Below, in pieces: positions 1 to 44,226 of a DNA stretch of 44,226 nucleotides. Under the pieces are notes generated by a model. That model was not told where the DNA came from. It worked only from the letters and a program-made list of their open reading frames with translations, and made no database searches. The position numbers and the translations under genes were made by a program. Origin of the DNA: an uncultured Acidobacteriia bacterium (GTDB taxonomy: Bacteria; Acidobacteriota; Terriglobia; Bryobacterales; Bryobacteraceae); assembly GCA_903828455.1 (NCBI GenBank), contig CAIKMJ010000018.1:1-44226 (forward strand). Direction: 5' to 3'. Within the stretch, counting starts at the first letter, position 1; every line of letters starts with the position of its first letter.

Positions 1-10
1 CGGTCACCGG

Positions 11-751
11 TTACTTACCGGTGACCGCTTCGCCCGTCACGGGTTTGATCTCGATCCTGTGTGCCTGATAAAGGTACGTCCCCGTATTGAGCAGCGTATG
101 GATCGGCTGCGAATAATTCTCAAAAGTCACCTGTTGCTGTTTTAATTCCGGCCGGTCCACCGGCGGCTGACCATCAGCCGTGCCGCGTCTCGAGGTGGGC
201 AAGCGGTAGTAGTACACCACCGTGGGCCACGTGTGCGTGTGCGGCGGTTCCGATTCCCCCGGTTTCACTTCCAGTTCCAGCACCCGTACATACGAATTTT
301 CCAGCGCGACTTTGATGGATGGATCGTGAATCACCACGCCGTCGGTCGGAGGCAGCGGCGGATTCTTCACCGGCGCGCAGTCGCCTTTCTTTAACTCGAT
401 CCGCAGATAGTGAACGGCAGAGGGGCCGCTCTTGCCGCCCTTTTCCTTCTTTCCCGCCGCTTCCCAGCGCGTGGTGAAACTGCGGACTTCCGCGCGCTCG
501 CCGGACTTCGGCGAATCCTGTATCACGACAGACGGCCACACGTGCGAGTAAGCGGGCATTTTTGCGCCAGCCGGAATGTTGACGTCCAGCACTCGTACGC
601 TCTCGTTATCGATCACCACCTTGTGGGTCCCGGGCGAGACAGCTACGGCGTCGCGCGCGTCCGGGACCGCCGTGCCGCATCCGGCACCGAACAGTCCGGC
701 GGGCGCGAGCAGGGCGCAGGCAGCAAAAACTTTTGCGATGGGTTTCGTCAT
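11..751 (-). CDS. Exported cupin-like protein (two cupin-type halves)
   Basis: About 246 residues. The N-terminus is a hydrophobic signal sequence (about residues 5-25) ending in GAGC, which could be a weak lipobox, so the protein may be a lipoprotein. Two similar halves follow. Each has a strand pattern of the type NESVRVLDVNIPAG / NSYVRVLELEVKPGE, a downstream His (SHVWPSVV in the first half, HTHTWPTVVYYY in the second), and then a beta-rich stretch. This is the usual look of small exported cupin proteins in acidobacteria. A metal site is possible in the second half (HTH), less so in the first. I chose the ATG at 751. An ATG at 772 would add seven residues (MRENRPV), and AGAGAG lies before 751. 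It is divergent from the amidohydrolase at 863. No substrate can be named. A similar two-half protein lies at 2875. Confidence 0.7.
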   Translation of the reverse strand: MTKPIAKVFAACALLAPAGLFGAGCGTAVPDARDAVAVSPGTHKVVIDNESVRVLDVNIPAGAKMPAYSHVWPSVVIQDSPKSGERAEVRSFTTRWEAAGKKEKGGKSGPSAVHYLRIELKKGDCAPVKNPPLPPTDGVVIHDPSIKVALENSYVRVLELEVKPGESEPPHTHTWPTVVYYYRLPTSRRGTADGQPPVDRPELKQQQVTFENYSQPIHTLLNTGTYLYQAHRIEIKPVTGEAVTGK

Positions 752-862
752 GACTGGTCTATTCTCTCTCATGCCGAGCCCCTCCCGAAGCGCGGGGCAC
801 GGCACGGCTCGCCGTTGCGGCCCGCCGGGACTGCCTGATACGCTGAAGCCCGGAGCGAGGCG

Positions 863-2296
863 ATGAAACCCACAATCGATCGGCGTCAGTTCATCGGAGG
901 CGTGGCGGCACTGGCGGCCTCGCGGGCGCTTGCGCAAAAGGCCCCGAGCGGGAAAATCGCAGCCGAGGCGGCGGGACATCTCCCCGCGCGCGGCGAATTG
1001 CTGCTGCGGAACGCCTGGGTGATGACGATGGACGCCGAACTGGGCGACATCGCGGGCGGCGACGTGCACATTCGCGACGGAAAGATCGTGGCCGTCGGCA
1101 AAGCTCTGGCTGCGCCCGGAGCTACGGTGCTCGACGGGCGGGGAAGCATCGTGCTCCCCGGCCTTGTGGATACCCACTGGCACATGTGGAACAGCCTGCT
1201 GCGGGATTTCGCCGGCGAGAAAGCGAGCGACGGATACTTCGCCACGGTGGCCCGATTCGGCGAAGTCATGACGCCGGATGACATGTATCGCGCCACGCGG
1301 CTCGCCGCCGCCGAAGCTGTGCATTCGGGGATCACCACTGTCCACAACTTCTGTCACAACGCGCGCAGCCGCGAGCATGTGGAGGCCGACATTCGCGCAC
1401 TGCAGGAATCGGGCCTGCGCGGCCGGTATTCGTACGGGTGGGCGCAGGGGCTGGCGGATACGCAACTCTGCAATCTGGGCGATCTGGAAGGGCTGCATCG
1501 CGACTGGCCGAAGTTTGCCGGCGGCGGTCTGCTCTCGCTCGGTTTCGCCTGGCGCGGCATGTTCCGCGCGTCCGCCTTGCCGGAATCCGTCTATCGCGCG
1601 GAATTCGAAACCGCGCGCCGCCTGGGCTTGCCCATTTCAGCGCATGTGGGCAACAGCGAAATCGATTCCAAAGGGCAGATCGAGGCGCTGGCAAAGGCCA
1701 ATCTGCTGGGCCGGGATGTGCAGATTCTTCACGCCCTCTCGGCGACTCCGGCTGAAATCGCCATGCTTGCCAGTGCCGGCGCCACCGTCAGCCTTTCGCC
1801 GGGAACCGAATTGCGGATGGGCTACGGCATCACCAAAGCCGGCGATTTTCTCGATGCAGGCGTGCAGGTCGGTGTCTCGGTCGATAACACGGTGCTGGCC
1901 GGGGATGCCAACATGTTCGCGCTGCTGAAGATGATCCGCAATATCGAAAACGGCCGCAGCCACAACGAGTACAAGATGTCGGCGCGGCGGGCGCTGGAAC
2001 TGGGAACGATTGATGGCGCTCGCTCGCTGGGCCTCGACGCCACCATCGGATCGCTGAAGCCGGGCAAGCGCGCCGACGTCATCATGATCTCGACGCAGCG
2101 GCTGAACATGGGGGTCTTCACCGACCCTGCCCACATGCTGGTGGAATCGGCGCAGGCGGAAAACGTGGATACGGTCATTGCCGACGGCCGCATTCTGAAG
2201 CGCGCGGGCAAACTCACTGCGATGGCGACCGCGCCAATCTTCGCCGACGCCGCCGCATCGCTCGAAGCCATGCGCAAGCGGGCCAACTGGCGCTGA
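863..2296 (+). CDS. Tat-exported amidohydrolase (chlorohydrolase/cytosine deaminase-like)
   Basis: 477 residues. It begins with a twin-arginine signal (DRRQFIGGVAALAAS, residues 6-20), so it is probably exported folded. The body is a metal-dependent hydrolase of the amidohydrolase superfamily: a small N-terminal beta domain (LLLRNAWVMTMD, DGRGSIVLPGLVDTH), the metal motif HWH at residues 105-107, a later His in ISAHVGN near residue 260, and an Asp in the SVDNTVLAGD segment near residue 343. A C-terminal return to the beta domain contains GSLKPGKRADVIMI. The architecture matches the chlorohydrolase/guanine-deaminase/SsnA group, but the substrate is unknown. A weak GGAG/GAGG site precedes the ATG. 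It ends four bases before the convergent DoxX gene. Confidence 0.85.
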   Translation: MKPTIDRRQFIGGVAALAASRALAQKAPSGKIAAEAAGHLPARGELLLRNAWVMTMDAELGDIAGGDVHIRDGKIVAVGKALAAPGATVLDGRGSIVLPGLVDTHWHMWNSLLRDFAGEKASDGYFATVARFGEVMTPDDMYRATRLAAAEAVHSGITTVHNFCHNARSREHVEADIRALQESGLRGRYSYGWAQGLADTQLCNLGDLEGLHRDWPKFAGGGLLSLGFAWRGMFRASALPESVYRAEFETARRLGLPISAHVGNSEIDSKGQIEALAKANLLGRDVQILHALSATPAEIAMLASAGATVSLSPGTELRMGYGITKAGDFLDAGVQVGVSVDNTVLAGDANMFALLKMIRNIENGRSHNEYKMSARRALELGTIDGARSLGLDATIGSLKPGKRADVIMISTQRLNMGVFTDPAHMLVESAQAENVDTVIADGRILKRAGKLTAMATAPIFADAAASLEAMRKRANWR

Positions 2297-2300
2297 AAGG

Positions 2301-2747
2301 CTAGCGCTTCGTGCCGATCATGGTGTCCACCGAAAAGCCGTTGAGCCGTTCGCGGTGCACCAGCAGGTAGTAGTAGATGAAGACGTAGATCAGCTGCAGG
2401 CCGGCGATGTTCCAGTCCTGCGCGAGGTTGGAACCGAACACGAGCATCGCCATCACGGCGCTGCCGCCCACGATGGCGAACCGCGTCCCGAGACCCACCA
2501 CCAGCAGCAGCCCGAAGAAACCTTCCGCCCACGGCAGTACAGCTGCGAAGATCGGCAACATGGCTGGCGGGATCATCGGCGTCTTTTCAAAGTAGTGATT
2601 CAGGTAAGCGAGAAAGCCGGCAGGTCCCGCCAACAGCCGGCTCACGCCGTGCAGCATGATGTTGATGCCGAAGGTGGCACGCAGAATTCCGTATGCGAGC
2701 ACGGCATCGAAACTCGGTTGATCTGACTTCACGCTTGATTCGGGCAT
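2301..2747 (-). CDS. DoxX-family membrane protein
   Basis: 148 residues with about four transmembrane segments: YGILRATFGINIMLHGVSRL near 20-40, a PPAMLPIFAAVLPWAEGFFG stretch, VVGLGTRFAIVGGSAVMAMLVFG, and YVFIYYYLLVH. The GxxxxxHG pattern in the first helix and the GLxxRxA pattern are typical of the DoxX/SURF4 family. Members are small membrane proteins linked to respiratory or redox functions, and the exact role here is unknown. The start is supported by GGAGAG about five bases before ATG. It is convergent with the amidohydrolase. Confidence 0.8.
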   Translation of the reverse strand: MPESSVKSDQPSFDAVLAYGILRATFGINIMLHGVSRLLAGPAGFLAYLNHYFEKTPMIPPAMLPIFAAVLPWAEGFFGLLLVVGLGTRFAIVGGSAVMAMLVFGSNLAQDWNIAGLQLIYVFIYYYLLVHRERLNGFSVDTMIGTKR

Positions 2748-2860
2748 AGACTCTCCAGGGCCTCTCGGCGAACGAACAGGAATTATTATGCCTCATTACT
2801 GTGATTTGGTGCACAGGTTTTATACCAGTCCCGGGCGGGCGCCCGGCGCTGCGCTTCCGA

Positions 2861-2866
2861 TATAAT
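2861..2866 (+). promoter_or_regulatory. -10 box directly before the cupin gene start
   Basis: TATAAT lies 5 bases before the GTG at 2872 and 8 before the ATG at 2875, with no Shine-Dalgarno sequence between. A transcript started from it would be leaderless or nearly so. No convincing -35 hexamer was found. Confidence 0.5.
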
Positions 2867-2874
2867 TTGCGGTG

Positions 2875-3600
2875 ATGCAAAAGTCTTTCCGTTCCCTGAC
2901 CTCCTGGGCCGTCCCCGTGCTGGCGATTCCGGCTATGGCGCTGCTGGCGCTGGCGGCGGGCGATCCGCTGGCGATCGATCCGTCCCACTACAACCTCGAA
3001 ATTCAAAACCAGTGGACGCGCGTTTTCCGCGAGCACATGGAGGCGAAGGGAAAGCTGATCATGCACCAGCATCCGCTGCCGGGCGCGATCGTGGTCTATC
3101 TGACCAATCAGGACGTGCAGCAGACCTTCAGCGACGGCAAGGTGATCCACCGCGACCACAAGTACGGCGACGCCGCCTGGTTCGATGCCAGCGCGCATGA
3201 AAGCATCAACCTGGCCAATGCCTGGTACGAGTGCATGCAGATCGAGGCGAAGAAGCCCGCCACCATGCTGCCGCCGCTGCCCGCGGAAAAGCTGGACCCC
3301 GTGACGACGCAGCCGAAGATCTTCCACGTGGAGTTCGAAAACGATCTGGTGCGCGTGGTGCGCGTGAAGGTGGGGCCGAAACAGACCGTGCCGACGTATA
3401 AGAATCCCGCGACCAGCGCCGTGCTGGTCTACCTGACCGATCAGGACATGCAAAAGAGCGGAGCCGACGGCGTGTGGCACGACGAGCACCATAAGATGCG
3501 CAGCGTCCAGTGGGTCACAAAGGAAGACGCGCATCAGGATCGCGACACCAGCGGCAAGGGTTACGAGTTGATCCGAGTGGAACTCAAGCAGGCGCGTTGA
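2875..3600 (+). CDS. Exported cupin-like protein (paralogue of the one at 11-751)
   Basis: About 241 residues. An N-terminal hydrophobic segment (SWAVPVLAIPAMALLALAAG) acts as signal peptide. Two repeated halves follow: NQWTRVFREHMEAKGKLIMHQHPLPGAIVVYLTNQD and NDLVRVVRVKVGPKQTV...SAVLVYLTDQDMQ. The first half keeps HQH, whereas the second has no His at that point (TYKNPATSAVLVY), so at most one half can bind metal in the cupin way. Both ATG 2875 and GTG 2872 are possible starts, and I chose ATG. The last 17 bases overlap the convergent miaA gene. Function unknown. Confidence 0.7.
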   Translation: MQKSFRSLTSWAVPVLAIPAMALLALAAGDPLAIDPSHYNLEIQNQWTRVFREHMEAKGKLIMHQHPLPGAIVVYLTNQDVQQTFSDGKVIHRDHKYGDAAWFDASAHESINLANAWYECMQIEAKKPATMLPPLPAEKLDPVTTQPKIFHVEFENDLVRVVRVKVGPKQTVPTYKNPATSAVLVYLTDQDMQKSGADGVWHDEHHKMRSVQWVTKEDAHQDRDTSGKGYELIRVELKQAR

Positions 3601-4525
3601 GGAAATTCGCCACGCGCTGCTCCACCGCCCGCGCGATGGGCGGATCGTCGCCGAAGCCGCGGAAGATTTCGATTCCCGGCTCCTGGCGGAACCACGTCAT
3701 CTGCCGCTTGGCGTAGTGCCGCGTGTCGCGTTTGGCGTAAAAGATAGCGTCTTTCACGGAAAGCTCGCCGCGCAGCACCTGCAACGCCTGTTTGTAGCCG
3801 ATCGATTCGAACGGTTTCGCTGTTGCCGCGAACCCGCGCGCAAGAATGTCGGCAGTTTCTTCCAGCAGTCCGCCGGCGAACATGGCGTCGACGCGCCGGT
3901 CCAGCCGCTGATACAACTGCTCGCGGTCGGGAAACAGGCCGATCTTCAGCACGCGAAAGCCCTCCAGCGCGTCGCGGCCGGTGGCGAAGACTTCGCTGGC
4001 GCTGCTGCGGGCCGCGACGCAGATCTCCACCGCGCGCATCACCTTCGGCACGTCGTTGGAATGGATGCGCGCTGCGGTCTTCGGGTCGAGCCGCCGCAGG
4101 ATCCGGTGCACCGAACCCGGCCGCCGCTCTTCGCGTTTGCGCAGTCGCTCGCGCAGCGCCTCGTCCCGCTGCGGACCCGGCGCGAGGCCCTCAATCAGCG
4201 CCCGCAGATAAAAGCCCGTCCCGCCGGTCACCACAGGCACGTGTCCGCGGCCGGCAATTTCGCGCAGCACCTCGCGCCCGGTTCGCGAGAAATCGCCCGC
4301 GGTGAAAACCTGGTCCGGGTCGGCGAAGTCGATCAGGTGATGGGGAATGCCCCGGCGCTCTTGCTCCGGTAGTTTTGCCGTCCCGATGTTGAAGAAGCGG
4401 AAGATCTGGACCGAGTCGCAGTTCAGAATTTCACCCGCGAACTGTTGCGCGATTTCGAGCGCCACGCCGCTCTTCCCGGACCCCGTGGGACCGGCGATTG
4501 CCACCAGTCCTGGATTATTTGGCAA
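3584..4525 (-). CDS. miaA: tRNA dimethylallyltransferase
   Basis: 313 residues, normal for MiaA. The enzyme transfers a dimethylallyl group to N6 of A37 in tRNAs that read codons starting with U. Visible motifs are the P-loop GPTGSGKS (12-19), the D-loop CDSVQIF followed by IGTAKL, HHLIDFADP, TGGTGFYLRAL, and the C-terminal RDTRHYAKRQMTWFR that contacts tRNA. The reading frame begins at a TTG (4525) preceded by AGGGGG at a good distance. An upstream in-frame alternative was not seen. The 3' end overlaps the end of the cupin gene on the other strand. It is divergent from the TPR gene; a minus-strand TATAAC lies at 4545-4550. Confidence 0.96.
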   Translation of the reverse strand: MPNNPGLVAIAGPTGSGKSGVALEIAQQFAGEILNCDSVQIFRFFNIGTAKLPEQERRGIPHHLIDFADPDQVFTAGDFSRTGREVLREIAGRGHVPVVTGGTGFYLRALIEGLAPGPQRDEALRERLRKREERRPGSVHRILRRLDPKTAARIHSNDVPKVMRAVEICVAARSSASEVFATGRDALEGFRVLKIGLFPDREQLYQRLDRRVDAMFAGGLLEETADILARGFAATAKPFESIGYKQALQVLRGELSVKDAIFYAKRDTRHYAKRQMTWFRQEPGIEIFRGFGDDPPIARAVEQRVANFLNAPA

Positions 4526-4620
4526 CGGCTATCCCCCTCTCAGCGTTATACAATGATGACAACTGTGTCTCTGGCCGAAGCTGCATCGGCCGGGCGGCAC
4601 ACCCAGGAAGGCGATGCATA

Positions 4621-6690
4621 ATGACCGGTAGAACTGGAGCGGTGCTGGCGACGAAACGCGGGTTCACGCTCCTGGCGTTGGGAACTCTGTACTTTACGGC
4701 CGTTTCCCCGGTCCCGCTCCGCGCGCAGACGGCGGTGTCTTCTGCCTCCGCGGCCGCCGACGATCATTCGCCAGCCTATTACAACTTTGCCATGGCGCAC
4801 CTTTACGGTGAGTTGGCCAGTACTTACGGCAATCGGGGCGAGTATGTGAATAAGGCGCTCGATTTTTACCGCGCGGCCCTGAAGCTGGACCCGAGCGCGG
4901 TTTACATCCAGGAAGAACTTACGCAGTTCTACGTGCAGATCGGCCAGCTCGATAAAGCGCAGGCCGAAGCCGATGCCATCCTGAAAGCGCATCCGGACGA
5001 CACCGGCGCGCGGCGCATTCTGGGCCGCGTTTACAGCAGCCAGGTGGGCGACCCCGAATCCGGGCGGTTCGATCGCGCCATGCTGCAGAAGGCAATCGAC
5101 CAGTATCAGAAGATTGTGCAGGCCGAGCCGAAGGATCTGGAAAGTCTGCAGCAACTGGCTCGCCTCTACCGGGCGGCTCGCGATGAAAATGCCGCGGAAC
5201 GGACCTTCAAACAGATTCTCGCCATCAATCCGGACGATGAAGACGGACTCAACGGTCTGGCCGTCGTGTACGCCGACCGCGGCGATATGACCGGCGCCAT
5301 CGCTCTGCTGAAACAGGCGGTCGATAAGAATCCCGATCCCCGCACGCTGGTGATGCTGGCCGAATTTTACGACCAGGTGAAGGAGTTTTCTGCCGCGGCT
5401 GACGTCTGGAAGCAGGTCGCCGAGGCCACCAACGACAACGTGCGCGTACGCCGTGCGCTGGCGGCCGATCTGCTGAATGCCGGGCGGCTCGATGAGGCGC
5501 TGACCGCCTTCCGCGCGCTGGCGGAGGAAGATCCCGGCAGTGTGCCGTTGCAGCTTCAGATTGCGGAAATCCTCCAGAAGAAGCGCGACTACGCCGGCGC
5601 CGAAGCGGCTCTCGCCAAAGCACGTTCTCTCGATAACAACCCGGCAGTCCGGTTCGCCGAGGCCGAGCTCCTGCGTATGCAGGGCAAGTGGCAGCAGGCG
5701 GCGATCGCGTTGCAGGCTCTGCTGAACGATACGAAGCAGAACAACTACACCGACGCCGACAAGGGCGAGCGGATGCGCCTGCTCGAGCGACTCGGCGCCG
5801 TGTTGCAGGAATCCGGCAGGACGACCGAGGCCGTCGCCGCTTTTCGCCAGATTGCCGAGCTCGATTCGGAGCTGGCGCCCCGCGTGGAAGGGCAGGTTAT
5901 CGAAGTCTACCGTTCGGCCAAGGACTACAAGACAGCGCGGCAGCTGGCCGATGTGGCTGTAAAGCGATACTCCGGAGACCGCGGTCTGATCTTTGTCCAT
6001 GCCTCCCTTTTGGGCGATCTGGCGCAGCCCGATCAGGCGATCACTGAGCTGAAGAACCTGCCGCAGTCGGCGAACGACAAGGAAGTGATCCTGTCGATCG
6101 CGCAAATTCAGGACAAGGCGAAGCGCTTCGACGACGAACGCAAAACGCTCGACACGGCCGACACGCTGGCGAAGAGTCCGGAAGAAAAGCAGGCCATCCT
6201 GTTCATGCGCGGCGCCATGTTCGAGCGGCAGAAGAATTTTGAGGCGGCCGAAAAGGCTTTCCGCGACGTGCTGGCCACCGACCCAGGCAACTCCGGCGCC
6301 ATGAACTACATCGGCTACATGTTTGCCGACCGCAATGTGCGGCTCGAAGAGGCGCAGCAGCTGATTTCGAAGGCCGTCGATATCGAACCGGATAACGGCG
6401 CGTATCTGGACAGCCTCGGGTGGGTTCACTTCCGGCTGAACAAGCTGGATCTGGCCGAGGGCGAACTGCGCCAGGCCGTGGACAAGGTCGGCAAGGACCC
6501 CACGGTGCACGATCACCTGGCGGAGGTTTACTTCAAACAGGGCAAGGTCCGCGAAGCGATTCAGCAGTGGGAGGCCGCGGTCAACGAATGGAAGACCTCC
6601 GCGCCCAGCGATCAGGATCCCGCCGAACTGGCGAAGATCAATAAGAAGCTGGAAGGCGCCCGCGTGAAGATTTCCGAAAAGGCCCGCTGA
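4621..6690 (+). CDS. Exported TPR-repeat protein
   Basis: 689 residues. A signal peptide (FTLLALGTLYFTAVSPVPLRAQ) is followed by an almost uninterrupted array of tetratricopeptide repeats to the C-terminus. Typical units are ALDFYRAALKLDPSAVYIQEEL, KAQAEADAILKAHPDDTGARRI, AERTFKQILAINPDDEDGL and AEKAFRDVLATDPGNSGAM. Such proteins act as scaffolds in the periplasm or outer membrane; the last repeats (GYMFADRNVRLEEAQQLI, DSLGWVHFRL) resemble the TPR proteins often found with outer-membrane or polysaccharide machinery. I chose the ATG at 4621 because AGGAAG lies 10 bases upstream and the signal peptide follows directly. An open frame reaches back to 4498 but would overlap miaA. The partner is unknown. 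Confidence 0.85.
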   Translation: MTGRTGAVLATKRGFTLLALGTLYFTAVSPVPLRAQTAVSSASAAADDHSPAYYNFAMAHLYGELASTYGNRGEYVNKALDFYRAALKLDPSAVYIQEELTQFYVQIGQLDKAQAEADAILKAHPDDTGARRILGRVYSSQVGDPESGRFDRAMLQKAIDQYQKIVQAEPKDLESLQQLARLYRAARDENAAERTFKQILAINPDDEDGLNGLAVVYADRGDMTGAIALLKQAVDKNPDPRTLVMLAEFYDQVKEFSAAADVWKQVAEATNDNVRVRRALAADLLNAGRLDEALTAFRALAEEDPGSVPLQLQIAEILQKKRDYAGAEAALAKARSLDNNPAVRFAEAELLRMQGKWQQAAIALQALLNDTKQNNYTDADKGERMRLLERLGAVLQESGRTTEAVAAFRQIAELDSELAPRVEGQVIEVYRSAKDYKTARQLADVAVKRYSGDRGLIFVHASLLGDLAQPDQAITELKNLPQSANDKEVILSIAQIQDKAKRFDDERKTLDTADTLAKSPEEKQAILFMRGAMFERQKNFEAAEKAFRDVLATDPGNSGAMNYIGYMFADRNVRLEEAQQLISKAVDIEPDNGAYLDSLGWVHFRLNKLDLAEGELRQAVDKVGKDPTVHDHLAEVYFKQGKVREAIQQWEAAVNEWKTSAPSDQDPAELAKINKKLEGARVKISEKAR

Positions 6691-6726
6691 GCCGGCGCCG
6701 CGGGCGGGTTGTAGCGCCGCCTCCGG

Positions 6727-7539
6727 TTACAGGACGTCCGCGAAACCGCGTTTGAGATAGCGGAAGAAAAGCCCGCCTGTCACGAATGCGCCCACCGCGA
6801 ATGCGGCGGTCATGGCCCAGTCTTCAGGGGCAGGCAGGCGGTGTCCCAGCAGCATAAGCCGGTAGTCGCGAACCAGATACGCCAGCGGATTGGCCCGGAT
6901 GGCGAAGCGGGCCCAGGCGGGAAATTGCTTCTCGGTGATCAGAATCGGCGTGACCCAGAACCAGAGCGTCATGATCACGGAAAGAATCTGTGCCGTATCC
7001 CGCAGGTAGACCTGCAGCGCGCCGGCGATCCAGCCCAGTCCCACCGCCAGCATCCCGAGCAGCAGCAGAAATACGGGGAGCAGAAAGACCATCGGGCTGA
7101 AGTCCTGCATCCAGAGTCCGGCGGCGGCCACGAACAGCGCCACGGCCAGCAGGTGGCTGATCAGCGACGAGAGAAAGATCGTTACCGGAACGATCTCCGC
7201 CGGGAAGATCGTTTTCGTGATCAGATTGGCGTGTTCCACAATGGCACTGGCCGAACGCAACAATGTTTCGCTGAACAGCATCCACGGCAACATGCCGGCG
7301 AAGAGAAGCATCGGGTAATTCTGAGTAACTTCATCAGGGCCGGGTTTTGTCTTGAGGCAGACGCCGAATATGAAAGTGTAGCTTCCCAGCAACACCAGTG
7401 GGTGAATTAAGCCCCACAGCCAGCCCGCCGCGGAGCCCACGTAGCGCTGTTGGAAATCACGCTTAACTAGTTGCAAAATAAGGGATCGTCGCTCAATCAG
7501 ATGGCGAGCGAAATGCGAACCTGGAATTCTTTTCGGCAA
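6727..7539 (-). CDS. ABC-2 type transporter permease (polysaccharide export, Wzm/TagG-like)
   Basis: 270 residues. The N-terminal amphipathic stretch LILQLVKRDFQQRYVGSAAGWLWGLIHPL is the signature of the Wzm/TagG permeases. About six transmembrane helices follow (e.g. LLGSYTFIFGVCL, VPVTIFLSSLISHLLAVALFVAAAG, MVFLLPVFLLLLGMLAVGLGW, LSVIMTLWFWVTPILI) and then the conserved RANPLAYLVRDYR. Such permeases work with an ATPase (Wzt/TagH) to export O-antigen, teichoic acid or capsule. No ATPase partner lies beside it, so it must come from elsewhere. The frame opens with TTG at 7539 right after an in-frame TAA and has no clear ribosome site; a downstream start is possible. Confidence 0.85.
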   Translation of the reverse strand: MPKRIPGSHFARHLIERRSLILQLVKRDFQQRYVGSAAGWLWGLIHPLVLLGSYTFIFGVCLKTKPGPDEVTQNYPMLLFAGMLPWMLFSETLLRSASAIVEHANLITKTIFPAEIVPVTIFLSSLISHLLAVALFVAAAGLWMQDFSPMVFLLPVFLLLLGMLAVGLGWIAGALQVYLRDTAQILSVIMTLWFWVTPILITEKQFPAWARFAIRANPLAYLVRDYRLMLLGHRLPAPEDWAMTAAFAVGAFVTGGLFFRYLKRGFADVL

Positions 7540-7603
7540 TGGGGGATATTACCAGTCAAGAGGGTTGACTTGCAACCTTAAAGACTGTTAACCTGACAGT
7601 TCC

Positions 7604-7623
7604 CCGACTTCGGTCGGTTTTTT
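7604..7623 (+). terminator. Intrinsic terminator with UUCG tetraloop
   Basis: CCGAC - TTCG - GTCGG followed directly by six T. This is a compact five-pair stem closed by the very stable UUCG loop, pointing along the plus strand. The nearest upstream plus-strand gene ends at 6690 and the M23 peptidase begins at 7751. The terminator therefore sits in the leader region of the peptidase or ends an unannotated short transcript. A possible TTGACT box with a weak -10 lies at 7565-7593. Confidence 0.65.
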
Positions 7624-7750
7624 GTTCTTCCCTGCGGTATCGGGATTTCCGGACCGGGAGGGACGCAGTCCGCAATTCACGAAGGCCCGCGTTCGGCCAA
7701 TAATGGCATCAGGCTGGTTTCAGCCGCGAACGGGAGCCAGGAGCTAAGGA

Positions 7751-8641
7751 TTGAAGCAGGATTACTTTATCGTTGAACTCGCGCATTCCCTCAACGGGCG
7801 GTTGCGGCGTATTCACATCTCTCACCGTGTTATTTACAGCTCGCTGGGAGTGCTCGGTCTGGTTCTGCTGATTCTTTGCGGCGTGGCAGGCAGCTACGCG
7901 CGGATGGCCTGGAAAGTATCGAATTACAACTCGCTGCAGCAGGAAGCTCAGTTGCTGCGCGACCGTTACGAAAATCTGCAGGTAAAGGTCAAACAGACCA
8001 ACGAGCAGCTCGCCAGCCTGCAGCTTCTCGCCGAGGAAGTTTCCACGGCTTACGGTGTGCGCCGGCAGCTGGCCGGTTCGGCTGACCTGGTGGCGGAAGC
8101 GCCGCTGGTTCCGACCATGCACGAGACTCTCGAGGAATTCAGCTACCTTCGCACCACCAACCTTGCCCGCCGGCAGCGCAATATCTTCAGCGATCTCAAC
8201 GTGAACGTGCTGCCCGGTGCCTGGCCTGTGACGGGCCGGCTTGAGGGCGGCTATGGACGCCGTAACGATCCGTTTTCCGGTGAAGGCGCCATGCATACGG
8301 GCGTCGATATCTCGGCGCCGCGGGGCACGCCGGTGCGCGCGACGGCAGACGGAGTGGTGATCCACGCCAGCTGGAACGGCGGCTACGGCAAGTGCGTGAT
8401 AATCGACCACGGCCACGGCTACCAGACCTGGTACGGGCACCTGTCCCGCATGGATGTCATTGAAGGCCAGGAAATCCGTCAGGGTGAAGTGCTGGGCGCG
8501 GTCGGAACCACCGGCCACTCCACCGGACCGCACTTGCACTACGAGGTTCGCGTCGGTTCCGCGCCGGTCAATCCGTATCGCTTCCTTGCGCGCGCAGTCA
8601 CCACGGCGCCATCACGCGACACCGCTGGCCTGCCCTTCTAA
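7751..8641 (+). CDS. M23-family metallopeptidase, membrane-anchored
   Basis: 296 residues. It has a short cytosolic N-terminus, one transmembrane helix (about 29-50), a coiled coil (about 58-98: SLQQEAQLLRDRYENLQVKV and on) and a C-terminal M23/LytM domain (about 160-280). Zinc and catalytic residues are all present: H182 and D186 in HTGVD, H230 in WYGHLS, H261/H263 in HLHYE. It is expected to cut peptidoglycan cross-bridges in the periplasm, possibly as a cell-division or cell-shape hydrolase. The start is TTG, supported by AGGAG seven bases upstream. The preceding 200 bases contain a terminator at 7604-7623. Confidence 0.92.
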   Translation: MKQDYFIVELAHSLNGRLRRIHISHRVIYSSLGVLGLVLLILCGVAGSYARMAWKVSNYNSLQQEAQLLRDRYENLQVKVKQTNEQLASLQLLAEEVSTAYGVRRQLAGSADLVAEAPLVPTMHETLEEFSYLRTTNLARRQRNIFSDLNVNVLPGAWPVTGRLEGGYGRRNDPFSGEGAMHTGVDISAPRGTPVRATADGVVIHASWNGGYGKCVIIDHGHGYQTWYGHLSRMDVIEGQEIRQGEVLGAVGTTGHSTGPHLHYEVRVGSAPVNPYRFLARAVTTAPSRDTAGLPF

Positions 8642-8802
8642 GCCAGCCTCTCCTTCCCCACCACCAAGCCCGGATTCGTTCTCATTTTAGGGCCCCAATT
8701 CGCCTCGTCATTCCCCGCCGCCACTTAGCCATCCGTTAGCAAACACCCGCTAACTTGTTAGGTAACCCCTTCAGCGTCAATAGAATACTGACTATTGAGA
8801 TC

Positions 8803-8832
8803 TTGTTTGATCCCCGCTCCGACCGCTAGTAT
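8803..8832 (+). promoter_or_regulatory. Putative promoter of the PEP-CTERM gene
   Basis: TTGTTT (8803-8808), an 18-base spacer, and TAGTAT (8827-8832). Upstream lie two inverted repeats with the same geometry (six-base arms, eight-base spacer): GTTAGC/GCTAAC at 8735-8754 and CAATAG/CTATTG at 8778-8797, possible regulator sites. Confidence 0.4.
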
Positions 8833-8859
8833 GAGGTTTCGGAAGAGGTAAAAGATCAA

Positions 8860-9438
8860 ATGAAACTGACCGCCGGTTCACTGCTCAATCGTTCGAACAG
8901 AGCATTTTGCGTGTTGATGGCCACCGCAGCCGCTCTCATGACCAGCGCCACCGCCCTGGCCGGCCCTGTGACTTATACCTACACCGGAAATGACTTCAAC
9001 GTCATTGTCGGTTCGCCCGGGCCGAATACCAGCGACGATCTCACCATCACCGCCACCTTCGCCGGGCCCCTTCCCAACCAGAGCCTGACAATTGACACCC
9101 CGACCTTCTGGTCGATCTCCGACGGCGTCGATACGATTACTTCCTCCACTGCGGGTGTAAGCTACGAGAACTTCCAGTTCGCCGCCAGCGGAGGCAGCAT
9201 AACCGCCTGGGACATTCAGGTAAACGGCCCGTCCAACAGTCTGCGCTCCGACAGCGCCTGTACCGACATTGGTTTTGTGGCTTACTGTGACAGTTCCAAC
9301 ACCTATGCCGGGACCAACTACGCCGTCAACAACATTTCGGCCGGCGTGTGGACTTCTACCCCCGAACCTGCTTCAGTTCTTCTCTTTGCAACCGGTCTCG
9401 GCGCAATCGTATTGCGCAAGCGCTTCCGCGCTGTTTGA
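8860..9438 (+). CDS. PEP-CTERM sorting-domain exported protein
   Basis: 192 residues. A signal peptide (CVLMATAAALMTSATALAG, about 17-35) leads a beta-rich, Thr/Ser/Asn-rich body that ends in a classic PEP-CTERM tail: the PEPAS motif, a hydrophobic helix (VLLFATGLGAIVL) and a basic end (RKRFRAV). Such tails are cut by an exosortase (EpsH family) during export to the envelope or matrix; no exosortase lies in this window. The start is supported by GAAGAGGT ten bases upstream. The body is not similar to a family I can name. It is convergent with the OsmC gene. Confidence 0.85.
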   Translation: MKLTAGSLLNRSNRAFCVLMATAAALMTSATALAGPVTYTYTGNDFNVIVGSPGPNTSDDLTITATFAGPLPNQSLTIDTPTFWSISDGVDTITSSTAGVSYENFQFAASGGSITAWDIQVNGPSNSLRSDSACTDIGFVAYCDSSNTYAGTNYAVNNISAGVWTSTPEPASVLLFATGLGAIVLRKRFRAV

Positions 9439-9451
9439 CGACGGCCGGGTC

Positions 9452-9877
9452 TTAAGCCGCAACCGGCATCCGGCCGGAATCCTGCGCGCTGCCGATCTCC
9501 GTCACGATCTTCGGAGGATTCAGCAGCGTGTTGTGAATCAGGCAGTGCTTCACGGCGTCGTCGACGCCCGCCCGGTGCTCGGGCGTCAGTGAAACCGGCG
9601 CTTCGATCTCGATCCGGAAGTTGTCCAGACGCGGCGGATTGAGCAGTTTCTCCGCCGTGACCCGCACATTCGTCCCCTCTTTCGCCAGCCCGCTCTTCCG
9701 CAGATACTGCGCCGCATAAAACGCTGCGCAGGAACCGAGCGCCGCCAGCATGAATTCGGGCGGAGTCATCCCTTCGTCGAAGCCGCCGTTCTCCGCCGGC
9801 TGATCGCAAACCACGCTGTGCTGCCGCGCGTGAATATCGAACTGCATCGCACCCAGATGATTGACAAAGACTTCCAT
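9452..9877 (-). CDS. OsmC/Ohr-family peroxiredoxin-like protein
   Basis: 141 residues. It carries the OsmC fold signature with both catalytic cysteines: C50 in LAALGSCAAFYAAQYLRKSG and C112 in VKHCLIHNTL. Family members reduce organic hydroperoxides or related sulfur species with a pair of cysteines. It follows the ArsR-type regulator by 11 bases, with a strong GGGAGGGG ribosome site before the ATG, so the two form an operon. This pairing suggests the enzyme is induced by the oxidative or reactive-sulfur signal that the regulator senses (inference). Confidence 0.88.
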   Translation of the reverse strand: MEVFVNHLGAMQFDIHARQHSVVCDQPAENGGFDEGMTPPEFMLAALGSCAAFYAAQYLRKSGLAKEGTNVRVTAEKLLNPPRLDNFRIEIEAPVSLTPEHRAGVDDAVKHCLIHNTLLNPPKIVTEIGSAQDSGRMPVAA

Positions 9878-9888
9878 AACCCCTCCCG

Positions 9889-10251
9889 TTAATTCGTTTT
9901 TGCTGCTGCAGTTGAATTACCATCGCCGCGCAGGGCGGCCAGTTCCGCTTCCATCTCCCGCTGCGCGCAGCCGCAGACCAGCGCACACAGTTCGTTCACC
10001 ACCGGATCGCCGATCGAGTAGTAAATGCTGTTACCTTCCCGGCGCCGGCGCAACATCCCGGCCTCATGCAGTTCCTGCAGGTGGCGCGAGATGTTCGGCT
10101 GATTCCCCGCCAGCGCCGCCACAACCTCGCCGACCGTCCGGGGACCCTGCTGCAATACCTGCAGGATGCGGAGGCGCTGCGGCTCCCCCAGCGCGCGGAA
10201 ACGGCGGGCGACTCGGTCGATCATGGCGTCACTGAGTGGCGGGGCAGACAT
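9889..10251 (-). CDS. ArsR-family winged-helix repressor
   Basis: 120 residues. The ArsR/SmtB helix-turn-helix is clear: RFRALGEPQRLRILQVLQQ, TVGEVVAALAGNQPNISRHL (recognition helix), then the wing GMLRRRREGNSIYYSI. The C-terminal helix contains CALVCGC, three cysteines in seven residues. The classical metal motif ELCVCDL in the recognition helix is absent, so this is more likely a thiol- or redox-sensing member, or one with a C-terminal metal site. It is autoregulated in all likelihood: palindromes cover its own -35 and -10 boxes. It is co-transcribed with the OsmC gene. Confidence 0.9.
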   Translation of the reverse strand: MSAPPLSDAMIDRVARRFRALGEPQRLRILQVLQQGPRTVGEVVAALAGNQPNISRHLQELHEAGMLRRRREGNSIYYSIGDPVVNELCALVCGCAQREMEAELAALRGDGNSTAAAKTN

Positions 10252-10262
10252 TTGTTATCTGA

Positions 10263-10319
10263 AATGATTGTATCATTGGCTATATGCTCATGCAAGCATA
10301 TAATTGTTGCCGCGGCAAC
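10263..10319. promoter_or_regulatory. arsR-osmC promoter with overlapping palindromic operators
   Basis: On the minus strand TTGCAT (10290-10295), a 17-base spacer and TACAAT (10267-10272) form a good promoter ending about 16 bases before the arsR ATG. Two perfect palindromes overlay it: AATGAT-TGT-ATCATT at 10263-10277 covers the -10, and TATATGCT-N6-AGCATATA at 10281-10302 covers the -35. The second has the size and AT-rich dyad typical of ArsR/SmtB operators. A third perfect palindrome, GTTGCCG/CGGCAAC at 10306-10319, lies toward the divergent gene at 10372. Binding by the ArsR protein is inferred. Confidence 0.7.
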
Positions 10320-10359
10320 TCCTCCGCTTTCGATGCCCCTGCCCCAAACTGCGCGGGCG

Positions 10360-10365
10360 TAAAAT
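10360..10365 (+). promoter_or_regulatory. -10 box six bases before the TTG start of the PD40 gene
   Basis: TAAAAT lies six bases before the TTG at 10372; there is no Shine-Dalgarno sequence between. It fits a leaderless transcript. No clear -35 was found. Confidence 0.35.
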
Positions 10366-10371
10366 AACCTC

Positions 10372-11442
10372 TTGGCCTCTCTTTCCCGGCGCGATTTCCT
10401 GGCGATGGCGGCGGTGGGTGCGGTGGCGCCCTCCGAGTTTCGCCGCTATCCGGACCCCGCGACGGAACTGGAAGTCTTCCGCCTCACTGACCCGGCCTTC
10501 GCCAGCGGCCTGACCTCGGCGCACCTGCGGCAGTTCACGCGGCGCAGCGACACATTGCTCTGCTGGAGCGACCGCAATGGCTCACGGCAGGCGTATCTTC
10601 TTGATCTGTCAGCCGGCGAGTCGCGGCAACTCACCGAAGCGGCCGCCCTCGACCCGGCGAGCCTTTCGCTGTCAGCAGATGACAAGAGCTTTTACCATTT
10701 CGATGGACCGGTCCTGTATGAAACGCCCCTGCCGGCGGGGAAGCCGCGCATTGTCCACCGCGCTCCGGAAGCGGCATCCCGGACGGGCTTCGGGCTGATG
10801 CAGGACGGCTCGGCCGTTTTCGCCGAGCGCCAGACAGCCAGCGCCGCCGCCCGCTCACGAATCTTCAGCGTGCTGAAACTGCAAACGCGCCGCATTGTTG
10901 AGCTGGAAGGAGAGATCGAGGCTCTGTTGCCCCGGCCGAAGCACGCGCAACTGGCCTATCGATCGGGCGGCGCGATCGTCCTCGTCAATGCGGACGGCTC
11001 CGGCCGCCGTCCGCTGAAGCTGGCGGCAGGGAAGACCGGCGAAGCTGCGTGGACGCCTTCCGGCCGCACGCTCGTTTATCTGCACGTGCCGGACGATCCG
11101 AAGGAGCTGATCACACTGCGCGAGCACACGCCGGAGGACGGCAGCGACCGGCAACTGGCGAAGACCAGCCAGTTCATTTCGGTTTCGCCCAACGGGGATG
11201 CTTCGGTCTTCGCCGGGGCAAGCCGGAGCAGGGCCTCGGCGTACGTGCTGATCCTGCTGCGCGCGGCGCACCGCGAACTCACGCTGTGCGAACACGCCGC
11301 CTCCGATCCCGAGATGGTGCGGCCGATCTTCACGCCCGACAGCCAGAACGTGTTGTTCGTCAGCGACCGCCACGGCAAGCCGGCCATCTACATGGTTCCG
11401 GTGGCGAAGTTTGTGGAAGCGACGGTCTCGGAAGCGCAGTAA
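10372..11442 (+). CDS. Tat-exported PD40/TolB-like beta-propeller protein
   Basis: 356 residues. It opens with a twin-arginine signal (SLSRRDFLAMAAVGAVAP), which fixes the TTG start at 10372; an in-frame TAA lies just upstream. The rest is a run of beta-propeller blades of the PD40/WD40-like type, with repeated patterns such as TLLCWSDRNGSRQAYLLDL, ASLSLSADDKSFYHFDG, EAAWTPSGRTLVYLHV and RPIFTPDSQNVLFVSDRHGKPAIYMV. The blades resemble those of TolB and oligogalacturonate-lyase-type propellers. No catalytic residues can be assigned. It is divergent from arsR across the palindrome-rich region. Confidence 0.75.
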   Translation: MASLSRRDFLAMAAVGAVAPSEFRRYPDPATELEVFRLTDPAFASGLTSAHLRQFTRRSDTLLCWSDRNGSRQAYLLDLSAGESRQLTEAAALDPASLSLSADDKSFYHFDGPVLYETPLPAGKPRIVHRAPEAASRTGFGLMQDGSAVFAERQTASAAARSRIFSVLKLQTRRIVELEGEIEALLPRPKHAQLAYRSGGAIVLVNADGSGRRPLKLAAGKTGEAAWTPSGRTLVYLHVPDDPKELITLREHTPEDGSDRQLAKTSQFISVSPNGDASVFAGASRSRASAYVLILLRAAHRELTLCEHAASDPEMVRPIFTPDSQNVLFVSDRHGKPAIYMVPVAKFVEATVSEAQ

Positions 11443-11480
11443 AACAAGAACGCTCCCGCGCGGATGCACCGCCGGGAGCG
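11441..11480 (-). terminator. Intrinsic terminator of the coiled-coil protein gene
   Basis: A perfect stem CGCTCCCG/CGGGAGCG (11451-11458 with 11473-11480), extended inside by GCGG/CCGC around ATGCA. On the minus strand it is followed by TTCTTGTTTT (11450-11441). The T-rich end overlaps the stop codon of the convergent PD40 gene. Confidence 0.7.
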
Positions 11481-11504
11481 CTCTGAGCAATCCGGGTTGC
11501 CGAG

Positions 11505-12419
11505 TTAGTTATTCCGCGCCTGATACTTCGGCGTGGAAAGGTAGCCCGAAATCTGATCCTTGCCCACGGTATTCACCACCAGCTCATAGAGCGACTTCGA
11601 TACGTAGAACTGCACCGGTTCATTCACGTTGCGGTCCTTGCGCTCGCTCTTCTTGTCGTCCGCCAGCAGCTCAATCGTGAACTTGTTCTTCTTGGCATCC
11701 GATTTTTCCAGCCGCACCGAAATATCGCCGACCTTGCTGAACTCGGTCGACTTGCCCTTGGTGATGTGGAACTCGATGATGTTGCGTTCGCCGCGCCGGC
11801 GGAGTTCATCGATCTCCTTGCCGTTGGTCGCCACAAAGCCGTTCGTGATGCCGAGGTCGCCCGCGACCTTTTTCAGATCGAGCCGCGCCTGCGCGAGTTC
11901 ACCCTTGGTGCTGTTCAGATCGGTCTTCACGCCGTTCACGTCCGTGCCCACTTCGGCCACTTTGGCGTTGGCGGCATCGGCGCGCTGGCGAACGTCGGTT
12001 ACGTCGGAACTGACCTTGTTGACATTCGCGTTGACGGCGGCCACGGCCTGCCGCTGCTCGGCTTCCACTTTCTGCGTCGCCTGGTCGGCGTAGGTAATGG
12101 CTTCCTTCTTGGCGAGGCTGGCCTGCTGCGCAAGCTGCTGGGCGCGGACATTCACATCATCCTTCAGATCGTTGAGCGCCTTCCGCTGCGCCGCCGTCAT
12201 CTGGGTGCTGCTTTCGGCGAGCGTATCGATCTGCTTCTGCACCTTTGCCTGCTGTGCGACCGCGTCCGCCTTCATGCCGTTGATCTGATACATCAGGAAC
12301 CCGTTCATGGCGAGCGAAGCCGCGACGGCGCCGGCCATGAGGGCCGTCTTCAGGTTCGATCCCCCGCCCTGGGGACCCGGGGCGGGCGCGCCAGGATAAG
12401 AAAACTGGGGTGTGCTCAT
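11505..12419 (-). CDS. Membrane-anchored coiled-coil protein of unknown function
   Basis: 304 residues. A Pro/Gly-rich start (FSYPGAPAPGPQGGGS) precedes one transmembrane helix (about 25-45). A long coiled coil follows (about 48-205), rich in Ala/Gln/Lys/Asp with heptad-like units such as VNANVNKVSSDVTDVRQRAD and VAEVGTDVNGVKTDLN. It ends in a beta-rich domain (about 215-300: IIEFHITKGKSTEFSKV, ISVRLEKSDAKKNKFTIELL). The start is supported by AAGGAG nine bases before ATG. No known family was recognised. It looks like an envelope protein with a periplasmic sensor or binding head. Confidence 0.75.
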   Translation of the reverse strand: MSTPQFSYPGAPAPGPQGGGSNLKTALMAGAVAASLAMNGFLMYQINGMKADAVAQQAKVQKQIDTLAESSTQMTAAQRKALNDLKDDVNVRAQQLAQQASLAKKEAITYADQATQKVEAEQRQAVAAVNANVNKVSSDVTDVRQRADAANAKVAEVGTDVNGVKTDLNSTKGELAQARLDLKKVAGDLGITNGFVATNGKEIDELRRRGERNIIEFHITKGKSTEFSKVGDISVRLEKSDAKKNKFTIELLADDKKSERKDRNVNEPVQFYVSKSLYELVVNTVGKDQISGYLSTPKYQARNN

Positions 12420-12571
12420 GTGGAAATCTCCTTAACTAACCAGTATAGCGACCGTTGTCGGACAAGGACTTCAGTGGTCATCCGGCCCAATAACCGTCCG
12501 CAACTGGATAGACAAAGCGAACCGGCCGCCGGTTCCAACATCAACAATTATTAATGTCTTAGCCTTCCGGA

Positions 12572-13945
12572 CTACAGCCGGAAGCTTTGCCCCGGAGCAA
12601 CAGGCGCCGCCGGAATGTGGAACTTTTCGTCGATCGCTTTTGCCATCGCCGCCGCCTGTTCCGGTTCGCCGTGAACCAGAAAGACGCGCTTCAGCGACGG
12701 CAGCATCGGCTGCATCCACGCCAGCAGTTCTTCGCCGTCGGCATGGCCGCTGAGCGCGTCCAGCATCTGGATCTCGCACTCCACCGTCTCCGGAATGCCG
12801 AAAATCCGCACCGACTTCATGCCGTCGGCCAGCTTGCGGCCCAGCGTGTTCTCGGCCTGATAGCCGGTCAACAGCACCGTATTCTTCGCGTCCCCGATGC
12901 CGTTGCGCAGATGATGCAGAATGCGCCCGGCCTCGCACATCCCGGAAGCGGAGATGATGACGAAGGGGTCCTTCCGGTCGTTCAGTTGCTTCGATGCCGC
13001 AGCCTCCCGCACGTAAGTCAGGCGCTTGAAGCCGAACGGGTCCTGCCCGCCCTGCAGGTACTTGTTGATTTCGTCATCGAAGCATTCCGGATGGTTGCGG
13101 AAGACCGCGGTGACGTCGATCGCCAGCGGGCTGTCGACAAAGATCGGAATGGCCGGCAGCCGGTTCTCGTTCATTAACTGATGCAGCATCAGCACCAGTT
13201 GCTGGGTCCGGCCCACCGCGAAGGCCGGCACAATGACGCGGCCGCCGCGTGCCGCCGTGCGCTTCACCACGGCCTCCAGTTGCCCCAGTGCTTCCGGGGG
13301 CGCCGGGTGCGTCCGGCCGCCGTAGGTGCTCTCCATGATGAGGAAATCGACGGGCGGCAGATCCTCCGGATCGCGGATGATCGGCAGTCCGCGCCGTCCC
13401 ACATCGCCGGAAAAAGCGAGGCGCGTCGTGCCATCGGTGAGCACGATCGACGATGAGCCGAGAATGTGCCCTGCGTCATAAGACGTCATCGTCAGCCCGC
13501 CCTCGATCGCGGTGGGCGTTCGGTACGCCACGGGCCGGAAATACGCCATTGTTTCCGCCGCATCTTCCACGGTGTAGAGCGGCTGCACGGGCGCGTCCTT
13601 CGGATGTTTGCGGTTCACGAACTCCGCGTCGCTTTGCAGAATGTGCCCGGTGTCACGAAGCATGGCGGCGCACAGTTCCACCGTCGCGGGCGTCGCGTAA
13701 ATCGGCCCGCGGAAGCCCTGCTTGACGAGCAGCGGCAGGCGGCCGCTGTGGTCGATATGGGCGTGCGAAAGCACGACGGCGTCGATCGAAGATGCCGGGA
13801 ACGGGAAGTCGCGGTTGCGTTGCTCGGCTTCCTTGCGGCGGCCCTGAAACATGCCGCAGTCGAGCAAAATTCGTTTGCCCGCGGATTCGAGAATGTGCAT
13901 CGAGCCGGTGACGACTCCGGCCGCTCCCTGAAACGTGATCTGCAT
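12572..13945 (-). CDS. MBL-fold beta-CASP ribonuclease / RNA exonuclease
   Basis: 457 residues, the usual length. The metallo-beta-lactamase core carries LLDCGMFQG and the zinc motif HAHIDH (61-66). GHILGSSSI and FSGDVGRRG follow, then a beta-CASP insert (VIVPAFAVGRTQQLVLMLHQL, IFVDSPLAIDVT, IISASGMCEAGRILHHL) and the C-terminal RMMBL part (LSGHADGEELLAWM, FLVHGEPEQ). This is the bacterial relative of CPSF73/archaeal KH-less nucleases and is expected to process RNA ends in the cytosol. TATCCT (minus strand, 13959-13954) lies 8 bases before the ATG, with ACAGG also present. A hairpin overlaps its stop codon (12564-12584) but has no T-tract. Confidence 0.92.
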   Translation of the reverse strand: MQITFQGAAGVVTGSMHILESAGKRILLDCGMFQGRRKEAEQRNRDFPFPASSIDAVVLSHAHIDHSGRLPLLVKQGFRGPIYATPATVELCAAMLRDTGHILQSDAEFVNRKHPKDAPVQPLYTVEDAAETMAYFRPVAYRTPTAIEGGLTMTSYDAGHILGSSSIVLTDGTTRLAFSGDVGRRGLPIIRDPEDLPPVDFLIMESTYGGRTHPAPPEALGQLEAVVKRTAARGGRVIVPAFAVGRTQQLVLMLHQLMNENRLPAIPIFVDSPLAIDVTAVFRNHPECFDDEINKYLQGGQDPFGFKRLTYVREAAASKQLNDRKDPFVIISASGMCEAGRILHHLRNGIGDAKNTVLLTGYQAENTLGRKLADGMKSVRIFGIPETVECEIQMLDALSGHADGEELLAWMQPMLPSLKRVFLVHGEPEQAAAMAKAIDEKFHIPAAPVAPGQSFRL

Positions 13946-13985
13946 CCTGTGACAGGATATCGTGCGTGAACCCGGCCCGGCCGCC

Positions 13986-14033
13986 AGTGGACTCGCCCCC
14001 GCACAGACGCGAGTGGACTCGCCCCCGCACAGA
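13986..14033 (+). repeat. 22-bp direct repeat (two copies) upstream of the polyamine ABC operon
   Basis: The 22-bp block beginning AGTGGACTCGCCCCC occurs at 13986-14007 and again, identically, at 14012-14033 (period 26). It ends 19 bases before the ATG at 14053, so it lies in the promoter or leader. It could be two regulator sites or a replication-slippage duplication. Confidence 0.8.
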
Positions 14034-14052
14034 ATAAGATACTGGTTAACCC

Positions 14053-15006
14053 ATGCACGTTCTCGAACTCCGCAACGTGGTGAAGGAATTCCCCGGTCAG
14101 CGCGCCGTCGACGGCGTCACCCTGGCACTGGAGCGCGGCGGCTTCTACTCGCTGCTCGGCCCGTCGGGTTGCGGCAAGACCACCACGTTGCGGATGGTGG
14201 GCGGATTTGAAAAGCCATCGTCCGGCGACGTTTTTCTCAACGGCGAACGCGTCAACGAGCGCAAGCCGTACGAGCGAAACGTCAGCACCGTTTTCCAGAG
14301 CTACGCTCTATTCCCGCATCTCACCGCGCTGGGCAATGTTGAATTCGGACTGCGCGAGCGCGGCGTGGCTGGCCGCCGCGAACGCGCCATGAATGCGCTC
14401 GAACTGGTGAAGCTGAGCGCCCGGGCACAGCGGTTTCCCGCCGCTCTGTCCGGCGGCGAAAAGCAGCGCGTAGCGCTCGCCCGCTCGCTCGTGCTGGAAC
14501 CGCAGTTGCTGTTGCTCGATGAGCCGCTCGCCGCGCTCGACCCGGACCTGCGCAAACAGATGCGCGCCGAACTCAAGGCCATGCAGCGCCAGACCGGCAT
14601 CACCTTTCTTCTGGTCACGCACGATCAGGAGGAAGCGCTCTCGCTTTCCGACAAACTGGCGGTGATGAACAGCGGCCGCATCGAACAATTCGGCACGCCC
14701 GAAGACGTTTACCTGCGCCCGGCCAGCGCGTTCGTTGCCGGCTTCCTCGGTGCGGTGAACTGGTTTGGCGATGCGGGTGTGCGACCCGAAGCCACACGCA
14801 TCGCCCGCGAGCGTCCGGCCGAAGGGCCGTCGCGGCGCGCCTCGGTCGCCAGCGTGGTTTTTCTGGGAAACCGCGTGCACGTCCACATGGCCCTCGATGA
14901 AGGCGGTCGCGCGGTTGCGGAACTGCCGCGCGCGCAGGATCAGTTCCGCGAAGGCGACGCCGTCTGGCTCCACTGGAACGCAGCCGACGAGATGAGGTTC
15001 CCGTGA
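14053..15006 (+). CDS. potA: Polyamine-type ABC importer, ATPase subunit
   Basis: 317 residues. Walker A is GPSGCGKTT, the Q-loop VFQSYALFPHLT, the signature LSGGEKQRVALARSL, Walker B LLLLDEPLAALD and the H-loop LVTHDQEEAL. A C-terminal TOBE-like domain (about 235-317) is shorter than in E. coli PotA. It energises import of spermidine/putrescine or a similar cation. It heads a tight four-gene operon: its TGA overlaps the GTG of the next gene (GTGA). Putrescine/spermidine is inferred from the whole set of four genes; other amine-like substrates are possible. Confidence 0.9.
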   Translation: MHVLELRNVVKEFPGQRAVDGVTLALERGGFYSLLGPSGCGKTTTLRMVGGFEKPSSGDVFLNGERVNERKPYERNVSTVFQSYALFPHLTALGNVEFGLRERGVAGRRERAMNALELVKLSARAQRFPAALSGGEKQRVALARSLVLEPQLLLLDEPLAALDPDLRKQMRAELKAMQRQTGITFLLVTHDQEEALSLSDKLAVMNSGRIEQFGTPEDVYLRPASAFVAGFLGAVNWFGDAGVRPEATRIARERPAEGPSRRASVASVVFLGNRVHVHMALDEGGRAVAELPRAQDQFREGDAVWLHWNAADEMRFP

Positions 15007-15833
15007 ACCTGCGTCGCATTTTTCTCTTTCCGGCCCGCGTCTGGATGGCGCTGTTTTTCGCCGCTCCGCTCGCCATCGTCTGCGGCTACAGTTTTCTCAC
15101 GCGCGGCGAATACGGCGGCGTCGAGCAGCCGTGGACTTTCGAAAACTTCACCCGCCTCGCCGACCCGCTCTACCTTGCCATTCTCTGGCGCTCCGTCCGG
15201 ATCGCCGCCCTCGCCACCGGCCTCTGCGTCGCGCTCGGTTTTCCGCTCGCGCTCTTCATCGCGAGGGCAGGGAAGCGGCGCAACCTGTATCTGCAACTCG
15301 TATTGCTGCCGTTCTGGACCAGCTTCCTGGTCCGAACCTACGCCTGGTTGTTCATTTTGCGCGATACCGGCCTCGTCAACACCGTCCTGCAATCGCTGCA
15401 CATCATCGACGCGCCGCTGCAGTTGCTTTACAACGAAGGCGCTGTACTCGCCGGACTCGTCTACAACTTCCTGCCTTTCTTCGTGCTGCCCATGTACGCC
15501 ACGCTGGAACGCCTCGACCCCGCGCTGCTCGAAGCCGCCGCCGATCTCGGCGCGCGTCCGCTGGCGACGCTGCGGCGTGTCATCATTCCGGTTTCGATGC
15601 CCGGCATCGTGGCAGGTGCGGTGCTCGTCTTCATTCCGTGCCTCGGCGCCTATCTCACGCCGGACCTGCTCGGCGGCGGCAAGACCGTGATGCTCGGTAA
15701 TCTGGTGCAGAACCAGTTCACTACCGCGCGCGACTGGCCCTTCGGTTCGGCCGCCTCGCTTGTGCTCATGCTTGCCAGCGCCCTGCTGCTCGCCGGATTG
15801 ATGCGCAGCCGCGTGAGGAAGGAATTGATGTGA
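15003..15833 (+). CDS. potB: Polyamine-type ABC importer, permease B
   Basis: 276 residues with six transmembrane helices. The first is FPARVWMALFFAAPLAIVCGYSF. The inner-membrane binding motif (EAA loop) is LLEAAADLGARPLATLRRVIIPVSMPGI, which contacts the ATPase. VYNFLPFFVLPMYATLERLDP and GAYLTPDLLGGGKTVMLGNLVQNQF are typical of PotB/PotH permeases. It starts at a GTG overlapping the potA stop. Its 3' end (codons for KELM, then TGA) is copied twice in the following spacer. Confidence 0.9.
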   Translation: MNLRRIFLFPARVWMALFFAAPLAIVCGYSFLTRGEYGGVEQPWTFENFTRLADPLYLAILWRSVRIAALATGLCVALGFPLALFIARAGKRRNLYLQLVLLPFWTSFLVRTYAWLFILRDTGLVNTVLQSLHIIDAPLQLLYNEGAVLAGLVYNFLPFFVLPMYATLERLDPALLEAAADLGARPLATLRRVIIPVSMPGIVAGAVLVFIPCLGAYLTPDLLGGGKTVMLGNLVQNQFTTARDWPFGSAASLVLMLASALLLAGLMRSRVRKELM

Positions 15834-15864
15834 TGAAGGGATTGATGTGATGAAGGGATTGATG
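15831..15864 (+). repeat. 17-bp tandem repeat forming two coupled five-codon ORFs
   Basis: TGATGAAGGGATTGATG occurs at 15831-15847 and 15848-15864, preceded by a related sequence that is the end of potB. Each copy holds ATG AAG GGA TTG ATG TGA (15833-15850 and 15850-15867). The TGA of potB overlaps the first ATG, its TGA overlaps the second ATG, and the second TGA overlaps the GTG of potC. It looks like a slippage duplication of the potB end that keeps a chain of stop/start overlaps. Confidence 0.85.
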
Positions 15865-16625
15865 TGAAGCGCCACGCCCTCGGCATCTATGCCGCGTGCA
15901 TCCTCGCGTTTCTGCATGCGCCGCTCGCCATCCTGATTCTCTTCAGCTTCAACGCCGGCCGCTTCACCATCTGGGAAGGCTTCTCTACCCGCTGGTACAC
16001 TGCCGCGCTGAACGATCCGCAACTCACCGAAGGCCTGCTGAACAGCCTCATCATCGCGGGCGTGGCGGCCGTGCTCTCCACCCTGATCGGTACGCTCGCC
16101 GCCTACGGGATGTGGCGGCGCAACGCGCCGTGGCTCTCCGGCATGCTTTACCTGTCGCTGGTGACGCCGGAAGTCGTCACCGGCGTTTCGCTGCTGGCGC
16201 TCTGTCAGTGGGCCTTCCGCTTCCTCCATCTGCGGCTCGGCATGCACACGGTGATTGTGGCGCATGTGGCATTTTCCATCGCCTACGTCACGATCGTTGT
16301 GGCCGCGCGCCTGCGAAACTACGACCGCTCGCTCGAAGAGGCCGCCATGGATCTCGGTGCCGGCGAATGGCGCGCCTTCACGCGCGTTACGCTGCCTTCC
16401 ATCGCTCCTGCTGTTGCCGCCGCCGGGCTGCTGGCGCTCGTCGTCTCGTTCGATGACTACGTGATCACCAGTCTCGTCGCCGGTGTCGATTCCGAAACGC
16501 TGCCGATGGTAATTTACGCCATGGCCCGCCGGGGCGTGAGTCCCGTCGTCAATGCCGTGTCTTCGCTGATCGTCGTCGCCTTCGGTGCGCTGATCCTTCT
16601 CTCGGAGAGGCTGCAGGAGCGATGA
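15864..16625 (+). CDS. potC: Polyamine-type ABC importer, permease C
   Basis: 253 residues, six transmembrane helices, starting with LGIYAACILAFLHAPLAILILFSFNAG. SRWYTAALND-like sequence (STRWYTAALNDPQL) and the EAA loop (LEEAAMDLGAGEWRAFTRVTLPSIAPAV) are characteristic of PotC/PotI. SFDDYVITSLVAGVDSETLPMVIYAM is the family's conserved periplasmic/C-terminal segment. The GTG start at 15864 lies at the end of a tandem repeat, with AAGGG seven bases upstream. The TGA overlaps the ATG of potD (ATGA). Confidence 0.9.
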   Translation: MKRHALGIYAACILAFLHAPLAILILFSFNAGRFTIWEGFSTRWYTAALNDPQLTEGLLNSLIIAGVAAVLSTLIGTLAAYGMWRRNAPWLSGMLYLSLVTPEVVTGVSLLALCQWAFRFLHLRLGMHTVIVAHVAFSIAYVTIVVAARLRNYDRSLEEAAMDLGAGEWRAFTRVTLPSIAPAVAAAGLLALVVSFDDYVITSLVAGVDSETLPMVIYAMARRGVSPVVNAVSSLIVVAFGALILLSERLQER

Positions 16626-17650
16626 AGCGCCGCGAACTTCTCGCGGCTCTCGCCGCCGCGCCACTGGCGGCCTGCACGCGCGACAACCGGCCGCGGCTCA
16701 ACGTCTACAACTGGTCCGCCTATATCGATCCCGCCATGCTGGCCCGCTTCGGGCGCGAGCGCGGCGTCCGCATCCGCTACGGCACCTACGAGAGCAATGA
16801 GGAAATGCTGGCCAAAGTGATGACCGGCAACTCGGGCTGGGACGTTGTCTTCCCCACCCACAGCCGCCTCGTCCCGATGGCGCGCGCCGGTCTCCTCGCC
16901 CCGCTCCGGGGCACTCGCCTGCCTTCGCTCGGCAATCTCGACGCCCGCTTCCGCGCGCCCGTCTGGGATCCCGACCTGCGCCTCGGCGTCCCGTACATGT
17001 GGAATGCCACCGGAATCGTCTATAACCGCGCGGAACTCCATCGCCGCGGCACTCCTGAACCGCGCGACTGGGCCGACCTCTGGAATCCCGCCCTCAGCGG
17101 TCGCCTGACCATGCTCGATGATCCGGAAGACGTCATCGGCGCCTGCCTGCAGAAGCTGGGCTATCCATTCGGCTCCACCGACGCCGGGCAACTCGCCGCC
17201 GCCAAAGCCGAAGCCGTGCGCCAGAAGCCGCTGCTCCGCGCCTACATTAACGCCGAGGTGCGCGATCAGCTGGTTGCCGGCGATGTCCTTGCCGCGCAGC
17301 TCTGGTCCACCACCGCCTCGCAGGCGATTCATGCCGAGCCGAAGCTCAGCTTTGCCTATCCGGCGGGCGGCTTCCCGCTCTACTGCGACTGCGCGGCGAT
17401 TCTTCGCGAAAGCGCCCGCGTCGAACTGGCCCACGAATTTCTCGAGTTTCTGCTCCTGCCCGATGTGGCGGCGGCCAATGCGCGAGTCGGCGAGACGGCT
17501 ACAGCCAACGCCGCGGCACGCACAGGTGTCGCCGATCCTGTCCTCTATCCGGACGACGCAACTTACCAGCGCGGCACCTGGCCCACGGCCCTGGCCTCTG
17601 TCGATCAGCGCTACCGTGACCGGCTGTGGACCGAAATCAAGTCGGCTTAA
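16622..17650 (+). CDS. potD: Polyamine-type ABC importer, substrate-binding lipoprotein
   Basis: 342 residues. The signal sequence MKRRELLAALAAAPLAAC carries a lipobox (LAAC), so Cys18 is probably lipidated and the protein anchored outside the inner membrane. The mature protein begins with the PotD hallmark LNVYNWSAYIDPAMLARFGRE, then VRIRYGTYESNEEMLAKV and SGWDVVFPTHSRLVPMARAGLL. It contains WNATGIVYNRAEL, DWADLWNPALSGRLTMLDDPEDVIGA and LWSTTASQAI. It captures the substrate for the PotABC transporter. Its TAA overlaps the stop of the convergent HEAT gene by three bases. Confidence 0.9.
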   Translation: MKRRELLAALAAAPLAACTRDNRPRLNVYNWSAYIDPAMLARFGRERGVRIRYGTYESNEEMLAKVMTGNSGWDVVFPTHSRLVPMARAGLLAPLRGTRLPSLGNLDARFRAPVWDPDLRLGVPYMWNATGIVYNRAELHRRGTPEPRDWADLWNPALSGRLTMLDDPEDVIGACLQKLGYPFGSTDAGQLAAAKAEAVRQKPLLRAYINAEVRDQLVAGDVLAAQLWSTTASQAIHAEPKLSFAYPAGGFPLYCDCAAILRESARVELAHEFLEFLLLPDVAAANARVGETATANAAARTGVADPVLYPDDATYQRGTWPTALASVDQRYRDRLWTEIKSA

Positions 17651-18903
17651 CGCATCCTCGATTTGAAACTGGAGCCATCCAGCCGCAACTCCGGCAGAAT
17701 CGGCGCGGGTACTGGCTCGGCAGCCTCTTCTTTCTGTACGGGCGCCGGCTGGGGTGTGGGCGGCTGGGGTATGGGAGGCTCAGGTGTGGAAGGCGCGGGC
17801 GTTGGCACCGTGGCGATGGCGGCCTCCGGTCGCAACTCAGCCTGGCCGCGTTCAGCGGGCGTTTCATTCCGCCGCAAACGAATCAACGTGCGCAGCGCTG
17901 TACTCCTCACCGCCCGGTCTTCATCGCGGAGCAGCGCTTCGAGCTGCGGCACGAATTGCGGGTCGCCGACTTCTCCCATCACCCACGCCGCGGTCGAACG
18001 GAAGCGGGGCCCGGGGTCGGCCGCCATCGCGACGATCGCCTCGCGCACACCCGGCGCATCCACTGCGTTCAGCCCGATCAGCGCGTTTCCAGCCACCCGG
18101 TTGTTGGCGTCGCGCGCGCATGCTTCCAGCAGTGCCATGGCGGCGGGCGTCCGCAATCCCCAGATGGCTTCGAGCGCATTGGCGCGCACCCGCTGGTCGG
18201 TCTGCTGCAGTTGTTGCGTCACCCACTCCACACTCATCAGCCTGCGCCCCACAAACAGCGCAGCGTCGGCCGCCAGCCTCGGGTCCGGGTCGTAGACGAG
18301 GTGCGAGACCACCGGCAGAAGGTTGCGCCCCGGTGAAATTTCATCGAGAATTCCGAGCAACCGGGAAGCGCGCGAGCCCGTGCAGGCTTGCTGCCAGTTA
18401 GTTCCGTTGCGGTCCGGCAACAAATGAGCCAGCCGTACGTCGAAAGCCGGGTCGAATTCCAGTAGCCGCTTCGCCAGGCGCACCGCCCGCTCCCGCGAAG
18501 CCGCCGCCGGATTGCTGAATAACTCAAACAAACCAGGCTGGCGGAAAAGCAGAATTGCCAGCAATCGGTAAACACCAGCGCCCGATGAGCCTTCGAGATG
18601 ACCGAGCGCAGCGGCGGAAAATTCCTCCGGAAATTCCAGCGATAAGCGACGCAACAGCCTGCGCGAGACGTGGTTGGTGCCGTATTCGTCGATCGCCCGC
18701 GCCATCAGCGATTCGACCACGGCCTGAGCGTCGCCCTCCTGAGATTCGCCCGCTTCGACTGCGCCCGCCTCGACTGCGCGGGCCGGAACTTCGCTCCGCC
18801 GATCCGGGCTCAGCGGGTTTCTGCCCAACTGAACGTCGCCCAACTGAACGTCGCCCAATTGATATTCGCTTAGCTGATCTGTGCGCACCGGATCCGCGGT
18901 CAT
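17647..18903 (-). CDS. HEAT-repeat protein with proline-rich tail
   Basis: About 418 residues. The N-terminus contains short peptide repeats (QLGDVQLGDVQLG; AVEAGAVEAG) encoded by 15-bp DNA repeats. The middle (about 60-345) is a series of helical HEAT/PBS-lyase-like repeats, clearest in DQRVRANALEAIWGLRTPAAM, ANNRVAGNALIGLNAVDAP, GPRFRSTAAWVMGEVGDPQFV and DRAVRSTALRTLIRLR. The tail is Pro/Glu-rich (APSTPEPPIPQPPTPQPAP). No signal peptide or catalytic residues are seen; it is likely a binding scaffold. I chose ATG 18903. A GTG at 18918 would add five residues. It follows trmD by 82 bases on the same strand, where many bacteria have rplS. Confidence 0.72.
   Translation of the reverse strand: MTADPVRTDQLSEYQLGDVQLGDVQLGRNPLSPDRRSEVPARAVEAGAVEAGESQEGDAQAVVESLMARAIDEYGTNHVSRRLLRRLSLEFPEEFSAAALGHLEGSSGAGVYRLLAILLFRQPGLFELFSNPAAASRERAVRLAKRLLEFDPAFDVRLAHLLPDRNGTNWQQACTGSRASRLLGILDEISPGRNLLPVVSHLVYDPDPRLAADAALFVGRRLMSVEWVTQQLQQTDQRVRANALEAIWGLRTPAAMALLEACARDANNRVAGNALIGLNAVDAPGVREAIVAMAADPGPRFRSTAAWVMGEVGDPQFVPQLEALLRDEDRAVRSTALRTLIRLRRNETPAERGQAELRPEAAIATVPTPAPSTPEPPIPQPPTPQPAPVQKEEAAEPVPAPILPELRLDGSSFKSRMR
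18824..18868 (-). repeat. 15-bp tandem repeat in the 5' codons of the HEAT gene
   Basis: CCCAACTGAACGTCG (plus-strand reading) at 18824-18838 and 18839-18853, with a degenerate third copy to 18868. It is in frame and adds QLGDV units to the N-terminus. A second 15-bp repeat encoding EAGAV lies nearby around 18755-18785. Confidence 0.8.
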
Positions 18904-18985
18904 TGGACATAGCCGCACTCTGTGCGGTACTCGTCCATCGGAAAACCCGAGGCGAAGCTTTAGGCTGTCAGGTGAACGGACTGCG

Positions 18986-19678
18986 TCAGGCCAGCAAATC
19001 CGGCCGCATCCGCCCGGTCTTTTCCAGCGCCGCGCGCCTGCGCCATTCGCGGATCTCGGCGTGGTTTCCCCCCATCAGCACCTCCGGCACCTTCCAGCCG
19101 CGGAAATCGGCCGGCCGGGTCCACTGCGGGCAATCCAGAATGCCGTTTTCGAAGGACTCGTTAACCGTCGAATCGTGGTTCCCCACCACGCCCGGCAACA
19201 GGCGCGCCACCGCGTCGATGATGACCGCCGCGCCCAGTTCGCCTCCGCTCAGCACATAGTCGCCGATGGAAAGTTCGTCATCCGCCAGGTGCTCGGCCAC
19301 CCGTTCATCCACGCCTTCATAGCGGCCGCAGATCAACAGCAGCTCGTCCAGGCCGGCCAGTTCACGTGCAGTCGACTGCGTGAATTTGCGCCCCTGGGCC
19401 GAGAGCAGAATGACCTTCTTCCTGTCGTTCCGAGTTCCGTCTTTTCGCTCCGGCCAGATGGTTTCCACCGCGTCGAAGATCGGCGCCGGCTTCATCAGCA
19501 TGCCCTCGCCGCCGCCGAACGGACGGTCGTCAACGCTGCGATGTACGTCGTGTGTCCAGTCCCGCAGGTCGTGCAGATGAATGGAAAGTGCCCCCGCGTC
19601 CGCCGCGCGCGAAACGACGCCGTGCCGGAACGGCCCTTCGAAAAATCCCGGGAAAATTGTGAGGAGGTGGAACTTCAT
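18986..19678 (-). CDS. trmD: tRNA (guanine-37-N1) methyltransferase
   Basis: 230 residues, the usual length. TrmD methylates G37 of tRNAs, preventing +1 frameshifts, and is essential in most bacteria. It has all the family motifs: HLLTIFPGFFEGPFRHGVV at the start, PFGGGEGMLMKP, the SAM-binding trefoil knot LICGRYEGVDERV and SIGDYVLSGGELGA, then NHDSTVNESF, PQWTRPADFRGWKVPEVLMGG and the C-terminal NHAEIREWRR. It is the last core gene of the ffh-rpsP-KH-rimM-trmD run. Its ATG overlaps the stop codon of the VapC-like toxin gene, so its translation is probably coupled to the toxin's. Confidence 0.97.
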   Translation of the reverse strand: MKFHLLTIFPGFFEGPFRHGVVSRAADAGALSIHLHDLRDWTHDVHRSVDDRPFGGGEGMLMKPAPIFDAVETIWPERKDGTRNDRKKVILLSAQGRKFTQSTARELAGLDELLLICGRYEGVDERVAEHLADDELSIGDYVLSGGELGAAVIIDAVARLLPGVVGNHDSTVNESFENGILDCPQWTRPADFRGWKVPEVLMGGNHAEIREWRRRAALEKTGRMRPDLLA

Positions 19679-20061
19679 TTCAGCCCGCTAAAAAATGAGA
19701 GTTCCTTCATCGGGTAATGCCTGCGGTTTCGCGTCCACAATTCCGCGTGACTGGCGACCGCGGACGCTGCAATCAAAGCGTCGGCGACCTCCAGACTGTG
19801 ACTCCGGCCATATTTCCGCACATACTGCCCGGCCTTTTTGCTGACCGCCTCGTCAATTGGCGTGCACGTCAGGGCCTCGAAAAGCCGATTCAAAGAGTCG
19901 TGCTCTTTTGGAAAGGCGCCGGCCCACAATTCCGCCACGCTCACCGGCGAATAGAGGACGCTTGCGTCGGACCGGCTCAGCCGCGTCCACGCCGCAACGA
20001 TCTCGGCGTCCCGGCCCCGCGAGACTTCAATCAGAATGTCGGAATCGACCAGGACCGTCAT
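19675..20061 (-). CDS. vapC: PIN-domain ribonuclease toxin (VapC-like)
   Basis: 128 residues. PIN-domain acidic residues are in place: D6 in VLVDSDILIE, E44 in SPVSVAELWAG, D94 in LEVADALIAASA. WTRNRRHYPM ends the domain; N112 sits where a fourth acidic residue is found in some members. VapC toxins cleave specific RNAs, often initiator tRNA or the sarcin-ricin loop of 23S rRNA. Its start overlaps the end of the antitoxin gene by four bases and its stop overlaps the start of trmD by four bases. This places a toxin gene inside an essential translation operon. Confidence 0.9.
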   Translation of the reverse strand: MTVLVDSDILIEVSRGRDAEIVAAWTRLSRSDASVLYSPVSVAELWAGAFPKEHDSLNRLFEALTCTPIDEAVSKKAGQYVRKYGRSHSLEVADALIAASAVASHAELWTRNRRHYPMKELSFFSGLK

Positions 20062-20315
20062 CCCCGCGCGAGTCTCTCCGCGCGCTGACTCCGCCGCAGC
20101 AACCGGACGCGTTCGACGGCATCGGCTTCGCCGGCGCGCTCCTGCCGCGTACCCACAAACTCCTGCATCGCCTTCATCCGCGCTTCGCGGTTGCCGAAGT
20201 AGCGCTCACGAACCGCTTCCCGCACCAGTTCCGAGACCGTCGTTTTCCGCGCTTGTGCGCTGGCGTGCAGCGCCAGCCAGAGATTGTCGTCAAGATAGAG
20301 CTGAGTCCGGCGCAC
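20058..20315 (-). CDS. vapB: Ribbon-helix-helix antitoxin (VapB-like)
   Basis: 85 residues. The N-terminal ribbon-helix-helix is clear: the strand RRTQLYLDDNLWLAL, then ASAQARKTTVSELVREAVRERY. The charged C-terminus (about 50-85, MKAMQEFVGTRQERAGEAD) should wrap the toxin. The start is GTG at 20315 and has no Shine-Dalgarno sequence. A 19-bp perfect palindrome begins at this base and includes a TATACT box seven bases upstream. The protein is expected to neutralise the PIN toxin and, with it, repress this promoter. Confidence 0.88.
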   Translation of the reverse strand: MRRTQLYLDDNLWLALHASAQARKTTVSELVREAVRERYFGNREARMKAMQEFVGTRQERAGEADAVERVRLLRRSQRAERLARG

Positions 20316-20333
20316 GATGTATAGTATACATCG
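20315..20333 (-). promoter_or_regulatory. Palindromic operator/-10 of the toxin-antitoxin pair
   Basis: CGATGTATA-G-TATACATCG is a perfect nine-base dyad with a single central base. It contains TATACT on the minus strand (20328-20323), placed seven bases before the GTG of the antitoxin. It fills most of the 25-base gap between rimM and the antitoxin gene, so the cassette can be transcribed and repressed separately from the surrounding operon. Confidence 0.8.
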
Positions 20334-20340
20334 CGTCGAA

Positions 20341-20868
20341 TCAGAGCTCTTCCAGTCCTTCCGGCAAATCCGCCAGAATCACGCCGTCCGCCGGACGAAT
20401 ATCGGTGCAGATGGCTTTGACGAACGGCACCAGGATCCGTCCGCCATCGATCTCCAGCAGCGCCGGACCGCCGTACTCCACCGTGCCGGTCACGCGCCCG
20501 ATCAGCCGGTTGGAAACCCGGTCGCGCAGTTCACACCCCGTCAGATCGGAAAAATAGAATTCGCCCGGCTCCAGTTCCACGCGTTCGGAAGCCGGCACCT
20601 GCACTTCCGCCCCGCGAAACTTCTCTGCGTCGTTAATGGAATCGATGCCCCGGAACTTGAAGATCAGCGTACCGTCGTGCGTCCACACCCGCTCCACTTC
20701 AAGCGGGGTGGGCGGCAGCGCGTCCCCCAGCAGACGCACGCCGTTCAGTTGCTGGAAACGTTCCGGATGGCTGGAAAGAGAGGTGGCCGTGAGTTCGCCG
20801 CGAATCCCGCGGGTACGGCCGAGGACGGCGATGGAGACCCAGTCGCCGTCGCCGGTGGAGCTATTCAA
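20341..20868 (-). CDS. rimM: Ribosome maturation factor RimM
   Basis: 175 residues, normal length. The N-terminal RimM barrel ([52 protein letters not shown]) is followed by the C-terminal PRC barrel ([47 protein letters not shown]). It binds ribosomal protein S19 and helps mature the 30S head. It overlaps the end of the KH gene by eight bases. Downstream, 25 bases separate it from the inserted toxin-antitoxin pair. Confidence 0.95.
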
Positions 20869-21091
20869 GAATCTCCAGCTTGTACTGCCGGTCGAGCTTC
20901 ATGCTGGCCGCGCCGAGGATCGTCCGGATCGACCGGGCCGTGCGGCCCTGCTTGCCGATCACCTTGCCGATATCCCCCGGCGCCACACGCAGCTCCAGCA
21001 CCGTCGTCTGCTCGCCTTCGATTACGTTGACATTGACGTCGTCCGGCGCATCCACCAGCGCCCTGGCAATGTCTTCAATCAGCTCTTTCAT
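20861..21091 (-). CDS. khpA: KH-domain RNA-binding protein (KhpA/YlqC family)
   Basis: 76 residues, the usual size. The KH motif is [18 protein letters not shown] (about 42-59), preceded by [16 protein letters not shown]. Members bind RNA and in Gram-positive bacteria pair with KhpB; the gene is classically placed between rpsP and rimM, as here. It starts 31 bases after rpsP and overlaps rimM by eight bases. Confidence 0.93.
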
Positions 21092-21122
21092 CGAGTCCCC
21101 CTGTGCCGGGTCGACCGACCGC

Positions 21123-21371
21123 TTACGCGGCGGCCGGGGCGGGATTGTTCTTCACGAGCCGTGCAACCGTTTCCGACATCTGCGCGCCGTTCTTCGTCCA
21201 GTGCGCAATCCGTTCGTGTTCGAGTTTCACCGTGGCGGGTTCGGTGAGCGGATTGTAATGGCCCACCACTTCCAGATTGCGGCTGTCGCGGGCGCGCTCT
21301 TTCTCAATCACCACAATACGGTAAAACGGCTTCTTTTTGGCGCCGAAACGGGCCAGTCTGATCATCAGCAT
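21123..21371 (-). CDS. rpsP: 30S ribosomal protein bS16
   Basis: 82 residues. The family signature [19 protein letters not shown] and GHYNPL are clear. It binds 16S rRNA in the small subunit. Two starts are possible (ATG 21371 giving MLMIRL, or ATG 21365 giving MIRL). I list the first because GAGGA lies 13 bases upstream, although most homologues begin at the second. It is downstream of ffh by 117 bases, a gap long enough for its own promoter. Confidence 0.95.
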
Positions 21372-21488
21372 CTTTAATCTATTGTCCTCAAAATCCTGTT
21401 GTTACAGAAACTCTTATTCTAGAACCCCGGCAGGCACGGCCCGCCGAAACCTGTTCATACCCCGGCAAGCCCCGCCTGCCGTCACTCA

Positions 21489-22859
21489 CTAAAACCCGGG
21501 CAAGCCCATTTTGCCAAGACCCATACGTCCCAGCCGCTTGCCGATCGAACCCATATTGCCCAGGCTGCCCGAAAGGCTCTTCATCATCTTCCGCGCCTGG
21601 CCGTACTGCTTCAGCAGATTGTTCACGTCGTTCACGGTCGTCCCGCTGCCGCGCGCAATGCGCCGCCGCCGGCTGCCGTTAATCATCATATGATTTTCGC
21701 GCTCTTTGGGCGTCATCGAATCGATGATCGCCACAATGCGCGTCAGCTCGCTCTCATCCGGCTGCAGATTCTGCAGATCCTTCATCATGCCGGTCTTCGG
21801 CATCATCTTCAAAATCGATTCGAGCGACCCCAGCTTGCGCAGGCTCTTGAGCTGATCGCGGAAGTCCTCGAGCGAAAATTCGTTCTCGATGAACTTGCGC
21901 TGCATCTCCTCCTGCTGCTTCGAATCGAAGGCCTCCTGCGCCGTCTCGACGAAGCTCAGAATGTCGCCCATGCCGAGAATCCGGCTGGCCGCGCGATCCG
22001 GATGAAACTGTTCGAACGCGTCCGTCTTTTCGCCCGTGCCGACAAACTTCAGCGGCTGGCCCGTCACCGAACGAATCGACAGCGCCGCGCCACCGCGCGC
22101 ATCGCCGTCCATCTTGGTCAGAATGACGCCCGTAATGCCCAGTTGCTTATGGAACTCTTCGGCCGACTTCACCGCGTCCTGGCCCGTCATCGCATCGGCC
22201 ACGAAGAGAATTTCCACCGGATTCAGCAGCTCTTTCAGCTGCTTCAGCTCCGTCATCAGCTCTTCGTCGATGTGCAGACGGCCGGCCGTATCCACCAGCA
22301 GCACGTCGCGGCTGTTATTGACCGCCTCGCGGCGCGCCGAGCGCACCAGATCGAGCGGCTTCGTCTCTTCCGCCGTGCCTTCGTAAATCGGAATCTTGAT
22401 GTCGCGCGCCAGTATCGACAGCTGTTTGCGCGCCGCCGGACGGTAAACGTCCACCGAAACCAGTTCCGGCCGGTTGCCGTTCTTGGCCAGCCAGCGGGCC
22501 AGCTTTCCAGTGGAGGTCGTTTTGCCCGAACCCTGCAGCCCCACGATCATGAACACGCTGGGCGGTTCGTTGGCAAAGCGCAGCTTCGCTTCGTGGCTCC
22601 CGAGGATCTTGATCAGCTCTTCATGAATGATGCCGATCACCTGCTGCGACGGCGACAGCGACGCCAGCACCTGCTGGCCCATCGCGCGCGTTTTCACGCT
22701 TTCGATGAGCTGCTTGACGACCTTGAAATTGACGTCGGCTTCAAGCAGTGCCACGCGGACTTCGCGCAGCGCCGCGTCCATATTTTCAGCGGTCAGGCGT
22801 CCTTCACCGCGCAGGTTCTTGAAGACACGCTGCAGTTTGTCGGACAGATTATCGAACAT
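21489..22859 (-). CDS. ffh: Signal recognition particle protein (SRP54 homologue)
   Basis: 456 residues, normal. The N-domain helix bundle (1-85) is followed by the G domain with GLQGSGKTTSTGKLA (about 109-123), DVYRPAARKQL, LLVDTAGRLH, TKMDGDARGG and GTGEKTDAFEQFHPDR. The Met-rich M domain (about 325-456: ILKMMPKTGMMKD, GSRRRRIARGSGTTVNDVNNLL) binds 4.5S RNA and signal peptides, and the tail is Gly/Met-rich. It targets membrane and exported proteins to FtsY/SecYEG. It is first in the translation gene run; a minus-strand TATAAT lies about 105 bases upstream. Confidence 0.97.
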   Translation of the reverse strand: MFDNLSDKLQRVFKNLRGEGRLTAENMDAALREVRVALLEADVNFKVVKQLIESVKTRAMGQQVLASLSPSQQVIGIIHEELIKILGSHEAKLRFANEPPSVFMIVGLQGSGKTTSTGKLARWLAKNGNRPELVSVDVYRPAARKQLSILARDIKIPIYEGTAEETKPLDLVRSARREAVNNSRDVLLVDTAGRLHIDEELMTELKQLKELLNPVEILFVADAMTGQDAVKSAEEFHKQLGITGVILTKMDGDARGGAALSIRSVTGQPLKFVGTGEKTDAFEQFHPDRAASRILGMGDILSFVETAQEAFDSKQQEEMQRKFIENEFSLEDFRDQLKSLRKLGSLESILKMMPKTGMMKDLQNLQPDESELTRIVAIIDSMTPKERENHMMINGSRRRRIARGSGTTVNDVNNLLKQYGQARKMMKSLSGSLGNMGSIGKRLGRMGLGKMGLPGF

Positions 22860-23263
22860 CGTGTGGATTCAGTCGCTTTGCTCTGGTCGCGCGGCCGTGC
22901 TGCGCGGAATTTCGCCCGGAGGTCCTGCATTGCGGGCGCAGAGACACAAACTCGGATGCCTCTATATTATAGCGGAGGCCGGGGCCGGGTCGATCAGGGC
23001 TTGACTCGGGCGCGTCTCCGCCGCCACTTCCCCGCGCTTTTTCCGGGTGCGCGCCCACGGCGCACCGCTCCCGGTGAAATGACGCACAACCGCCCCCGCC
23101 TCGCTGCCGAAATGACTGATTCCGCACCGCTTTTGTTTGGGCCGACGATTTGGGCCAAAGATTGCTTCACCCTGTTTGGAATTCAGCAGTTTTTCCTCTC
23201 CCGCGCGGAGAGAAGCCGCCAGCCCGGGCCAGTCCGCCTGGCTTGCGGGGAAAGGAGATTGTT
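22860..23263. other. Divergent intergenic region between ffh and hsp20
   Basis: No gene found in these 404 bases. A minus-strand TATAAT (22971-22966) could serve ffh but lacks a good -35. Toward hsp20 there is a direct repeat of TTTGGGCC around 23137-23157 and the ribosome site AAAGGAG at 23251-23257. No CIRCE element was seen. Confidence 0.5.
22966..22971 (-). promoter_or_regulatory. Possible -10 box of ffh
   Basis: TATAAT on the minus strand, about 105 bases before the ffh start. No matching -35 hexamer was found, so this is tentative. Confidence 0.3.
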
Positions 23264-23848
23264 ATGGCAGAAGTCAAGGTTGTTACCGATAAAGCGGTCA
23301 CTGAGAATCCGGTCAGGGAAAACACGGTCGCCAAACCGGCGGAAACTGCCGCGCGCCCGTTTGAAAATGTCTTCGGCGCCGGTTTCCCTTTATCGCTTGA
23401 ACCGATTCGCAACTTCTTCGGCACGAACCCGTTCGCTCCCATGCGCGAGTTCAGCCGTGAGTTTGAAAGGATGATGGGTCCGGGTGTCTTCGGCACCGAA
23501 ATGAAGGCATGGGCTCCGGTAGTTGATGTACAGCGCAGTGACGGCAACCTTGAAGTCACCGCTGAACTGCCGGGCCTCAAAAAAGAGGAAGTGAAAGTGG
23601 AAATGACCGCGGATGCGCTCATCATCCACGGCGAACGCAAACGGGAAATGAAGGAAGAGAAGGAAGGCTACCATCGCTTTGAACGCAGCTACGGCAACTT
23701 CTACCGTGCCATCCCGCTGCCGGAAGGCATCAAACGGGAAGCGGTGAAGGCTGAACTGGGCGATGGCGTGCTGAAGATCCACATGCCGGTGGCCGAAGCC
23801 GCCAAAAACGTTTACGCAGTGCCGGTGGAACACGCAGCCGCCAAATGA
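23264..23848 (+). CDS. Hsp20 / alpha-crystallin small heat-shock protein
   Basis: 194 residues. A variable N-terminal arm (1-80, with a Phe-rich FFGTNPFAPMREFSREFERMM) precedes the alpha-crystallin domain: APVVDVQRSDGNLEVTAELPGLKKEEVKVEMTADALIIHGERK, then YHRFERSYGNFYRAIPLPEGI and GVLKIHMPVAE. ATP-independent holdase that binds unfolding proteins. The ATG at 23264 has AAAGGAG at a good distance, so the upstream open frame is not used. It ends at TGA that overlaps an ATG (ATGA) of a 14-codon ORF, then an orphan AAAGGAGGT and a terminator. Confidence 0.93.
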   Translation: MAEVKVVTDKAVTENPVRENTVAKPAETAARPFENVFGAGFPLSLEPIRNFFGTNPFAPMREFSREFERMMGPGVFGTEMKAWAPVVDVQRSDGNLEVTAELPGLKKEEVKVEMTADALIIHGERKREMKEEKEGYHRFERSYGNFYRAIPLPEGIKREAVKAELGDGVLKIHMPVAEAAKNVYAVPVEHAAAK

Positions 23849-23921
23849 CGCTTTACACCATGAAGCTCGCGGAAACGCAAAGGAGGTAGCTACTGAACGT
23901 AAATCAACCGGATGACCAGCA

Positions 23922-23959
23922 GGCGGCGCCCCTGAGAGTCGGGCGCCGCCTTTCTATTT
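23922..23959 (+). terminator. Intrinsic terminator after hsp20
   Basis: A perfect ten-base stem GGCGGCGCCC / GGGCGCCGCC (23922-23931 and 23941-23950) with a nine-base loop and TTTCTATTT after it. The T-rich part overlaps the stop codon of the convergent acetyltransferase gene. Confidence 0.85.
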
Positions 23960-24550
23960 GGATTCCCAGTCCCGCCGCAGCATTCCGAACACGCGCAGAT
24001 CGACCCATCGGTCCCTTACCCACTCCGCCTCGCGCAGAATCCCTTCTTCCGTAAACCCCAGCCGCCGCGGAATCGCCGCGCTGCGCTCATTGCCCGTACC
24101 GCAGCGGATTTCGATGCGGTGGAGGTTGTAGCTGCGGAACCCTTCGGTGACAACCGCCCGGCACGCCCGCGTCATAATGCCGCTCCCCTCATGCTCCCCG
24201 TCGAGCCAGTAGCCGAGGCTGGTGCTTTGGTTACGCAGGTCGATGCGGTGGAAAGCCACGGATCCGCAGAGCGCCCCGTGCTTCCGGATGACGAGGGCGA
24301 GGGCGCGGCCGTCCGCATTTTCACGCTCGCACAACGCGATGAAGGCGCGTGCCTCTTCAGGCCCGTAACCGGGCGTAGCCCAGGGTAGCCAGGGCTGCAG
24401 CCGGGAGCGATTGCGTTCGATCGCCGCGTAGAGTTCGGCGGCATCGCCGAGCGTCACCGGATGCAGCGTCACGCCCTCGCCCGCCTCCAGCATCGCCGGA
24501 ATCGCCGCCGCCGGCTTCAGATCCGACGAACCGGTTGTGCCTCGCTCCAT
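23954..24550 (-). CDS. GNAT acetyltransferase, RimJ/RimL type
   Basis: 198 residues. The GNAT fold is evident: VTLHPVTLGDAAELYAAIERNRSRLQPWLPW at the start, ALVIRKHGALCGSVAFHRID (beta strands), TSLGYWLDGEHEGSGIMTRACRAV (acetyl-CoA loop, degenerate relative to Q/RxxGxG/A), LHRIEIRCGTGNERSAAIPRRLGF and EGILRE. RimL-type enzymes acetylate protein N-termini or small amines; the substrate is unknown. Its first 34 bases overlap the end of the methyltransferase gene upstream on the same strand, suggesting coupled translation. Confidence 0.88.
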   Translation of the reverse strand: MERGTTGSSDLKPAAAIPAMLEAGEGVTLHPVTLGDAAELYAAIERNRSRLQPWLPWATPGYGPEEARAFIALCERENADGRALALVIRKHGALCGSVAFHRIDLRNQSTSLGYWLDGEHEGSGIMTRACRAVVTEGFRSYNLHRIEIRCGTGNERSAAIPRRLGFTEEGILREAEWVRDRWVDLRVFGMLRRDWESK

Positions 24551-25932
24551 TCGCCTTCTCCCAGCCGTACCCGCACCGGCGCGCCCGGCGCCAGCGCCTC
24601 ATTCAGCAGAATATTCGCCTGCCACACGCCGCCGCCATTCGGACTCACCGTCTGCGCCGCCATGCTGCGCCCGCCGACTTCAATCGTCACCTCCGCCGGC
24701 GTCAGCGTCTGCGCCGTGGAACGCAGCCAGCATGTCAGATGACCTTCCCGCCCCGCCGTATATCGCACGTCGCCCGACACGCGAATCTCCGCCGAGCAAA
24801 GTTCCGGCGCTTCCCGCGGCAGCGCCGCCGCCGGAGCGCTCACATCGCGGCCGAACTCGTCCAGCATCACGAAAGTCGCGGCATTGCTGCGCGCGCTGCG
24901 TGCCGTCCGCAACCACACTTCGTGCACTCCCGGCTCAAGACCCGGCGGGCGCAGACAATTCGCCTGCCATCCACCCGCGCCATCGGCCACCACGATAATC
25001 GTCTGCGTCCCGTAGCCATCCACTTCCACAAAGACCGAATCGGGCGTCAAATCCGTCTCTTCGCTCTTGAAGAAGCAGCACAGGTACTCATCCTTCAGAG
25101 GATGAAACTTCGCCTGATACGTCCGGTTCTCCACCGCCGAGACCAGCAGCGGCGCCTCCGCGGCGGGATGCGCCTCCGGCTCCGGCCAGCGGCGGCGGCA
25201 CAGCACCGACGCCCGCGCATTCGTCACATCCAGCAACTCCGCCTGCGCGAACCCCGCCGAACGGCAGAAGCTCAGCAGGCACTCCGGCGACGGGCCGCAC
25301 CAGTTGTCGATCTGTCCGCCCAGCTCCGCTCGCTCGTAATACTCCATCACCGCCGGTATCGCGCGCTCCTCCGACCCGATCACGAACGATTCCACCAGCG
25401 CCACATCCGTCGAAAGCTCCACGCACTTCTCAAGGCCCAGCAGCGGATGCCGCAAGTGATACAGCACGCCGAAAAACAGCACGATGTCGAAACGCCCCAG
25501 CCGCCGCGGCGTCAGCTCCGCCACATCCAGCGTCAGGTATTCGACCTCCGAATTCCGCAGCTCCCGCGCTTCGAGGAACGTCGCCAGTTCCACGCAGTCC
25601 ACCGCCGTCACGCTCGCCCCGCGCCGCTCGCATTCGAAGCTGAACCAGCCGTCCCACGCCCCGATGTCCAGCACGCGCTTCCCGCGCAGATCCTCCGGCA
25701 GCCCGAACAGCGCAAACCGCCGCCGCAGATGCTCCACCGACTGCAGACCCGGCAGCACCGACCCGTCCGGCAGTTCAATCGAGTGATAACGGAACCGCGA
25801 CTGCACCTGGTCGGCGAGGCTCTGCACGCGCGCTTCAAACGCCGGGTCGCCGGCCGAAATCTGCTGGCCGCCGGGCTGCAGAGAAGGTTGCAGAGAAGGT
25901 TGCAGAGAAGGAGACGCGGCGTCGGGTGGCAT
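24517..25932 (-). CDS. SAM-dependent methyltransferase with C-terminal beta domains
   Basis: About 471 residues. After a low-complexity start (SLQP three times) comes a class I methyltransferase domain (about 25-250): LRGKRVLDIGAWDGWFSFECERRGASVTAVD (motif I and the acidic end of strand 2), YLTLDVAELTPRRLGRFDIVLFFGVLYHLRHPLLGLEKC (motif II region). This arrangement resembles the CmoB/DUF1698 (tRNA mo5U34-like) group. The rest (about 255-471) is two or three beta-sandwich modules (TDLTPDSVFVEVDGYGTQTI, QTLTPAEVTIEVGGRSM) that may bind glycan or serve as adaptors. The ATG at 25932 is the first reasonable start. Substrate unknown. Confidence 0.75.
   Translation of the reverse strand: MPPDAASPSLQPSLQPSLQPGGQQISAGDPAFEARVQSLADQVQSRFRYHSIELPDGSVLPGLQSVEHLRRRFALFGLPEDLRGKRVLDIGAWDGWFSFECERRGASVTAVDCVELATFLEARELRNSEVEYLTLDVAELTPRRLGRFDIVLFFGVLYHLRHPLLGLEKCVELSTDVALVESFVIGSEERAIPAVMEYYERAELGGQIDNWCGPSPECLLSFCRSAGFAQAELLDVTNARASVLCRRRWPEPEAHPAAEAPLLVSAVENRTYQAKFHPLKDEYLCCFFKSEETDLTPDSVFVEVDGYGTQTIIVVADGAGGWQANCLRPPGLEPGVHEVWLRTARSARSNAATFVMLDEFGRDVSAPAAALPREAPELCSAEIRVSGDVRYTAGREGHLTCWLRSTAQTLTPAEVTIEVGGRSMAAQTVSPNGGGVWQANILLNEALAPGAPVRVRLGEGEWSEAQPVRRI
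25878..25913 (-). repeat. 12-bp tandem repeat in the 5' codons of the methyltransferase gene
   Basis: GCAGAGAAGGTT (plus-strand reading) at 25878-25889 and 25890-25901, with a partial third copy to 25913. It encodes SLQP units at the N-terminus, in frame. Confidence 0.85.
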
Positions 25933-26011
25933 CAACCGTTTAGTGTACCCGCGCAGCAATTCGCCGGAAACGCCGGGAATTGCGCGCGCGCGACGCCAAT
26001 CCCAAACGCGG

Positions 26012-26017
26012 TATACT
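26012..26017 (+). promoter_or_regulatory. -10 box seven bases before the redoxin start
   Basis: TATACT with seven bases to the ATG at 26025 and no Shine-Dalgarno sequence. It suggests a leaderless transcript. No convincing -35. Confidence 0.45.
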
Positions 26018-26024
26018 CGCACCC

Positions 26025-27209
26025 ATGACGCGATCCCGGATCGTTGCCGGCGCAGTGGTTTTGAGCGGAGTGGTTTTGAGCGGAATTCTGCTCACCGCGC
26101 CGCTGCAGGCCCAGCAGCCCGCGCGCGAAAAGATCGATCTCTCGAAGCTCGGTCCGCAGGTCGGCCAGAAGGTGCCCGATTTCAGCCTTCGCGATCAGTT
26201 CGGCGTCACGCGCAATCTGAACTCCGTCATGGGCCCCAGTGGCGCCATGCTCGTCTTCATCCGCTCCGCCGACTGGTGACCGTACTGTAAAACGCAGCTG
26301 GTCGAGCTGCAGGGTCAACTTCGTGAAATTCAGTCTCGCGGGCTGGGCGTGGCTTCCATCAGCTACGATTCGCCGGAGATCGTCACCGCCTTCAGCAAGC
26401 AGCGCGGCATCGCATTCCCTATGCTTTCTGACGCGGGTTCGGCCACCATCAAACGTTACGGGCTCCTCAATACGCTCGTTGAGCAGGCGCTGGGGCCGAA
26501 CGCGAATGACCCGGAAATCAAGGCCGCCGCGGCGAAATACGTCTCGGCCGTCGGCGCGCGCGCCGACCAGAATGGCATGGCATTCCCCGGCACCCTGATT
26601 GTCGATCGCCAGGGCCGCGTCACCTCCCGTTTCTTTGAGGATTTCTACGTCGACCGCAACACCGTTTCCAGCATTCTCATCCGCCTCGGCGGCAAGTCGG
26701 ATTCCTCCGTCGCCGCCACCAAAGTTTCCACTCAACACATGGATGTAACGGCGTATGCGAGCGATGCCGCCGTGGCGCCCGGCAATCGCTTCTCGCTGGT
26801 CGTCGCCATGGCGCCCCACGCGGGCCTGCACGTTTACGCGCCCGGCGCGGAGAAATCCGGCTACCGTGTTGTCGCGCTCCGGCTCGATCCCCATCCGCAG
26901 ATCCGCGTTTTTGCGCCGCAGTTCCCCGCGTCGGAAATCTTCCATTTCAAGCCGCTCAACGAGCGCATCCCGGTTTATCAGAAGCCATTCCAGCTGGTGC
27001 AGGAACTGCTTCTCGATGGCACCGCCGCCAGCCAGGAGGCCTTGCGCGGCAAAGAAGAGCTGACGCTCACCGGAACCCTGCAGTATCAGGCCTGCGACGA
27101 AAAGCTCTGCTACAACCCGGTGTCGGTACCGCTCACCTGGAAACTCAGCCTGCGCTCCATTATTCGTGAACGCCCGGCCGTTGCGCCCGCGGCCGCCGCC
27201 GCCCGCTGA
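26025..27209 (+). CDS. Putative selenoprotein: exported redoxin with UxxC motif fused to a DsbD-alpha-like domain
   Basis: Read through one in-frame TGA (26277-26279) this is a 394-residue protein. Signal peptide (about 1-29, VVLSGVVLSGILLTAPLQAQ), then an AhpC/TSA-type redoxin domain (about 45-225): VGQKVPDFSLRDQFGVTRNL, AMLVFIRSADW-U-PYCKTQLVELQ, ISYDSPEIVTAFSKQRGIAFPMLSD, and a late GMAFPGTLIVDRQGRVTSRFF. The TGA is codon 85, exactly where the first Cys of CPYC is expected, so U85/C88 would be the active site. Residues 240-385 resemble the N-terminal domain of DsbD, with the pair C357/C362 in CDEKLC followed by YNP. There are no other cysteines. A perfect stem-loop follows the TGA. A stop mutation or sequencing error is possible, but the exact position and uninterrupted frame on both sides favour selenocysteine. 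Confidence 0.8.
26054..26083 (+). repeat. 15-bp tandem duplication in the signal peptide of the redoxin
   Basis: AGTGGTTTTGAGCGG at 26054-26068 and 26069-26083, identical and in frame. It doubles VVLSG in the hydrophobic core of the signal peptide. Confidence 0.85.
26294..26310 (+). promoter_or_regulatory. Candidate bacterial SECIS hairpin
   Basis: GCAGCT (26294-26299), loop GGTCG (26300-26304), AGCTGC (26305-26310): a perfect six-base stem, five-base loop beginning GGUC. Twenty bases separate the TGA from the loop's first G, close to the spacing in E. coli fdhF, whose SelB-binding loop is also GGUC-type. Caution: the same bases encode QLVELQ, so part of the pairing could be a chance of codon choice. 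Confidence 0.65.
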
Positions 27210-27210
27210 T

Positions 27211-28467
27211 TCAGTTCCCGGCCGCGCGCGGCTTCCATCCCGCGAATCCGTAAAACACAAGGTAGAGGTAGCACGCCGCCGGCAGCAGAAATGCGTGCTG
27301 CAGTCCGAAGCGATCCGCCAGCGCGCCTTCGCAGAAGGGAATCACCGCGCCGCCCACAATCGAGGCAATCAGCACTCCCGAAGCCTCGCTCGTCCGCTTC
27401 CCCAGCCCCGCAATACCGAGGCTGAATATGCTGGGGAACAGAATTGAATTGCACAGCCCCACCGCGAGAATCGCGTACGCCGCCATCCAGCCCGTGCTGT
27501 TCACCGACGTCAGCACCAGCACCGCCGCCGCGATCGCCATCGTCCCCGCCGCCGGACCCGCCCGGAATCGCCGCAGCAGCACCGATCCGGCAAACCGCCC
27601 CACCATCGCCCCGCCCCAATAGAACGTCACATACCGCGCTGCCACCGCCGCCGTCAGCCCCGCAATGTCCGGCAGCATGAAGTAACTCACCAGAAAGCTT
27701 CCGATTGAAACCTCCGCCCCCACGTACAGGAAGATCGCGCCCGCGCCGAACGCCAGTTGCCGGTGCCGCCAAACGCTGCCCCCGCTGCTCGCCGCTTCGT
27801 CTTTCTTTTCGATACGCAGCACCGGGAACCGGAACCGCGCAATCGCCAGCGCCACCCCGCACAGCAGCAGCGCAATCCCGAAGTACGGCCACTTCACCGA
27901 CGCCGCCGTGGCCAGTCGCCACGCCTGCAGTTGTTCCGCCGTCATCGCGCGCAGTTCGCTCTGCGTGTGCGCCGCCCCGCGCAAAATCAGCCAGCCGCCG
28001 AGCGACGGCCCCACCGTCGTCCCCAGCGAATTCAGCGCCTGCGCCAGATTCAGCCGGCTCGATGCGCCCGCCGGTTCGCCCATCGCCGCCACATACGGAT
28101 TCGCCGCCACCTGCACCAGCGTGATCCCCGAAGCCAGCACCAGCAGCCCCCCGAGGAACGCCGGATAACTCAGCACGCTCGCCGCCGGAATGAACAGCAG
28201 TGCCCCGGTCGCCATCACCAGCAGCCCCGCCACCATGGACCGCTGATATCCCACCCGCGCCACCACCTTCGCCGAAGGCCCCGACGCGAACAGGTACGCG
28301 GAAAAAAACGAGAGCTGCACCAGCGCCGCCTGCCGGTATCCCAGCCCGAAGATTCCCTTCAGGTGCGGGACCAGAATGTCGTTGAACACCGTGGCCAGCC
28401 CCCACATGAAGAAGGCCGTCGAAAGGATCGCCAAAGCCGCCCCATGGGAGGGCGCGCGTTCGTTCAT
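27211..28467 (-). CDS. fucP: MFS sugar permease, FucP family
   Basis: 418 residues, twelve predicted transmembrane helices. The start ILSTAFFMWGLATVFNDILVPHLKGIFGLGYRQAALVQLSFFSAYLFASGP-type region is the hallmark of FucP/GlcP proton symporters (LATVFNDILVPHLK; LVQLSFFSAYL). GITLVQVAANPYVAAMG and RLNLAQALNSLGTTVGPSLGG follow. In E. coli FucP, Asp46 and Glu135 are essential; Asp is present in FND, and the later position reads Gln/Asn here. It imports a sugar such as fucose, glucose or galactose with protons. ATG 28467 is the first start consistent with the family; the frame is open further upstream because of a tandem repeat. Confidence 0.88.
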   Translation of the reverse strand: MNERAPSHGAALAILSTAFFMWGLATVFNDILVPHLKGIFGLGYRQAALVQLSFFSAYLFASGPSAKVVARVGYQRSMVAGLLVMATGALLFIPAASVLSYPAFLGGLLVLASGITLVQVAANPYVAAMGEPAGASSRLNLAQALNSLGTTVGPSLGGWLILRGAAHTQSELRAMTAEQLQAWRLATAASVKWPYFGIALLLCGVALAIARFRFPVLRIEKKDEAASSGGSVWRHRQLAFGAGAIFLYVGAEVSIGSFLVSYFMLPDIAGLTAAVAARYVTFYWGGAMVGRFAGSVLLRRFRAGPAAGTMAIAAAVLVLTSVNSTGWMAAYAILAVGLCNSILFPSIFSLGIAGLGKRTSEASGVLIASIVGGAVIPFCEGALADRFGLQHAFLLPAACYLYLVFYGFAGWKPRAAGN

Positions 28468-28481
28468 GTTGTCGTGCGCGG

Positions 28482-28517
28482 GCGTCAAGGGCTGCGTCAA
28501 GGGCTGCGTCAAGGGCT
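28482..28517 (-). repeat. 12-bp tandem repeat in the fucP leader
   Basis: GCGTCAAGGGCT three times, 28482-28493, 28494-28505 and 28506-28517, all identical. It lies 15-50 bases upstream of the permease start, so copy number would change leader or promoter spacing. Confidence 0.9.
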
Positions 28518-28636
28518 TAGGAGAAGGCGTCTTTGGATTATCGCCGACCCATCGGCGCCCGCTCCAACTCCTGCCGCGTGCCGCGCCACCTCGCCCAGCC
28601 ATCGCGCGGGCCTGCTCTCGCGATATCGTAGTCAGC

Positions 28637-29140
28637 ATGAAACTCCGCCGTCTCGCAACCTCCCGCCTGAAAACCTCCCGCCTGAAAACCTTCGGCCTGA
28701 AAACCTTCGGCCTGAAAACGTCCGGCCTGAAAACCCACCTCGCCTCCTTCCTCTGCGGCGCGGCCCTTGTCTTCGGCCTCACCACCCTCTCGCAGTCCAA
28801 AGCCGCCGGCCCCGCCCACGTTTACGAACTCCGCGTCTACCACGCCGCGCCGGGTAAACTCGACGCCCTCAAAGCCCGCTTCGGCGATCACACCGACGCT
28901 CTCTTTGCCCGCCACAATATGCGCTCTCTCGGCTACTGGGTCCCGCAGGAAAATCCCGACAACATGTTCGTCTACATCCTCGAACACCCCAGCCGCGCCG
29001 AAGCCGACGCGAACTGGGCCGCCTTCCGCCAGGATCCCGAATGGACCAAAGTCAAAGCCGAATCGGAAAAAGACGGCGCCCTCACCACGAAAACCGAGAG
29101 CACCTTCATAACGCCGCTCCCTTTTTCGAAGCTGCAATAA
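28637..29140 (+). CDS. Exported NIPSNAP-family protein
   Basis: 167 residues. The mature part is a NIPSNAP (dimeric alpha-beta barrel) domain: [41 protein letters not shown], then [25 protein letters not shown]. It ends in [18 protein letters not shown]. The signal peptide is odd: a five-residue unit of the form (S/F)(R/G)LKT is repeated five times before the hydrophobic core ([17 protein letters not shown]), giving a very basic, about 33-residue n-region. No Shine-Dalgarno sequence; TATCGT (28624-28629) lies seven bases before the ATG. Role unknown. Confidence 0.82.
28666..28740 (+). repeat. 15-bp tandem repeat (five units) in the NIPSNAP signal peptide
   Basis: Units beginning CCTGAAAAC at 28666, 28681, 28696, 28711 and 28726. 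Units 2 and 3 are identical (CCTGAAAACCTTCGG), the others differ by one to a few bases. In frame; it lengthens the basic n-region. Confidence 0.9.
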
Positions 29141-29168
29141 GACCGCCCGACCCATTCACGTCGCCCGC

Positions 29169-29753
29169 ATGCTGATCCTTGCCTCGCGTTCCCCCCGCCG
29201 CGCCGAACTGCTAGCCGCCGCCGGCATCCCGTTCACCGTCCGCACGGCTGACATCGACGAAACCCCGCGCCCCGGCGAATCCGCGCGCGACTACACCCTG
29301 CGCCTCGCCGTCGAAAAGGCCGCTGCCGTCCCCGCCACCGTGGACGAAATCGTCCTCGCCGCCGACACCACTGTCGTTCTCAACGGGCAAATCATGGGCA
29401 AGCCCGCCGATTCTGACGACGCCCGCCGCATGCTCCGCGCCCTCTCCGGCCACCGCCACGACGTTCTCACCGCCATCTGCCTGCGGCGCGGCTCCCGCGT
29501 TATTCAGGACGTCGCCGCTACCGCCGTCTGGTTCGCCCCGCTTGCCGAACGTGAAATCGCCGATTACGTTGCCTCCGGCGAGCCCATGGATAAGGCCGGC
29601 GCCTACGGCATCCAGGGCCTCGCGTCAAAATTCATCGACCGCATCGAAGGTTCGTACAGTAACGTCGTCGGCCTGCCCGTCGCCCTTGTTTATTGCAGAC
29701 TGTCCGAATTCGGCGCGCCGGGCAGTTCGTTCCCCTCTCCCGGCGCGGCTTGA
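29169..29753 (+). CDS. maf: Maf-family nucleotide pyrophosphatase
   Basis: 194 residues. The N-terminal [20 protein letters not shown] is the Maf signature. [30 protein letters not shown] carries the catalytic acidic residue and Lys, and [35 protein letters not shown] is the conserved C-terminal segment. It hydrolyses dTTP/UTP or modified nucleotides to monophosphates. No strong ribosome site. It starts 28 bases after the NIPSNAP gene on the same strand. Confidence 0.95.
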
Positions 29754-29778
29754 CCCTGGCAGGCACGCTCGATAAGCT
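29750..29778 (+). promoter_or_regulatory. Putative promoter of the DUF6152 gene pair
   Basis: TTGACC (29750-29755), a 17-base spacer and TAAGCT (29773-29778). The -35 overlaps the maf stop codon. The next start, at 29815, has GAGGT six bases upstream. Confidence 0.5.
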
Positions 29779-29814
29779 GGTTTTTAACCCGAAAGTTTTC
29801 TGCGAGGTAACGCC

Positions 29815-30231
29815 ATGAAGTTCATCCCCCTGAAAGCCCGTTTTGCCGGAATTCTCATCGCCGGCCTCATTGCGGCCGCCCTGCCGCTCGCCGCGCACCA
29901 CTCCTTCACCGCCGAGTACGACGACCAGCAGCCCATCAAAGTCTCCGGCGTCGTCACCAAGGTCGAGTGGCAGAATCCCCACATCTGGTTCTACGTCGAT
30001 GTGAAGAACGAAGACGGCACCGTCACCAACTGGGCCTTTTCCGGCGGCGCGCCCGGCCAGTTGTTCCGCCGCGGCATCACCAAGTCTTCCATTCAGGTCG
30101 GCATGCAGGTGAATGTCGCCGGCTTCCGTGCCAAGGACGGTTCGCACAACGCCAACGGCTCCAGCGTGACCTTCCCCGATGGCCGCCGCGTGTTTACTGC
30201 CGGTGCCGAAGCCCCGGCGGATAAGAAGTAA
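29815..30231 (+). CDS. Exported DUF6152-like protein
   Basis: 138 residues. Signal peptide (FAGILIAGLIAAALPLAAHH) and then the family start HHSFTAEYDDQQPIKVSGVVTKVEWQNPHIWFYVDV, an OB-like beta barrel. GQVNVAGFRAKDGSHNANG-type sequence follows (MQVNVAGFRAKDGSHNANGS). Common in acidobacteria and proteobacteria but without a known function. It is followed after ten bases by the conserved exported protein at 30242, with which it is probably co-transcribed. Confidence 0.8.
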   Translation: MKFIPLKARFAGILIAGLIAAALPLAAHHSFTAEYDDQQPIKVSGVVTKVEWQNPHIWFYVDVKNEDGTVTNWAFSGGAPGQLFRRGITKSSIQVGMQVNVAGFRAKDGSHNANGSSVTFPDGRRVFTAGAEAPADKK

Positions 30232-30241
30232 GGGAGCCGCA

Positions 30242-31024
30242 ATGACGATTTCCCGTTCCACCTATCGCCGCTTCGTATTGTCGCTGGTCATGGCCGGCGC
30301 GGCGTTGCCCGGCCTCGTGCTCGGCCAGACGAAGCCGGCCCACCGCATGCCGGACGGCAAACCGGATTTCTCCGGATTCTTCCACTGGCCCGAAGCGGTG
30401 AACGGCTTCAAAGGAAAGGGCGGATCGGCCACCGTATTCGATCCCAAACTGTTCGCGCCGCTCAAGCCGGACGGGGAAGCTTTCTTTGAGCCGCGTACGG
30501 GCGATCCGCGCCACGATGAACCGCGCGACTTCTGCATGCCGGCCGGTTTCCCGGGCGGATTCTTCCAGGCTTATCCCGTGCAGTTGTTCCAGACCAAAGA
30601 TTACCTGGTGCTGCTCAACGAATTTCAGCGCATCACCCGCGTGGTGCCGCTCGATAACCGCCCGCATCGCAAAGACCTCGAGCCGACATTTTATGGCGAT
30701 CCCGTGGGGCGCTGGGAAGGCGATACGCTCGTGATCGATACCACCGGCTTTAAGCGCTGGTCGCTCGACGATTACTTCTACTCGAACCCGAAAGAGTTCC
30801 GCATGCACAGCGACGCGTTCCACACCATCGAACGGCTAAGCTGGAAGGACGACAATACAATCCTCTACCAGTTCACGGTCGACGATCCCAAAATCTTCAC
30901 CAAACCCTGGTCGCAGGACTTCCAGATGGTGCTGCGGCCCGACTGGGAGAAACAGGGCCTGCTCGAATACGTCTGCGAAGAAAACAACCGCTGCCAGGGC
31001 GGCCATTGCGACAGCAGTAAGTAG
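30242..31024 (+). CDS. Conserved acidobacterial exported protein
   Basis: 260 residues. Signal peptide (FVLSLVMAGAALPGLVLGQ), then MPDGKPDFSGFFHWPEA, a Cys-containing DEPRDFCMPAGFPGGFFQAYPVQLFQ, ITRVVPLDNRPHRKDLEPTFYGDPVGRWEGDTLVIDTTGF, FRMHSDAFHTIERLSW and an end rich in Cys (YVCEENNRCQGGHCDSSK). This pattern recurs in a large exported family frequently found behind DUF6152-like genes; I do not know its activity. AAGGGAG precedes the ATG. A 14-bp tandem repeat follows directly after the stop. Confidence 0.75.
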   Translation: MTISRSTYRRFVLSLVMAGAALPGLVLGQTKPAHRMPDGKPDFSGFFHWPEAVNGFKGKGGSATVFDPKLFAPLKPDGEAFFEPRTGDPRHDEPRDFCMPAGFPGGFFQAYPVQLFQTKDYLVLLNEFQRITRVVPLDNRPHRKDLEPTFYGDPVGRWEGDTLVIDTTGFKRWSLDDYFYSNPKEFRMHSDAFHTIERLSWKDDNTILYQFTVDDPKIFTKPWSQDFQMVLRPDWEKQGLLEYVCEENNRCQGGHCDSSK

Positions 31025-31025
31025 C

Positions 31026-31074
31026 GCACTTAGAGTTACGCACTTAGAGTTAAATACTTAGAGTTAAATACTTA
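31026..31074 (+). repeat. 14-bp tandem repeat between two genes
   Basis: ACTTAGAGTTA recurs at 31028, 31042 and 31056 with a truncated fourth ACTTA at 31070 (period 14). It fills the leader of the YciI gene, just upstream of its ribosome site. Confidence 0.85.
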
Positions 31075-31091
31075 ACCACAGGAGATTCCGT

Positions 31092-31376
31092 TTGAAGTTT
31101 GGAGCCAGCATCACTTACAACCCCGACACGGCGAAGATGGACGAGTTTCGTCCCGTGCACCGCGCCTATCTGACCGATCTGATGAACGCCGGTAAACTCG
31201 CCATCGCCGGCCCGTTTACCGATAACTCCGGTTCGTTCATCGTGTATGAAGCCGAAACGAAGGAACAGGCCGAGGAAATGCTCAAGGCCGATCCTTTCTG
31301 CAAAAACGGCATTTTCGCTTCCTGGCTCATTCGCCCCTGGAAAGTCGTTTTCAATAACAAAGATCTGTTCGACTAA
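31092..31376 (+). CDS. YciI-family protein
   Basis: 94 residues. YciI-like ferredoxin-fold: RPVHRAYLTDLMNAGKLAIAGPFTDNSGSFIVYEAETKEQAEEMLKADPF, with the conserved His of RPVHRAYL and GPF. FASWLIRPWKVVF closes the fold. Members are dimeric; some act as small dehalogenase- or dehydratase-like enzymes, most are uncharacterised. The TTG start has AGGAG about eight bases upstream. It ends just before a bidirectional terminator. Confidence 0.85.
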   Translation: MKFGASITYNPDTAKMDEFRPVHRAYLTDLMNAGKLAIAGPFTDNSGSFIVYEAETKEQAEEMLKADPFCKNGIFASWLIRPWKVVFNNKDLFD

Positions 31377-31390
31377 GCGCCATCCAAAGT

Positions 31391-31443
31391 AAAAACGCCG
31401 GATACAGCAGCCCGGTCGCGGGCCCGCTGCATCCGGCGTTTTT
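31391..31443. terminator. Bidirectional intrinsic terminator after the YciI gene
   Basis: AAAAACGCCGGAT (31391-31403) pairs with ATCCGGCGTTTTT (31431-31443), extended by CAGC/GCTG and CCCG/CGGG inside. T-runs are present on both strands. Confidence 0.9.
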
Positions 31444-31571
31444 GCGTCTGCCTTCCTCCTGCCGCGCTTCCACACCGGCGCTGCATTGGTCGAATCAGTA
31501 CAGTTGGCTTTGTAAAGAGCGAAACAATTGTCGTCCGGCTCGATTAGTATAAGGCGGAAGGAGACTCCGTC

Positions 31572-31694
31572 ATGGTCTCGTTACACGCACCGTATTCCCC
31601 GTCGATGCTGGGAATGGTCTGCGGGGTGATTTTCGTCCCGTTCACCGTTATCGGCACTTTGTTCCTGGTCGTTAAAGCCGTCTTGGCTCCCTGA
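31572..31694 (+). CDS. Small single-pass membrane protein (40 residues)
   Basis: ATG at 31572 has a very strong ribosome site GGAAGGAG eight bases upstream (31556-31563). The product has a short polar head (VSLHAPYSPSMLG), one hydrophobic segment (MVCGVIFVPFTVIGTLFLVV) and a short basic/Ala tail (KAVLAP). No family was recognised. It stands alone between a strong terminator (31391-31443) and the convergent hydratase gene, so it must have its own promoter. It is short enough to be missed by gene finders. Confidence 0.6.
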   Translation: MVSLHAPYSPSMLGMVCGVIFVPFTVIGTLFLVVKAVLAP

Positions 31695-31810
31695 CACCGG
31701 GCACAACAGAGCGCGTGACCGCAGGGCACTGCAGAGCACTGTCCGTAGTGCCGGAGGAGAGCACTGTCCCTGCGTTCGCGCAACCGCCGCGGCCAGGCGC
31801 CGGTCCCCGT

Positions 31811-32617
31811 CTACAGGAACCGCAGACTCAGCCCTTCCACCGGCAGCCCCTCGGCTTCCACGCTCCAGACCTCGCCCTTCGCCACCGGACTGCCCGACGT
31901 CAGCGTTCCGCTGCTCAGCAGATCGCCCGCGCCCAGTGACGCTCCCGTCCGCTTCGTCATCGCCCCGGCCACTTCCGCCAGGCAAAGCGCCGGACTCTTC
32001 AGCGAATTCCGCCCGCCGCCCTCTTCCACCATCTCCGGCCCCTTCCACAGCCGCACTTTGAACTTCGCCAGTGCGTCCATCAACGCGGGAATCGCCTCCG
32101 GCTCCACGCGCGTCGGCTCGCCCACCACCAGCGCCTGATGCAGCCCCCACGCAGCCACAAAGTCCACCGGCTGAAACTGCGGTTCCGTAAAAGGCACGTC
32201 CACAATTTCAAAGCCCAGCGCGATCCACTCCACCGCCGCCAGCGGATTCGCCGCATCCGCCACCGCGTCCTTCATCTTGAATACGATCTCCGGCTCGATC
32301 TTCGCCCCGCGATAGTACGGCAGCGCCAGATCCGCCGCCCGCCCGTGCGCGTAATGCACCGTGTCGTCGTACATGTGCGCCCACACCAGCGTCTCCAGTT
32401 TCAGCACGCGCCACATCGCCTTATTGGCGTAGCCCACTTTGATGCCGACCTTCTTCGCTCCGCCCGCGCAGCGAATCTTCGCCACCGCCGCCTCCGTCGC
32501 GTAGGCCGCGTCCATATCGAATCCTTCCCCTCGCGTGGAAGGCGCCGCCACCCGCAGGCTGCCGTCTTGAAATGCCCCGGCCAGTTCGGTCGCGAGGGCC
32601 AAAGTATCGATGCTCAT
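31811..32617 (-). CDS. 2-keto-4-pentenoate hydratase / FAH-superfamily enzyme
   Basis: 268 residues. The FAH-fold hydratase motifs are KVGIKVGYANKAM, ALPYYRGAKIEPEIVFKMK (metal-binding E-P-E), WIALGFEIVDVPF (second Glu) and DLLSSGTLTSGSPVAKGEVW. It resembles MhpD/HpcG, which hydrate 2-hydroxypentadienoates in aromatic degradation, but no pathway partners lie nearby. The ATG at 32617 has no clear ribosome site. TAGAAT lies eight bases upstream (minus strand). Confidence 0.82.
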   Translation of the reverse strand: MSIDTLALATELAGAFQDGSLRVAAPSTRGEGFDMDAAYATEAAVAKIRCAGGAKKVGIKVGYANKAMWRVLKLETLVWAHMYDDTVHYAHGRAADLALPYYRGAKIEPEIVFKMKDAVADAANPLAAVEWIALGFEIVDVPFTEPQFQPVDFVAAWGLHQALVVGEPTRVEPEAIPALMDALAKFKVRLWKGPEMVEEGGGRNSLKSPALCLAEVAGAMTKRTGASLGAGDLLSSGTLTSGSPVAKGEVWSVEAEGLPVEGLSLRFL

Positions 32618-32625
32618 CAGTTTGT

Positions 32626-32631
32626 ATTCTA
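32626..32631 (-). promoter_or_regulatory. -10 box eight bases before the hydratase start
   Basis: TAGAAT on the minus strand (32631-32626), eight bases before ATG 32617, without a Shine-Dalgarno sequence. Confidence 0.35.
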
Positions 32632-32672
32632 CTTTGCCCGGCCCCGCATTCTGCTTTGCTACGCTGGCCCTG

Positions 32673-34325
32673 ATGCTCGGCGCACAACCACCTTTAGGAC
32701 GAAACTACGGCCGCTCCATGGTCGTCTCGCAACACGGAATCTGCGCCACCAGCCACCCGCTGGCCTCCGAAGCCGGTGCACGCATCCTCCGCGAAGGCGG
32801 TTCCGCGGCCGATGCCGCCATCGCCGCCAACGCCGTCCTCGGCGTCGTCGAGCCCATGATGAACGGCATCGGCGGCGACCTCTTCGTCCTCTACCGGGAA
32901 GCCAAAACCGGCCGCCTCACCGGCCTCAACGCCTCCGGCCCCGCCCCGCGCGCCCTCTCGCCCCAGGCCCTCACCCGCATCGGCATGACGCGTATGCCCG
33001 CCGCCGGTATCCACTCCGTCACCGTCCCCGGCGCCGTCGACGGCTGGTCGAAAATGCACTCCCGCTTCGGCCGCCTGCCCTGGCGCCGCCTGCTCGAACC
33101 CGCCATTGCCTACGCCGAAGAGGGCTTCCCCGTCTCTGAAATCGTTGCCGCTCTCTGGTCCGTCCAGGAGACGCTCATGAAGCTCGATTTCAATCCCGCC
33201 GCCGCCCGCGTCTTCCTCCCGCGCGAAGGCTATCCGCCGCGCGAAGGCGACCTCTTCCGCAATCCCGGCCTCGCCCTCTCCTACAGCCTGCTCGCCGCCG
33301 AAGGCCCCGCCGCCTTCTACGCCGGCCCCATTGCCGACGCCATTCTCCGCACCTCGGAATCCCTGTTCGGCGCACTCACCGCCGAAGATCTCTCCACCTA
33401 CTCCGCCGAATGGGTTGATCCCATTTCCATCGATTACCGCGGCTGGCGCGTCTACGAACTCCCGCCCAACTCCCAGGGCCTCGCCGTGCTCGAAATGCTC
33501 AACATCATGGAGCAGTTTCCCGTCACCGCGCCTTCCGTCGAATCCGCCGCCGCCGAACTCCACAAGCGCATCGAAGCCATGAAGCTCGCCTACGCCGACG
33601 CCTGGCGCTACAACGCCGATCCGCGCACCGCTTCCATTCCGCTCGACGGACTGCTCTCGAAGGAATACGCACGCACCCGCGCCGCCCTCATCGACCCCGC
33701 CCGCGCCAACCCCGCCGCCGAACCCGGCACCCCGCCCGCCTTCCCCAACACCAGCGACACCGTCTACCTCGCCGTCGTCGACCGCGAAGGCAACATCGCC
33801 AGCTGGATCCAGAGCATCTACGCCAGCTTCGGCTCCGCCATCGTGCCCGACGGCATGGGCTTCGCGCTCCAGAACCGCGGCGCGGCCTTCTCGCTCGACC
33901 CCGCGCACCCCAACGTCCTCGCCGGCGGCAAGCGGCCCTATCACACCATCATTCCCGGCTTCATGGAACGCGACCGCGCGCACGTCGGCTTCGGCATCAT
34001 GGGCGGCGTCAACCAGCCCCTTGCCCATGCGCAGTTCATTTCCAACGTGGCCGATTACAACATGAACCTGCAGAAGGCTCTCGAAGCCCCGCGTTTCTTC
34101 CTCGGCAACCCGGCCGGCTGCGATGTCTCGATCGAGGCCCGTGTCCCCGCCGCCGTCCTCAACGCCCTCGCGCAGATGGGCCACCACATCACTCTGCGCC
34201 CTGAATATTCGCAGGAAATGGGCCGCGGCCAGGCCGTGCTCCACAACTCAGAAACCGGAATCAACTTCGCCGCCTCCGACCCGCGCGCCGATGGCGCGGC
34301 AACTCCCGAAGGCATCCCCTGCTAA
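32673..34325 (+). CDS. ggt: Gamma-glutamyltransferase-family Ntn hydrolase
   Basis: About 550 residues. MVVSQHGICATSHPLASEAGARILREGGSAADAAIAANAVLGVVEPMMNGIGGDLF-type sequence is the family start. AAGIHSVTVPGAVDGW and PPNSQGLAVLEMLNIME follow. The autocleavage site is DTVYLAVVDREGN with nucleophile T363 (numbering from 32673), which would become the N-terminus of the small subunit. It ends with ALEAPRFF and MGRGQAV. No signal peptide from this start, so cytosolic; an open frame to 32610 gives a hydrophobic lead that could instead be one. The glutathione-binding lid loop was not checked. Substrate may be glutathione, cephalosporin-like amides or another amide. TACGCT lies seven bases before the ATG. 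Confidence 0.87.
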   Translation: MLGAQPPLGRNYGRSMVVSQHGICATSHPLASEAGARILREGGSAADAAIAANAVLGVVEPMMNGIGGDLFVLYREAKTGRLTGLNASGPAPRALSPQALTRIGMTRMPAAGIHSVTVPGAVDGWSKMHSRFGRLPWRRLLEPAIAYAEEGFPVSEIVAALWSVQETLMKLDFNPAAARVFLPREGYPPREGDLFRNPGLALSYSLLAAEGPAAFYAGPIADAILRTSESLFGALTAEDLSTYSAEWVDPISIDYRGWRVYELPPNSQGLAVLEMLNIMEQFPVTAPSVESAAAELHKRIEAMKLAYADAWRYNADPRTASIPLDGLLSKEYARTRAALIDPARANPAAEPGTPPAFPNTSDTVYLAVVDREGNIASWIQSIYASFGSAIVPDGMGFALQNRGAAFSLDPAHPNVLAGGKRPYHTIIPGFMERDRAHVGFGIMGGVNQPLAHAQFISNVADYNMNLQKALEAPRFFLGNPAGCDVSIEARVPAAVLNALAQMGHHITLRPEYSQEMGRGQAVLHNSETGINFAASDPRADGAATPEGIPC

Positions 34326-34565
34326 GCTCCTCACACTTTCACCGAACCCCTGTCTCCGGCTCGTGGCTGCCGGTACGGCGTGAATTACTTCTGCACGCAG
34401 AGTTCTGCGCCTGCCGCCCGGAATGCCTTCCGCGCTGCGCGCTGCCCGTTACCTGAGCGTGCGTTCTTCCGCCGGCACTTACCACGGCGGTTACCACGGC
34501 AGTGCGAACCCCCTCTTTGCATGGAAATGGCTTGCTCGGAGCTAAGGCCCTTCACCGCCGCATGT

Positions 34566-34571
34566 TAGAAT
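34566..34571 (+). promoter_or_regulatory. -10 box six bases before the acyltransferase GTG
   Basis: TAGAAT with six bases to GTG 34578 and no Shine-Dalgarno sequence; fits a leaderless transcript. Confidence 0.35.
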
Positions 34572-34577
34572 TTCCCA

Positions 34578-35131
34578 GTGCGTTCCGGAGCGGGCCGCGA
34601 CCCTCGTGAGTTGCTCAATTTCGGTTCGCCAAGATTACCCTTCTTTGAGGGACTCCGGGGAATCGCAGCCTTTGTCGTCGTCATTTTTCATCTTCGGCTG
34701 ACCTTCTTTGAAATAACCGTCTCGGACACCAGCCAGCATCTGACCTTCCTGCCCTATAATCTGGCCCGTCTGTTCGTGGCGGCTTTCGACGGGCTGTTCT
34801 GCGGCAATTTTGCCGTCTGGTTATTTTGGATTATGTCGGCGTTTGTCCTGTCCCTGCAGTTCTTCCTGCGGACTCACCGGCCTCCCGCCACCGCCGCCCA
34901 CGATTATCTTGAGGACGCCTTCTGGCGTCGCTATCCGCGCCTGCTGCTGCCCGTCCTCGCCTCCGTGATCTTTGCCTATGTACTTCTCTCTCTCGGCCTG
35001 ATGCATAACCTGTCCTACGCTCACGCGCGTGGCTGGCCCTTTGACCTTGGCTGGATTTCGCGGTGGTACCGCCTCTCCCCAAATCTGGGCGGCGCTGTCT
35101 GGTCGGCCGTGTGGTAAAGCTTCTTCGCCTG
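34578..35131 (+). pseudogene. Truncated acyltransferase-3 family membrane protein
   Basis: A GTG-initiated frame gives 179 residues of an acyltransferase-3 (OafA/NodX-like) protein, about half the usual length: LPFFEGLRGIAAFVVVIFHL (first helix with the catalytic His), GNFAVWLFWIMSAFVLSLQFFLR, RRYPRLLLPVLASVIFAYVLL. It then stops at TAA 35115-35117. The same frame continues with SFFAW, as expected of the family, up to 35131, where a 139-bp repeat begins. The gene therefore appears broken by that repeat, plus a stop. The intact protein would O-acylate a cell-surface sugar. Confidence 0.7.
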
Positions 35132-35270
35132 GCGAACTGTTCGACGCCCTCCATAACTTCCGCAATGCGCCCCGTCCTGCCGGATCGCGCGTTTCGGCGC
35201 CAAAGCGGAATGCTCAATCATTACGAGAGGGCTGCTGCAAAAAGGGGCGGTCTGGCTTTCGGCACTGTGG
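35132..35270 (+). repeat. 139-bp direct repeat, left copy
   Basis: Matches 37890-38028 at an offset of 2758 with about six mismatches. The two copies flank the Fic and SBD-HNH genes. In the right copy this sequence is joined to the 5' part of the MKRITS-type repeated gene, so it is probably the 3' part of that same family. Confidence 0.85.
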
Positions 35271-35282
35271 AATAGGAGTAGT

Positions 35283-35339
35283 TGCTATCGCTCAATGGAA
35301 TGCCGTATCGTGAGCTATAGAAAGATGTGCTATCGCTCA
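35283..35339 (+). promoter_or_regulatory. Candidate operator of the Fic gene
   Basis: TGCTATCGCTCA occurs at 35283-35294 and again identically at 35328-35339, ending on the A of the ATG. Between them lies an inverted near-copy TGAGCTATAG (35311-35320, nine of ten matches). A set of two direct and one inverted copies within 57 bases before a gene suggests regulator binding. Confidence 0.5.
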
Positions 35340-36490
35340 TGAAGTGGAACTGGCAAAGATCGGATTGGCCCAACTTCTCCTGGGACGCAAACCGGTTGCG
35401 CAAGGCCGAGGCGCAGTTTCTCATCGGAAGCGGCGTGTTCGCCGGCACTCTCCGGCACCTGGGCACGGAAGATCAGGAGCAGTTGACCGTTGAAGCGATC
35501 AGCTCGGAGGCGATCACCACGGCCGAGATCGAAGGCGAGTTTCTCGACCGCGCGAGTGTCCAGTCCTCAATCCGCCGGCAGTTCGGTCTTGCGACGGACC
35601 ACCGCCGCGTGAAACCAGCCGAACAGGGCATCTCGGAGATGATGGTCACCCTCTACCGGACCTTCGCGGAACCGCTTTCCGACGAGATGCTGTTTGGCTG
35701 GAACCGGATGCTCACCAACGGACGCCGCGACCTGACCAACATCGGCAGCTACCGGACCGGCGCCGAACCGATGCAGGTTGTTTCGGGGAATCTCGGCTCA
35801 CCGACGGTGCATTTCGAAGCGCCGCCCTCTGCCAAAGTGCCCCGCGAAATGACGCGCTTCGTGAAATGGTTCAATCGCACCGGACCGGACGGACGTGATG
35901 CCCTGCCGGCGCTGACAAGAGCCGGCATCGCGCATATCTGGTTCGAATCGATCCATCCGTTTGAGGACGGCAACGGGCGCATCGGGCGCGCGATTTCCGA
36001 CAAGGCGCTGGCGCAGTCGGCCGGGCGGCCAACCCTCACAGCCCTTGCCGCCACCATGCTCATCAGGCGAAAGGCCTATTACGCGGCGCTCGAAGCTGCG
36101 AACAAGAACATGGATCTCACGCCCTGGCTTTGCTGGTTCGCAGGGATTGCGATCGAGGCCCAGCGGCGAACAGCGGCCCAGGTGGAATTCCTGCTCGACA
36201 AGACGCGTCTTCTCGATCGGTTGCGCGCGAGTCTCAATGCCCGGCAGGAGAAGGCCATTCTGCGGATGCTGCGGGAAGGTCCGGAAGGATTCAGAGGCGG
36301 GCTGAGCGCGGGAAACTATATGACGATCACCGGAGCCTCACCGGCGACTGCAACGCGCGATCTCGCCGATCTTGCGGAAAAGGCGGCTCTCCTTCGGACC
36401 GGTGAACGGCGCCACGCCCGTTACCATCTGGCGATTGGTTTGCGTCCCGTGCAACCGGTTCAGATCGACCCGGGCGGCAACCTGCGCTAG
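35339..36490 (+). CDS. Fic-domain protein (probable AMPylase, class II)
   Basis: 383 residues. The N-terminal part (KWNWQRSDWPNFSWD) is the DUF4172-type start. An inhibitory helix motif TAEIEG (61-66, matching S/T-x-x-x-E-G/N) lies before the Fic core, so activity is probably self-inhibited (class II). The flap region is followed by the catalytic HPFEDGNGRIGR (206-217), complete with His206 and the anion-binding loop. The C-terminus (about 300-370) looks like a winged helix. Fic proteins transfer AMP or another nucleotide to Ser/Thr/Tyr of a target. I chose ATG 35339; a GTG at 35327 is also possible. It lies tail to tail with the SBD-HNH gene, three bases apart. Confidence 0.92.
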   Translation: MKWNWQRSDWPNFSWDANRLRKAEAQFLIGSGVFAGTLRHLGTEDQEQLTVEAISSEAITTAEIEGEFLDRASVQSSIRRQFGLATDHRRVKPAEQGISEMMVTLYRTFAEPLSDEMLFGWNRMLTNGRRDLTNIGSYRTGAEPMQVVSGNLGSPTVHFEAPPSAKVPREMTRFVKWFNRTGPDGRDALPALTRAGIAHIWFESIHPFEDGNGRIGRAISDKALAQSAGRPTLTALAATMLIRRKAYYAALEAANKNMDLTPWLCWFAGIAIEAQRRTAAQVEFLLDKTRLLDRLRASLNARQEKAILRMLREGPEGFRGGLSAGNYMTITGASPATATRDLADLAEKAALLRTGERRHARYHLAIGLRPVQPVQIDPGGNLR

Positions 36491-36493
36491 TGC

Positions 36494-37423
36494 CTACCGA
36501 AAATCGCGTGCCTCACCGCGAAAGACCTGCCGCCGATGCCAGTCAATCACATGTTCCCCGGGTAGCGCCTCCTTCCGGTTCGGTGTGCGGAGGGGCCGGC
36601 CACTCAGGGCGTGGAACAAGGGTTCAACCTGTTCGTTACCGTGGAACCTTGACGAGACGAGGATACGCCGGTCATCCGATAATGAGATGGCCCCGCGGTC
36701 GAGCGCCTGATGGTGGATGCTGCAGCAGGCGAGCCCGTTATTGATCGAGTCTGCCCCTCCGAACTGGCACCAGTGGATGTGCGCGGCGTCAAGCGCCAGA
36801 TCTGCCCGGTCCAGCATGGCTCCAAAACCACAAAATGCGCAACGATGATCCCACGCCTCGATCACCGCGCTTCGGAACGCTCCGTCGCGCCGGACGTTCC
36901 TCACGGTGCCGCTGAGGTCCAGACCTGCGGCGCCGGCGATGCCCTCATGCAGGGATTCCGGGAAATGGGCTGCCAGCAGTTGTCTGGCGAGTTCGCGGAC
37001 GGCTTCCGGCCGCTTTCGAAGCTCACTGTAGATCGCTTCCGGAAAACCGCCGCCGACCTTGAATTCGCGAAGTTCGCTGCGGAGCGGATTCTTGCTGCCT
37101 TTTCTGGCAGTAAGAGGGAAATCCGTCTGAATCTCCCAGACACCATCCGTCTGCAGATGATAGAACGGCAACTCCGGATGGTAGGACCTGCGGGGAGGGC
37201 CGAACTCCTCGAGCAGCGCAGTGAGGGGCGCCTCGATTTCGTCAAACGGCAACAGACGTTCGCTGGCCGCTTGAAGACGACCGAGAGCGAGAAGGACCAG
37301 AAGCGGCTTGTGAGGGGCTCTTTCTTCGCCACGACGCCAGACGTTTAAGTCCTTGAACTGCCGCAAAATGGCGTCGGTCTTTGTCACACTTGCCACCAGC
37401 GTATCAGGTATGAAAACCGTCAT
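36494..37423 (-). CDS. Type IV-like restriction endonuclease (phosphorothioate-DNA-binding SBD + HNH)
   Basis: 309 residues. The first half matches the sulfur-binding domain of ScoMcrA-type enzymes: LNVWRRGEERAPHKPLLVLLALGR (27-49) and FGPPRRSYHPELPFYHLQTDGVWEI (74-98). The second half is a zinc-finger HNH nuclease: C195/C198 in CAFC, DAAHIHW (His215), NNGLACCSIHHQALD (Asn228/229, His237/238). Such enzymes recognise phosphorothioate-modified DNA (dnd system) and cut near it, so they restrict foreign modified DNA. No dnd genes are in the window. Likely defence role, supported by the repeat-flanked accessory setting beside Fic. Confidence 0.85.
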   Translation of the reverse strand: MTVFIPDTLVASVTKTDAILRQFKDLNVWRRGEERAPHKPLLVLLALGRLQAASERLLPFDEIEAPLTALLEEFGPPRRSYHPELPFYHLQTDGVWEIQTDFPLTARKGSKNPLRSELREFKVGGGFPEAIYSELRKRPEAVRELARQLLAAHFPESLHEGIAGAAGLDLSGTVRNVRRDGAFRSAVIEAWDHRCAFCGFGAMLDRADLALDAAHIHWCQFGGADSINNGLACCSIHHQALDRGAISLSDDRRILVSSRFHGNEQVEPLFHALSGRPLRTPNRKEALPGEHVIDWHRRQVFRGEARDFR

Positions 37424-37711
37424 TCGGAACGGATTGCCGAGTCGGCGATTTGCCCGGAATTGTCACCGTTCCGTTCTGTGACGAAAGCTCAAACCCCATA
37501 TCTTCTCTGTTTCGATGAACGGCCTCGAGCGAGACATCCCAAATGGTTGGCTCATCGCATCGGCAAGGCGCCGATTATTCCCGATCCCGGTCTGGCAAAT
37601 CGCGATGGGCCCATCCCACGTCGAAGCCCCCTCGTCGGATTGGTCAATTCCTATGACAGAGCGTCTTAGACAGGGATTCGCCGAAGTCTTCAGACACGAC
37701 GCGGCCTCCCG
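37424..37711. other. Region without recognisable gene
   Basis: No supported coding region was found between the endonuclease start and the repeated gene remnant. Short overlapping open frames occur on both strands but none shows a family signature or a good ribosome site. Confidence 0.4.
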
Positions 37712-38028
37712 CCCGGTCACACCACTCACGCAACTTTATTCCCCCGCCTATCAACCACTTCCCGCTGCGCCCTGCCGCATCCCCGCCCGCGCGGGTCCAC
37801 AATGTGGTCGGTATGAAAAGAACCACCTCCGAAGCCCGTGCCGCAGCCTCGCGTGCCAACGGCTCCAAATCCCGCGGACCTTTGACCTTGCGAACTGTTC
37901 GACGCCCTCCATAACTTCCGCAATGCGCCCCGTCCTGCCGGATCGTGCGTTTCGCCGCCAAAGCGGCATGCTCAATCATTACGAGAGGGCTGCTGCAAAA
38001 AGGGGCGGTCTGGCTTTCGACACTGCGG
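37712..38028 (+). pseudogene. Internally deleted copy of the MKRITS-type repeated gene
   Basis: 37712-37881 matches 43898-44067 (offset 6186) with about four mismatches, covering the upstream leader and the first 23 codons. From ATG 37813 the frame reads MKRTTSEARAAASRANG, then leaves the family and stops at 37912-37914. After an eight-base junction the second 139-bp repeat begins (37890-38028). It looks like a copy with its middle deleted, joining 5' and 3' parts. Confidence 0.75.
37890..38028 (+). repeat. 139-bp direct repeat, right copy
   Basis: Partner of 35132-35270. It immediately follows the truncated repeated gene. Together the copies bracket a roughly 2.6-kb segment with the Fic and SBD-HNH genes. 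Confidence 0.85.
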
Positions 38029-38308
38029 GATGAACTGCATTCCGTCCTGCCGGTGGAGCGATTCCGCGTTTCTTCGTTGAAGGAACGCTTTTACGCCATT
38101 GCGCCGAGCCGCACATTCCCCAATCTGCTGGTCAAAACGCGAATCGCCCGCGCCACCCGGCCACGGTGAGGCAAGCGCCTTGGCCCGGGCCTGACGCAAC
38201 AGCGGCCCGGCGGGAGTCGTCGCAAGATTTTACACTCTCACCGGAAATTCGGGACTGCATGCCCGAACGCATCTACCCTTCAGGCGATTTGCCAAACAGT
38301 CTGGCCGG
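38029..38308. other. Region without recognisable gene
   Basis: Between the repeat and the end of the RHS gene. A plus-strand frame running to 38169 ends in RDELHSVLPVERF-type sequence but has no start of its own. No immunity-like gene on the minus strand downstream of RHS was seen. Confidence 0.35.
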
Positions 38309-41300
38309 CTACTTCGGAGGCGGTGTGCCGGACCAAAAACTCCCCAGCCACTCGAAGCCGAGTTTCGCCGCCTTCCCGGCCTTGCCCGCCACCCCGGCCA
38401 ATGAGTTCTCAACGAAGACCGCCGAGGCCGTCAGTTCATCGATCACCATTCCCGATAACGCCCCGTCTTGTTGTGCCCCGGTGCCGGCCAGCAATTGGTT
38501 GACGAGTCGGTAGTATTCCTTTGGATTGTTGTCGAATTTTCCCTGAACCTTCAGCTTGTACAGAGCCTTCAGCGCTGCTGCCTCGCCAATATTCGTCGCA
38601 TTGCTGAGCGTGGCCTGCTCCTGTTCTGCCCCTTGGATCGCGGTGTATAGCTTGACCCCTTCCTTGGCGACATCCAGCAACTTACCAGCCCCGTCCAATA
38701 TCTGGCCGCCGGTCTTGAGCTTGCCGGCCAAATTGCTCGCTGCCTCCGATTTCTGGACCAGCTCGCCCACTCCTTCCGTTCCGTTGAGCGCCGTCGCCGT
38801 GTCGGGCACCAGCTTCGCAGCCTCTCCGAGTGAATCCTTGGCGGTCTCTTCGAGGCCCTTCGCGGCCGTATCCAGCACCTGTGCCGCACCGCTCGCATAT
38901 GTGCTTGGCGCCGTCAGGACATCCTCCGGAGCGAACCCCGTCCAGTCCCCTCTGTTCAGCGGATCGTTTTTGGCGTACTGATAGGGATTTGCCTCGAGCG
39001 GATTCGCGATTCTCACCGGATCAGGCGAAATAAACCGCGCCGTCGTGCTGTCGTAATAGCGTGCCCGAACGTAATAAAGACTTGTCGCTCCCTCCTGCAT
39101 CACGCCAAAAGCGCCCTTCCATACAAACGGATTGTCCGTCGTTCCCGTCCGGGTCGTCGTTTCTCCGTATGGCGTCACGCTGTAGCTGTCGGTCACGGCG
39201 CCGGAGTCGCCTGTAAGCAGCAGAGTCGACCCGCTCTCGTCGAAATGATAGAAGTGATGAGCGCCCGTGGCCGCATCGATTGCGAACAGCAGCGTCCCGT
39301 TCGGTGCATAAACGTAATAGGTCTGGTCCCCGGAAGCACCCTTCACCGTCGCCAGCGACGGCAGACTGGTTGCGTAATTCCAGACATAAGTGGATGTCAC
39401 TCCTTGTGATGTCCGCGACGTCCGCAACCCGAATCCGTCGTAGCCGAGCGTGGCTGAACCATCCGCGCCCGTGTACCCTGTCAGTCGGGCGGCCGCGTCC
39501 CACGCGTAGGTGCGCAGCGTGTCGGCGTTTACTTCGCCGTTCCCGTCGTAGGTGAACCCTGCCACCTGTTCGGCCGCGTCATAGGACAGCGGCAGCACTC
39601 CCGGAGCCAGACTCGCCGGCGGCGCCGGCGTTCGCGTTTCCGAAATAATCCGCCCTGCCGCATCGCGCTGCATCGCAATTGATGCGCCGGCATCATCCAC
39701 AACGGAAGACAAACGCCCGTCCGGATCATACGTGTACTGCGTCTTGTGTCCGTTCGAACGCGCGAGTGCCGTAAGCTGGTGAGCCACATCGTAAGCAAAA
39801 CTCACGGATGCTCCCGTCCAGTCCGTGACACTCGCCGGCAGTCCTGCCGCACTGTAACGATAAGTTACGGTCTTGTTCGGTGCGTAGGTGATGGAGGCGA
39901 TCCGCTCGTCCGCATCTCGCCCGATCGTCAACCCGTTCGAACCGGTCAGTGCGCCGTCCGCATCATAGGAGAGCACAATTCCCGGACCTGTCAGCAGTCG
40001 GTCGTCCGCGTCATAGGCGTAAGTCAGATTCGTCCCGTCCGAGTAAGCCCGGCTAACGATGTTCCCCGCCGGATCCAGCGTGAAATTTTGCGTTCCCAGC
40101 GGCGATTGCACCGCGCTGATTCTGCCGCGCGTGTCGTATGTGTAATTTATTGATCGCCCCAGTGGATCGGTACGTTGCGACAGCCGGCCTCCGCTGTCGT
40201 ATGAAAATCCCCACGTCGATCCGTTCGGGTCTGTGAGTCCTGTCGGGTATCCCGATGCATCCCTCGTCAGCGTCACGCCGATCGGTGTCTTCCCGCCCAC
40301 CGTGTAGCCCACTACCCGTCCCGCCGGATCATACTTTACCGCCGTCGTCACCCCGGTCGGATCGGCTGTCGAGACCGCTCGCCCCCGCTTATCGCGAACG
40401 ATTGTGTACCTTTCCCCCACCGGAGTCGTGATCGTGACCGGGTGTCCGTCCGCGTCCAGCGTGAACGTCGTCGTGCGCGAGAGCGCATCCGTTATCGACA
40501 CGGGCAGATCTTCATTGTTGTATTTGACCGTGGACCCGTTTCCGTTTGTATCCGCAATTTTCGTGAGTCGCCGGTTCGTGTCGAAAGTGTACGTCAGGGT
40601 CTCGCCTGCTGCCGCTACGGCAGTTTTCAGCAGTCCGGCTGCGTCGTACGTAAACGATGCGTTATGCCCGTTGGCATCCGTCGCCTTGGTAATTCGTTCG
40701 TTCGCGTCGTAGGTCTCGCCGGTTATTTTGCCGGTCGCGTCGGTGAGTGTTGCCACTTTGTTGTTGGCGTTAAAGCTCACCAGAGAATTGTTGCCGCGTT
40801 CATCGGTTCGCTTCAGAATGTTATCGCGATTGTCGTACGCATAGCTCCTCGTGTCGCCGTTGGCGAACTTGTTCTGCCGAATCCGTTTCTGTAAGTCATA
40901 GCTGTAGCTGGTCACGTTCCCGGCCGTATCCGTGACAGAAGCCAGCGTGGCGTCGGCGGCGTTGTACGCGTAGGTCGTCGTTCGCCCCAGCGGGTCCTGA
41001 CTCGTCAGAATTTGTCCGCGCGAATTATACGTGTAAGCCCATGCTTTCCCGTCTTCGTCGGTTACCGATAACAGATTGCCTGTTGCGTCGTACGTCATCG
41101 ACCAGGCGGCCCCGTCCGCAAACTGGATGCCGGTCAGGTTGTAAAACGTGAAAGGTGCGACTGTTTGCGCAGTCCACGTATAAGTTGTGGTGTTTCCCAG
41201 TGCGTCTGTCTCTGTTGCCAGATAGCCGGAGGAGCCCTGAAACGTCCGCGTCGTCTTGCCCCCCAGCCGGTCAGTCAGGCCGGTGATGTGCTGCTTCAAA

Positions 41301-42568
41301 TCGTAGGTTACAGAGAGCGCGTTCCCGTACGAATCTGCATGGCTCGTGAAATCCGACACAATGCGGCTTGTGTCGGTGGTCACAACGCCCAGTGGGTCTT
41401 TCACTGTTGTGGAACCATCCGTGTTGTAAGTGAACGTTGTCGTGCTGCCGACGCTGTCCGACTGCGTCACAACGCGCCCCGTCGTGTCCCACGTCTGGCT
41501 GAACGGCTTGTTTCCCAGTGGAAGCGCGTGGCTCAGCATCAGGCCGTTCATCGTACTTGTCGTTGTATAAGTAAAGGACTCCGTGTTTCCGTTTGCGTCC
41601 GTGACCGATGTCAGATCCGTCCCGGTATAGTTGAACGTAACCGACCGCCCCGTCTGATCCGCAACCTTCGTTAGTGTGTTGTTAGCACCATAGGTGAGGG
41701 TCAGCAGCCGTCCGAGTCCGTCGCTTACCTGCCCCGTCGTTGTCCCGGAAGTCACCGTCAGAGTGTTGCCGTGTCGGTCCTGAATTGACGAAACCCCGAT
41801 CGTCCCGCTCGTTCCCGAAAACGTGTAAATCAAATTCGTCCGGGAATCCAGAAACTGATAACTGTTGTTCGCTCCGCTTACCAGTTGGTAACTCACGGAT
41901 TCCTGAGTAAGCGGCTGCCACGAGGTTCCCGATTGCTGGAACAGCAGGGTCTTTGCCCCCGGCAGCACCACCTCCGCGAACGGCGGAGTCAGGACGAGAG
42001 TTATCTGGAAGTTATGCATCCAGTTGTTGCCAAGCGCGCCTGACGCCCCGTTCGCAGCCAGCAGCGACCCGTAATACCGGCGGAACTCCAGCGGCAGCGG
42101 CCCGCCCAGCCGCAAATCGGCTGGAATCCCCGGCTCATACAATTCGCCTGTTGCGGTAGAGACCGGTTCTCCTGCCGCCTGGGCATTCGTGGCGACATAT
42201 GTTCCTGGTCCCGCCACTGAGATCTGTTGCAGGAATGACTTCCGGATATCGTTGTCCAGCGCCGACAGCGTGCCCGTCCACCCGCCGCTTCCCACGTTCA
42301 GCTGGACCGTACCGGCAATCGTAGCTCCGGCAGGATTAACAGCCGACGGCGAAATCTGAAAATTGCTCGAGCCGATCAGCGAAAATGTAAAGTAGTTGCC
42401 CTGCGAAGAGGGCCCCACATTCAGGATGAAGGGCTGAATATAGTTATACGACCCGTTAACTGAGTCCCAAACGCCCGGGGGCAGCGTGAACGTAGTCGGT
42501 GCCTGAGCAACCAGACTGACTGCTCCAATCAACATCCCCAATATAAAAGTGATCTTCCGATTCGTCAT
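38309..42568 (-). CDS. RHS/YD-repeat exported protein with novel C-terminal domain
   Basis: 1419 residues. A signal peptide (ITFILGMLIGAVSLVAQ) is followed by a beta-rich domain (about 22-120) and a DUF6531-like RHS entry segment (PVSTATGELYEPGIPADLRLGGPLPLEFRRYYGSL, about 135-170). Many YD repeats follow (e.g. YDATGNLLSVTDEDGKAWAY, YDKRG-like units to about 1130), and then the core-end motif LYYVRARYYDSTTARFISPDP. The usual DPxG self-cleavage site after the core is DWTG here. The C-terminal roughly 208 residues are helix-rich and Ala/Lys/Leu-rich (LDTAAKGLEETAKDSLGEAA, KLYTAIQGAEQEQATL) and match nothing I know; it may be an effector or an adhesion tail. It is overlapped at the start by the partner gene (ATGA). 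Confidence 0.9.
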   Translation of the reverse strand: MTNRKITFILGMLIGAVSLVAQAPTTFTLPPGVWDSVNGSYNYIQPFILNVGPSSQGNYFTFSLIGSSNFQISPSAVNPAGATIAGTVQLNVGSGGWTGTLSALDNDIRKSFLQQISVAGPGTYVATNAQAAGEPVSTATGELYEPGIPADLRLGGPLPLEFRRYYGSLLAANGASGALGNNWMHNFQITLVLTPPFAEVVLPGAKTLLFQQSGTSWQPLTQESVSYQLVSGANNSYQFLDSRTNLIYTFSGTSGTIGVSSIQDRHGNTLTVTSGTTTGQVSDGLGRLLTLTYGANNTLTKVADQTGRSVTFNYTGTDLTSVTDANGNTESFTYTTTSTMNGLMLSHALPLGNKPFSQTWDTTGRVVTQSDSVGSTTTFTYNTDGSTTVKDPLGVVTTDTSRIVSDFTSHADSYGNALSVTYDLKQHITGLTDRLGGKTTRTFQGSSGYLATETDALGNTTTYTWTAQTVAPFTFYNLTGIQFADGAAWSMTYDATGNLLSVTDEDGKAWAYTYNSRGQILTSQDPLGRTTTYAYNAADATLASVTDTAGNVTSYSYDLQKRIRQNKFANGDTRSYAYDNRDNILKRTDERGNNSLVSFNANNKVATLTDATGKITGETYDANERITKATDANGHNASFTYDAAGLLKTAVAAAGETLTYTFDTNRRLTKIADTNGNGSTVKYNNEDLPVSITDALSRTTTFTLDADGHPVTITTPVGERYTIVRDKRGRAVSTADPTGVTTAVKYDPAGRVVGYTVGGKTPIGVTLTRDASGYPTGLTDPNGSTWGFSYDSGGRLSQRTDPLGRSINYTYDTRGRISAVQSPLGTQNFTLDPAGNIVSRAYSDGTNLTYAYDADDRLLTGPGIVLSYDADGALTGSNGLTIGRDADERIASITYAPNKTVTYRYSAAGLPASVTDWTGASVSFAYDVAHQLTALARSNGHKTQYTYDPDGRLSSVVDDAGASIAMQRDAAGRIISETRTPAPPASLAPGVLPLSYDAAEQVAGFTYDGNGEVNADTLRTYAWDAAARLTGYTGADGSATLGYDGFGLRTSRTSQGVTSTYVWNYATSLPSLATVKGASGDQTYYVYAPNGTLLFAIDAATGAHHFYHFDESGSTLLLTGDSGAVTDSYSVTPYGETTTRTGTTDNPFVWKGAFGVMQEGATSLYYVRARYYDSTTARFISPDPVRIANPLEANPYQYAKNDPLNRGDWTGFAPEDVLTAPSTYASGAAQVLDTAAKGLEETAKDSLGEAAKLVPDTATALNGTEGVGELVQKSEAASNLAGKLKTGGQILDGAGKLLDVAKEGVKLYTAIQGAEQEQATLSNATNIGEAAALKALYKLKVQGKFDNNPKEYYRLVNQLLAGTGAQQDGALSGMVIDELTASAVFVENSLAGVAGKAGKAAKLGFEWLGSFWSGTPPPK

Positions 42569-43500
42569 GGTTGCACCGTAATCAAAGCGCCTGTGGTCGT
42601 TGAAATGCCGTTATAAATGCAGCCAACAGGATTATCTCCGCTGCTGGCCGCGGCCGGAACCGCGATATTGAGCTGATAGAGCCCTGGGCTGATCAAGCCT
42701 GCAAAGCTGACTGTTGCTGTGTTCGCCCCGATCCTACAAACCGGCAAACTCGGCAGGGAGCCGGATTGGCTCGACGAACCGTTTGTCAGCGTCCCGCTCG
42801 GCAGTCCGAATCCCACTGCGTAGGTAATAATCGTTTCGCCCGGTTTCGCCGGAGTCGATAAGCCCGGGTAGAGTGTGGACGGTCCAATCAGCGTGAAATC
42901 AGCGTGGGTCGCGGCCGTGTAGCCCTTTGCATTGAAGGTCAGGAAAGCAGGGGACGTGGCTCCCAGTGTCGCCGTAAACGCCGGACTTGCCGTGCTTCCG
43001 CTCGTCACCACGATCGCCACGGGCCCGGTCATATTGTCGAGCGGCGTCAGCACATTGATCTGATCGCTGGCACAAATCGTGCTCGTTGCCGCGCTGCAGA
43101 AAAAATAGACAAAAGCAGGCTTGCCGTTCACCGTTACACTGACGCCGTTCAACTGTGTCGGCAGTTGGCCGTTGGCGAAGGAAGGTGCTGTACTCCAGAT
43201 CACGCCGCTCGCTGGTGTGGACGACGGTACCAGCCCCGCTCCCTTGATCACGATCCAGTCGTTCTGGGAAATGATCGGCCCGCCCGATGCGGTTGTCACG
43301 GAAGTGATGAGCGGCCCTGCAGCCGAACTCTTCACGGACCGGGAAGTCAGGTTCCCCGCATTGTCATAAACATAAGTGATGACAGAGCCGTTACCGTAAT
43401 CGGCGCTGACCAGTCGCCCGGCGGAGTCGTAGGAGAAGTTGATGCTTGCGGCGGAACACAAGCACGAAAATGCGACGAGCTTGAAGAATCCCTTCATCAT
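42565..43500 (-). CDS. Exported protein with YD repeat and Solibacter-type C-terminal domain
   Basis: About 311 residues. A signal peptide (KLVAFSCLCSAASI) is followed by two YD units (NFSYDSAGRLVSADYGNGSV, YVYDNAGNLTSR). The rest (about 55-311) resembles the TIGR03437 domain typical of Solibacter-type proteins: IISQNDWIVIKGAGL, LPTQLNGVSVTVNGKPAFVYF, SPAFLTFNAKGYTAATHADFT, AKPGETIITYAVGFG and LYQLNIAVPAAASSGDNPVGC. Its TGA overlaps the ATG of the RHS gene, so the two are made together. It may be a surface or secretion partner of the RHS protein (inference). I chose ATG 43500. Confidence 0.8.
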   Translation of the reverse strand: MMKGFFKLVAFSCLCSAASINFSYDSAGRLVSADYGNGSVITYVYDNAGNLTSRSVKSSAAGPLITSVTTASGGPIISQNDWIVIKGAGLVPSSTPASGVIWSTAPSFANGQLPTQLNGVSVTVNGKPAFVYFFCSAATSTICASDQINVLTPLDNMTGPVAIVVTSGSTASPAFTATLGATSPAFLTFNAKGYTAATHADFTLIGPSTLYPGLSTPAKPGETIITYAVGFGLPSGTLTNGSSSQSGSLPSLPVCRIGANTATVSFAGLISPGLYQLNIAVPAAASSGDNPVGCIYNGISTTTGALITVQP

Positions 43501-43897
43501 GGGACCTGAGCATAGCACGATTAAATGACGAGGCGAAACGCCAGGACTGCGGAGACGTTCGAATCTTTACAGGAATTTCGCGGGAGTCAGAATCGCACCG
43601 GCGTCGCCTGGATATAAGCTTTGACCATTGAATGATTCGCGGTGCCATGTCTGTCTGCATGTCAGGAACAGGCCGCCGGCGATGACGGAGTTCCGCCGAC
43701 TCCGGGGCGAAGGGTTGCGAAGAGTTTCTTTACGCGAGAAAAATTGCCCGCTTTCGATTGCGGAACGCCCCTGCACAGAAACCATTCGCAGTGGTCCCGC
43801 AGCGCCGGGGAATGTAAAGTATTCTGCTCGGACTTTGTTACAGTTTCGACCGCTTCCGTTCGCTTCCCGATGAAACGACCCCGGCGGCAGCCCATTC
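43501..43897. other. Intergenic region upstream of the RHS operon
   Basis: No gene recognised in these roughly 400 bases. It should hold the promoter of the RHS operon (minus strand), but no convincing -35/-10 pair was found. Several short open frames are without family signatures. Confidence 0.4.
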
Positions 43898-44067
43898 CCC
43901 GGTCACACCACTCACGCAACTTTATTCCCCCGCATATCAACCACTTCCCGCTGCGCCCTGCCGCATCCCCGCCCGCGCGGGTCCACAATGTGGTCGGTAT
44001 GAAAAGAATCACCTCCGAAGCCCGTGCCGCAGCCTCGCGCGCCAATGGCTCCAAATCCCGCGGACCT
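43898..44067 (+). repeat. Second copy of the leader and 5' part of the repeated gene
   Basis: Matches 37712-37881 with about four differences, including about 100 non-coding bases before the start. The conservation of the non-coding leader suggests that the unit spreads or is copied as a whole. Confidence 0.85.
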
Positions 44068-44226
44068 GTCACCGCCCGCGGCAAGTACAACTCTTCCCTC
44101 AACGCCTTCCGCCACGGAGCCCTCGCCAGCGGCCTCGTCCTCCCCGGCGAAAATCCCCAAATGTTCCAGGATCTCTACGACGGCTTCATGGAAGAGCACC
44201 AGCCCCGCACCCCCACCGAGCGCGCC
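43999..44226 (+). CDS. MKRITS-type repeated gene, 5' part (runs off the window)
   Basis: ATG 43999 opens MKRITSEARAAASRANGSK, SRGPVTARGKYNSSLNAFRHGAL, VLPGENPQMFQDLYDGFM and continues to the window edge (76 codons, incomplete). Proteins with this start (SEARAAASRANG... NAxRHGxL) are a multicopy hypothetical family in acidobacteria. The function is unknown. No transposase motif is visible in this part. It is paired with the broken copy at 37712-38028. Confidence 0.75.
   Translation, partial: MKRITSEARAAASRANGSKSRGPVTARGKYNSSLNAFRHGALASGLVLPGENPQMFQDLYDGFMEEHQPRTPTERA

Follow-up and report, generated by a model that had tools for sequence, protein, structure and literature searches.

A predicted selenocysteine-containing redoxin fused to a DsbD N-terminal-like domain in an uncultured Acidobacteriia bacterium

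Does the TGA that interrupts a redoxin gene of an uncultured Acidobacteriia bacterium end the protein, or is it translated as selenocysteine (Sec)? The gene lies in the window, by which we mean the whole stretch of DNA analyzed (44,226 nucleotides of contig CAIKMJ010000018.1), and a plain listing of open reading frames (ORFs) ends it at this UGA. An earlier reading of the letters alone (the sequence-only reading) proposed that one TGA divides a single continuous frame and stands at the first Cys position of a redoxin CxxC motif. Both observations were borne out. TGA 26277-26279 was the sole internal stop in the frame 26025-27206, which closes at TGA 27207-27209, and the surrounding residues were as claimed (SADW-TGA-PYCKTQL), giving the motif W-U-P-Y-C. 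From the comparisons described here, we predict that TGA 26277 is very probably translated as Sec. Elsewhere in the window, positions 38309-43518 of the minus strand hold an RHS-type locus of two adjoining RHS-repeat ORFs, one of 1419 aa that also has DUF6531 and one of 317 aa. The features of the frame are as follows.

26025-27209, plus strand: whole gene, 394 codons plus stop, with TGA 26277 read as Sec (full-length TGA relatives in other genomes)
26277-26279, plus strand: predicted Sec codon UGA, residue 85, first position of UxxC (sequence and relatives)
26286-26288, plus strand: Cys88, second UxxC position, presumed resolving Cys (invariant in a 26-row alignment; role assigned by inference)

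A contig scan for relatives gave 53 loci. When 257 genomes of the same order were searched, 255 had a match; this figure is not a prevalence, as many of the matches were weak and could come from ordinary redoxins. From the best matches listed, we took 30 loci and a further 73 regions by score. At the aligned codon, the 156 loci had TGA (99), TGC (42), TGT (13), or ACC (one, L075), and the codon was missing in one (L093). Removal of seven duplicates, of L075 (judged misaligned), and of L093 (no aligned codon) left 147 distinct loci, with TGA in 98, TGC in 36, and TGT in 13 (49 Cys forms in all); many of the 73 regions had already been marked as having one TGA, hence 98 of 147 is not a prevalence. 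The sequence-only reading had named Cys or Sec at this codon in homologues as the supporting result, and clearly aligned relatives did carry Cys or TGA alone. The 98 TGA loci include two, L070:3193 and L071:3202, from a different peroxiredoxin-like family with the motif YRGYW-TGA-P-[FY]-C, in records titled Terriglobia and Acidobacteria. By its sequence, that family is likely another Sec redoxin.

Downstream of the TGA, comparison with 10 relatives gave dN values of 0.20-0.37, with dS at least 1.09 or saturated. These values indicate that the part 3' of the TGA is under purifying selection and is a working protein rather than debris. A TGA could also stand here if an ordinary Cys redoxin gene had recently acquired a nonsense mutation or had been misread in sequencing or assembly; the assembly is a draft of 80 contigs, and Cys codons are one base away from TGA. 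However, TGA occurs at exactly the same codon in 97 other distinct loci (L070 and L071 included), purifying selection acts on the downstream frame, and the genome has Sec pathway genes. We regard error or mutation as very improbable.

In the Sec pathway, SelA charges tRNA-Sec with selenophosphate made by SelD, and SelB delivers the charged tRNA while binding the hairpin that follows the UGA. The sequence-only reading named selA, selB, selC (tRNA-Sec), and selD as the genes to look for, and all four were present in the bacterium's own genome (G000; draft, 80 contigs, 98.6% complete). The protein-coding genes scored above curated cut-offs (selA on C49, 478 bits; selB on C25, 347 bits; selD on C24, 368 bits), and a tRNA-Sec with anticodon TCA was found on C8 at 74.3 bits. 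A second match above the tRNA-Sec cut-off of 47, at 49.7 bits, was a tRNA-Ser; therefore, scores near 47-50 bits were not counted as tRNA-Sec. Eight further redoxin matches were listed in G000 up to E 1; one has a TAA, and none is interrupted by TGA. Likewise, a search of G000 for a Sec formate dehydrogenase gave ten matches, none above cut-off and none with an internal stop. This genome therefore seems to lack formate dehydrogenase alpha, an enzyme that often uses the Sec pathway.

The UGA might instead be read as another residue without selenium, for example as Cys by an unusual tRNA with a UCA anticodon. Such tRNAs have been reported in bacteria, and all clearly aligned non-TGA relatives have Cys here, so Cys would work at this position. 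However, when the six best matches to the tRNA-Sec model were put through ARAGORN, the one TCA anticodon belonged to the tRNA-Sec of 74.3 bits; in addition, selA, selB, and selD are present, and the stem after the UGA is kept by synonymous covariation, as shown below. A reading without selenium therefore seems scarcely credible, and we return to Sec as the predicted residue.

In the predicted protein, a peroxiredoxin-like redoxin with a UxxC motif is fused to a DsbD N-terminal-like domain, in which a pair of Cys is conserved. The sequence-only reading did not describe this second half.

26025-26117, plus strand: probable export signal, residues 1-31, basic then hydrophobic (by eye; a low-confidence tail in the model)
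26160-26624, plus strand: AhpC-TSA/redoxin domain, residues 46-200 (Pfam PF00578, E 7e-26; PF08534, E 5e-15; peroxiredoxin fold matches)
26772-27119, plus strand: DsbD N-terminal-like (DsbD-alpha) domain, residues 250-365 (Pfam PF11412, 29.1 bits against a cut-off of 25)
27093-27110, plus strand: Cys357 and Cys362 (ACDEKLC), conserved pair of the DsbD-like domain (two alignments)

Of the 26 proteins aligned, every one had redoxin domains by Pfam at E 0.001, and 23 had DsbD_N. W84, residue 85 (Sec shown as Cys), P86, Y87, and C88 were kept in all 26 rows; C357 and C362 were kept in at least 90% of these rows and were invariant in an 18-row alignment of the domain. A simple pattern detected the C-terminal Cys pair in 92 of 96 Sec rows. 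The four rows that lacked the pattern were L088 and L175, which do show both Cys, L107, which a contig end truncates, and L102. A third rival holds that the TGA is a real stop and that a separate gene of 286 codons begins at GTG 26349, where such an ORF does start; however, this codon falls inside the redoxin domain both in the window and in each of the 26 alignment members, most of which are Cys forms that read straight through, which makes this explanation practically negligible.

The structure model of the protein had a mean pLDDT of 88.8, with a helix that begins at residue 86, right after the Sec position, and the best PDB matches of the full model were peroxiredoxins (e.g., BcpB and AhpE). 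The second domain, modelled alone, had a pLDDT of 89.8, and its eight best PDB matches were DsbD N-terminal domain entries, at modest scores (TMt 0.60-0.67, 12-19% identity). Compared by sequence with solved structures, the DsbD-like half gave only three weak, unrelated matches, and the fold search succeeded. The protein is not a complete DsbD, as Pfam found AhpC-TSA, Redoxin, and DsbD_N only, and no transmembrane or gamma domain. Other family assignments were also tried. Residue 82 is Ala (A-D-W-U), where a TxxU peroxiredoxin selenoprotein has T or S three residues before Sec. The SelL-related family (NCBIfam SelL_rel_redox, NF040769) was rejected, as its score of 59.6 bits fell below the curated cut-off of 120. 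Six NCBIfam models (June 2026 release) matched the window protein at E 0.001, none of them above its own cut-off.

A hairpin of the kind bound by SelB, a Sec insertion sequence (SECIS), follows the TGA.

26294-26310, plus strand: SECIS hairpin, six pairs, loop GGUCG (sequence, family comparison, and synonymous-coding test)
26300-26303, plus strand: GGUC apical tetraloop (outer bases covary as C-G or G-C around GU)
26277-26317, plus strand: possible lower helix, UGACC 26277-26281 with GGUCA 26313-26317 (fold prediction)

The perfect six-base stem and GGTCG loop that had been placed 15 bases past the TGA were found at 26294-26310; the stem (GCAGCT/AGCTGC) starts at the 15th base past the TGA, and the spacing from TGA to loop is 20 nt. 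A published model of the bacterial SECIS gives a stem of 4-16 pairs, a loop of 3-9 nt with G in one of the first two places, loop-flanking bases that mostly pair, a spacing of 16-37 nt, and a minimum free energy of -7.5 kcal/mol or lower (PMC13188914, in the part consulted). The window hairpin lies within these limits, with six pairs, a 5-nt loop (GGUCG), 20 nt, and -8.9 kcal/mol. Its local fold was not unusual in a shuffling test of three stretches (z -1.41, -0.88, and -0.85), and 22 of 200 shuffles of the first stretch were at least as stable. We also recoded the same peptide at random with synonymous codons, following the codon usage of ten ORFs of the window; six pairs arose in 2804 of 20000 draws (approximately 14%), and the closing pair of the tetraloop was also formed in 903 of those 2804. 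These values rule out the hairpin as proof by itself. The sequence-only reading had considered the arrangement unlikely by chance; the conclusion stands through the comparative evidence across relatives, from which the significance of the hairpin derives, but the reason given does not, since the hairpin alone is weak. The lower helix that pairs the UGA was complete in just 3 of 96 Sec rows and is therefore probably not a shared part. An Rfam scan of the window gave no match above the gathering score, and a promoter and terminator scan around the gene found none.

In the Sec loci, 2628 column pairs were ranked by mutual information, with offsets counted from the TGA. Pair 17-27 ranked first (GC 51, AT 38, GT 2, AC 1); it joins the third base of a Gln codon and the first base of the second Leu codon. 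Second was pair 20-23 (CG 44, GC 38), which closes the G-U loop and joins the third bases of Leu and Val codons. The sites of both pairs are synonymous in nearly all loci. The third-ranked pair, 38-51, falls outside the hairpin, and pair 14-30 ranked fourth. Covariation was then counted on a quick tree of 121 rows as independent pairs on well-supported branches. For pair 17-27, 6.9 of 8 changed in the same way and 0 in the other way (median p 0.016); for pair 20-23, the counts were 9.8 and 0 of 12 (median p 0.002). Pair 14-30 was not significant on the tree. Four control column pairs had median p values of 0.5, 0.125 (17-20), 0.0625 (20-27), and 1, two of them near significance. These sequence comparisons indicate that the hairpin stem is maintained by synonymous covariation across Sec forms.

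Ten loci (six TGA and four Cys) lack the SADW letters and were left out of the hairpin count, so that 92 Sec and 45 Cys loci remain. All six pairs were formed in 80 of the 92 Sec loci, with at least one pair missing in the other 12, compared to 2 of 25 Cys loci at an alignment score of at least 480 and none of 20 remoter Cys loci. In the loops of L088 and L090, GG replaces GU. The sequence-only reading had expected a hairpin kept only in Sec forms; it was indeed far commoner in them, but two Cys relatives retain six pairs, L053 and L024, the latter with identical hairpin letters. Taken together, the Sec genes of the genome, the Cys or TGA codon in relatives, and a hairpin that tracks Sec forms support the proposal of a probable selenoprotein.

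At least one locus was read in 89 of the 257 genomes, and the comparison of Sec and Cys forms with the Sec machinery rests on those loci. Across the genomes searched, selA was above cut-off in 206 and had no match in 28. A Sec form was present in 82 genomes, of which 74 had selA above cut-off; the other 8 had selB above cut-off, a tRNA-Sec scoring no less than 63 bits, or both. Thus, at least one Sec-machinery gene was found in 82 of 82. In six genomes, every locus read was a Cys form; four of these had no selA match and two (G132 and G173) had selA; G229 is in neither group, and G242 has selA and both Sec and Cys forms. The association of Sec form with selA had a Fisher p of 0.0027 on 88 genomes, a value that ignores kinship among genomes that are related and not independent. 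The Cys-form genomes without selA (G182, G189, G190, and G192) had no selB above cut-off either, and their best tRNA-Sec matches scored 42.7-49.6 bits, with two above 47, at the level of the own-genome tRNA-Ser.

The best tree had nine Sec/Cys changes, seven of which are forced by well-supported branches. Proteins from two records titled Bifidobacterium breve (L033) and Acidimicrobiia (L027) group among the acidobacterial rows of the tree, and these titles are probably wrong bin names. The window grouped with L024 (support 91, not starred), and both then grouped with L078 (support 98, starred). L024 is a Cys form, 65% identical to the window and identical to a locus of G190, one of the genomes lacking the machinery. 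Judged from the sequences, the simplest reading of L024 would be a recent exchange of Sec for Cys that left a relict SECIS; that its hairpin letters are due to chance is unlikely, though by no means negligible.

Selenoproteins of the UxxC redoxin type are already catalogued. The parts consulted of a 2026 review list, among predicted selenoproteins, Prx-like thiol:disulfide oxidoreductases (PF00578, UxxC or UxxU) and the Redoxin family (PF08534, UxxC) (PMC13188914, Table 1), the latter also appearing in PMC9312934; a 2006 survey counted four selenoproteins of three families in Acidobacteria (PMC1794560, in the part consulted). The window protein falls in this Prx-like/redoxin UxxC class, with PF00578/PF08534 and U85-P-Y-C88. 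It shares PF00578 and a UxxC with Sec first with the Prx-like oxidoreductases, whose table entry names no DsbD-type domain, and the accessible text of that review does not mention Acidobacteria (PMC13188914). With the Redoxin family selenoprotein it shares the redoxin domain and UxxC, as compared by description. An ocean survey, in the part consulted, describes a fusion of Prx-like 3 with an unknown Cys-bearing domain; compared by description only, it likewise joins a UxxC redoxin to a second domain with conserved Cys, but three Cys including a CxxC are described there, whereas the pair in the window is C-x4-C in a DsbD-alpha-like domain. The TsoB rhodanese/DsbD-like entry (PMC13188914, Table 1) is also a selenoprotein with a DsbD-like part, but has UxxxxU in a rhodanese context, in contrast to the redoxin with UxxC in the window. 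The N-terminal domain of DsbD itself (DsbD-alpha) shares with the window protein PF11412 above cut-off, the eight best fold matches, and the Cys pair; in the window protein, however, this domain is fused behind a redoxin and lacks the transmembrane part. No selenoprotein with a redoxin-DsbD fusion was found in the literature searched (including the consulted parts of PMC13188914, PMC9312934, PMC2398784, and PMC12013277), which spans few subscription papers and no preprints. Measured against that literature, what would be new is the fusion to a DsbD-type domain.

These features suggest a mechanism. SelB would bind hairpin 26294-26310 and bring tRNA-Sec to UGA 26277, and the product would be an exported redox protein with two domains. 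Located where a helix of the peroxiredoxin-like fold starts, Sec85 would be the attacking residue and Cys88 its resolving partner, as in the redoxin family, from which we infer both roles. A membrane DsbD would reduce Cys357/Cys362 of the DsbD-alpha-like domain, which would in turn pass electrons to the Sec85-Cys88 bond. A relay through this domain is proposed because the domain is fused to the redoxin and its Cys pair is conserved. No structure joins Sec85 to Cys357/362, and we consider the relay, as judged from sequence, a possibility just short of evenly balanced. The substrate could equally be peroxide or a protein disulfide. G000 also encodes an 828-residue DsbD-like protein (L190; C78, 415-2901, minus strand) with DsbD_N, DsbD_TM, thioredoxin/redoxin, and AhpC-TSA domains; by its domains, this protein could be a candidate electron donor to the window protein.

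Our overall proposal, tentative and held with rather more doubt than confidence, is that of an exported selenoenzyme with an in-chain relay, in which the DsbD-alpha-like domain would recycle the Sec-Cys bond and be fed by membrane DsbD. The family would be widely Sec-containing in Bryobacterales-type Acidobacteriota and would have switched several times between Sec and Cys, with some lines losing the machinery and at least one switch leaving SECIS letters behind (L024). Through comparison of relatives, the synonymous covariation around the GU loop defines a bacterial SECIS unusually cleanly. Similar genes of soil Acidobacteriota may be overlooked or misread because ORF listings are cut at UGA. 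With many natural Sec/Cys pairs, of which the window and L024 are very close, the family offers a direct test of what selenium brings to the enzyme.
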